From: Bacteroidota bacterium
GTDB taxonomy: Bacteria; Bacteroidota; Bacteroidia; Chitinophagales; BACL12
Direction of reading: 5' to 3'
NCBI GenBank assembly: GCA_029571985.1
Contig: JAKQVC010000093.1
Span: forward strand, 1 to 42,185
DNA length: 42,185 bases
In this document: piece by piece, positions 1-42,185 of the stretch
How the letters are laid out: the number at the start of each line of letters is the position of its first letter
How positions within the stretch are numbered: position 1 is the stretch's first letter
Made by a program: the position numbers and the translations under genes
The notes under the pieces: model-generated
Told to the model about the DNA's origin: nothing
Seen by the model: the letters and a program-made list of their open reading frames with translations, nothing else
The model's database searches: none

Positions 1-2
1 CC

Positions 3-482
3 GGATTCTATAGTGAAATGCGATACATTTCCCGGACACCGGATACTGACTTCTCATCACCGATAATTTTGCAGGAAGGGGAAGCAGATTTATTGTATTC
101 AACCTATATCGGTGAATATGCTCAGGCAGACATTGGCAGCGACACTGAATTGCATATTTCATGGGTACGCAAAACGGCTGATATCGGATTTACGCATAGC
201 ATCATAGATATTCCTGCCGACACTACCCTGCATGAGGATACAACTACAACAGCAACTTTCGACCTCGAAGGTCAGGAGTGGCAACTTTCACCCAATCCAA
301 TCCGCAATCAATTTCACATTTCACCCTATGTGCCGAATACACCGATATTTCTGTATGCTTCGGATGGGAGATTAGTGCGTTCAGTTTCTTCTGTTGATGG
401 TTTCTTTTCCGTAGCTGATTTGCCAAAAGGCATGATGTTTATCGTATATCAGGAAAAGGCACACACCTGTATAGTGCAATAA
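3..482 (+). CDS. C-terminal part of a T9SS-secreted protein (5' end outside window)
   Basis: The reading frame is open from the first in-frame codon at position 3, ahead of the first ATG at 18, so this is the 3' end of a longer gene. The last 65 or so residues look like a type IX secretion system type A C-terminal sorting domain: a short linker, the motif LSPNP, alternating beta strands (IFLYASDGRLV, a glycine-containing turn) and a final strand ending in IVQ. Such domains direct cargo across the outer membrane and are removed or anchored at the cell surface; that is family knowledge. The part upstream of the domain (about 90 residues) is beta-rich and I do not recognise it, so the function of the full protein is unknown. 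The next gene follows after 128 bases on the same strand. Confidence 0.75.
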   Translation, partial: GFYSEMRYISRTPDTDFSSPIILQEGEADLLYSTYIGEYAQADIGSDTELHISWVRKTADIGFTHSIIDIPADTTLHEDTTTTATFDLEGQEWQLSPNPIRNQFHISPYVPNTPIFLYASDGRLVRSVSSVDGFFSVADLPKGMMFIVYQEKAHTCIVQ

Positions 483-610
483 TGGTGTTGACCGATCATT
501 GCATCACATTATCACCGGTTTGTCAGAATTGATCTGTGTATGCGCACATGGCATTCATGTGACACATATCTTAATGATGACGAATAATTTAGAAGCTCAA
601 ACCATCGCAC

Positions 611-1543
611 ATGATCCTCGAGCTCACCATCAACACACCAACCATCACCCCATGTTCTGAAAATTACCATGCTATGCATCCTGTAACGGGCGGTGCCTTT
701 TGCGACCATTGTCAAAAAAAAGTGCATGATGTGTCACACATGGGAGCGCATGATTTGCATGCCTTTAAAACACAATTTCCGGAAGCTTGTGTGCGGTTGA
801 GCGCTACGGCATTAAAACCGGTCATCTCCTATTCCACCATGCATATGTCGAAGCAATCATCGTTGCACCGTTTTGCATTTGCCTTGTTTATCATTTTTGG
901 CACCTTTCTGTTTAGTTGCTCAGAGGAAGAATATACTGATACACTTAAACAGATAGAAAATCTGGCAACCAGCATACAAAACGAAAATACAAGCCCGGTT
1001 GCGACAGTAGTTGCAACAGCAGTTGATGCACCTATTCAGGAAGAAAAACATGCACTGGTAATTAAACATAATTGCGTTTGTGTTGATTTGGAGGCAGAGG
1101 CTGCCAATGCTATAGCCTCATCCGTTGACACCACCACCATTGAGTTAGATGCAATTACAATAAGAAGTAGTACTAAACAACAAACGTCACACGCTGTAGG
1201 ATTACTTGTATACACAACAGTAAACCATGTTGTGCAATTAGATACGATAATCAATGAATTGAAAACCATTGAAGCAGTCCCAAATCTTGAATTAGGTGCA
1301 TATCCGAATCCTGCTATGTATTCGGCTACAATTTCATATACGTTGGAGCAAGATGCACCGATCATTTTGCATATCTATAATATGCAAGGACAACTCATTC
1401 AAGAAATAGAAAATAATTTTCAAAAACCTGCGGGCACGTATACCGAACAAATTTCAGTAACTTCCTGGGATGCCGGCTTGTACCCAATTATTTTAATCAG
1501 CGGTGAAACCAGGAAAACCTTTATGCTGTCTGTGAAGCATTAA
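611..1543 (+). CDS. Cys-motif N-terminus + internal lipobox + T9SS-like C-terminal domain protein
   Basis: A 310-residue protein of three visible parts. Residues 10-65 carry Cys15, the pair FCDHC at 30-34, a KKVHDVSHM stretch, and Cys60 followed by VRLS. This pattern resembles a short, possibly metal-binding domain seen at the N-terminus of many Bacteroidota proteins. Residues 86-102 are hydrophobic and end in LFSC at 100-103, a good lipobox, preceded by methionines at 77 and 79. The last 80 residues, starting near YPNPAMYS, resemble a T9SS sorting domain. The ORF has no signal peptide at its first methionine, so either the front domain stays cytoplasmic with a membrane anchor, or a shorter lipoprotein starts at 839 or 845. 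Function unknown. It converges with the next gene and the two share the four bases TTAA. Confidence 0.75.
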   Translation: MILELTINTPTITPCSENYHAMHPVTGGAFCDHCQKKVHDVSHMGAHDLHAFKTQFPEACVRLSATALKPVISYSTMHMSKQSSLHRFAFALFIIFGTFLFSCSEEEYTDTLKQIENLATSIQNENTSPVATVVATAVDAPIQEEKHALVIKHNCVCVDLEAEAANAIASSVDTTTIELDAITIRSSTKQQTSHAVGLLVYTTVNHVVQLDTIINELKTIEAVPNLELGAYPNPAMYSATISYTLEQDAPIILHIYNMQGQLIQEIENNFQKPAGTYTEQISVTSWDAGLYPIILISGETRKTFMLSVKH

Positions 1544-3261
1544 TGCACAACAAATTTTAGCGTACTTCGATCAGTATCACCGGCAACCTGCATGATGATT
1601 ACACCCGACGGAGGAAAAGCATCCATCCTGATTGATTGCATACCCGGCGAAACTGGCACGGATTGCGATAACACCACGCGTCCCTGAATATCGCTGCAAA
1701 GCACCTGGATTATTCCTTGTTGAACAGCAAAATACTCCAGTACAACCGCTTGTGATTCAGGATCATAATACGCCTCAATAAGTTGACCTGTTGTAACGGC
1801 ATGTTCATTAGAAACGGCAATCACCTCACTGTATGAAAATTGGCCGTCGGCATCCTCTTGTTTTAGGCGATAATAATTAAGTGACAAGGGTGCATCATCA
1901 ATAAACGTGTACTGTTGTGGTGTGGAGGTAGTACCTGCAGCAGAAACAGAACCAATCGGAGTAAACAGATGTGCATCAGGCGAACGTTCAACAATAAATT
2001 GTGCCGCATTTAACTCCTCTGCGGTAGTCCAATGCAATGCCACTGTTTGTTGCTGTGCGATGCCTGAAAATTCGGAGAGTGTTATTGGCAACAGACATGA
2101 AATATCAATTATTACCTCATCAAAAATATCTGCATCTGCACACAATCCGCCGGTAACTGTCCAGCGGAATGTGTTGATGCCATACGGTAATCCGGTTACC
2201 GTTGTGGTTGCACTATAGGGGTCTGTTATGGTTCCGCCACCGGTGATGAGGGTCCATTCGCCAGAACCTGTAGCACCGGTTGCTGAAATAGTTGCGGATG
2301 TGCTGCATAACAATTGATCGGCTCCGGCATTCACCACAGCAACACCTGTTCCGGCGCCAATGGTATAATCACAATTACTTCCGGCATTTCCATCAATCAT
2401 CATGTAATACGTTTCGCCAATGGTAAGCCCGGTTGCACTTAATGTAAATGCACCCTCCCAGCCGCCGTCTGTATAATTGCACGGCGTTTTACGCGAAAAT
2501 GTTTTTGTAGTGGTATTAAATCCGAATATGCCCACCTGAATACCATCACATGAGCCGCCACCTGTAACATTAAAATCAAAATTTGCAGTTGTCGCAGAGG
2601 CTACAAATTTGAGCCATGAATTATTTTCAAGGGTGCCTGCAAATAAGCCATCATCAGGACTCGGACAAGAACCACCAGTTCCGCCTAAATTATAGGGTGC
2701 ATCTTCACCATAATAACCAGATGTTGTTCCACAATAATCATTGAGGTTACAGACAGCAGTTGCTTGTCCGAAGATATCCGCTGCCGGTGGGTTATCAGCA
2801 CAAACCGGTGGCGCTTCGCAGGAAATAGATGCCTGCCATCCGCCGTCAGTGGCTGATGCATTAGATTTAAATTGCACCGTAACACAAGTGCTGGTGGTGC
2901 CTATTACAGGATATCCGAAACCATAATCATCATTCTTTACCAAAATGGCAATTAAGGGATCTGAAGTTGTTAAGCCATCATAAAAAAACAAAGTATCGCC
3001 GGTGCCTGCATCGAGATTATAATTTGGTGTAAAATCAAAATATAAAGGAGAACCCGAAGTCGAACAAAAGGTAACCACATAATTTTCGTTATTACCATAA
3101 TTGCCCCCACTGCCACCACTGTCGTAGAAGTTTCCACTACAAGTATTTACGGTTGTGCCATTGTAGGTGGCGATGTTATAAGTTTGCGCCACGCAGCAGG
3201 TTACCAGCAGCATACCTGCAACAGTTCCGGCAATACGTTTATACAAGCTATTAAGCATCAT
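1540..3261 (-). CDS. Secreted CUB-like domain protein with T9SS C-terminal domain
   Basis: 573 residues. A signal peptide is clear at residues 1-25 (basic start, hydrophobic core, cleavage near CVAQ). Residues about 30-150 look like a CUB domain: conserved cysteines, a long glycine/asparagine loop, and the FFYDGLTTSDPLI stretch typical of CUB strands. The middle (about 155-300) resembles the bacterial pre-peptidase-like beta domain, with repeated GGSC and YYMMIDG motifs. Around 390-490 is the fibronectin-like module common in Bacteroidota (LPITLSEF, then ALHWTTAEELNA and FIVERSPD). The last 75 residues fit a T9SS sorting domain. It is therefore probably exported and anchored on, or released from, the cell surface. 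CUB modules often bind protein or sugar; no catalytic site is visible. Confidence 0.85.
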   Translation of the reverse strand: MMLNSLYKRIAGTVAGMLLVTCCVAQTYNIATYNGTTVNTCSGNFYDSGGSGGNYGNNENYVVTFCSTSGSPLYFDFTPNYNLDAGTGDTLFFYDGLTTSDPLIAILVKNDDYGFGYPVIGTTSTCVTVQFKSNASATDGGWQASISCEAPPVCADNPPAADIFGQATAVCNLNDYCGTTSGYYGEDAPYNLGGTGGSCPSPDDGLFAGTLENNSWLKFVASATTANFDFNVTGGGSCDGIQVGIFGFNTTTKTFSRKTPCNYTDGGWEGAFTLSATGLTIGETYYMMIDGNAGSNCDYTIGAGTGVAVVNAGADQLLCSTSATISATGATGSGEWTLITGGGTITDPYSATTTVTGLPYGINTFRWTVTGGLCADADIFDEVIIDISCLLPITLSEFSGIAQQQTVALHWTTAEELNAAQFIVERSPDAHLFTPIGSVSAAGTTSTPQQYTFIDDAPLSLNYYRLKQEDADGQFSYSEVIAVSNEHAVTTGQLIEAYYDPESQAVVLEYFAVQQGIIQVLCSDIQGRVVLSQSVPVSPGMQSIRMDAFPPSGVIIMQVAGDTDRSTLKFVVH

Positions 3262-3563
3262 GATGTAAAATTACCGGGACAAATAACCCGATTTTAAAAA
3301 AATATGCCATTTTTAGGAAGTCTGAGGAATTGCCAGCAAACAACGTTACCTTACCTTATTGAGAGGAGACCATTGCCTCTTGCAGCCATAGGATTCCAGC
3401 CTGAAATGTATATTTGATAAGCCTTTCAGCTGGATATCGCCGTTGCGATCATAGGTAAAACCACCCCATTTTCGTCATTTCAAAAGGTCCAAAAAATAAG
3501 TGACTATTTAGGGGAAATCAGATGTCTGCTCTATCTTCACCTTACACACGATAGTACTATTCT
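3262..3563. other. Intergenic region between divergent genes
   Basis: About 300 bases with no convincing ORF or RNA gene. It must hold the promoters of the two divergent neighbours. A TATATTTG at 3409-3416 matches the Bacteroidota -7 consensus TAnnTTTG on the plus strand, but the nearest TTG (3380-3382) is slightly too far upstream. A TATCTTCA at 3532-3539 lies closer to the downstream start but has no good -33 element. I see no strong hairpin. Confidence 0.4.
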
Positions 3564-5072
3564 ATGGCAGTGCCACATTGCTTTCAATTAATTCATGCCC
3601 TTTCAGCGACCGAAAAGCGCACCTTCAGCGTTTATGCACGCAGGCATGTCATAGGAGGGGAAACACGTTATCTGCGTTTGTTTGAGATTATTGAGGCAAT
3701 GCCTGACTATCACGAATCAGCGTTGCGACAACAGATGTTATCCGCAGGGTTGCCTGTAAAATGGGTGAAGGCAGACCTTAATTACCTGTATAAATTACTA
3801 TTGGAGCACCTGCGCTTAATTCATCGCGATAAATCGGCGCATATGCAGGTTTCAGGGTATCTTACTGAAATAGAAATTTTAGTGCATAAAGGATTAATCG
3901 CGGCTGCAGAAAAACATATTCACAAAGCCATTGCACTTGCACAAGCCATAGAGGCATGGGATGTATTACAGCGGATATATTTATGGCAGCGACGCATTGC
4001 AGTAACGCATCCTGAGTCAGGTTTATCCTCAACCAAAATAGTGGCTGCAATAAGTCAGGCTCAGGCAAAATTACAACAGTTTAACAGCGCACTTCATCTC
4101 TATGAAGAAGCTGCTGAATTACGCAAACTGGCCGTTCAGAAACGCGATACACAAACCCTCAGGAAATTTGATGCTCTTTTGAAGCATCCATTATTTGCCA
4201 TTAAATCAGCAAGCCTCCCAATACTCACAAAAATACGTTTACTGCAAGTGCAGGGTATGCGGCATTATGCTAAACGCGCTTTCGAAGATGAATTTCAGGT
4301 GCATCTGCAAATTATTGCAGCCTTCAATAAACATCCACTGTTGCGCGCAGCCTATGCTGCCGATTATGCGGCGATACACGCCCGGGTTATTTCTATTCTA
4401 AAAAATAAAGACCAGGCCGCCTTTCAACAAGCGCTGCTCACCTTCAGGCAAATACAACCCACAGATTCAGAAGTGCATGCAGCCTATATTGATGCTTATG
4501 TATTTGCTCAATCTTATATGGTAGAATTGTCGGCCTATTTAGCACAAGGCGCTTACGAAACCGCCTATCGATTATTGCAGGTGATTGATAAAGGATTACA
4601 TAAACATCGCATGCATATCGGCGATGGGGTGCGGTTCTCGTTCGATTTTATGAGCACGTATACGTTGTTTGCAAATGGGCATTATGCGGAAGCCAGATTA
4701 CGTATGCACCAATTATTGAATGCCTATTCAAAAGAGTTGCGACCAGACGTATTTCAGTTTGCACGATTATTAGATTTAATGATACACCTGGCCTTGGGCA
4801 ACTATAGCAATATTCGCTCGGCGCATGCCTCAGTTGCCTATCAATTTAAAAAGCACCCCAGATTATATGCCATTGAAAACAGAATACTTAAATATTTTTC
4901 TCATCCCAGGTTTTACAGCGGTCGCGATCAATTTATACATCTCGAGCAGTTAGCCGATGATTTACAACAGATCAGTAAAAAAGGCAGAGAACAATTGGCG
5001 CTTGGGTATATTGATTTTTACAGATGGATACGTTCCCGTCGCGAAAAAGTGCCCATGAGTATCATCAGGTAA
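3564..5072 (+). CDS. Cytoplasmic helical-repeat (TPR-like) protein, Bacteroidota family of unknown function
   Basis: 502 residues, almost entirely predicted alpha helix, with no signal peptide or membrane span. It begins with FQLIHALSATEKRTFSVYA, then a stretch LFEIIEAMPDY, the start of a family I know from many Bacteroidota genomes as hypothetical proteins with tetratricopeptide-like repeats. Helix pairs with small residues at packing positions (for example AAEKHIHKAIALAQAIE and ALHLYEEAAELRKLA) support a TPR-like solenoid, suggesting a protein-binding scaffold. No enzyme motif is visible and its partner is unknown. It precedes the glycan cluster on the same strand by 56 bases, but a promoter-like box just before the flippase argues that it is not necessarily part of that operon. 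Confidence 0.75.
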   Translation: MAVPHCFQLIHALSATEKRTFSVYARRHVIGGETRYLRLFEIIEAMPDYHESALRQQMLSAGLPVKWVKADLNYLYKLLLEHLRLIHRDKSAHMQVSGYLTEIEILVHKGLIAAAEKHIHKAIALAQAIEAWDVLQRIYLWQRRIAVTHPESGLSSTKIVAAISQAQAKLQQFNSALHLYEEAAELRKLAVQKRDTQTLRKFDALLKHPLFAIKSASLPILTKIRLLQVQGMRHYAKRAFEDEFQVHLQIIAAFNKHPLLRAAYAADYAAIHARVISILKNKDQAAFQQALLTFRQIQPTDSEVHAAYIDAYVFAQSYMVELSAYLAQGAYETAYRLLQVIDKGLHKHRMHIGDGVRFSFDFMSTYTLFANGHYAEARLRMHQLLNAYSKELRPDVFQFARLLDLMIHLALGNYSNIRSAHASVAYQFKKHPRLYAIENRILKYFSHPRFYSGRDQFIHLEQLADDLQQISKKGREQLALGYIDFYRWIRSRREKVPMSIIR

Positions 5073-5111
5073 AACACACCTGCCGCGCATGCAGTCGTCA
5101 TTGATTTTCGC

Positions 5112-5119
5112 TACCTTTA
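5112..5119 (+). promoter_or_regulatory. Possible -7 box of the glycan cluster
   Basis: TACCTTTA differs from the Bacteroidota -7 consensus TAnnTTTG at one position. It ends nine bases before the flippase start codon, so a transcript from it would be nearly leaderless. There is no TTG at the expected -33 distance, which weakens the call. Confidence 0.3.
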
Positions 5120-5128
5120 GGCCACTAC

Positions 5129-6475
5129 ATGATCGGGCGTATTCTCCACAAACTTAGAACAGATGCGGGTGTCAGGCGTTATGCCATCAACACTACCCTG
5201 CTGCTTGGTGCCCGTGGCGTGCAGATGGTTTTGGCGCTTGTTGTCGGCGCCCTGATGGCGCGTTATCTCGGTCCCGCCCTCTATGGCACCTATAATTACG
5301 TAATCAGTTTCACAGGCTTATTTGTAGCTATTTCCCTGCTGGGTGTTGGCACTATCATGGTTAAAAACATGCTCGACAAGCCGGAAGATGTGTATCGCGT
5401 TTTGGGTACCGGATTATGGTTGCGATTTGCAGGCAGTATTTTGGCAGGTGTGTTGGTTATTATCATAGCCGGCATCAGCGAGAACGATCCGCATATCAGA
5501 TGGTATTTATTTATTGCATCCATCCCTCCGGTAATAAAATCTTTTGAAGTTATCACCTACTATTTTCAGGCAAAGGTAATTTCGAAATTTACAGTGATTG
5601 CGCAAATGATTGCACTGTTTATTGTCAGCGCATTAAAGTTGTGGTTCATAGCTGCTGAAATGGATATCGTGTGGTTTTTTTATGTCATGATTTTAGATGC
5701 CGCACTCATTACCAGCATTACACTTGTTGAATATAAATTTCTCAAACAGGAAATCCGGAAATGGACGTTCGACGGAAGTTATGCCAAACAATTATTAAAG
5801 GACTCATGGCCTTTAATTTTCAGTGGCTTTATGGCAACAGTATACCTGAAAATTGACCAGGTTATGATTAATACCATGCTGGATGATACTGCTACCGGAT
5901 TATATGCAGCGGCAGTTAAATTGTCGGAAGCCTGGGTGAGCATTCCGTGGATTATCGGAGCTTCTTTATATCCGGCTTTGGTGAATGCATTTAAAGAAGA
6001 CCAAAACCGGTTTCAGGAACGCATCACACAAACCTATGTTTTACAAATTGGTGTTGCTATGGCGATTATTGTACCGGTAATTTTACTGGCAGTGCCCATA
6101 ACACAATTTGTATTTGGCGAAGTGTATGCTGCCTCTGCCATTGCACTCCAATTGCATATTGGCAGTTTACTCTTTATTTTTTTAGGTTCTGTTGCCAATC
6201 GATGGTTGATTATTGAAGGCATTCAGCGTTACTGGATGATTAATAGTCTGATTGGCGCATTAAGTAATATTCTGCTGAATTTACTGCTCATACCCTCAAT
6301 GGGCATTAATGGTGCTGCATTGGCTACCTTATTGAGTTACGCTTTTGCCTTTCATTTTGCCTATGCCATTATGCCCGCTACACGAAAAGTATTTCATGCA
6401 CAAAACCGCAATTTTATAAGCGTGTGCATGATCATTCCGGCCTACCGGATTATTAAACGCACAAGATCACGCTGA
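5129..6475 (+). CDS. Polysaccharide flippase (Wzx-like, MOP superfamily)
   Basis: 448 residues with about twelve to fourteen hydrophobic spans. The first span is followed by MARYLGPALYGTYNY, the hallmark of the polysaccharide-synthesis flippase family (RYLGPxxYG). A second repeat around residues 225-260 contains FSGFMATVYLKIDQVMIN, also typical (a 'KIDQ' stretch with a buried charge). Family members move undecaprenyl-linked oligosaccharide repeat units across the inner membrane. Length is normal (usual range about 420-500). It begins a plus-strand run with the stub, methyltransferase and two glycosyltransferases that follow, spaced from 15 bases down to overlaps, which fits a role in exporting a surface glycan built by those enzymes. 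Its stop overlaps the next start by one base (TGATG). Confidence 0.92.
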   Translation: MIGRILHKLRTDAGVRRYAINTTLLLGARGVQMVLALVVGALMARYLGPALYGTYNYVISFTGLFVAISLLGVGTIMVKNMLDKPEDVYRVLGTGLWLRFAGSILAGVLVIIIAGISENDPHIRWYLFIASIPPVIKSFEVITYYFQAKVISKFTVIAQMIALFIVSALKLWFIAAEMDIVWFFYVMILDAALITSITLVEYKFLKQEIRKWTFDGSYAKQLLKDSWPLIFSGFMATVYLKIDQVMINTMLDDTATGLYAAAVKLSEAWVSIPWIIGASLYPALVNAFKEDQNRFQERITQTYVLQIGVAMAIIVPVILLAVPITQFVFGEVYAASAIALQLHIGSLLFIFLGSVANRWLIIEGIQRYWMINSLIGALSNILLNLLLIPSMGINGAALATLLSYAFAFHFAYAIMPATRKVFHAQNRNFISVCMIIPAYRIIKRTRSR

Positions 6476-6756
6476 TGCAAATGCCGGTGGATGTGCTTAC
6501 ACTTGCTTTGAGCAGCAAATACTATGATATGCCGGATAACAGACTTTTTCTTTTAATGCGCAATACTACCTATTATACTGAAAAGCAATTGGTTCGCCGT
6601 AAAACTGTATACACCATCAACAAATATCTGCATATCTGCTACCTGTTTGTGAGCGCACTGCTCAACAGGCGCATGCGCTCGTTTAAAATCTTTAATTTTG
6701 CCGTGCAAAAGGGCTCCTCAGCCGATTTTGCATATGCACATATACCAAAACCATAA
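6475..6756 (+). CDS. Small ORF, possible C-terminal remnant of a GT2 glycosyltransferase
   Basis: 93 residues, starting in the stop codon of the flippase. The stretch NRLFLLMRNTTYYTEKQLVR, followed by a hydrophobic segment and FKIFNFAVQKGSSADF near the end, resembles the tail of bacterial rhamnosyltransferase-like GT2 enzymes, where an 'RxYYxxRN' element is followed by helices that sit on the membrane and by an 'AxxxG' end. The catalytic GT-A domain (nucleotide-binding strand, DxD, acceptor motif) is absent, and I find no missing front half in another frame upstream because that space is taken by the flippase. It may therefore be a truncated, probably inactive gene, or a small independent membrane-associated protein coupled to the flippase. 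The similarity was judged by eye and is moderate. Confidence 0.5.
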   Translation: MQMPVDVLTLALSSKYYDMPDNRLFLLMRNTTYYTEKQLVRRKTVYTINKYLHICYLFVSALLNRRMRSFKIFNFAVQKGSSADFAYAHIPKP

Positions 6757-6770
6757 TTATTATACCTGCC

Positions 6771-7472
6771 ATGGGATTAAAAGCTACCTATAAAGACATC
6801 AAGCGACTACTGTATCGCAGAATTTACATGAGTAAGCAAAAAGAACGATCAATTGCCGATCAGTTTCATATCATGTATTACGACGCCTTTTTATTTGGTA
6901 AAACCTGGGGCGAATCGCATTTCATGGGCACGCATATCAAGAAATTCCCATTCGACACCTGGATATATCAGGAAATGCTGCATGAATTAAAGCCCGATCT
7001 GATTATAGAATGTGGCACCTATAAGGGAGGCAATGCATTATATCTGGCCAGTTTGCTGGATTTTATGCAAAAAGGTGAAATCGTGACGATTGATATCGTG
7101 GATTATCCCGACAAACCGCAGCATCCGCGCATTACCTATTTAACAGGTTCAACCCTTGCACCTGAAATACTGTCTATACTCGATGAAAAAGCAAAAGGAA
7201 AATCCAGCGTATTAGTTATTCTGGATGATGATCATAGTTGCGACCATGTGTTACAGGAAATGGAAATTTATCAGCGATATGTGACACCGGGTAATTATAT
7301 GATAGTTGAAGACAGCAATGTAAACGGACATCCTGTATTTCCTGAACACGGTCCGGGTCCTTATGAGGCGATTGAAAAATTTATGCGTACCAACACGCAA
7401 TTTGAGATTGATAAAGGTCGCGAGCGATATTATATGACGGCCAATCCAAACGGCTATCTGCGCAAAAAATAA
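6771..7472 (+). CDS. CmcI/RhmOMT-like SAM-dependent methyltransferase (cephalosporin hydroxylase family)
   Basis: 233 residues. ECGTYKGGNALYLASL (residues about 81-96) is a clear SAM-binding motif I, with acidic first strand and glycine-rich loop. VTIDIVD follows as motif II. The later block ILDDDHSCDHVLQEM, then VTPGNYMIVEDSNVNGHPV, is characteristic of the CmcI family, which includes the cephalosporin 7-alpha-hydroxylation partner CmcI and rhamnosyl O-methyltransferases of glycolipids; the DDDH acidic cluster binds a divalent metal. In a glycan cluster with dTDP-rhamnose genes elsewhere in the window, sugar O-methylation is the likely job, but the substrate is inferred. It could start at the methionine at residue 20. 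It lies 14 bases after the stub and 7 before the next glycosyltransferase. Confidence 0.87.
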   Translation: MGLKATYKDIKRLLYRRIYMSKQKERSIADQFHIMYYDAFLFGKTWGESHFMGTHIKKFPFDTWIYQEMLHELKPDLIIECGTYKGGNALYLASLLDFMQKGEIVTIDIVDYPDKPQHPRITYLTGSTLAPEILSILDEKAKGKSSVLVILDDDHSCDHVLQEMEIYQRYVTPGNYMIVEDSNVNGHPVFPEHGPGPYEAIEKFMRTNTQFEIDKGRERYYMTANPNGYLRKK

Positions 7473-7479
7473 TTCCGGC

Positions 7480-8286
7480 ATGTCACTTGAAATCGGATTA
7501 GTCATATCAACCTTGCTGGACGGCATATTTCGCGTGCAGCATCAGTTGCCCTTTGGCTGGTCGCAGGTTGTAGTGGTGCATCAGATTCCAGGTGCTGATA
7601 TACAACAATATGCACAGGAACATGACCGGTTAAAAGCACTGGGTGTAGATGTCATCGTGCAGCATTTTGGTGGCTTAAGTAAAAGCAGAAATGCCGGATT
7701 AAAAGCTGTTAAAACAGCATATGCCTTAATCATGGATGACGATGTGCAATTTCCGCAGGATGTAGTTAGTCGTTTGCAGAACAGTATATCGCAATTTCCT
7801 GCAGCGGATATCTATACCTATCAGATTCAGACACCGGAAGGTATTCCCTTTACCCACTATGCAGAAAACCCCTTTATGCATAACAGGCGAAGTATAGCAC
7901 GAGTTCGATCTGTTGAATTATGTGTAAACATGTCGTGGTATAAGGATTCGAAGGTGTCATTTGATGAACAATTTGGATTAGGTGCAACCTTTAAAACCGG
8001 AGAGGAATTTATTTTTCTGAACGATGCGCTGCATAAGCAGGCAAAAGTGCAATATGTGCCAGTAGTAGTCAGTATACATCCGATGGAGAGCTCCGGTAAA
8101 TTGTTGGATGCCGCACAACTTGTGAATAAGGGCGCAATGATAAAACGTGTTTATGGTTGGTTATCTCCAATTTATATGCTTGGATTCGCATTGAAAAAAA
8201 GAAAAGTATATGCACAACATGCTTCTTTTTTTTCAGCTCTACGTTATATGCAACAAGGGCGTTTAAAATATCAATCGTATGGCTGA
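7480..8286 (+). CDS. Glycosyltransferase, GT2-like (GT-A fold)
   Basis: 268 residues. The start is divergent (IGLVISTLLDG instead of the usual S/P-VYN motif), but the core is recognisable: VVVVHQIPG in the nucleotide-binding region, GGLSKSRNAGLKAVKTAYAL (the S-RN helix), then IMDDDVQFPQD with the metal-binding DxD at about 87-89, and an acceptor region containing FGLGATFKTGEEFIFLND, whose acidic pair would supply the catalytic base. Family enzymes transfer a sugar from a nucleotide donor to a growing lipid-linked glycan in the cytoplasm. The donor cannot be told from sequence. It overlaps the next gene by eight bases, indicating cotranslation. The last 40 residues are basic and hydrophobic and may lie on the membrane. 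Confidence 0.87.
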   Translation: MSLEIGLVISTLLDGIFRVQHQLPFGWSQVVVVHQIPGADIQQYAQEHDRLKALGVDVIVQHFGGLSKSRNAGLKAVKTAYALIMDDDVQFPQDVVSRLQNSISQFPAADIYTYQIQTPEGIPFTHYAENPFMHNRRSIARVRSVELCVNMSWYKDSKVSFDEQFGLGATFKTGEEFIFLNDALHKQAKVQYVPVVVSIHPMESSGKLLDAAQLVNKGAMIKRVYGWLSPIYMLGFALKKRKVYAQHASFFSALRYMQQGRLKYQSYG

Positions 8287-9049
8287 TCAACTTGTTTCCA
8301 TCATAACACCGGTTTATAATGCTGCGCGATTTGTACGTGAAACCATTTCATCTGTACAAGCGCAAACCTATACCGATTGGGAGATGTTGCTGGTTGATGA
8401 CGGGAGTAGCGACGACAGCTGGATGATTATTGCAGAGATTGCCGCAATAGATAAACGCCTTCGCCTCATCAGACTTGAAAAAAACAGTGGTGCGGCTGTG
8501 GCACGCAATACCGCAATTAAAGAAGCACGGGGACGATACATCGCCTTCTTAGATGCCGATGATAAATGGGTGCCAGAAAAACTTTCCCGTCAAATTGCAT
8601 TCATGCAGGAAACAGGATGTGCATTATCCTACACAGCGTATTATGTGATGCGTGAAGATGGTCAGCCATCCGGAACAATAATTCATTGTCCTGAAACAAT
8701 ATCCTATCGTCAATTATTAATGGAAAATCGCATTGGTTGCCTGACAGCAATAATGGATGTGCGGCAATGTGGCAAATTAGAAATGCCCTTAATTACTAAG
8801 CGACAGGATTATGGTTTATGGTTAACCATTTTGCGCAACGGCCTTAGTGCCCGCGGTATCAATGCGCCTTTAGCCTATTATCGCAAATACAGTACATCCT
8901 TAAGTGGAAACAAATGGAAAACCATTCGATATAACTGGACTTTGCTCCGCGATCATCAGGGATTATCTGCACCTGTTGCAGCCTGGTATTTTTTCCTGTT
9001 TATCGCTAATAAAACGGTGATGGCAGTGGTGCGAAAAATATTCAGATAA
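8279..9049 (+). CDS. Glycosyltransferase family 2
   Basis: 256 residues with a canonical GT2 front end: VSIITPVYNAARFVRETISS, VDDGSSDDSW, GAAVARNTAIKEARGRYIAF and LDADDKWVPEKL (the DxD at about 96-98). The second half has the KRQDYGLWLTIL motif expected for the acceptor side, in which the aspartate acts as base. Family members of this size add one sugar to a lipid-linked or surface glycan. This is the last gene of the plus-strand glycan run and overlaps the preceding glycosyltransferase by eight bases. The next gene is convergent and only four bases away, so no independent terminator fits between them. Donor and linkage cannot be predicted. Confidence 0.93.
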   Translation: MADQLVSIITPVYNAARFVRETISSVQAQTYTDWEMLLVDDGSSDDSWMIIAEIAAIDKRLRLIRLEKNSGAAVARNTAIKEARGRYIAFLDADDKWVPEKLSRQIAFMQETGCALSYTAYYVMREDGQPSGTIIHCPETISYRQLLMENRIGCLTAIMDVRQCGKLEMPLITKRQDYGLWLTILRNGLSARGINAPLAYYRKYSTSLSGNKWKTIRYNWTLLRDHQGLSAPVAAWYFFLFIANKTVMAVVRKIFR

Positions 9050-9053
9050 TATA

Positions 9054-10091
9054 TTAGCGTACTTCTCTCCACCAAGGATCAGTTAAGCTTCCCTGGGCAA
9101 GCGAATAACGTGCACCGGGTTTTGGCATTGCCATCGGCACATCTTTTTCAATAGCTGCCTGTAAGACACGGTCTGCCGGTTCAGTCCAACTGTGTACACT
9201 CAAAGCAAATTTCCCCCAATGCACGGGCATTAAAATTGTGGCGCGCAAATCAATAGCAGCTTGTACCGTTTCTTCCGGCATCATGTGGATGTATTTCCAC
9301 GTTGGATTATATTGGCCACATTCTAAAATAGCCAAATCAAACGGACCATATTGTGCGCCCGTTTTTGCAAAATGCACATCATAACCTGAATCACCACCGA
9401 TATATATGCGCTTGCCATTCCAATGCAAAGAAAATGCACTCCATGCTGTTTGATTCCGGGTAAACATCCTGCCACTAAAATGTCGGGCCGGCAATGCGGT
9501 GAACGTCATATTGTCAACCTCAGCACTTTCATGCCAATATAATTCATGAATGCGAGCGGCATCATACCCCCAATAATTTAAATGTGCACCAACGCCTAAT
9601 GAACAAACAACATTTTTAACTTTATGTCGCAAAGCGCTCACTGTTTTATAATCCAGATGATCATAATGATCATGCGTGATAATTAATACATCAATGTCAG
9701 GCATGGCATCTGCGGTGAATATTTCTGTCCCTTTAAATGCTTTCACCATTCCGGGAAATGGAGAAGCATGTCCACTGAAAATAGGATCAACTAAAATCCG
9801 CACCTTACCCGAAACCAACAAATAAGAAGAATGACCAAACCAATACACATCTAAATCATCTGCTATCACCTGATGCAGATCAGTTGCAACAGCCGGTATT
9901 ACACCGGATGGTTTACGCGGAACGGATCTGTCAAACATCGTGCGCATAACAGTCCAGTAATTGCTATCTTCAGCCATCATCGGCGTATGCGATTCATTTT
10001 GAAACGCTGCATCGCGATAGCCCGAAGTATTTTGAATACGTTTTAATCTGTCGCCCTCCGGCTTTTTTCCGAATACTGATAACATAGACAT
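9054..10091 (-). CDS. MBL-fold metal-dependent hydrolase, NAPE-PLD/UlaG-like
   Basis: 345 residues. THDHYDHLDY at 139-148 is the metallo-beta-lactamase metal motif HxHxDH; ARHFSGR (about 215) gives the next histidine, GGDSGYD (about 245) the bridging aspartate, and PVHWGKF near 305 the last histidine. The preceding FGHSSYLLVSG and ILVDPIFS strands are the usual start of the beta-lactamase-superfamily-2 fold. The overall plan, with an N-terminal extension of about 80 residues and the ARHFSGR and MMPEE motifs, resembles the N-acyl phosphatidylethanolamine phospholipase D branch, but the true substrate is not known from sequence. No signal peptide, so cytoplasmic. It has a good promoter just upstream. 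A second in-frame ATG two codons in is equally possible. Confidence 0.88.
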   Translation of the reverse strand: MSMLSVFGKKPEGDRLKRIQNTSGYRDAAFQNESHTPMMAEDSNYWTVMRTMFDRSVPRKPSGVIPAVATDLHQVIADDLDVYWFGHSSYLLVSGKVRILVDPIFSGHASPFPGMVKAFKGTEIFTADAMPDIDVLIITHDHYDHLDYKTVSALRHKVKNVVCSLGVGAHLNYWGYDAARIHELYWHESAEVDNMTFTALPARHFSGRMFTRNQTAWSAFSLHWNGKRIYIGGDSGYDVHFAKTGAQYGPFDLAILECGQYNPTWKYIHMMPEETVQAAIDLRATILMPVHWGKFALSVHSWTEPADRVLQAAIEKDVPMAMPKPGARYSLAQGSLTDPWWREVR

Positions 10092-10107
10092 ATTGACGCA
10101 AAGGTCT

Positions 10108-10138
10108 CAAAAGTATTGTAACTTAAAATCAACAAAAA
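10108..10138 (-). promoter_or_regulatory. Bacteroidota-type promoter of the MBL-fold gene
   Basis: On the minus strand, TACTTTTG (10108-10115) matches the -7 consensus TAnnTTTG exactly. TTTTTG (10133-10138) lies upstream with a 17-base spacer, inside the 17-23 range reported for Flavobacteria-type promoters. Transcription would begin about ten bases before the start codon. Confidence 0.6.
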
Positions 10139-10377
10139 GGTAGCCACAACCTCTTCCGTATGCCATGCCCGCTCCAAGAGCACCCTCAAATGCACGTCAG
10201 ATAAGGGTTTTGGCGATTTGAACCGTTTGATTTACTCGGGACAAAGAGGTTTCTAACAACCTCAAATACATCTTGTTCACGATTTTTTGTCAAATTTTTA
10301 TTATTTCCATTTTCCATAAACTTTCTGAAAACAGTCGTGTTAGACGGTCATTATTCACCTAACAAAATAACTTGCAA

Positions 10378-12081
10378 ATGAAAAAAATGCTCCTTACTTC
10401 CTCGTTAGCTGTACTGGCTTTCGTTGGATATGCTCAGACAGCACGCGTGCAGGTCATTCACAACTCAGCAGATCCTGCAGCGCGATTTGTAGATGTGTAT
10501 TTGAACGACGCATTATTATTAAATGATTTCAAATTCAGAACAGCAACTCCTTATGTTGACGCACCTGCCGGTACGCCAATCACAATTGGCATTGCACCTT
10601 CAACCAGCGATGGCCCTGAAGATGCAATAGCTGAATTCACTTACACCCTTGCTGCTGATGAAAAATATGTAATCGTTGCAAACGGTGTACTTGATCCGGG
10701 TGCATTTGCAGTAAACCCTGATGGTGCTTCTACAGCATTCAATTTATTTGTTAAATCCGGAACACGTGAAGCCGGTTTAGATCCAAACAATTTAGATTTT
10801 ATTTTCTTCCACGGAGCAACAGATGCACCAACAGTTGATGCAATTGCACGTGAAGTAGCCACTGTTGTAGACAATGCTTCTTACAGCATGTTTACAGATT
10901 ATGTGAGCGTTCCAGCCGACAAATATTTCATTGATGTAACGCCAGGCGATTTACCATCAACAATTGTTGCAACCAGTCGCGCCTATCTCGATGGTGCAGG
11001 TGGTGCTGCAGCCGTAATTTTTGCATCCGGATTTTTTGATGTAGGTGCAAACCCAGGTGGTAAAGCACTCAGATTATACTATGCATTGCCTGACGGAACT
11101 GTAAAACAATTGCCTTTCATCAATACAGCAAAGGTGCAGGTAATTCACAATGCTGCTGACCCTGCAGCTGCTTCTGTAGATATTTATGTAGATGGCGTTT
11201 TAGCGATTGACAACTTCGCATTCCGCACAGCTACGCCTTATATTGACCTTCCAGCCAATGTGCCTGTAAGCATTGCCGTTGCACCTCCAACTTCAGTTTC
11301 TGTAGATGATGCAATCGCAACTATTTCAGCAACCTTTAAAGCTGGTTATGGCTACACTGTAATGGCAAATGGCGTTTTAAATCCATTGATTTTCAATCCT
11401 AATCCGGATGGTGCTGATATCGCTTTCAACGTTTTTGTAAAAGAAAATACCAAATATGTGAGCGATCGCGCAAACGGTCTTGAATTCATCGGTGTGCATG
11501 GTTGCACTGATGCACCTACAGTAGATATCATTGCCCGCGATGTAGCCACCTTGCTGGATAACGTTTCTTATGGTGCGGTTAGCGGCTACATCATGGTACC
11601 TGCAAACACAACATACATTTTAGACGTTGCTCTTGGTGATGCTCCTGAAACAGTTGTAGCTTCTTACGAAGCCAGCTTATTCGATGTTGCAGGTCAGAGT
11701 GCTGTAGTATATGCTAGTGGTTTCTTAGCACCGGATTTAAATCCGGAAGGAAGCCTTCCATTCGGTTTATACTATACATTACCTGACGGAACAACCGGCG
11801 CATTCCCAGCTTATGTAATGCGTGCAGGTTTAACTTCAGAAATAAACATGACGGTATCTCCAAACCCAGCTGTAAATACTGCCCAGGTTACATTACCTGA
11901 AAACTTTACCGGCACTTTACAGGTGATTGATATGCAGGGTAGCGTTGTGCGCAATCTGATTATCAATAACAATGCAGGTAACATCATCACTTTTGATGTA
12001 ACTGACTTAGCTGCCGGCATCTACAGCGTTTCAGCTTTTGATGGCCAGACACGCAGCACCAGCAAACTGGTTAAGCAATAA
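10378..12081 (+). CDS. Secreted double-DUF4397 protein with T9SS C-terminal domain
   Basis: 567 residues if started at the ATG at 10378; an upstream TTG two codons earlier is less likely, because the ATG begins a standard signal peptide (MKKMLLTSSLAVLAF, cleavage after YAQ). The mature protein is two copies of a 229-residue unit that starts with VQVIHN(S/A)ADPAA; the copies start 687 bases apart. Each unit has a second half-repeat (the F-HG-TDAPTVD motif), so four related beta domains are present. This is the DUF4397 family, secreted beta-sandwich proteins of unknown function. A T9SS sorting domain ends the protein (VSPNPAVNTAQV, then GIYSVSAFDG and KLVKQ). A strong terminator follows 27 bases after the stop, so the gene appears monocistronic. 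Likely role: abundant cell-surface or extracellular protein. Confidence 0.92.
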   Translation: MKKMLLTSSLAVLAFVGYAQTARVQVIHNSADPAARFVDVYLNDALLLNDFKFRTATPYVDAPAGTPITIGIAPSTSDGPEDAIAEFTYTLAADEKYVIVANGVLDPGAFAVNPDGASTAFNLFVKSGTREAGLDPNNLDFIFFHGATDAPTVDAIAREVATVVDNASYSMFTDYVSVPADKYFIDVTPGDLPSTIVATSRAYLDGAGGAAAVIFASGFFDVGANPGGKALRLYYALPDGTVKQLPFINTAKVQVIHNAADPAAASVDIYVDGVLAIDNFAFRTATPYIDLPANVPVSIAVAPPTSVSVDDAIATISATFKAGYGYTVMANGVLNPLIFNPNPDGADIAFNVFVKENTKYVSDRANGLEFIGVHGCTDAPTVDIIARDVATLLDNVSYGAVSGYIMVPANTTYILDVALGDAPETVVASYEASLFDVAGQSAVVYASGFLAPDLNPEGSLPFGLYYTLPDGTTGAFPAYVMRAGLTSEINMTVSPNPAVNTAQVTLPENFTGTLQVIDMQGSVVRNLIINNNAGNIITFDVTDLAAGIYSVSAFDGQTRSTSKLVKQ

Positions 12082-12107
12082 TACAGTGTGTAAAGTATCA
12101 TATCAGG

Positions 12108-12137
12108 AGGCCGGTGCATTGCATCGGCCTTTTTTTT
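12108..12137 (+). terminator. Rho-independent terminator
   Basis: AGGCCG at 12108-12113 pairs with CGGCCT at 12125-12130, with further pairing inside, followed by an uninterrupted run of T to 12137. It ends the DUF4397 gene. Confidence 0.88.
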
Positions 12138-12182
12138 GTGTGTTTATTTGCTTAGTTTAGCTAAATATTGAACACACCTCCT

Positions 12183-12593
12183 ATGCAAAAGCGCACTTCA
12201 CACGGGCTCTATGTAGCTCTTTTCGGATTAACCCTATTCGCAGCCTGTAAGGACAAAGAAAAAACGGCAGATGATATTACCCCGCCCGATATTTCTGTTA
12301 TTAAACCGAATATCGATCAGAATTTCGCATTAAATGACACGATTTACTTCGAGGCTGATGTTGAGGATGAGTCAGAATTATCTGATTTGAAGGTTAACCT
12401 CATTATTGGAACAGATACCACGCTGATGTGGCCTACCACCCCAACCGGATTTGGTAACATCAGTTCATATACCATCAATCAATGGTATATCAATACGGCT
12501 CCCGTTGTTACAGATGCCATCGTATCCTTTTATGCTATCGATAAGCATGATAATGAAGCGGTTGTTGATGTGCCGGTGCATCTGACCAATTAG
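12183..12593 (+). CDS. Small lipoprotein, DUF4625-like Ig fold
   Basis: 136 residues from the ATG at 12183. I prefer this over a TTG at 12168 because it opens a lipoprotein signal: a short basic start, a hydrophobic core, and the lipobox LFAAC with Cys near residue 22. After a charged spacer the protein reads PPDISVIKPN, then NDTIYFEADVEDESELSDL, a pattern typical of DUF4625 and related Bacteroidota Ig-like domains that begin with 'P.I....P' and have a 'D-.SEL' loop. It ends in a beta strand. No catalytic residues are seen. Expected location is the periplasmic or outer face of a membrane. It follows the DUF4397 terminator and likely has its own promoter; a TAGTTTAG at 12153-12160 is a weak -7 candidate. 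Confidence 0.8.
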   Translation: MQKRTSHGLYVALFGLTLFAACKDKEKTADDITPPDISVIKPNIDQNFALNDTIYFEADVEDESELSDLKVNLIIGTDTTLMWPTTPTGFGNISSYTINQWYINTAPVVTDAIVSFYAIDKHDNEAVVDVPVHLTN

Positions 12594-12833
12594 GCCTGCA
12601 CGATTACCAACAGCACCCAACCTCACAATAGCTTGTTACGTGTATAGTTTCGTAAGACTGAAGAGCGCGTAATACTGAACAGGCGAGCATATACCCTGTT
12701 AAACGTGTACATGCCTTCATGTAATACATTTTGCGAAATACATACCAGATATGCGTTAAAACTTACATATGTATTTGGTAAGTTGTACATCGGAAGTAAA
12801 AGATAATACTAAATAGTTTCACTCCTCTGCATC

Positions 12834-12870
12834 AACGCAGTATATTGAAAAATATGCTGCGTTATTTTTT
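12834..12870 (+). terminator. Strong hairpin with GAAA loop, plus-strand terminator-like
   Basis: Positions 12834-12846 and 12851-12863 form a 13-bp stem with one G-T pair, closed by a GAAA tetraloop, followed on the plus strand by A and six T. It could end transcription coming from the lipoprotein gene. The stem also contains most of the stop codon (12862-12864) of the helicase on the other strand, where no T run follows it. Confidence 0.6.
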
Positions 12871-14109
12871 GGGTTTACGTCGATGAAAATTCCCTTTACC
12901 GGATGATTTGTGACCGGTGTGCGGAGATTTATGCTGTGGGGCATATGCGGGAGTTTCACCAAATTCGGCAGGTACCGGTAATTTGGGTACTTCGGCTTCT
13001 ATTAATTGCTCTATGCGGTAAAACTTACGTTGATCGTGCACACCAATAAAAGTGATGGCCTCTCCGGTTGTAGCTGCCCTTGCGGTTCGACCCACACGAT
13101 GCACGTAATCTTCGGCATCACCCGGCACATCATAATTAATAACGAGGCCAATTTCATCTACATCTATTCCCCTCGATAAAATATCTGTTGCTACTAAAAT
13201 AGGTACATCGCGATGCGCAAAATTGCGTAACACCAATTTGCGTGTGGGTTGGTCAAGATCAGAATGAATGGCTGCTACATTAAACTTTTTTCGCTTCAAT
13301 TCCAGTTCAAGCATTTTCACTTTTTCTTTGGTACTGGAAAAAATGAGCATACTCGGCAGTGCTTTTTCTGCGAGCACATGCAACAGCAACGGCATTTTTT
13401 GCGCATCATAAACCACATAAGCCCCCTGTGTAACACCGGCAGCGGGTTTTGACAATGCGATATTTATTTGTTCCGGTTCACGTAAAATCTTTTTTGCCAG
13501 ATCACGGATACGATGTGGCATAGTTGCACTGAATAATAAGGTTTGCGGATGATGCGGTATATACTGAACCATCTTTTGAATATCATCCGAAAATCCCATA
13601 TCCAGCATGCGATCGGCCTCATCCAAAATCAGGTGCTGGAGAGTATCTAAATTCAGATAACCTTGTTGTAAGTGAGAAAGCAACCTGCCGGGTGTACCCA
13701 CGATAATATCTACACCTTCTTTAAATGCTTTCTTTTCCTGGCCGAACATAATGCCATCATTACCTCCGTATACGGCAATCGAGGAAACGGACGTAAAATA
13801 GGCAAAGCCTTGTATGGCTTCATCAATTTGCTGGGCAAGTTCGCGGGTAGGTACGATAATCAGGGTATTGATACCGCCATGCCCGTTTTTGGCGATCTTG
13901 TTCATCACCGGTAATAAAAAGGCAGCCGTTTTTCCGGTACCTGTTTGGGCACAGGCAATTAAATCCTTTCCGGCCAAAATATATGGAATTGCCTGCTGCT
14001 GAATAGGCGTAGGCTCCCTGAAGCCCATACTCTCAAGGCCTTCTGCCAATGCCGATTCAAAATGAAATGCTGAAAAATCTTCGTTCACGAGATTACAAAT
14101 GTACGTCAT
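12862..14109 (-). CDS. rhlE: DEAD-box RNA helicase, RhlE-like
   Basis: About 415 residues. All family motifs are present in order: FREPTPIQQQAIP (Q motif), AQTGTGKT (Walker A), PTRELAQQ, TPGR, DEAD (Walker B), SAT, the helicase-C motifs including SRGIDVDEIGLVINYD, and HRVGRTAR. The C-terminal tail is short and basic (HKSSGKGNFHRRKPKK), as in RhlE-group helicases involved in ribosome assembly and RNA decay. The ORF can be extended to ATG 14133, but the added MYLFFSSL is hydrophobic and unlike a cytosolic helicase, so I chose ATG 14109; a GTG at 14088 is also possible. The divergent gene starts at 14157, so the promoters of the two overlap. The stop codon lies in a strong hairpin. Confidence 0.95.
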   Translation of the reverse strand: MTYICNLVNEDFSAFHFESALAEGLESMGFREPTPIQQQAIPYILAGKDLIACAQTGTGKTAAFLLPVMNKIAKNGHGGINTLIIVPTRELAQQIDEAIQGFAYFTSVSSIAVYGGNDGIMFGQEKKAFKEGVDIIVGTPGRLLSHLQQGYLNLDTLQHLILDEADRMLDMGFSDDIQKMVQYIPHHPQTLLFSATMPHRIRDLAKKILREPEQINIALSKPAAGVTQGAYVVYDAQKMPLLLHVLAEKALPSMLIFSSTKEKVKMLELELKRKKFNVAAIHSDLDQPTRKLVLRNFAHRDVPILVATDILSRGIDVDEIGLVINYDVPGDAEDYVHRVGRTARAATTGEAITFIGVHDQRKFYRIEQLIEAEVPKLPVPAEFGETPAYAPQHKSPHTGHKSSGKGNFHRRKPKK

Positions 14110-14156
14110 TAAACTGGAAAAAAATAAATACATAACTTTAACTTGGCAAATCTTCT

Positions 14157-15656
14157 ATGAAACACTACTTAAAATCTTTTGCTTTTCTGGTAAGCCTTAG
14201 CATTATTTTCAATCAAAAAGGTTTCAATCAGGAAGTATTGATTCAACCCATTCCATTAGACCAGGCCAATTCAGATGATGATATTTTATTTGACATCATC
14301 GACAATAACCTCTATTTAACCGTACATACTCAGAAAGACCCTGGCAAGCTTGTATTGGAAAAACACAATGCTCAATTTGGAATAGATTACCAAACACGCA
14401 TTCAGATTCCTGAAGGATTTACCTTTGCACAACATTGTTTAACCAAAGATTATCTGTTTTTAATGTTCGTTAATGCCGACAACGAGTTACTATTCTATCA
14501 AACGGATGCAACGTTTTTCGATGTAAAAAAAACTCTATCTACATCAATTCCACATGCCGCCAGAGTACCACAGATCTATGGTCTTGGCACAAATATATTT
14601 GCTCATGTTACTATAGATTTGTATAAGGACATGCTACTACAAATTGACTTTACACACAATACAATCATAAGCAATCCGATTGAAATACCTAATTTCAATA
14701 GCAATAAATTTAATATAGACCATGCAGCGTATTATCCTCAAACTGAAGAATTATGTATTTTTCTTTACGGTAAACCAAGCACCCCAAAAAATATATTCGC
14801 TGTGATGTATAATGCATCAGGAATTCAAACTACTTATTTCAACTTCTTTGAAGCTACACAACAAATTTGCACGAATATCGAAATTTCACCTCAAGACGAA
14901 AGTCAGTATGTAATTACCGGGAATTACGCATCCGACAACTACGATTCGCCTGCAGGAATTTTTATTATGGTTGCAAATGGATCAAAAGTCACCCATTTCC
15001 ATACCTATAATTATGGATTGTTAAATAAATTCTTCACCTACCATGACGGGATTAACTTGCCGAAGAATTACAGCCCTGATACGTCAGCTAATACGAATCA
15101 GGACCTAAAACTTCACTATAATATTGCATCTAGTCCGGTTTCAAAGTTCGGCGACATGTATATTTTTGTTGCGGAAGCATATTATCCCGTGTATGGTGAT
15201 TATAAGAAACCCGTATACATAACGAATACCTATAGCAGTGATGCGCGCAATATGCTAAAAGGCTACAAAACAACGCATGCAAGCATAATCGCCTTTGATA
15301 CAAATGGAAACATGCTTTGGAATACACCCATTCAAGTAAAATCTGACAAAAAATCGGCAAAGCACCAACCATCTTTTATAGTAAACCCAGAATCCGATTT
15401 CATTTATGTTGAATATGCATCAGATACCGATATCGAATCTTTTATTGTAAGTCCTCTTGGGTCAGTAAGCAAAAATACAAGCGTATCTATCAATAGTGAA
15501 GGAATACATAATGATTTAATAGCTGAAAACTATTTTGTCAAATACTGGTCGAACCACAATTATGTTACATTTGGATATAAACGCGTGAGCACGACAGAAG
15601 GTCTTATAACACATTTCGCATTGCAATATCAAGCCTATTTATACACCATTGATTAA
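14157..15656 (+). CDS. Exported protein of unknown function, first of a tandem paralogous pair
   Basis: 499 residues with a plausible signal peptide (MKHYLKSFAFLVSLSIIF). The rest is beta-rich with strands separated by short turns, which suggests a propeller or similar all-beta fold, but I do not recognise a named family. It is clearly related to the next gene over its C-terminal half: this protein has GDMYIFVAEAYYPVYGDYKK and later THASIIAFDTNGNMLWN, and the neighbour has GDVYMMVGEAYYPTYRTTTT and THASVAAFSMDGDKLWD at the corresponding places. There is no T9SS sorting domain, so a periplasmic or outer-membrane location is likelier. Its base composition looks more AT-rich than that of its neighbours. 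The two genes are 43 bases apart and probably cotranscribed. Confidence 0.7.
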   Translation: MKHYLKSFAFLVSLSIIFNQKGFNQEVLIQPIPLDQANSDDDILFDIIDNNLYLTVHTQKDPGKLVLEKHNAQFGIDYQTRIQIPEGFTFAQHCLTKDYLFLMFVNADNELLFYQTDATFFDVKKTLSTSIPHAARVPQIYGLGTNIFAHVTIDLYKDMLLQIDFTHNTIISNPIEIPNFNSNKFNIDHAAYYPQTEELCIFLYGKPSTPKNIFAVMYNASGIQTTYFNFFEATQQICTNIEISPQDESQYVITGNYASDNYDSPAGIFIMVANGSKVTHFHTYNYGLLNKFFTYHDGINLPKNYSPDTSANTNQDLKLHYNIASSPVSKFGDMYIFVAEAYYPVYGDYKKPVYITNTYSSDARNMLKGYKTTHASIIAFDTNGNMLWNTPIQVKSDKKSAKHQPSFIVNPESDFIYVEYASDTDIESFIVSPLGSVSKNTSVSINSEGIHNDLIAENYFVKYWSNHNYVTFGYKRVSTTEGLITHFALQYQAYLYTID

Positions 15657-15699
15657 AACTAACCGCCTTAATCGCAACCACATACTTAATCATAAAAAA

Positions 15700-17202
15700 A
15701 TGAAAACTACAATCCAACTGTTATCAATTGCACTTGTGTGTATTCTTTCGAACTTTACAACCCTAAACGCACAAGTAGCCACCGAGAAACACATCGAATT
15801 CGAAACCGGCGAGGGCTGGTTTAATTATCGGGTTGAAACCTTTAAAAATAAAGGCATGCTCCTTTTATCCCAACAGGAAAAAAGTGCAAACTGGAAGGTC
15901 GAAGCCTATTCAGATGACCTGGTCAAGGGTGAGGACAAAACGCTCACTTTACCTAAAGGATACTACATGCGGGCAGAATATACATCTGATTTTGATGAGA
16001 ATCTGCTTTTTTCCAACAAGCAATCACAGTTCATCTTTTATCAGATAGACCCGAATACTTTGGAGCTTACCAAAAGCACAGGCGTATTGCCAAAAAAGAT
16101 GAATATCAACTGGATGGTGGCGCAGGGCGACTTAGCCTTTGTTGGGTTACAAAATAAAAAAGGGCCTACATTACTTAAAATCAATATTAAGGACAATAAA
16201 ACCACACTCATTCCCATTAATATTAGTCCTTATGATTTAAATGATTTATCCATCGAAAAAATTCAAATTCTGGAAGGCACCGGTCAGGTATTTGTTTATA
16301 TAAATGCGTATAACAAAAAGGACCACAATATGTATGTTTTACAAATAGATGAATCCGGTGAGAAAGAAGCCCTGTATAACCTGTCTGCCACCACAGATAA
16401 AAAAATAAGCAGTGTTTCCGCCAGTCCGCTGGGCGATGGCGAATACATTTTTACAGGCACCTACTCATCTAAATCATCCGCTTCCAGCGAGGGCATGTAT
16501 ATTGCCAGTGCAAATGCAGGTGATATCCGCTTTATGAAGTTCTACAACTTTACCGATTTTCAGGATTTCTTTAGTTATCTCCCTAAAAAGAAACAGGAGA
16601 AGATTGAGAAAAAGAAAGAAAAAGCCGAAGATAAAAACAAAGAGCTTTCCTATAACTATTATATAGCTGAACATCCTATCCAGAAAATTGGAGATGTATA
16701 TATGATGGTTGGAGAAGCCTATTATCCCACCTACCGCACAACAACTACAACAACCTATGTGAATGGTAAGCCCACAACAACAACTACTACGGTATTCGAC
16801 GGCTATCAATATACACATGCATCAGTTGCAGCATTTAGCATGGATGGGGATAAATTATGGGATAAAACCTTTACGATGTATCCTTCATACAAGCCATTTT
16901 CCGTGAAGCGGTTTATCTCGATCAATACTACGAATGATAAAATTGATTTATTGTTCGCCTCTGAAAACAGCATCCGGTCATTTTCTGTAGATGTGGAAGG
17001 CAATGTAGCCAATGAGCGCTCTGTAAACCTGATTACAGAAACGGATGACGAGGAAAAGGTGAAACGCTCGAGCTCAAACCTGACACATTGGTTCGACAAC
17101 TATTTCATTGCTTCCGGATATCAGACGATCAAGAATTCTGATGAAAAGATTGGTAATAAGAAAAGGAGTATTTTCTTTATTAATAAAATTACTTACGAAT
17201 AA
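15700..17202 (+). CDS. Exported protein of unknown function, second of a tandem paralogous pair
   Basis: About 500 residues from the ATG at 15700, which opens a clean signal peptide (MKTTIQLLSIALVCILSNFT, cleavage near LNAQ). A longer frame back to 15649 overlaps the previous gene but adds only a polar stretch, so I reject it. The protein shares the GDVYMMVGEAYYPTY and THASVAAF-DGDKLWDK elements with the preceding gene. It also has a lysine/glutamate-rich insert (KKKQEKIEKKKEKAEDK) and a threonine-rich segment either side of VNGKP, both probably surface loops. No catalytic motif is visible. Expected location is periplasm or outer membrane. The pair looks like a duplication followed by divergence. 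Confidence 0.72.
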   Translation: MKTTIQLLSIALVCILSNFTTLNAQVATEKHIEFETGEGWFNYRVETFKNKGMLLLSQQEKSANWKVEAYSDDLVKGEDKTLTLPKGYYMRAEYTSDFDENLLFSNKQSQFIFYQIDPNTLELTKSTGVLPKKMNINWMVAQGDLAFVGLQNKKGPTLLKINIKDNKTTLIPINISPYDLNDLSIEKIQILEGTGQVFVYINAYNKKDHNMYVLQIDESGEKEALYNLSATTDKKISSVSASPLGDGEYIFTGTYSSKSSASSEGMYIASANAGDIRFMKFYNFTDFQDFFSYLPKKKQEKIEKKKEKAEDKNKELSYNYYIAEHPIQKIGDVYMMVGEAYYPTYRTTTTTTYVNGKPTTTTTTVFDGYQYTHASVAAFSMDGDKLWDKTFTMYPSYKPFSVKRFISINTTNDKIDLLFASENSIRSFSVDVEGNVANERSVNLITETDDEEKVKRSSSNLTHWFDNYFIASGYQTIKNSDEKIGNKKRSIFFINKITYE

Positions 17203-17280
17203 ATAAGCGTCATATTTTTTTTGTGGTAGAGGTTGGGTTCGAAGCCGGGAAGACTGTAAGACGGGGAGTTTGGGTGGTGT

Positions 17281-17314
17281 ACATGCAGGTTGGCTAGCCA
17301 ATTTTGTGGCATGT
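17281..17314. other. Nested inverted repeat between convergent genes
   Basis: ACATGC (17281-17286) pairs with GCATGT (17309-17314) and encloses the perfect palindrome TTGGCTAGCCAA (17290-17301). It lies between two convergent genes and could be a transcript-ending structure or a protein-binding site. There is no T run immediately next to it. Confidence 0.35.
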
Positions 17315-17347
17315 AGGAATGTGTTAAAAATTTTTGAGATAATTTTT

Positions 17348-17722
17348 TTATCCGGCTGTATACTGCAGGGTGCGGATGGTGCCGTCGGATAAAAACTGTT
17401 GTACTTTTAATGTTGTGGCTGTTAGTTCAACAATTTTATAGCGCTCGGCATGATCATCAGTAATATACATGGTTACCCAACCGGCATCCTGATGTAAAGC
17501 ATAAGTGCCTGTATAGGCAACTCCATTAATGACAGCTGAAAAGGTTTCACCTGCATTAAATTGAAACATATCACCGGCTAATGCAGCAGCGGGAGCCACA
17601 GGTGTTTCGCCATCATATACATATTGAATATGCCAGGTTTGCACTAATTGGGTCCCATCAGTACTTGCGTTAGCCATCGTAAAAACACCTGTCAAAAGGA
17701 GTATCAAAAATGCTCTTGTCAT
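17348..17722 (-). CDS. Small exported lipocalin-like protein
   Basis: 124 residues from the ATG at 17722; the frame extends further upstream, but that part overlaps the neighbouring gene's start and is not needed because MTRAFLILLLTGVFTMANA is a complete signal peptide. The mature part is all beta and ends with strands in the order VTMYITDDHAERYKIVELT then LKVQQFLSDGTIRTLQYTAG. This pattern (a W near the start, a hydrophobic strand with 'G-Y', then 'I..LT...L') is that of lipocalin-like domains common in Bacteroidota, which bind small hydrophobic molecules or act as structural barrels. Assignment is by pattern only. A TATCTTTA box on the minus strand at 17758-17765 could be its promoter. Confidence 0.72.
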   Translation of the reverse strand: MTRAFLILLLTGVFTMANASTDGTQLVQTWHIQYVYDGETPVAPAAALAGDMFQFNAGETFSAVINGVAYTGTYALHQDAGWVTMYITDDHAERYKIVELTATTLKVQQFLSDGTIRTLQYTAG

Positions 17723-17757
17723 GATAATATGCTTAATGTTTAGGATATTTAACTGTA

Positions 17758-17765
17758 TAAAGATA
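17758..17765 (-). promoter_or_regulatory. Possible -7 box of the lipocalin-like gene
   Basis: TATCTTTA on the minus strand, one mismatch to TAnnTTTG, ends 35 bases before the chosen start codon. The nearest TTG upstream is about 23 bases away, at the edge of the accepted spacing. Confidence 0.4.
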
Positions 17766-17833
17766 GCACAAATCCCAAAAACGTGGCACAATGTTTGGCT
17801 ATTTCCCCCTGAAAACCACCTAAATGCACGCCT

Positions 17834-20800
17834 ATGCATCCAATCCTACGCACCCTCATTCTGCTATCCCCCACCCTGTCCTTAACCGCCCAAAGCCTTG
17901 TTACAGCTGAGATTCAGCATGGAAATGACGCTCAGGCAACCAGCGTTGTAGAAGCCGACAATGCCGGAAACATCTTTGCGGCCGTTAACTTTTGGGACGA
18001 CCTGGATGCCGATCCCGGTCCAGCCACGGTCAACATGAATAGTGCCGGCTCACAAGATATTGCCATTCTGAAGCTGAACGGTGCCGGTGATTATATCTGG
18101 GGCAAACAAATTGGTGGTACCGGATTTCAATCTGCTTCTGATATGGCCATCGACCCATCCGGAAATGTATATGTGTTCGGGTACTTTAACGGTACTATGG
18201 ATATGGACCCGGGGCCTGGCACATTCAATATCGTTTCAGCAGGAACAGATGATATTTTTGTTGGAAAATATTCCACCTCCGGAAATTTATTATGGGCCTA
18301 TTCCATTGGAGGAACAGGTACTGAACAAAATTATGGGTTTGACCTCGACGCAGATGGAGATCCTGTATTACACGGTTATTTTCAAAATACAGTAGATTTT
18401 AATCCGGGTGCCGGTACGTATAATTTAACTGCCGGTGTTGGTGGTAGTACGTTTATTCTTAAATTACAGGAAGATGGCAGTTTTGATTTTGCATTTGCAA
18501 TGGGTGCCATTTACGGCAATCAATTAGTGGTTGATGCTTCAGATAATTTATTTATTACCGGATTATTTTGGGGCACTATTGATTTTGATCCCGGAGTGGG
18601 TGTCGCCAATTTATCTGCGACCGCATTTAGCAGTGATGCCTTTGTACTCAAACTATCACCTACAGGCGCCTATAACTGGGCGGTGAAATTTAGCGGAAGC
18701 GGCTCTGAACAGGGCACTGACCTGGTTGTAGATGTCCCTAATCATACCGCAACCATTACCGGATTTTATGACAACACCATTGATGCTGACCCCGGAATTG
18801 GAACAGCAAATCTGGTTTCCGCTGGTGGAGTAGATGCATTTCTCATTCAATTACATGCAGAAACCGGCGCCTACACCTGGTCGAAGAGTTTTGGTGGTTT
18901 AGGATTTCAGGCCGGATTAAGTATCGCACAAACATCAGGCGGAAAAATTCATCTCGCAGGTACTTTTGAACAAACAACTGATTTTGATGGAGGCCCGGCT
19001 GTTGCCAATTTAACTTCTGCCGGCAACAGCGATATTTTTAAAGCACAATATGAAACAAATGGCAATTATGCCTCTGCAGAAAAAATCGGCGGCACATTAG
19101 GCGATGGTGCTCAGGATATACAATTAGATGCCGATGGTGCTATTTTATTATGCGGTTTTTTTGATGGTCTGGTCGACTTCGATCCGGGACCGGTTACATT
19201 TAATTTAAATAGTGGGTTTACCGGCTGGGATGGATTTATTGCTAAATATTGCACCGTTTATAACATTACGAATAACGTAAGTATTTGCGCCGGAGAAAGT
19301 TATTTCGCAGGTGGTGCCTGGCAGACTACATCAGGTGTTTATATGGATTATTATACACCGGCTGAAGGTTGTGATAGTATCGTGACAACGAATTTAACTG
19401 TAAACAACCCTGTGGTAAACTTAGGTGCTGATTTTACACTTTGCGCAGGAACAACAGCAACTTTAAATGCAGGTAATCCCGGCGCCACTTATGTATGGAG
19501 TACAGGAGCTACCACACAAACCATTACCGTTAACACCACAGGCACTTATGCGGTGACCATTACAGATAATGCAGGATGTACGGCTAGTGATGCCGTAACT
19601 GTAACTGTAGTTGCTGCACCAAATGCAAATCTTGGGACAGATGTTGCGATTTGCGCCGGTGAAACTGTGTTGTTAGATGCCGGAAATCCGGGTTGCACAT
19701 ATCTTTGGAATACAGGAGCAACCACACAAACAATTACCGTTACAACCGCAGGCACATATACGGTTCTGGTTACAAATCCGGCAGGCTGTACCGATAATGA
19801 TGCGATAATCGTAACAGTTTCACCATTGCCAAGTGTCGATTTAGGTGCTGATGTTTCTATTTGTGCCGGCACAACAACTGTGCTGGATGCAGGCAATCCG
19901 GGTGCCACATATTTATGGAATACAGGCGCTACTACTCAAACCATTACGGTTGGTATATCAGGCACTTATTCAGTGGTGGTTACACAACCCGGTGGATGCA
20001 GTGCAAATGATGCAATTATCATTTCCGTTGCACCTAATCCGGATGTTGACCTCGGACCAAATCAAACAATTTGTGCCGGTGAGCTGGTAACATTAGATGC
20101 GGAAAATACAGGGGCAACCTATTTATGGAATACCGGAGAAACCACACAAACAATTGTTGTAACAGAAGAAGGAAATTATTCGGTTACCGTAACGAATATG
20201 TTTGGTTGCACAGATGATGATGTGATGCATATCAACGTTGCACCATCGCCGCTGGCTGAATTGCCAGAAACCATCTCTACCTGCGCTGACTCACCAGTGG
20301 TATTAGATGCAGGAAATGATGGCTCAACATTCGTTTGGAATACCGGTGAAACAACACAATCCATTAGCGTTACTTCTTCCGGTTTATATACAGTTGAAAT
20401 TGAAAATGGATTTGGTTGTACATTGCTGGATAGTGTTCTCATTTCATTATATCCTAATCCGGAAATCACACTTGGCGCTGATACAGGCTTTTGTGCAGGT
20501 GGCGAAATTATTTTAGATGCCACAACACCTGATGTAACCTATGTATGGAATACAGGTGCAACAACATCAACCATCACAGCAACCACATCTGGTTTATATT
20601 CCGTTACCATAACGAATCTTTTTGGATGCACATCAAGTGATTCCATTTTTGTGAGTGTATATACAGCACCCGTTGTTGACCTTGGACCAGATGGTGCATA
20701 TTGTGCAGATGACACGGTTATATTAGATATTACTATTCCTGATGGCACATACCTGTGGAACACCGGTGATATGACAGCCTCTATTGTAATAACAGAGAGT

Positions 20801-21580
20801 GGCACATTTTCTGTTCTGGTGACAGATGCAAATGGTTGTTCGACTGACGATACTATTTCGATTACTATACATCCACTACCTGTAGTTGATCTCGGTCCGG
20901 ATATTACAACATGCGAAAATGCAGCCGTAATATTAGATGCCACAACACCTTTCTGCACTTATTTATGGAGCACAGGTGAAACAACAGCTACCATTTCTAC
21001 CAGCACAGCGGGTATGTACTGGGTTCAGGTTACGAATTCATTTGGATGTCATTTAATTGATAGCATCCAGGTGTTTACACTACCTGCGGCTGAAGCTTTT
21101 TTAGAGTTACCGCCATATGTTTTATGTCAATGGGATGAGGCTTTTGCCTTAACCGGTGGCTCTCCGTCCGGAGGTTATTATATCGGCCCCGGTGTTACTG
21201 ATGGATTATTCGACCCGCAGGCAACACTTGATGGCATTTTTGATATTGGGTATGTTATTGAGAGTGCTAATGGATGCCACGATACAGCTTGGGGAGTTAT
21301 TCAAGTTGATTATTGCCATCCGATTATCAATTTCGAAAAAAATGCACTGCAATTGTATCCTAATCCTGCCATGTATAGTTGTACTGTTGTATTGCCGGCA
21401 GAATTACAAACAGGAGACATCTACATCAGTAATGCCATTGGTCAAATCGTATTGCACCAAAACATAAAGGGGAATGAAACTATTTTACAACTTGCAGATT
21501 TACCAGCTGGAAGTTATTCAGTCATGTTCCTTTCCACATCCTATCGCGCCACACAGCAATTAATTATTGTACGCGAATAA
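17834..21580 (+). CDS. Large T9SS surface protein: propeller plus eight Ig-like repeats
   Basis: 1248 residues. The signal peptide is MHPILRTLILLSPTLSLTAQ. Residues about 25-475 contain seven units built around D-(F/M/A)-(D/N)-PG, followed by a turn and a K-x-x-x-G-x-(Y/W)-W strand; this resembles SBBP-type beta-propeller repeats and seven units would close one propeller (inference). Residues 527-1086 hold eight Ig/PKD-like repeats of exactly 70 residues, each with DLG-D-x-x-x-C-A, then TYLWNTG(A/E)TT, a Y-x-V-x-V-T strand and a GC. The C-terminus (LYPNPAMYS, then AGSYSVMF and IIVRE) is a T9SS sorting domain. It is probably a long surface adhesin or filament-like protein; the ligand is unknown. 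A bidirectional terminator follows. Confidence 0.92.
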   Translation: MHPILRTLILLSPTLSLTAQSLVTAEIQHGNDAQATSVVEADNAGNIFAAVNFWDDLDADPGPATVNMNSAGSQDIAILKLNGAGDYIWGKQIGGTGFQSASDMAIDPSGNVYVFGYFNGTMDMDPGPGTFNIVSAGTDDIFVGKYSTSGNLLWAYSIGGTGTEQNYGFDLDADGDPVLHGYFQNTVDFNPGAGTYNLTAGVGGSTFILKLQEDGSFDFAFAMGAIYGNQLVVDASDNLFITGLFWGTIDFDPGVGVANLSATAFSSDAFVLKLSPTGAYNWAVKFSGSGSEQGTDLVVDVPNHTATITGFYDNTIDADPGIGTANLVSAGGVDAFLIQLHAETGAYTWSKSFGGLGFQAGLSIAQTSGGKIHLAGTFEQTTDFDGGPAVANLTSAGNSDIFKAQYETNGNYASAEKIGGTLGDGAQDIQLDADGAILLCGFFDGLVDFDPGPVTFNLNSGFTGWDGFIAKYCTVYNITNNVSICAGESYFAGGAWQTTSGVYMDYYTPAEGCDSIVTTNLTVNNPVVNLGADFTLCAGTTATLNAGNPGATYVWSTGATTQTITVNTTGTYAVTITDNAGCTASDAVTVTVVAAPNANLGTDVAICAGETVLLDAGNPGCTYLWNTGATTQTITVTTAGTYTVLVTNPAGCTDNDAIIVTVSPLPSVDLGADVSICAGTTTVLDAGNPGATYLWNTGATTQTITVGISGTYSVVVTQPGGCSANDAIIISVAPNPDVDLGPNQTICAGELVTLDAENTGATYLWNTGETTQTIVVTEEGNYSVTVTNMFGCTDDDVMHINVAPSPLAELPETISTCADSPVVLDAGNDGSTFVWNTGETTQSISVTSSGLYTVEIENGFGCTLLDSVLISLYPNPEITLGADTGFCAGGEIILDATTPDVTYVWNTGATTSTITATTSGLYSVTITNLFGCTSSDSIFVSVYTAPVVDLGPDGAYCADDTVILDITIPDGTYLWNTGDMTASIVITESGTFSVLVTDANGCSTDDTISITIHPLPVVDLGPDITTCENAAVILDATTPFCTYLWSTGETTATISTSTAGMYWVQVTNSFGCHLIDSIQVFTLPAAEAFLELPPYVLCQWDEAFALTGGSPSGGYYIGPGVTDGLFDPQATLDGIFDIGYVIESANGCHDTAWGVIQVDYCHPIINFEKNALQLYPNPAMYSCTVVLPAELQTGDIYISNAIGQIVLHQNIKGNETILQLADLPAGSYSVMFLSTSYRATQQLIIVRE
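19412..21091 (+). repeat. Eight tandem 210-bp coding repeats
   Basis: Eight in-frame units of 210 bases encode the 70-residue Ig-like repeats of the surface protein. Two cysteines per unit, near repeat positions 11 and 56, recur through the array. Units 1-3 share GATTQTITV; units 4 and 5 have GETTQ(T/S)I; later units have drifted further, which points to older and younger duplications. Confidence 0.9.
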
Positions 21581-21617
21581 CACTACCCAATTCAGAAAAC
21601 TTACCTGGTATAAAAAC

Positions 21618-21645
21618 ATAAGGCTGCCCAAACAGGCAGCCTTAT
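21618..21645. terminator. Bidirectional rho-independent terminator
   Basis: An 11-bp perfect stem, ATAAGGCTGCC (21618-21628) with GGCAGCCTTAT (21635-21645), loop CAAACA, T-rich on both exits. It lies between two convergent genes and serves both. Confidence 0.88.
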
Positions 21646-21663
21646 TTGTTGATTACAGGTTGG

Positions 21664-22407
21664 TCAATTCAATACTAATTCGTCTTTACGAATAAACAAT
21701 GAATCAATCTTTTCCTGATCAAGAGGCTTCATACAGAAAAACCAGTCGATACAATACATACCATCCTCTTTGCTCTGCATACGTTCTTTAGCCACACCGC
21801 AAGAGCCGGCTGGGGGCACTATGACATCGTCGCCCGGCTTCCAGTCTGCAGGTGTGGCAATTCCAAACGCGTCAGCTGTTTGCAAAGCAATCAGCACACG
21901 CTTTAATTCATCAAAGTTGCGACCTGTTGAGAGTGGATAATAAACCATTGCTCTGATTTTTCCTGCAGGATCAATAAAGAAGACAGCGCGAACGGCCTTC
22001 GTATTACTTTCATTCGGTTGAATCATCCCGTACTTCATCGCAACTTCCATGCGGATATCATCGATTAATGGGAAAGTAACCTCAACATTGCGCATGTCTT
22101 TAAATGAAATTTTTTCTTTTATCGTGCGCAACCAGGCAATATGGCTGTATAAACTATCTACAGATAAACCAATCAGCTCACAACGGAGTGATTTAAACGT
22201 ATCCTGCATAGAGGCAAACGTCATAAACTCTGTAGTACATACAGGTGTAAAATCCGCAGGATGACTAAACAGAATTACCCATTTACCTGTATAGTCTTCA
22301 GGAAAATGTATGGTACCTTGTGTTGTTTCTGCGACAAAGGCTGGTGCAACATCCCCAATGCGAGGCATTTGAGTGTTGGCGGTTATCGGAATGTTTTGAT
22401 TGTCCAT
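21664..22407 (-). CDS. Peroxiredoxin, Prx6 / archaeal-Tpx-like with extra C-terminal cysteines
   Basis: 247 residues from the ATG at 22407; an ORF further upstream adds a region without peroxiredoxin similarity, and the internal MPRIGDVAPAF (22368) is another possible start. PVCTTE (Cys57) is the peroxidatic motif, with SHPADFTP before it and Arg of the FFIDPAGKIRAMVYYP region after it. The long C-terminal domain is that of 1-Cys/Prx6 enzymes. It ends with GSCGVAKERM and CIDWFFC, that is Cys203, Cys219 and Cys225. A CxDWxxC pattern is known in archaeal enzymes such as Aeropyrum Tpx, where a late cysteine resolves the sulfenic acid. It reduces hydrogen peroxide and alkyl hydroperoxides in the cytoplasm. 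It is divergent from the next gene, and its reductant is unknown. Confidence 0.95.
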   Translation of the reverse strand: MDNQNIPITANTQMPRIGDVAPAFVAETTQGTIHFPEDYTGKWVILFSHPADFTPVCTTEFMTFASMQDTFKSLRCELIGLSVDSLYSHIAWLRTIKEKISFKDMRNVEVTFPLIDDIRMEVAMKYGMIQPNESNTKAVRAVFFIDPAGKIRAMVYYPLSTGRNFDELKRVLIALQTADAFGIATPADWKPGDDVIVPPAGSCGVAKERMQSKEDGMYCIDWFFCMKPLDQEKIDSLFIRKDELVLN

Positions 22408-22495
22408 TTCTAATGTATTTATACCCAAAATTCTTTCAATTCTGCTGATAAAACAGTGATATTTGTGACAGAGCATGGTGATAAAAAGCACAGGC

Positions 22496-22999
22496 ATGGT
22501 TCGATACACTACAGTTATTCGAAAATTCGGTTCCATGGGTGAAAAAACCGGGTGGACTTATATCGAAATTTCTGCTGAGCAAGCTGAAATGTTAAATGCA
22601 GGTGTGCGCACCAGTTACCGGGTGAAAGGCAAATTGGATGATTATCGCATTAATCAGATTGCGATATTGCCAATGGGTAATGGCGATTTTATTATGCCGC
22701 TGAATGCAACCATGCGAAAATCACTCGGCAAACGAGCAGGTTATTCTATTCAGGTGGCTATACAATTGGATGTTTCTGCATTTGCATTTTCCGAAGAATT
22801 TTTGGCTTGTCTGGCTGATGAACCACGGGCGCTTGCTTTTTTTGAATCACTTCCCGGTTCTCATCAAAAATACTTTTCTAAGTGGATTGATAGCGCCAAG
22901 ACGGATGATACAAAAGCAAAACGTATAACGCGTGCTGTGAACGCATTAGCAAGACATATGGGATATGCGGAAATGATTCGTGAAAAACCGGATAAATAA
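22496..22999 (+). CDS. DUF1905 / YdeI-OmpD-associated family protein
   Basis: 167 residues from ATG 22496; a start at 22475 adds seven residues. The first half reads KFGSMGEKTGWTYIEIS, then YRVKGKLDDYRINQIAILPM and GDFIMPLNATMRKSLGK, the DUF1905 beta-barrel pattern. The second half contains AFFESLPGSHQKYFSKWIDS and KAKRITRAVNALARHMGY, the helical bacteriocin-protection/YdeI-like segment. Members are small cytoplasmic proteins; some have been linked to stress or bacteriocin tolerance, but the biochemical role is not settled. A GATATTTG at 22458-22465 is a weak -7 candidate. The stop codon abuts the stop codon of the convergent sulfotransferase with no bases between. Confidence 0.88.
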   Translation: MVRYTTVIRKFGSMGEKTGWTYIEISAEQAEMLNAGVRTSYRVKGKLDDYRINQIAILPMGNGDFIMPLNATMRKSLGKRAGYSIQVAIQLDVSAFAFSEEFLACLADEPRALAFFESLPGSHQKYFSKWIDSAKTDDTKAKRITRAVNALARHMGYAEMIREKPDK

Positions 23000-23824
23000 T
23001 TACGGCCTGCGCATCGTTTGCAAACATGCCTGCCAGTCATCGTGATAATAGGCATCTATTTTTTTCAAAATCTCCGGATCAATCAATGGTTTTTTCGAAA
23101 GCCAGGAGGCAGGTATGAGATGGGCACTATATAAAATTACATAACAAAGCCACATCCTCGGCCTGCGACGAATCCAGGTTTTCCATCGCGGTCCATTTGG
23201 ATTATAAACCGGTATCTTAAAAATACGCTTGGCAACAATCAACATCCATTTCAATTGTTTTTCATTATAGGATGCGTGATGTTTATCAACAGAAATATGC
23301 TCTACCTGGCAGTTTACACCCATCTGCGCAGCTAAGTCAGTTACAAACTGTTGCGGATTGCGACGCAAATCTTCATACAGACATACAATAGGCGGTTCTG
23401 TAAAATACTGTTTTAGAATAGCGATTTTCGGATAGAGTAAAACATCACTTCGCTTCCAGTATCCGGTATCGTGTGTTACATCAAAAAATTCAGTAAAAGT
23501 TAAGGGATAGCCATTTTTAAGAAATCGCCGGTATTGGGATGCGATCCATTGGGCATTGCTGCGCAACAGAATAATAGGCGTAGTGTCAGGCCTCACCGCA
23601 GCAAACTTTTTAACTTCCCGCTCCAGTTGCTGATCCATTTCGCGGCTGATTAACACCTTGGGCTGTTGGCTGCCGGCAATCGTTTCCTTCCAATGGCGAT
23701 ATTGGGTGGGATGCAGGTAGGTTATACCCTCAAAATGGCCGAATACTTTATTCTGCAGCCAGGTTGAGGCTGTTTTTCCCAACCCCACATGAAAGTATAC
23801 TTCAGGCTTGTTATCGGTACCCAT
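23000..23824 (-). CDS. Sulfotransferase family protein (P-loop, PAPS-dependent)
   Basis: 274 residues. The start HVGLGKTASTWLQNKVF is the 5'-phosphosulfate-binding loop of sulfotransferases, with the Lys-Thr-(A/G)-(S/T)-T order seen in the family. ILLRSNAQWIASQYRRFLKN (about residues 102-121) fits the 3'-phosphate-binding strand and helix (R..S near the start). YEDLRRNPQQFVTDLAAQMG is the usual later block. These enzymes move sulfate from PAPS to sugars or other acceptors and release PAP. The acceptor cannot be read from sequence. No signal peptide or membrane span, so cytoplasmic. The gene stands alone between a convergent and a divergent neighbour, but the window also has a CysQ domain able to clear PAP, which is suggestive. 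Confidence 0.88.
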   Translation of the reverse strand: MGTDNKPEVYFHVGLGKTASTWLQNKVFGHFEGITYLHPTQYRHWKETIAGSQQPKVLISREMDQQLEREVKKFAAVRPDTTPIILLRSNAQWIASQYRRFLKNGYPLTFTEFFDVTHDTGYWKRSDVLLYPKIAILKQYFTEPPIVCLYEDLRRNPQQFVTDLAAQMGVNCQVEHISVDKHHASYNEKQLKWMLIVAKRIFKIPVYNPNGPRWKTWIRRRPRMWLCYVILYSAHLIPASWLSKKPLIDPEILKKIDAYYHDDWQACLQTMRRP

Positions 23825-23939
23825 TAGGTGCGAAATTCCATAAAATCAACTGCCCGCACAAATACCCCCTTGTCAGACACCCGTCAAATTACCTGTAATC
23901 ACATGCGTTTTGCGGTATTTGGGTTATCTTCGCCGGGTT

Positions 23940-26234
23940 ATGAATAAGCGGATATTTTTATTGTTGACTGCAGTTCTGATGGCAACTTCTCAGCTCATGG
24001 CGCAGTCGGGCACAGTCAGGGGATTTATTTATGATGCCGAAAACGGCGAACCTGTTCCTTTCGTTAACGTGATTGTGATGAATACCGATAACGTTGGCGC
24101 CGCCTCTGATGAAAACGGTTTCTTTTCCATTCCGGAAGTTCCTGTGGGCGACCAGCGCTTTATCCTCACCTTTATTGGTTATGACACACTGTATCATCCG
24201 ATAACGGTTGTTGCAGGTCAGATTTATAACCTCAAATTAATTATGCGTCAATCGGGTGTTGCACTCGGACCTGTTACTATTTCTTCCAAAACAACACAAA
24301 AATTGGAGGAAGTGCAGATATCTACAACCACCATTACCCCTATGCAAATTAAACGTTTACCGTCTGTTGGCGGTGAACCGGATTTAGCTCAGTATCTGCA
24401 GGTACTGCCGGGTGTTATTTTTACCGGCGACCAGGGCGGACAACTTTATATCCGTGGTGGTAGTCCTATCCAAAATAAAGTATTGTTAGACGGAATGGTT
24501 ATTTATAACCCATTTCACTCTATCGGATTATTCAGTGTTTTTGAAACAGATATCATTCGCAACGTGGATGTGTATACAGGTGGATTCAGTGGTGAGTATG
24601 GCGACCGCATCTCGGCAGTGGTGGATATTACCACACGCGACGGAAACAAAAACAAAACATCCGGTGAAGTATCAGCCAGTCCTTTTTTAGCGCGCGTATT
24701 GCTCGAAGGCCCGCTTACCAAGCCTAAAGAAAATAAAGCCAGCAGCATTACCTATATCGTTACTGCAAAACATTCGTACTTAAATAAATCGAGCGAAATA
24801 TTTTATCCATATGTAAACTCGCAGGAAGGTTATTCGCTTACGCAGGGCATACCTTACACCTTTACCGATGTGTATGGTAAAATCAGTGTAAATTCTGAAA
24901 GCGGAAATAAGTTGAATTTCTTCGGATTTAATTACCGTGATAGTGTAAATTACAGCAGCATCACAAATTACAAATGGAATTCAATTGGTGGCGGGATGAA
25001 CTTTGTGATTGTTCCGGCTGCATCCAACATGTTAATTGAAGGGGTGTTTGCTTATTCCAATTACAACATGGTTCAAAATGAAGCGGATGAAAAACCTCGA
25101 ACCAGTTATGTAGGCGGATTTAATGGTGGTGTTGATTTTACCTACTACCGTCCGAAAGGTGATTTGCAATATGGTGTTGAAGTTATTGGCTTTGAAACCA
25201 ATTATGAATTTTTCAACCGTCTAGGTATTGTTACCGGACAACAGCAATTTACGACTGAATTAGGCTCTTATATTAAATTCCGCAGATCATTTAATAAGAA
25301 GTTTGTTATTGAACCAAGCATGCGCGTGCAGTTTTATGCTTCGTTGAGCGAAGTAAGTCCGGAACCGCGTATCGGTATGAAATATAATATTACAAATCGC
25401 CTGCGTATAAAATTTGCCGGAGGTTTGTATAGCCAAAATTTAATCAGCAGTAAAAGCGATCGCGATGTCGTGAACTTATTCACCGGTTTCCTGAGCGGTC
25501 CTGATGATGATTTATACAATGCAACTGGTGAAGATGTTAAAAGTCACCTCCAGAAATCTACTCATGCTGTGGCAGGTATTGAATTTGACCCAACCGATTA
25601 TATTGAATTAAACGTAGAGCCTTATATCAAATATTTCAACCAATTAATTGAAATCAATCGCTTTAAAACCACGCCACGTGACCCTGATTTTGCTATTGAA
25701 TCGGGTCAGGCGTATGGTATTGACTTCAGTATGAAATACGACAGAAACTCTTTATATATCTGGCTTGCATACTCGCTTGGCTTTATTGAGCGTAATGATG
25801 GCACTCAGGTTTATCCACCGCATTACGATCGCAGACATAACATGAACCTCGTGGCAACTTATACTTTAGGCAAGCGCTGGGAGTTTAGTGCAAGATGGAA
25901 TTTAGGTTCAGGATTTCCATTTACCCAAACTGCCGGTTTTTATGAAAGTATTGATTTCCTCAATGGCATCAGCACTGATTATACGAGTGCAAACGGCGAT
26001 TTGGGTATCATTTATGCAGACGAATTGAATGGTGGCCGTTTACCTTATTATCATCGTTTGGACTTAGCCGCAAGACGCACTATTGTGTTTGCCAATAAAG
26101 ACAAAATTGAAATCAATATAGGTGTAACAAACCTGTATAACCGGGAGAATATTTTCTATTTCGATCGCGTGCGTTATGAACGTGTAAACCAACTTCCGAT
26201 TTTACCATCCCTGTCGATGTCGTACAGTTTCTGA
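23940..26234 (+). CDS. TonB-dependent outer-membrane receptor with CarboxypepD_reg-like domain
   Basis: 764 residues from ATG 23940; the frame reaches back to a TTG at 23910, but the ATG opens a standard signal peptide (MNKRIFLLLTAVLMATSQLM, cleavage after AQ). Residues about 24-102 form the carboxypeptidase-regulatory-like domain (GTVRGFIYDAENGEPVPFVN, then DENGFFSIPEVPVG). Residues 125-235 are the plug (LAQYLQVLPGV, then YIRGGSPIQNKVLLDGMVIY and GEYGDR). The rest is a 22-strand barrel that ends in the aromatic SLSMSYSF signature. It imports a substrate or siderophore-like ligand using TonB energy. No SusD partner lies beside it, so it is not a typical polysaccharide-utilisation pair. A TATCTTCG box (23925-23932) ends just before the start. 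A strong terminator follows. Confidence 0.94.
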   Translation: MNKRIFLLLTAVLMATSQLMAQSGTVRGFIYDAENGEPVPFVNVIVMNTDNVGAASDENGFFSIPEVPVGDQRFILTFIGYDTLYHPITVVAGQIYNLKLIMRQSGVALGPVTISSKTTQKLEEVQISTTTITPMQIKRLPSVGGEPDLAQYLQVLPGVIFTGDQGGQLYIRGGSPIQNKVLLDGMVIYNPFHSIGLFSVFETDIIRNVDVYTGGFSGEYGDRISAVVDITTRDGNKNKTSGEVSASPFLARVLLEGPLTKPKENKASSITYIVTAKHSYLNKSSEIFYPYVNSQEGYSLTQGIPYTFTDVYGKISVNSESGNKLNFFGFNYRDSVNYSSITNYKWNSIGGGMNFVIVPAASNMLIEGVFAYSNYNMVQNEADEKPRTSYVGGFNGGVDFTYYRPKGDLQYGVEVIGFETNYEFFNRLGIVTGQQQFTTELGSYIKFRRSFNKKFVIEPSMRVQFYASLSEVSPEPRIGMKYNITNRLRIKFAGGLYSQNLISSKSDRDVVNLFTGFLSGPDDDLYNATGEDVKSHLQKSTHAVAGIEFDPTDYIELNVEPYIKYFNQLIEINRFKTTPRDPDFAIESGQAYGIDFSMKYDRNSLYIWLAYSLGFIERNDGTQVYPPHYDRRHNMNLVATYTLGKRWEFSARWNLGSGFPFTQTAGFYESIDFLNGISTDYTSANGDLGIIYADELNGGRLPYYHRLDLAARRTIVFANKDKIEINIGVTNLYNRENIFYFDRVRYERVNQLPILPSLSMSYSF

Positions 26235-26254
26235 TGTCCGATACAACTTATTTG

Positions 26255-26288
26255 AGAGGCAGTTCTTCAGAATTGCCTCTTTTTTTTG
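26255..26288 (+). terminator. Rho-independent terminator
   Basis: A 12-bp arm, AGAGGCAGTTCT at 26255-26266, pairs with 26269-26280, followed by eight T to 26288. It ends the TonB-dependent receptor transcript. Confidence 0.9.
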
Positions 26289-26398
26289 AGCATACGGATA
26301 ATGCAATCTGTCATCCGGACAAAAATCAATGATAAAGTCATTGCAGGATGGGCATAAACTCAGCATCATCTGCCGGATGGAAGGATACATATGTACAT

Positions 26399-26425
26399 AA
26401 AAAAAGAGGCGTTATATCCGCCTCT
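26399..26425 (-). terminator. Rho-independent terminator downstream of tRNA-Leu
   Basis: On the minus strand AGAGGCG (26419-26425) pairs with CGCCTCT (26405-26411), followed by a T run (A run at 26399-26404 on plus). It lies just past the tRNA 3' end. Confidence 0.85.
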
Positions 26426-26430
26426 TCATC

Positions 26431-26515
26431 TGGTACCGGAGGCGGGACTCGAACCCGCACACCTTTCGGCACACGCCCCTGAAACGTGCGTGACTACCAA
26501 TTCCACCACTCCGGT
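26431..26515 (-). tRNA. tRNA-Leu (CAG)
   Basis: An 85-nt class II tRNA. The 7-bp acceptor arm is ACCGGAG with CTCCGGT, the CCA end is encoded, and the D-loop contains GGAATTGGTAG. The anticodon stem CACGT/GCGTG closes a loop TTCAGGG with anticodon CAG (plus-strand bases 26479-26481). A variable arm with GAAA and a T-arm GCGGG-TTCGAGT-CCCGC complete it. It reads the CUG leucine codon. The histidine kinase gene is upstream on the same strand. Confidence 0.96.
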
Positions 26516-26562
26516 TTGTGGAGTGCAAAGGTACAGCATTTCCATGAAATTTGAAAAATCGA

Positions 26563-29500
26563 TTACTTTTCCGGTGCAACCGGCAGACTGATATAAAAGC
26601 AACTGCCTTTACCCTCCACACTTTCTGCCCATGCAGAACCGCCATGGCGGCGAACAATTCTATCAACGATAGCCAGCCCTATCCCCGACCCTTCGAATTC
26701 GTCATCGCTGTGCAGTCGTTTAAACGCTTTAAATAATTTACCTCCTAATTCACTACTAAACCCTACCCCATTATCCCGTATACCCATAATGCACATACCG
26801 GCATCCAGATAACTGAATATCTGAATATGTGGTTTTGTTTTACCACTGCTATATTTAACGGCATTACCTAACAAATTTGCCAAAGCCTGTCGCAACATGT
26901 CTTTATCACCCCACACTTCCTGAAGACCTTCCATTGTAAATGTATACTTATGGATATCCTGTTGCCTTCGCATTTCATCAATAATATCACTCACCAGGTC
27001 AATTAAGGGAATATTTATGTTTTTTCTGTCGTTACGACCCATTTTCGACAAAATGAGGAGATTGTCGATTAATCGGCTCATTTTAATCACACTCTTCCGA
27101 ATCTGATGAATATGTTCAAGACCATCCGCATTCAATGCAGGTGCGTAATGTTTGTCCAATAAATAGGCAAACACATCGATACTGCGCAATGGCGTACGCA
27201 AATCGTGCGATACAGAATAATTAAAGGTTTCCAATTCTTTATTAGCCTGTTCAAGAGCAACGGTACGTTCCAACACTTTTCTTTCCAGTTGGTCGTTCAA
27301 GAGTTTAACTTCTGCTTCTTTTATTTTGATTTCAGAAACGTCTACACTAACTGAAAGCAATTCCGATAATTGACCATGCAAATCCGGAACAGGCACTTTT
27401 ATGGTCTGAAGGAATATTTTCTTTCCTGTTTGGGCATGCCATACTTCTTCAGGGTCCGACATAACCGAAACCCCTCCTGCTAACACATCGTTGTCTGTCT
27501 TTGTAATGGTATTAAACGTTGTAAATTTTTCTACAAAAGGATGATTGGTTTTCGTCACAGGATCAAAGCCCAGGCAGGAGGTAAATGAACTATTTGCCAT
27601 CTGAAAATTCCCATCGCGACTCCGCACATAAATCATATTTGGAATCGTGTCGATTAATTCCTGCAAAAACAATTTTTGTCTGAGTAGTTGCTGCTGATAG
27701 GATTTAATATGGGTGATGTCCTGCTGTATACCCGAAGCGCGCAAAGGATTTCCATTTTTATCCCATTCTACCACCTTACCTTTATCTAAAATCCATTTCC
27801 ACTGACCATCGCTTGTCAACATACGAATTTCAGCTTCGTAATATGGCCGCTTACCCGCTAAGTGCTCCTCAAATAGCTTATATGTTCGTTCCTTGTCGTC
27901 CGGATGAATAAATCTCTCCCAATACTCCTCTGTTACTTCCGTATTTTCAAATTGATACCCCAGCATTTCAGCCCATCTTCTGTTATGCACCATTCGGTTT
28001 TCAGGTATATAAAAATCCCAGGTGCCTAAGTCAGCGCCTTTTAATGCAAGTTCCAATCTGGATTCACTTTCCCGCAAGGCCTTTTCCTGTGCTTTTCGTT
28101 CGGTAATGTCGCGCACGATGCCCTGAAACATGCCATTGCTTAATAACTGAGCACTGATTTCAGCAATCCCTTCAGTGCCATCTTTACGGATAAAAATGCG
28201 CTCACCAAAATAGTATTGCATACTTCCCTGATTCAGTATTTTTCCTGCATAGTGCTTTTTATATTGCTTTGGCACTAATTCAGCGATATGCATCTTCATG
28301 AGTTCATCGCGTGAATATCCGGTCAATTTGCATGTAGCATCGTTTACTTCAACAAATCGGTTTTCTTCATCCAAAATCACAATAGCATCCCTCGCCTGCT
28401 CAACCAATTTGCGATACTGTGTATCCTTTTCCAGGAGCGCCTGCTGTGTTACCTGAAGCATATGGCTCTTAAATGCCAACATGATAAAATCAGCAATAGA
28501 CCTGGCAAAAGACTGATCTTCGAGTGTCCACCGATGGTACACATCTGCCTCAAAACAAATGACACCCCAAACCTGGTCGCCATTCATAATAGACATATCC
28601 ATCATCGAGACGATACGTTCAGGTTTAATATATATTTCCTGAAACTCTTCCAACCTGATATCATCGGCCGCATGATCAGAAATAATTACTCGATCATTGA
28701 GGAGGATATTAAAATATTTCGGAAACTGATGAAAATTAAATGCATACAACTGTTCATACTGATCGAGAGCTGCATTATAATTTGACAGACAATGCAATAC
28801 ATCTAACTGATCAGTAAACCGCCAGATATTTACCCTATTGATACTGATGGTATGTGCTGCCACCTTAGCGATATGTGCGATAGCAGCTGAAAAATCCCCT
28901 CTGATTAATGACTCCTCCTTTGTGAGTGCCGACAAAACCAGCTGATGCGATTTAAGTGTTTTATGGATTTTACGCACCTCCATGTCTGCCACTTTCCTGG
29001 AATGGATATCTCTTAAGATACCATTGATGCCCATGATCGTGCCATTCTCGTAATACAATGGTTTAATATTTGCCTCTACATACCTTGGCGCCTGATCTTT
29101 TATCGTCAATAATAAATCATATTGAAATTCTTTTGCGCCAAAGGAGAGCAGCTTTCTTATTTTCTGTTGAAATAACTCAGTGTTTTGCGGATGGTGCAAA
29201 TATTGAAAACAGGAATGTCCTAGTGTTTCTTCTACAGTATATCCGGTGATTAAATTCCAGGCACTATTCAGAAAAATAAAATTGCCTTGATCATCCGTTT
29301 GAAAAATAATGTCGGTAACGTTCTCGACTAATGAAAAATAGCGTTGCCTGCTTTCATGCAGTTGCCGTTGAGCCTGCTTTTTAGCAGTGATATCGGTTAT
29401 AAATGTTTTAAGGGCAGCTTCGCCATCATATACAATTGGAAAGGCAAAAACTTCCACATCAATAATAGAACCATTTCGGTGCACAAATTGCTCTTCCAAG

Positions 29501-30102
29501 GGTACAGAAGGTTGATGTGTTTGCACCATTGACTGAATACGGTCGCGTATGATGGTTCTAAATGCTTCCGGTACAAACTCCCAAATACCACGACCCACAA
29601 TGGATTCCTGTTCCGAGTATCCGACCAGTCGATTCGCCTGCATATTCGCATAAACAATATGCCCCTTTCGATGAATTATTACGGCTATATTGGTAAACGA
29701 CAAAAACTGACGATGGTGTTCGGCCAATTCCTGATCGCTATTGTGTTGCATCGGATGCCTGTCGACACAACTAATCATATAACCATCTATCAGATTAAGT
29801 GATGCATCCAATGGTGTTATATGCAAGTCAAGCGAACGATGCACTTCTCTGGCTACCGTTCTGGATATATGTGCGGGATGGGTTTGCAGGGTAAACAAGA
29901 TTTGATCATAATCAATGGATTCAAATACCTCATGCAGTGCGAGAACGTCAAAAGCTCTTTCGCGCACACCCAACAACTGCCGGAAAGCTACATTGTGATA
30001 CAGAATACGCCAGCCCTTATCAGCAATTGCCACGGGCATGGGTAATTGGTCAAATGCGGCATAACGCACTGGAAGCGCCTCAGTATTCCGGTTTTCGTGC
30101 AT
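26563..30102 (-). CDS. Cytoplasmic multi-PAS/GAF sensor histidine kinase
   Basis: 1179 residues with no membrane span or signal peptide. Domains in order: PAS (about 15-115), PAS (130-245), PAS (250-372), GAF (400-548), PAS (560-672), PAS (676-805) and PAS (808-935), a short coiled coil, then HisKA with phospho-acceptor His966 in SVSHDLRTPLRS, and the ATPase domain (N box LGNAVKYS, G1 DNGVGF, G2 GSGIGLAIV). PAC tails such as IVRDITERKAQE follow several PAS units. The receiver domain and response regulator are not nearby, so its output partner lies elsewhere. The sensory ligand is unknown; PAS and GAF could bind redox, light or small-molecule cofactors. A promoter candidate sits immediately before the start. 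Confidence 0.95.
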   Translation of the reverse strand: MHENRNTEALPVRYAAFDQLPMPVAIADKGWRILYHNVAFRQLLGVRERAFDVLALHEVFESIDYDQILFTLQTHPAHISRTVAREVHRSLDLHITPLDASLNLIDGYMISCVDRHPMQHNSDQELAEHHRQFLSFTNIAVIIHRKGHIVYANMQANRLVGYSEQESIVGRGIWEFVPEAFRTIIRDRIQSMVQTHQPSVPLEEQFVHRNGSIIDVEVFAFPIVYDGEAALKTFITDITAKKQAQRQLHESRQRYFSLVENVTDIIFQTDDQGNFIFLNSAWNLITGYTVEETLGHSCFQYLHHPQNTELFQQKIRKLLSFGAKEFQYDLLLTIKDQAPRYVEANIKPLYYENGTIMGINGILRDIHSRKVADMEVRKIHKTLKSHQLVLSALTKEESLIRGDFSAAIAHIAKVAAHTISINRVNIWRFTDQLDVLHCLSNYNAALDQYEQLYAFNFHQFPKYFNILLNDRVIISDHAADDIRLEEFQEIYIKPERIVSMMDMSIMNGDQVWGVICFEADVYHRWTLEDQSFARSIADFIMLAFKSHMLQVTQQALLEKDTQYRKLVEQARDAIVILDEENRFVEVNDATCKLTGYSRDELMKMHIAELVPKQYKKHYAGKILNQGSMQYYFGERIFIRKDGTEGIAEISAQLLSNGMFQGIVRDITERKAQEKALRESESRLELALKGADLGTWDFYIPENRMVHNRRWAEMLGYQFENTEVTEEYWERFIHPDDKERTYKLFEEHLAGKRPYYEAEIRMLTSDGQWKWILDKGKVVEWDKNGNPLRASGIQQDITHIKSYQQQLLRQKLFLQELIDTIPNMIYVRSRDGNFQMANSSFTSCLGFDPVTKTNHPFVEKFTTFNTITKTDNDVLAGGVSVMSDPEEVWHAQTGKKIFLQTIKVPVPDLHGQLSELLSVSVDVSEIKIKEAEVKLLNDQLERKVLERTVALEQANKELETFNYSVSHDLRTPLRSIDVFAYLLDKHYAPALNADGLEHIHQIRKSVIKMSRLIDNLLILSKMGRNDRKNINIPLIDLVSDIIDEMRRQQDIHKYTFTMEGLQEVWGDKDMLRQALANLLGNAVKYSSGKTKPHIQIFSYLDAGMCIMGIRDNGVGFSSELGGKLFKAFKRLHSDDEFEGSGIGLAIVDRIVRRHGGSAWAESVEGKGSCFYISLPVAPEK

Positions 30103-30109
30103 CTTTTAT

Positions 30110-30141
30110 CAAAGTTGCAGAAATCATGGCAAAAAAATCAA
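30110..30141 (-). promoter_or_regulatory. Possible promoter of the histidine kinase
   Basis: On the minus strand CAACTTTG (30110-30117), one mismatch to TAnnTTTG, is preceded by TTG (30139-30141) with a 21-base spacer. It ends seven bases before the start codon, so the transcript would be almost leaderless. Confidence 0.42.
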
Positions 30142-30164
30142 TAAAAAAACACTTTTTTGTGACA

Positions 30165-31769
30165 TCAACTGCCTGCAGGCTCCTGTTCAGTAACCACAAG
30201 AAATTGCGGTACCGGCTGTGTTGAGGCGGCTAATAAAGTGTCAAAAAGTGACTGTCCGTGTCGCAGATACAAGGAGGTGAAGTTTTCAGAACGTTCCTGT
30301 AAACCACCCTCCGGGAATAACTTTTGAAGAATAGAGCTGATTTGTTTAACCTGAGTTTCCTGCTTTGATTTCTGGGCCTTCAGCAATTTCGATTCGAGTT
30401 TGCTCAGCGCATTGAGTACAACCTGACGTTCGGCCATCACGGTAGATTCTAATCCTGCGTCAATTTGAGCGGCTTGTTGCACTAATGGACTAAACATGGC
30501 CTCCACCTGAGCAACCTGAGCCGACAAATCAACTGTCGTGTCAGCGTGCTTGCGCACATATTGTTCGATTAGTGTATGTTCAGGTTCAAATAACGCCGTC
30601 ACAGAAAAATCGAGTCTGGCTAATTTTTTTTGAGTAGCCGCATCTATCCACATCACAGAGTCTCTCAACAACACAACCGGAAAAGGTACGTGATGATGTG
30701 AAAAAACATCTTTTAATTGTAGCCAATAGGCCAACTCGCCACCGCCACCGATATAGGCTAAGGCAGGCAATACCTGTTGCTGAAATACCGGGCGCAAAAT
30801 CACATTTGGACTAAAGCGTTCCGGATATTGTTCTGTTATGGCTAATATTTCCTCAGTTGTGAATGTATGTGCCGTATTGAGAACAGTATATGTTTTTGTA
30901 GCTGTATCCAATACAATACGTTCTCTGCTATTATCCTGTATATAGAATAAATTAATTTCCCGGCCTAATGCCTGCGGCGGATAGGGAAATTCCGATAAGG
31001 TTTTTTCCATCACTTGCGCACTGCTTTGGCGGAGTAATTCATCCTGAATAATTCCTTTGCATGCCATTTTCAATGCCACATCATCTCCATCAACAATAAC
31101 CAAACCATACTCCTTAAACAAACCATGTAACAGTATCCTGGATGCCTGAGCCAACGAATGTTCAGGCTGATAGGCCTCCACAAATAAAGTGCGCAACTTT
31201 TCTGCCTCTGATGCATCTCCCAGCAGTGCAGCAACCTGATCAAGTACCGGCTGGAAAGTTGACAGTTGATATCTGCCACAAGCGCCGCCCTGTTTATCAT
31301 CCCACTGAATCAATTTATTGAACATGCGGGTATGATGAATTTCTTCAAAATCATGATCCTCACTTCCCAACCAAAAAACCGGAACGAAAACTTTTTGGGG
31401 GTATTGCGCCTGTAAATTCCGGCAAAGGCGGATGGTGCTTAAGGTTTTATAAATAACATAGAGTGGACCGGTAAAAATATTGAGTTGATGTGCCGTTACA
31501 ATGCAGTACGTATTAGCATCAGCAAATGCCTGAATATGTTGCCCTACTAATCCATCAATATCTAAAGCAGCATATTGCTTCTGTATACTTTCTACTAAAA
31601 TCTCTCTGTTTACCGGCAAGGCATCTTTATCCTGCATTACCTGTTGCCAGTCGACCTGATTGGGATTATATTGATAATAAGGTTTAAGTGCATCAACACC
31701 GGCGAGGTAATCCAATACTATCTGACTGAACTTATGCGTATCGGCAAACTGTATGTTTTGAATATCCAT
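30165..31769 (-). CDS. bshC: Bacillithiol biosynthesis cysteine-adding enzyme
   Basis: 534 residues from ATG 31769; a TTG three codons earlier is rejected. The family marks are visible: VTAHQLNIFTGPLYVIYKTL (the Q-x-x-x-x-GP motif), FVPVFWLGSEDHDFEEI (the SEDHD motif) and a helical, coiled-coil-rich C-terminal half, as in BshC. The enzyme is thought to add cysteine to glucosamine-malate in the last step of bacillithiol synthesis, giving the low-molecular-weight thiol that replaces glutathione in Firmicutes and many Bacteroidota. The length matches the family. It lies 21 bases after rimO on the same strand, so the three genes ftsY-rimO-bshC probably share a transcript. bshA and bshB are not in the window. 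Confidence 0.96.
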   Translation of the reverse strand: MDIQNIQFADTHKFSQIVLDYLAGVDALKPYYQYNPNQVDWQQVMQDKDALPVNREILVESIQKQYAALDIDGLVGQHIQAFADANTYCIVTAHQLNIFTGPLYVIYKTLSTIRLCRNLQAQYPQKVFVPVFWLGSEDHDFEEIHHTRMFNKLIQWDDKQGGACGRYQLSTFQPVLDQVAALLGDASEAEKLRTLFVEAYQPEHSLAQASRILLHGLFKEYGLVIVDGDDVALKMACKGIIQDELLRQSSAQVMEKTLSEFPYPPQALGREINLFYIQDNSRERIVLDTATKTYTVLNTAHTFTTEEILAITEQYPERFSPNVILRPVFQQQVLPALAYIGGGGELAYWLQLKDVFSHHHVPFPVVLLRDSVMWIDAATQKKLARLDFSVTALFEPEHTLIEQYVRKHADTTVDLSAQVAQVEAMFSPLVQQAAQIDAGLESTVMAERQVVLNALSKLESKLLKAQKSKQETQVKQISSILQKLFPEGGLQERSENFTSLYLRHGQSLFDTLLAASTQPVPQFLVVTEQEPAGS

Positions 31770-31790
31770 AAGCGTCAAACAGTAAAAGTT

Positions 31791-33101
31791 TTAAACTGGT
31801 TCTGCATATAAATCGAATGCTTCAGCGCGTACTATTTGTGCAGTAACAAAATCTCCAACACGCACATAGTGTGCCTGTGCATCAATCAACACTTCATTAT
31901 CCACTTCAGGAGAATCGTATTCAGTGCGGCCAATAAAATATCCGCCTTCCAATCTGTCAATGAGCACTCGGAAAGTCTGACCTACTTTAGACTGATTGAT
32001 TTCCATAGAAATTTCTTCCTGCACTTCCATCACCCTCAATGCTCTTGCAGCTTTTTCTTCAGCAGGCACATCATCTGTCAGGTTAAAGCCGCTGGTGCCT
32101 TCCTCATGTGAATAGGTAAATACACCAAGACGGTCGAAGCGCATTTTGCGGATGAAATCGCATAATATATCAATATCCGCATCCGTTTCGCCCGGAAATC
32201 CAACCAACATGGTTGTGCGTATGGCGATACCTGGCACCGCAGAACGAATAGCGGTAACTAACTCTTCCGTTTCTGCTCTGGTGATTTGTCTGTTCATCGC
32301 CTGCAACATATTATCAGATGCATGTTGCAAAGGCATATCCAGATATTTACATACATGCTTACAATTTTGCACGGCCTCCAACACATCCATCGGGAATTTG
32401 GAAGGATAGGCATAATGGAGTCGAATCCATTCAATCCCTTCAACCTCATTTAAAGCATATAATAAATCTGCTAATGCGCGTCGCTTATAAATATCCAAAC
32501 CATAATAAGTTAATTCCTGGGCGATAAGCATGATTTCTTTAACACCAATGCCTGCCAGGTATTTAGCTTCCTTCACCAAATCTTCGATGCTGCGCGAAAT
32601 ATGTTGTCCACGCATAAGTGGAATGGCGCAAAATGAGCAAGTCCGGTTACATCCTTCTGAGATTTTAAGGTAAGCAAAGTGCGCAGGTGTGCTCAGCATG
32701 CGTTCGCCAACGAGTTCATGCTTGTAATCAGCATTAAAACGTTTTAAAATCTGCGCCAATTCCATCCTGCCGAACCAGGCATCTACTTCAGGAATTTCCA
32801 CCTGCAATTCATCTTTGTAACGATGACTCAGACATCCGGTAACATACAATTTATCAATTTCACCTGCTGATTTAGCTTCAGCATAATTGAGTATTGTGTC
32901 GATTGATTCCTGTTTGGCATTATCGATAAATCCGCAGGTATTGTTAATGATGACATTACAATCATCCTTTTCACGCTGATGGAAAGCCTGCACCTGATTT
33001 GCCTGCAATTGGGAGAGCAGCACTTCACTATCGACAGTATTTTTACTACATCCGAGTGTAATAATATTTACCTTATCTTTTTTTAGTGATTTCGTTTTCA
33101 C
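31791..33101 (-). CDS. rimO: Ribosomal protein S12 methylthiotransferase
   Basis: 436 residues. The N-terminal UPF0004 domain has the cluster cysteines in LGCSKNTVDSE, NNTCGF and VTGCLSHRY. The radical-SAM core is EGCNRTCSFCAIPLMRGQ, with the CxxxCxxC cysteines for the [4Fe-4S] cluster. A C-terminal TRAM domain follows. RimO methylthiolates Asp88 (E. coli numbering) of ribosomal protein S12. The motif set and the C-terminal length separate it from MiaB. It lies 10 bases after ftsY and 21 before bshC on the same strand. Confidence 0.97.
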   Translation of the reverse strand: MKTKSLKKDKVNIITLGCSKNTVDSEVLLSQLQANQVQAFHQREKDDCNVIINNTCGFIDNAKQESIDTILNYAEAKSAGEIDKLYVTGCLSHRYKDELQVEIPEVDAWFGRMELAQILKRFNADYKHELVGERMLSTPAHFAYLKISEGCNRTCSFCAIPLMRGQHISRSIEDLVKEAKYLAGIGVKEIMLIAQELTYYGLDIYKRRALADLLYALNEVEGIEWIRLHYAYPSKFPMDVLEAVQNCKHVCKYLDMPLQHASDNMLQAMNRQITRAETEELVTAIRSAVPGIAIRTTMLVGFPGETDADIDILCDFIRKMRFDRLGVFTYSHEEGTSGFNLTDDVPAEEKAARALRVMEVQEEISMEINQSKVGQTFRVLIDRLEGGYFIGRTEYDSPEVDNEVLIDAQAHYVRVGDFVTAQIVRAEAFDLYAEPV

Positions 33102-33111
33102 TCAATAACGA

Positions 33112-34068
33112 TTACGGCTGATCAAATAAAGCGTCTACAAACATTTTCTTATTGAACACCTGGAGCTGGTGCATTTTTTCACCAACGCCGATATATCTTA
33201 CCGGAATTTTAAATTGATCGGCAATACCTAATACAACGCCACCTTTAGCGGTGCCATCCAATTTAGTTAATGCGATGCAAGTTACATCCGTTGCTGCGGT
33301 AAATTGTTTTGCCTGTTCGAGCGCATTTTGTCCGGTGCTGGCATCGAGAACGAGCATGACATCATGTGGAGCATCCGGATATACCTTTTGAATGACGCGT
33401 TTAATTTTCGACAATTCATTCATCAGATTTACTTTATTGTGCAATCGGCCTGCAGTATCAATTAATACGACATCGGCCTGTTGAGTTTTTGCTGCATTTA
33501 CAGTGTCGAAAGCAACGGCGGCAGGATCTGCACCCATTTGTTGTTTGATGATAGGCACACCTGCACGTTCTGACCAAATTGTTAGTTGATCTACAGCTGC
33601 GGCACGAAAAGTATCTGCTGCGCCGAGTAATACCTTTTTACCTTGTTCTTTAAACTGGAAGGCTAACTTTCCGATAGTAGTTGTTTTACCGACACCGTTT
33701 ACGCCTACGATGAGCATAATATACGGTTGAGTATGCGCCGGTAGCACAAAATTTTCCTGATCAGGTGTATTATTTTCTGAGAGCATGTTCACGATTTCAT
33801 CTTTCAAAATCGTGTTCAGCTCATCAGCCGACATATATTTATCTTTTGCTACCCGTTTATTCAGGCGGTCGATAATCTTCACTGTTGTATCAACCCCAAC
33901 ATCGCTGGAAATCAGAATTTGTTCTAATTCATCCAAAAACTCATCATCCACACGGCTTTTACCGGCTATGGCTTTAGTGATTTTTGAAAAAAGGCTTTGC
34001 TTGGTTTTTTCAAGGCCTTTATTCAGGTCTTCCTTTTGTTCTTTTTTAAAAAAGTCGAAAATTCCCAT
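33112..34068 (-). CDS. ftsY: Signal recognition particle receptor FtsY
   Basis: 318 residues. After a short charged N-terminus and the helical N domain (about 25-100), the NG GTPase shows GVNGVGKTTT (P-loop), DTFRAAAVDQL, DTAGR and TKLDGTAKGG. The long acidic A domain of E. coli FtsY is missing, as is usual for Bacteroidota. It binds SRP-ribosome complexes and delivers them to the translocon at the inner membrane. It lies at the head of the rimO-bshC run and just after the small ribosomal genes, an arrangement common in the phylum. A terminator-like hairpin sits between it and the upstream DUF4295 gene, so it may have its own promoter. Confidence 0.98.
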   Translation of the reverse strand: MGIFDFFKKEQKEDLNKGLEKTKQSLFSKITKAIAGKSRVDDEFLDELEQILISSDVGVDTTVKIIDRLNKRVAKDKYMSADELNTILKDEIVNMLSENNTPDQENFVLPAHTQPYIMLIVGVNGVGKTTTIGKLAFQFKEQGKKVLLGAADTFRAAAVDQLTIWSERAGVPIIKQQMGADPAAVAFDTVNAAKTQQADVVLIDTAGRLHNKVNLMNELSKIKRVIQKVYPDAPHDVMLVLDASTGQNALEQAKQFTAATDVTCIALTKLDGTAKGGVVLGIADQFKIPVRYIGVGEKMHQLQVFNKKMFVDALFDQP

Positions 34069-34127
34069 AATTAGATTGTGCCGGATAAAACAAACTGGTA
34101 AAATAAATCATGCACACAGGCTAAAAA

Positions 34128-34161
34128 TAAAAAAAAGCCTCTATTGAAATAGAAGCTTTTT
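34128..34161 (-). terminator. Terminator after the ribosomal genes
   Basis: AAAAAGC (34132-34138) pairs with GCTTTTT (34155-34161), with an inner TCTAT/ATAGA stem and one mismatch. A T-rich run follows on the minus strand. The shape allows use in both directions. Confidence 0.65.
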
Positions 34162-34179
34162 CAATGCGTTTACGGGTGC

Positions 34180-34362
34180 TTAGGCGTTGCCTTTAAGAAC
34201 ATCCTGCACTTTGTCTTTGTGCACAATGCGTTCCTTAAAGATATACGCGCCGGTTTTTGGTGATTTTTCGGTAACAATTACCTTCACCATTTCCTTACCG
34301 CTGCCTGCTGCTTTTGCTTTTGCACCACCCGATACACGGGCGTTTTTGGATACTTTTCCCAT
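34180..34362 (-). CDS. DUF4295 family small basic protein
   Basis: 60 residues, very basic, starting MGKVSKNARVSGGAKAKA and ending in a hydrophobic-basic repeat (IVTEKSP, then KERIVHKDKV). This matches DUF4295, a short protein almost always placed between rpmG and ftsY in Bacteroidota. That position and charge suggest a ribosome-associated protein, but its role is not established. It lies 15 bases after rpmG on the same strand and is followed by a terminator-like hairpin. Confidence 0.92.
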   Translation of the reverse strand: MGKVSKNARVSGGAKAKAAGSGKEMVKVIVTEKSPKTGAYIFKERIVHKDKVQDVLKGNA

Positions 34363-34377
34363 GATGAACCTCCGGGT

Positions 34378-34566
34378 TTATTTAATTTCTTTGTGAACGG
34401 TTACTTTTTTCAGATACGGGTTGAATTTTTTCAATTCAATCCTGTCCGGTGTGTTGCGACGGCTTTTGGTAGTAATATACCTGCTCATTCCCGGCACATC
34501 GGTATTTTTCTGCTCGGTGCATTCCAGAATAACCTGGATTCTGTTGCCTTTGCTTTTCTTAGCCAT
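34378..34566 (-). CDS. rpmG: 50S ribosomal protein L33
   Basis: 62 residues. [16 protein letters not shown], then [20 protein letters not shown] and VTVHKEIK are the L33 signature. Only one cysteine of the paired cysteines found in zinc-binding L33 is present, so this is the cysteine-free (C-) type. It lies in the large ribosomal subunit near the E site. Gene spacing of 11 bases from rpmB supports cotranscription. Confidence 0.97.
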
Positions 34567-34577
34567 TATGCTGAAAT

Positions 34578-34820
34578 TTAAATGTTAATGGTTTTGCCGG
34601 CCTGACGCAATTCTTTCAAATATGCGCTAAGACCTTTCTTACTGATAGTACGGATTGCCGACGTAGATACTTTAAGTGTTACCCAACGGTTTTCTTCAGG
34701 AATAAAGAATTTTTTCTCCTGCAGATTCGGGTAAAACTTACGGCGAGTCTTACGATTTGAGTGAGATACATTGTTCCCGCTGATCGTCTTTTTTCCGGTT
34801 AATTCACAAACTCTTGCCAT
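34578..34820 (-). CDS. rpmB: 50S ribosomal protein L28
   Basis: 80 residues. [20 protein letters not shown] and [13 protein letters not shown] are the L28 N-terminal signature; the protein ends in a short helix ([11 protein letters not shown]). It lies in the large ribosomal subunit. It is the first gene of the rpmB-rpmG-DUF4295 run and has a promoter candidate just upstream. Confidence 0.97.
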
Positions 34821-34839
34821 GTCTTTTAAAATGAGAGTG

Positions 34840-34871
34840 CAAATATCGGACTTTTTGACGAAATCGCCAAA
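34840..34871 (-). promoter_or_regulatory. Promoter of rpmB
   Basis: On the minus strand GATATTTG (34840-34847) has one mismatch to TAnnTTTG, and TTTG (34868-34871) lies 20 bases upstream. Transcription would begin about 14 bases before the start codon. Confidence 0.5.
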
Positions 34872-34898
34872 AAAACCTTATCCACGTTTGATTTTGCC

Positions 34899-37898
34899 TT
34901 ATTGTTGATTATCCAGCACCTCAAACGACTCCTGCACCTTAACCATATTCTCAGCGGTAAACCGCACGATAAACTTGCCGGGACGCAGGTAATATTTGCC
35001 ATTATCGGCTGCCTGGATGCTCACCACTTCTCTGTAACCCTTTACAGGCAAGGCATTCAGGTAATCTGTATACACCTGAACCGCACCCGGATCCAAGGCC
35101 AGGTCGTAAGTAACGTAATTGAGTCCCGCCTCGCCGGCATCTGTAAACTCCCGGATGATAGTGCCATCCGGCGTAGCGATGCTGATGGTGGTTTGACCGC
35201 TTTGTTTCAGGTAATAGGCAAAAGTGACAGAAACCTCATTGGCCGGGTCAAAAGGGGTGAACTTCTTGCCGGCGTTTTTATCATACTGCTGGTCGGCTGG
35301 CTTAAAGGCGTGAATATCCTTAGCCATAATCTCCGGTAACTGCTGCACTTCTTCAAGGTCGGCTTTATACAGGGAGCGGCCATGTGTAGCTACAACAATG
35401 TCCTTATCCCTCTGCTGAATGGCAATATCATGCACCGCCACACGGGGGAGTCCGCCGCCAAACAACATGAAGGTTTTACCCTGATTCAAACTGACGTATA
35501 ACCCATTATCTGTGCCCACATACAGGATATTTTTATTGGCCGGGTCCTCGCGCACCACGTTTACCGGTTCTGCCGGCAAATCGAGTCCGATTTGTGACCA
35601 GGTAGTTCCATAGTCGTGACTCACAAACACATACGGCGTAAAATTATCCCAGCGATAGCCGTTTAATGTTGCGTAAACTGTGCCTTCGTCAAAATGACCT
35701 GCCTCTACCCTGGTTACCCATAACCCTTCAGGGATAGCATTGAATACCGGAGGAGGTGTTTTACTTTTTACCGGTGGCAACTCTTTCTTAATGAATACAT
35801 TGATTTTATTCCAGGAATAGCCGGCATCTTTACTCACCCATACATTTCCATCATCCGTACCGCAATACAACAAGCCAAATCGCATAGGAGATTCTGCAAT
35901 AGTGGTAATCGTACCAAACGGCACATCGCCTTGTTTACCGCCATTCGTTAAATCCTTACTCATTGGGCGGAGCGTGTTGCCTTTGTCTAAACTTCTATAG
36001 AATTTATTTGCGCCGTAATAGAGAATATCCGGATTATGCGGGCTTAACAAAATCGGGGTTTGCCAGTTAAATCGCAGTGGTGGTTCGCCGAAGGATTGTT
36101 TTGGTCTGATGGCGAGCTCTTCTGCACCTGTTGTTTTATTGAGGCGTGCGTAATAGCCGAATTGATAACCGGTGTAAACAGTATTATTATCGCGTGTATC
36201 TACCTGCACCTGCATGCCATCGCCGCCATACAACGGCTTATAAGGATACGCACCATATGATTGCCACGCTGTGCCAGGGGTATAGGTTGAAGGACCTGTC
36301 CAAACGCCATTATCCTGCAATCCGCCATACACATTATAAGGTTCTGCATTATCTACGGTAACAGAATAAAATTGACCAACCGCAGGATTATTTGCCAGAA
36401 ACCAATGCGCTCCATTATCGTATGTAATATTTAAACCACCATCATTTCCAATAATGATATGTTTATCATTTGCCGGATTAAACCAGCCTGCGTGATGATC
36501 GGGGTGTACATTATCGCCATCAATATTCTTAAATGTTTTTCCTCCGTCTTCACTCAACAATGCATTAAATGCCAGTAATAATATTTTGTTATCATTTTTA
36601 GGACTCACCTTTATGGTTGAGAAATAATAACCATAGGTAAAGAAGGCTCCATCCAGATATCCTTCATGTGTTTTATACCAGCTGGTACCACCGTCATCAC
36701 TGCGGTACACTTCGCAACCCTTAATCGGACGATCAAATACATAGCCACCATCTTCTAAATAATCATACAAAACGGTGGGTGCAAATGAGCTGTCGGCTAC
36801 TTTCTGTTTGATAATCGCTGCAGTATAATCCTCCGGAAAATTTTTGTCTTTTAAAAACTTCACTAATAGTATACTATCCAGTGCTGCAAACTGCGATCTG
36901 GTCATAATTTTCAGGCTATCCATATGGAATGGCGTCCCGTCGAATTCGCGGTCGCGCTTCATCGGGTCCATTTCGCGTTTTGCCTGATTATCGACAACCG
37001 CATACACGATATTATTATGTGACGGTGCAACGGTGATGCCAATACGACCTACATCAGGGCCGGTAGGGAAGCCCGATTGCGGGGTACTCAGCAATTGCCA
37101 GGTTTCTCCGGCATCAACAGATTTATAAATAGCCGACCCATTTCCTGCTTCAACAAAGTTGTGTGCACGGCGTTGTCGGTGCCACGTAGTTGCATACAGG
37201 AAATCAGGCACGTTGGGATCCATTAATAAATCTACCGCACCGGTATTTTCATCGATATACAATGTTTTTTTCCATGTTTTTCCGCCATCGGTTGTTTTAT
37301 AAACGCCCCTTTCTTCATTTGCAGAATAGAGGTGACCCAAAACGGCAACATATACCATTTGCGGATCGCGGGGGTTAATCATGATACGGCCAATATGATG
37401 CGATTCGGGCAACCCGCAATATTGCCAGGTTTTACCATTATCTTCTGATTTATAGACACCAATACCGGCATAGCTACTGCGCGAACTATTCACTTCGCCG
37501 GTGCCTACCCAAATAATATTGTTAGCCCAGTCAACAGCAATATCGCCAATGGTGATAACATCTTCCTGATCAAAAATGGGTTTGAATGACTGTCCATTAT
37601 TGTCGGTGTACCACAAACCGCCACTGGCATATGCCACATAAAACTTAGTGGCGTCTTTTGGATTCACATCTACATCCGTAACACGGCCACTCATAATGGT
37701 GGGTCCAATATTGGTAAATGTGACATTTCGGGTGATAGAATTTTCGCTCAGTACTTTCCTTTTTTGGATTCCCTGAACGCGTGGGTTATCCATCGGATTT
37801 TCAACCGGGATAGTATCAGCGGGTGGTATAACAGGTTCTTGTGCGTGTGCCAGTATGAAACTCAAACAGGCGTATACCAGGGCAATGGGTCGCTTCAT
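34899..37898 (-). CDS. Large secreted BNR/VPS10-type beta-propeller protein
   Basis: 999 residues with a signal peptide (MKRPIALVYACLSFILAHA). The mature protein has about nine Asp-box (BNR) turns of the form S-x-D-x-G-x-(T/S)-W, for example YKSEDNGKTWQY, YKTTDGGKTWKK, YRSDDGGTSWYK and VSHDYGTTWSQ. They are arranged as in the VPS10/sortilin-like proteins often annotated 'glycosyl hydrolase' in Bacteroidota. VTFTNIGPTIMSGRVTDVDV starts the first propeller. Two propellers probably sit side by side. A beta-sandwich follows (about 880-999), but I see no T9SS sorting domain, so it may be periplasmic or use another route. No sialidase arginine triad is evident, so enzymatic activity is not claimed. 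It stands alone, flanked by hairpins. Confidence 0.88.
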   Translation of the reverse strand: MKRPIALVYACLSFILAHAQEPVIPPADTIPVENPMDNPRVQGIQKRKVLSENSITRNVTFTNIGPTIMSGRVTDVDVNPKDATKFYVAYASGGLWYTDNNGQSFKPIFDQEDVITIGDIAVDWANNIIWVGTGEVNSSRSSYAGIGVYKSEDNGKTWQYCGLPESHHIGRIMINPRDPQMVYVAVLGHLYSANEERGVYKTTDGGKTWKKTLYIDENTGAVDLLMDPNVPDFLYATTWHRQRRAHNFVEAGNGSAIYKSVDAGETWQLLSTPQSGFPTGPDVGRIGITVAPSHNNIVYAVVDNQAKREMDPMKRDREFDGTPFHMDSLKIMTRSQFAALDSILLVKFLKDKNFPEDYTAAIIKQKVADSSFAPTVLYDYLEDGGYVFDRPIKGCEVYRSDDGGTSWYKTHEGYLDGAFFTYGYYFSTIKVSPKNDNKILLLAFNALLSEDGGKTFKNIDGDNVHPDHHAGWFNPANDKHIIIGNDGGLNITYDNGAHWFLANNPAVGQFYSVTVDNAEPYNVYGGLQDNGVWTGPSTYTPGTAWQSYGAYPYKPLYGGDGMQVQVDTRDNNTVYTGYQFGYYARLNKTTGAEELAIRPKQSFGEPPLRFNWQTPILLSPHNPDILYYGANKFYRSLDKGNTLRPMSKDLTNGGKQGDVPFGTITTIAESPMRFGLLYCGTDDGNVWVSKDAGYSWNKINVFIKKELPPVKSKTPPPVFNAIPEGLWVTRVEAGHFDEGTVYATLNGYRWDNFTPYVFVSHDYGTTWSQIGLDLPAEPVNVVREDPANKNILYVGTDNGLYVSLNQGKTFMLFGGGLPRVAVHDIAIQQRDKDIVVATHGRSLYKADLEEVQQLPEIMAKDIHAFKPADQQYDKNAGKKFTPFDPANEVSVTFAYYLKQSGQTTISIATPDGTIIREFTDAGEAGLNYVTYDLALDPGAVQVYTDYLNALPVKGYREVVSIQAADNGKYYLRPGKFIVRFTAENMVKVQESFEVLDNQQ

Positions 37899-37980
37899 GC
37901 AAACAGATTAGGGCTCTAAATTAGATAAAAGCCCTTTTCAGTTAGGGTTTCAGCAAGCTTGGAGGCCAGATTGGTACGTT

Positions 37981-38014
37981 AAAATGCGCCAGAACGGTGA
38001 TTCTGACGCATTTT
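37981..38014 (-). terminator. Terminator-like hairpin after the rfbD-cysQ fusion
   Basis: A 14-bp stem with one mismatch (37981-37994 with 38001-38014), loop CGGTGA, with four A-T pairs at its base so that the minus-strand transcript exits through TTTT. It lies 40 bases after the fusion stop. Confidence 0.6.
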
Positions 38015-38054
38015 TCAATTACTATACATTTTGTGACAGCACAAAATGCCTGTC

Positions 38055-39695
38055 TCAGGCCTTTTCTACGATAAAGTATGGATTAAGCAGGTTCTCCTTG
38101 TTATAGGTTAAATCCGTTGTGCTACCATAAATTTTCACACGTGCACCTGCTTCCAAAACAACGGCATGACCAGCAGCAGTGTCCCATTCCATAGTAGGTC
38201 CGAGGCGCGGATACACATCAGCCTTTCCTTCTGCTACGAGGCAGAATTTGAGTGAACTTCCTGCCGGAACGAAATCTACTGTTGCATATTTCGCTTCCAT
38301 ATCTTTCAAATAAGCGTCAAATTCCGGGCTTGGATGTGACCTGCTTCCAATCAAAGCGATGGTGTTTTCACGTGGTTCTGCCACCTGAAGTGAAGTGGTA
38401 TTGCCATGCTCATCAATTTTAAAGGCTCCTTTACCGGCAGTGGCATAATACATATGATTGCGGGCAGGAACACCTACAACACCCATTATGGGTTTGCCGT
38501 TATGGATGAGGGCAATATTCACGGTAAATTCGCCATTCTTTTTGATAAACTCCTTCGTGCCATCAAGAGGATCTACCAGCCATAACAATGACCAGTTTTT
38601 GCGCTCCTCATAACCTAATAACTTATTTTCTTCACTGATAATCGGAATTTCAGGGAATTGCTCTTTCAGTGCGGCAATGATTACCGCATTGGAAGCTTTA
38701 TCAGCTTTGGTCAGTGGCGAGTTATCGCTTTTATCTGTAACAGCAAAATCGTCGGTAGCATATATATGCATGATTTCTTTTCCAGCCGCTTCTGCAATCG
38801 CAATAATACTTTTAACATCGATGTTGTTTGACATTTCGTTCATTTTTAATTGGTGGATACAATCTTCCAAAGCAGTTTGCCAGGAAGGTATTTCAAATTG
38901 TAATAATTGTGCTGTTTGAGAGCAGTCCAAAACGGAATAAGCCGGTCTTTTTGCCGGTGTCGGATAATCAGACGTTGCAATCGGATTTACCTGACATGGC
39001 AAATCATTTAATTCCATAATGCGTTTTGCAAATCCTGCCCAGGAAGTGCTGCCGGCATTCGAGAAATGATAGATGCCGAAAGGTACAGCCGGTAATTTTT
39101 CAATAAACCTGAAAATAACATCAGCAAGATCACGGGCATAAGTAGGACAGCCTACCTGATCATCTACCACGCCCAGACTTTCGCGCTCCTTGCCGAGGCG
39201 AATCATAGTTTTCATGAAATTGTTACCAAAGGTGCTATACACCCAACTGGTGCGAATTAAAATCGTTTTCGAATTTAATGAAAGTGCCCTGTATTCACCT
39301 TCTGCTTTTGTTTGACCATATACAGACAAGGGTTGTACCGGATGATCAATCGTATACGGATGTGTACCTTGTCCGTCGAAAACAAAATCTGTTGAAATAT
39401 GGAAGAGCACTGCCTGTGCTGCCTGACAGGCGTTGGCCAGATTCTCGACTCCGGTAACATTTATTGCGTGACATAAAGCTGCATCACTTTCCGCTTTATC
39501 AACCGCTGTGTATGCCGCGCAATTAATACAGATATCAAAGGCATGCGCTGCAAAATAATTTTTCACAGCTGATGCATCTGTAATATCCAATTCATCCACA
39601 TCTACAAAAACATAGGTATGCTGGCCGCGTTGTCGGGCGATGCGGCGGATTTCATTTCCCAGCTGGCCATTAGAACCTGTTACAAGTATGTGCAT
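38055..39695 (-). CDS. rfbD-cysQ: RfbD-CysQ fusion: dTDP-4-dehydrorhamnose reductase + 3'(2'),5'-bisphosphate nucleotidase
   Basis: 546 residues in one open frame from ATG 39695; the ORF extends upstream to 39755 but overlaps rfbC there. Residues 1-284 are RfbD: GSNGQLG at 7-13 for NAD(P)H, STDFVFDG, and the catalytic Y126-G-Q-T-K130. It reduces dTDP-4-keto-rhamnose to dTDP-L-rhamnose. Residues 285/288-546 are CysQ: EE at 355-356, DPLDGT at 375-380 and EWDTAAGHA at 503-511, the metal and phosphate site of the inositol monophosphatase superfamily; it removes the 3'-phosphate of PAP. Both domains look complete. The join is QLKMNEMSNN, and an A5 run (38843-38847) falls in it. With four A's RfbD would end QLK-stop and CysQ would start in the same ATGA. 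So this is a one-base fusion or a sequence error; separate initiation at 38843 is also possible. It follows rfbC by 10 bases. Confidence 0.9.
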   Translation of the reverse strand: MHILVTGSNGQLGNEIRRIARQRGQHTYVFVDVDELDITDASAVKNYFAAHAFDICINCAAYTAVDKAESDAALCHAINVTGVENLANACQAAQAVLFHISTDFVFDGQGTHPYTIDHPVQPLSVYGQTKAEGEYRALSLNSKTILIRTSWVYSTFGNNFMKTMIRLGKERESLGVVDDQVGCPTYARDLADVIFRFIEKLPAVPFGIYHFSNAGSTSWAGFAKRIMELNDLPCQVNPIATSDYPTPAKRPAYSVLDCSQTAQLLQFEIPSWQTALEDCIHQLKMNEMSNNIDVKSIIAIAEAAGKEIMHIYATDDFAVTDKSDNSPLTKADKASNAVIIAALKEQFPEIPIISEENKLLGYEERKNWSLLWLVDPLDGTKEFIKKNGEFTVNIALIHNGKPIMGVVGVPARNHMYYATAGKGAFKIDEHGNTTSLQVAEPRENTIALIGSRSHPSPEFDAYLKDMEAKYATVDFVPAGSSLKFCLVAEGKADVYPRLGPTMEWDTAAGHAVVLEAGARVKIYGSTTDLTYNKENLLNPYFIVEKA

Positions 39696-39705
39696 GTTTT
39701 CCGGA

Positions 39706-40260
39706 TTAATATTGAAAGTTATTTTTAGCATCTGCAAAGAATGGCAGCGCTGCATCTTTTTCGCTCACCTGAATCAACGATGGATCGAGTTGCCAGTCAA
39801 TGCCAATTGTCGGATCATTAAACCGAATCCCTGCATCATGTTCTTTGTTATAATAATTATCACATTTATAAAAGAAAGTTGCCGTATCGCTTAATACCAC
39901 AAATCCATGTGCAAATCCTCTTGGAATATAAAGCTGCTTTTTATTTTCGGCTGATAACACAATTGAAAAATGCTGTCCGAATGTTGGAGAGCCTTTCCGG
40001 ATATCTACAGCAACGTCTAAAACTTCACCCGTAATTACACGAACTAATTTAGCCTGTGCGTAGGGTGCTAATTGATAATGCAATCCGCGCAACACACCTT
40101 TTGTGCTGAAACTCTGATTATCTTGCACAAATTCGGTGTTGATGCCTTTAGCACCGAAAACCTGTGCATTAAAGGATTCATAAAAGTAACCACGTGCATC
40201 AGCAAAAACCTGCGGTTCAAATACGTATAATCCGGTAATAGGGGTATCAATAAAAGGCAT
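39706..40260 (-). CDS. rfbC: dTDP-4-dehydrorhamnose 3,5-epimerase
   Basis: 184 residues. FDTPI-like start (FIDTPITGLYVFEPQVFAD), then YFYESFNAQVF, NQSFSTKGVLRGLHYQLAPY (the active-site His), VDIRKGSPTFG and YIPRGFAHGF, the cupin core of RfbC. It epimerises C3 and C5 of the 4-keto sugar in dTDP-rhamnose synthesis, between RfbB and RfbD. The size is normal. An exact TATTTTTG promoter box lies upstream. It ends 10 bases before the RfbD-CysQ start, so both are cotranscribed. Confidence 0.97.
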   Translation of the reverse strand: MPFIDTPITGLYVFEPQVFADARGYFYESFNAQVFGAKGINTEFVQDNQSFSTKGVLRGLHYQLAPYAQAKLVRVITGEVLDVAVDIRKGSPTFGQHFSIVLSAENKKQLYIPRGFAHGFVVLSDTATFFYKCDNYYNKEHDAGIRFNDPTIGIDWQLDPSLIQVSEKDAALPFFADAKNNFQY

Positions 40261-40277
40261 CCAAATGAATTTCGCTG

Positions 40278-40285
40278 CAAAAATA
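40278..40285 (-). promoter_or_regulatory. -7 box of rfbC
   Basis: TATTTTTG on the minus strand matches TAnnTTTG exactly and ends 17 bases before the rfbC start codon. A clear TTG at -33 is missing. Confidence 0.45.
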
Positions 40286-40367
40286 CCCCGTTTAGCCCGA
40301 AAAGTTGGTATAGATGCCGAACTCTGTCTGAAATTAGAGCTGTTTATCAGGAATACTTCCAGTCGGA

Positions 40368-40382
40368 GGTAAGCTGCTTACC
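40368..40382. other. Short perfect hairpin
   Basis: GGTAAG-CTG-CTTACC lies in the 206-base gap between the phosphatase stop and the rfbC start. No T run follows on either strand, so it is not a clear terminator; role unknown. The rest of the gap shows no ORF. Confidence 0.35.
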
Positions 40383-40466
40383 CGAGTGTTTTCAGCCTCT
40401 GACAAGTACATCAAAAAATAGTAACCCCTGAAACCGCTCTTGCAGCGAATTACCTACCTGCGAAAT

Positions 40467-41219
40467 TTACAAGGTGTTATTGAGCAATTGCCGGCCTGCC
40501 AGCAGCTGTTGCACATGTTTATCCATCATAGCCTGTGCCAGCATCGGCAATTGTGCGGTGCGATGAATATCTGTTCCCAAAAAACTAATCAGTCCCGCTT
40601 CAGCGAGTGCTTTTACAATCCGTTTTTGCACTTCACCATAATCGCCGGTAAAGGAGCGGAGATTTGCCTGCAGCAAGATATCTGCATCGCGTAATTGTTC
40701 ATACTCTTTTAACGCATTTTTTTTGAACATATAAGGATATCGTTCGGCATGGGCAAGCACAGGTTTATATCCGGCGAGTCTCAATTCAAAAAGCGACTCC
40801 TGCAATTTCAATTCGGGTTGCGTCATATTTACTTCCACCAGTACATAGTGTTCACCAAACGTGAGCAACTTTTCTCCATTGCGAATTCTATCGGGGAACT
40901 CGGTATCTATATAGTATTCAGCAGCCGCCTGCACATCAGGTTGCGTTGTGTCGGTATAACCGGATTTAAGTTCCGTGAGTTTTTCCTGTATGCGGGCAAT
41001 CGTATTATCAAATACGCCCGGCATACAATGCGGAGTTGTAATAAAGCGCGAAAATCCGAGTTCCTGTAAACCGGCAATGAGCTGTTTACTTTCATCTATA
41101 TTACCGGCACCATCGTCAATTCCGGGAAGTAAATGCGCATGCATATCTGTGCGCAACACGCTGAAATCCAGCAGGTCATTTTTTCGGGATCCAAACAGAT
41201 TTCCGAAAATTCCGGACAT
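40467..41219 (-). CDS. CpsB/YwqE-type tyrosine-protein phosphatase (PHP domain)
   Basis: 250 residues. TDMHAHLLPGIDDGAGN is the PHP metal motif of the CapC/CpsB/YwqE family. ITTPHCMPGVFDN, then VLAHAERYPYM and FLGTDIHRT supply further metal and catalytic residues. These manganese-dependent phosphatases remove phosphate from the tyrosine-rich tail of capsule polymerisation kinases and so control chain length. The matching kinase (Wzc/CapB-like) is not in the window. It overlaps the stop of rfbB by one base (TAATG), which suggests translational coupling. The spacing and neighbours place it in a surface-polysaccharide operon. Confidence 0.92.
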   Translation of the reverse strand: MSGIFGNLFGSRKNDLLDFSVLRTDMHAHLLPGIDDGAGNIDESKQLIAGLQELGFSRFITTPHCMPGVFDNTIARIQEKLTELKSGYTDTTQPDVQAAAEYYIDTEFPDRIRNGEKLLTFGEHYVLVEVNMTQPELKLQESLFELRLAGYKPVLAHAERYPYMFKKNALKEYEQLRDADILLQANLRSFTGDYGEVQKRIVKALAEAGLISFLGTDIHRTAQLPMLAQAMMDKHVQQLLAGRQLLNNTL

Positions 41220-42185
41220 TACTTTACAGTATATTGTTGCTCGTAATATTGTTTATACGCGCCGCTGGTAACCTCTTCCAGCCATTGACCATTTGATAAA
41301 TACCAGTCGACTGTTTTTTCGAGACCTTCTTCAAATTGCAAAGATGGTTTCCATCCTAACGCTGCATTTAATTTAGACGCATCGATGGCATAACGCATAT
41401 CATGCCCAGGCCTGTCGGTAACATAGGTAATTAATCCGGCGGAAGTGCCTTCAGGACGATTTAATTTCTTGTCCATAATACGGCATAGCACGTGAATTAA
41501 GTCAATATTCTTCCACTCATTAAAACCACCGATATTATATGTTTCACCATTCACACCTTTATGTAATATGGTATCAATGGCACGTGCATGATCTTCCACC
41601 CACAACCAATCGCGAATATTTTCACCTTTTCCATAAACCGGAATTGGTTTACTATTCTTGATATTATTAATAGCCAGTGGAATTAATTTTTCAGGGAATT
41701 GATAACTGCCATAATTATTACTACAATTAGAAATAACGACCGGCATACCATAGGTATCGTGATAGGCTCTTACAAAATGATCACTTGAAGCTTTCGATGC
41801 CGAATAAGGGCTATGCGGATCGTAAGGGGTTGTTTCCAGGAAAAATCCTGTTTCACCTAATGTGCCATATACTTCATCTGTAGAAATATGGTAGAATAAT
41901 TTACCCTCGTAATTTTGTTTCCATATATGGCGAGCTGCGTTTAATAACACACAGGTTCCAACTACATTAGTCACCACAAATTCAATCGGATTGGCTATAC
42001 TTCTGTCAACATGACTTTCGGCAGCCAGATGCACCACCATATCAAACTGATATTGTTCAAACAAGTCGGTTATAAAGGCTGTATCTGTGATATCACCTTT
42101 TACGAATGTATAATTTGATGCGGATTCGATATCACGCAAATTCGACAAATTACCTGCATAGGTGAGTTTGTCGAGGTTAATGATG
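41219..42185 (-). CDS. rfbB: dTDP-glucose 4,6-dehydratase, 5' end outside window
   Basis: At least 322 residues; the frame is open to the last base of the window, and the residues just before the first internal start read NLDKLTYAGN, which is the RfbB N-terminus, so the gene is cut by the edge. VHLAAESHVDRSI, ISTDEVYGTLG (the T-D-E triad), then YSASKASSDHFVRAY (catalytic Tyr and Lys) and NNYGSYQFPEKLIP follow. The enzyme makes dTDP-4-keto-6-deoxyglucose, first committed step after RfbA. RfbA is not seen here and may lie upstream. It is the first visible gene of the minus-strand run to rfbD-cysQ. Confidence 0.96.
   Translation of the reverse strand, partial: IINLDKLTYAGNLSNLRDIESASNYTFVKGDITDTAFITDLFEQYQFDMVVHLAAESHVDRSIANPIEFVVTNVVGTCVLLNAARHIWKQNYEGKLFYHISTDEVYGTLGETGFFLETTPYDPHSPYSASKASSDHFVRAYHDTYGMPVVISNCSNNYGSYQFPEKLIPLAINNIKNSKPIPVYGKGENIRDWLWVEDHARAIDTILHKGVNGETYNIGGFNEWKNIDLIHVLCRIMDKKLNRPEGTSAGLITYVTDRPGHDMRYAIDASKLNAALGWKPSLQFEEGLEKTVDWYLSNGQWLEEVTSGAYKQYYEQQYTVK

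Follow-up and report, generated by a model that had tools for sequence, protein, structure and literature searches.

The window, that is, the whole 42,185-nucleotide stretch of DNA that was analyzed, carries a minus-strand row of genes in the order rmlB-cpsB-rmlC-rmlD-cysQ. The row ends with a single open reading frame (ORF), 39695..38055, whose translation comprises 546 amino acids and a stop codon. The features relevant to this study are listed below in window coordinates.

41219..42184, minus strand: rmlB, dTDP-glucose 4,6-dehydratase, truncated where the contig stops (TIGR01181, 434 bits, cut-off 365)
40467..41219, minus strand: CpsB/CapC-type capsule protein (PF19567, 143 bits)
39706..40260, minus strand: rmlC, dTDP-4-dehydrorhamnose 3,5-epimerase, 10 bases upstream of the fusion (PF00908; TIGR01221, 250 bits, cut-off 156)
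38055..39695, minus strand: fused rmlD-cysQ gene, 546 amino acids (domain profiles and fused homologues)
38844..39695, minus strand: RmlD (dTDP-4-dehydrorhamnose reductase) part, residues 1-284 (TIGR01214, 309 bits; structure 1vl0)
38820..38843, minus strand: junction, residues 285-292 (MNEMSNNI), with a run of five A's and two ATG codons (from the sequence)
38058..38819, minus strand: CysQ (3'(2'),5'-bisphosphate nucleotidase) part, residues 293-546 (TIGR01331, 289 bits; structure 3b8b)
23000..23824, minus strand: distant sulfotransferase-like ORF, 14 kb from the fused gene and outside the operon (PF00685, E 0.1)

An alternative, longer frame of the fused gene opens at position 39755. The start at 39695, which gives MHILVTGSNGQLG, is the usual RmlD start and lies 10 bases past the end of rmlC. 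The preliminary description of this DNA had proposed that a complete RfbD (RmlD) and a complete PAP phosphatase are joined by a few residues in one ORF. The NCBIfam equivalog profiles bear this out: the RmlD half exceeded the TIGR01214 cut-off of 224 bits over residues 3-282 (profile positions 2-284 of 285), and the CysQ half exceeded the TIGR01331 cut-off of 229 bits over residues 295-544 (profile positions 3-249 of 250), in agreement with the Pfam matches PF04321 and PF00459, respectively. The active-site residues were also retained in each domain, as had been claimed. The RmlD half contains the GxxGxxG cofactor motif (TGSNGQLG at residue 6) and the catalytic T, Y, and K residues (STD at 101, YGQTK at 126), and the CysQ half contains the metal-site motifs of the inositol monophosphatase fold (SEEN at 354, DPLDGT at 375, EWDTAA at 503). 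With slight variants only, the motifs of both halves are preserved across nine aligned full-length fused proteins. Both halves look active, each resembling an ordinary enzyme of its own family; the most likely reactions, as predicted from the sequence, are the NAD(P)H-dependent reduction of dTDP-4-dehydrorhamnose and the hydrolysis of PAP to AMP.

The nearest solved structures were 1vl0 for the RmlD half (TM 0.97 on the target) and 3b8b, CysQ of B. thetaiotaomicron, for the CysQ half (TM 0.83). Among the sequence-matching structures, no solved chain spans both halves. The AlphaFold2 model, based on a 22-row alignment (mean pLDDT 91, pTM 0.74), consists of two confident standard folds, with helix 272-291 meeting helix 294-314 at the junction; a pTM of 0.74 does not fix the relative arrangement of the two domains.

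Elsewhere in the window, an ORF at 6771-7472 resembles rhamnosyl O-methyltransferase/CmcI (187 bits to PF04989; NCBIfam cut-off not reached) and adjoins two GT2 glycosyltransferases at 7480-9049, a combination that suggests a methylated sugar. Two successive large ORFs of 499 and 517 amino acids at 14157-17202 gave no significant Pfam match.

Integrity of the junction

The run of five identical bases to which the preliminary description had drawn attention is present as described (T5 at 38843-38847 on the plus strand). The two ATG codons of the junction occupy positions 38843-38841 and 38834-38832 of the minus strand, and the second aligns with an ATG that the fused family members have retained. 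A search for matches spanning both domains, the check that had been proposed, identified fused proteins in another species of the same genus (G001; 79% identity over exactly 546 residues without a gap) and in another genus of the same family (G004; 69% identity over 393 residues up to a contig end). In both genomes the junction reads TTA AAA CAA CAG GAA ATG, in frame and without the five-A run; RfbD and CysQ are thus not always separate in relatives. That an extra A at 38843-38847, introduced by sequencing or assembly, joined genes that truly overlap as ATGA is the least probable of the readings considered: four A's would stop RmlD at its usual TGA overlapping the CysQ start, and overlapping genes occur at the same spot in G002 of the same family, but the independent assemblies of G001 and G004, in frame across a different, run-free junction, contradict such an error. 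Two full domains in one frame are not a product of chance and were seen in independent assemblies. We conclude that the RmlD-CysQ fusion is real and does not result from a miscounted A-run.

Comparison of the window with G001 yielded dN values of 0.21 for the RmlD half and 0.11 for the CysQ half, with saturated dS and no indel in 546 codons. The low dN at saturated dS indicates purifying selection on both halves and a frame that has long been kept.

Distribution of the fused gene

Relatives were sampled in 100 genomes, all from Chitinophagales, and the adjacency rows were compiled by hand from a homologue search. In 42 of the 100 genomes, rmlD immediately precedes cysQ. Where the two genes are unfused, they mostly show a slight overlap or a gap of a few bases, and several pairs share one frame that is interrupted by a lone stop codon. 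Full fusions were found in 12 genomes of four families, as listed here.

Family f1: G000, which is the window's own genome, G001, and G004 (gene of G004 cut by a contig end)
Family f22: G072, G039, and G089
Family f6: G043, G010, and G065 (gene of G065 cut by a contig end)
Family f13: G077, G098, and G092 (gene of G092 cut by a contig end)

The fused state is present in every sampled member of genera g1, g9, g25, and g53, and no reversal to separate genes was observed among them. Unfused relatives illustrate two routes by which neighboring operon genes can become one enzyme. In family f1, the rmlD and cysQ frames of G002 overlap at the site of the fusion, and a small indel would be enough to make them one. 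In family f13, G146 and G142 retain a stop codon at the point where the frame of G077 and G098 continues; here, loss of the stop would suffice. The fused gene of G077 and G098 follows rmlC and two ORFs that, judged by eye, resemble Wza and Wzc exporters.

A single origin, with all fusions in one clade, was rejected by AU tests (p-AU 1e-39 for the two-domain tree). The fused state required a minimum of five changes in the two-domain tree and of three (RmlD) and five (CysQ) changes in the single-domain trees. Some of these changes may be gains followed by losses; the fusion probably arose several times. A further candidate, a 590-amino-acid open frame in G055, was rejected since it represents two separate ORFs. 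Apart from the window's own, no fusion was detected in samples of 395 genomes of the class (E 1e-105) and 395 genomes of the phylum (E 1e-100), which together comprise about 790 genomes, some drawn twice. No second close RmlD or CysQ was found in the fused genomes, all other matches being at most 36% identical; the one exception is G004, in which a second contig carries the remainder of its own CysQ. All 12 fused genes retain an ATG where CysQ ancestrally began. A free second CysQ product is therefore possible, and CysQ could also be made separately from this internal ATG.

Sulfation genes in genomes with the fused gene

The genome from which the window derives contains cysC-cysD-cysN on contig C164, a second gene of the PAPS reductase family, and ten Sulfotransfer_3 matches. 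A polysaccharide cluster on contig C280 (41000-60000) comprises four sulfotransferase genes and an MBOAT acyltransferase gene. The main sulfotransferase cluster sits on a contig other than that of the fused gene. In the flavobacterium Bizionia myxarmorum (L027:3483-10863), rmlB-rmlA-rmlC-rmlD-cysQ-DUF2061-cysC-cysD-cysN form one row, in which cysC and DUF2061 were confirmed and the other genes were assigned by sequence likeness. The DUF2061 protein is a predicted membrane protein, here encoded amid sulfate genes.

The sulfotransferase that the preliminary description had placed in the window proved to be a distant relative, the sub-threshold ORF at 23000..23824. It belongs to a divergent protein family (44-61% identity in family relatives): the G004 homologue reaches the PF00685 threshold of 22 bits, and the other members score less than the Pfam cut-off. 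The structure model of the ORF (pLDDT 39) was useless. The suggested link to sulfation draws its support from the genome, with its cysC-cysD-cysN genes and about ten sulfotransferase matches, and from the Bizionia row. No APS kinase was detectable in the fused genomes G077 and G098, though cysD and cysN are present, and the link to sulfation is therefore tentative in these two genomes. Both of them contain sulfotransferase matches, and a formyltransferase-like ORF adjoins cysD-cysN in place of cysC (L137:2697-3452, plus strand; L138:2617-3366, minus strand). In G043, which also has the fusion, cysD lies at a contig edge. CysQ would still be useful there for clearing the PAP released by holo-ACP synthase. 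Judged by gene content, a sulfated rhamnose glycan is plausible.

A probable bifunctional RmlD-CysQ protein and its known counterparts

The best explanation, which we hold with good confidence, is a genuine bifunctional RmlD-CysQ protein that derives from fused adjacent co-directional genes of a polysaccharide-forming bacterium of the Chitinophagales and would serve both dTDP-rhamnose supply and PAP disposal. The operon neighbors rmlD and cysQ would have been joined by loss of a stop codon or by a small indel, giving one 60-kDa protein with both halves presumably active. Its RmlD half would convert dTDP-4-dehydro-L-rhamnose to dTDP-L-rhamnose, and its CysQ half would produce AMP by hydrolysis of the PAP that PAPS-dependent sulfotransferases, PAPS reductase, or holo-ACP synthase leave behind. 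Provided that translation runs through the whole frame, equal dosage and co-location of both enzymes are certain. The benefit, if any, would lie in fixed-ratio co-expression for a rhamnose-containing, probably sulfated exopolysaccharide.

It is quite possible, though we stop short of favoring it, that the joining of overlapping operon neighbors was near-neutral and entailed co-translation at most, with free CysQ perhaps still being made. Short overlaps and same-frame pairs with a single stop are common, rmlD and cysQ are ordinary operon neighbors throughout the order, fusion of neighbors can be near-neutral, and the ancestral CysQ start codon persists in every fused gene. However, frame and length were held within the genus despite saturated synonymous divergence, and the fused genera showed no reversal. 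Selection for coupling, through PAP removal tethered to rhamnose supply or recruitment of both enzymes to one site, appears unlikely. Such selection would be consistent with the three to five changes on the trees, the retention of the fusion throughout the sampled members of its four genera, the adjacency of rmlD and cysQ to PAPS genes in Bizionia, and the near-continuous helix over the junction in the AlphaFold2 model. Yet one mutation readily fuses overlapping neighbors, so that recurrence is expected without selection; the pTM leaves the domain arrangement unfixed; and the two reactions share no intermediate, which also makes direct channelling unlikely. We are equally doubtful that a recurrently selected RmlD-CysQ enzyme balances sulfated rhamnose glycan synthesis and sulfate-donor recycling on one polypeptide. 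Very little credence is given to the idea that the CysQ half uses a substrate other than PAP, such as the 2'-phosphate of NADP(H), and thereby tunes the cofactor pool of RmlD: NADP phosphatases belong to the same superfamily (the match to NF010678 is weak, at 33 bits) and NAD(P)H is the cofactor of RmlD, but TIGR01331 matched well above its cut-off while rival phosphatase families scored below theirs, PAP turnover would otherwise be left without an enzyme because this is the genome's sole close CysQ, and the literature search retrieved no supporting paper.

Returning to the proposed bifunctional protein, the repeated rmlD-cysQ fusion provides Rosetta-stone evidence for a product common to rhamnose activation and PAP recycling in these bacteria. 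It suggests that members of an order sampled here largely by metagenome assemblies form sulfated, rhamnose-containing exopolysaccharides. No description of an RmlD-CysQ fusion was found in our search of open-licence papers. The fusion is real, conserved, recurrent, and apparently undescribed, yet built from ordinary parts. With solved RmlD/RfbD proteins (TIGR01214; 1vl0, 4wpg, 1kbz) it shares the whole domain, the cofactor and STD/YxxxK motifs, and about 36-42% identity; those proteins are single-enzyme chains, whereas the fused protein adds a C-terminal CysQ. With CysQ of Bacteroides thetaiotaomicron (3b8b; TIGR01331) it likewise shares the whole domain, the metal-site motifs, and 46% identity but, in contrast to free CysQ, the fused CysQ is reached via the frame of another enzyme. 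Unfused rmlD-cysQ neighbors in Chitinophagales and flavobacteria, for example in the Bizionia row, have the same order and often overlapping ends, but a stop codon or frame offset keeps the two proteins apart. Among the systems described so far, the sulfated capsule locus of Cobetia marina comes closest. Its glycan contains sulfated rhamnose and involves rml genes, sulfotransferases, and a cysN/C-cysD-cysQ operon (PMC11766843); in this member of a different phylum, the genes are unfused and lie in distinct operons.
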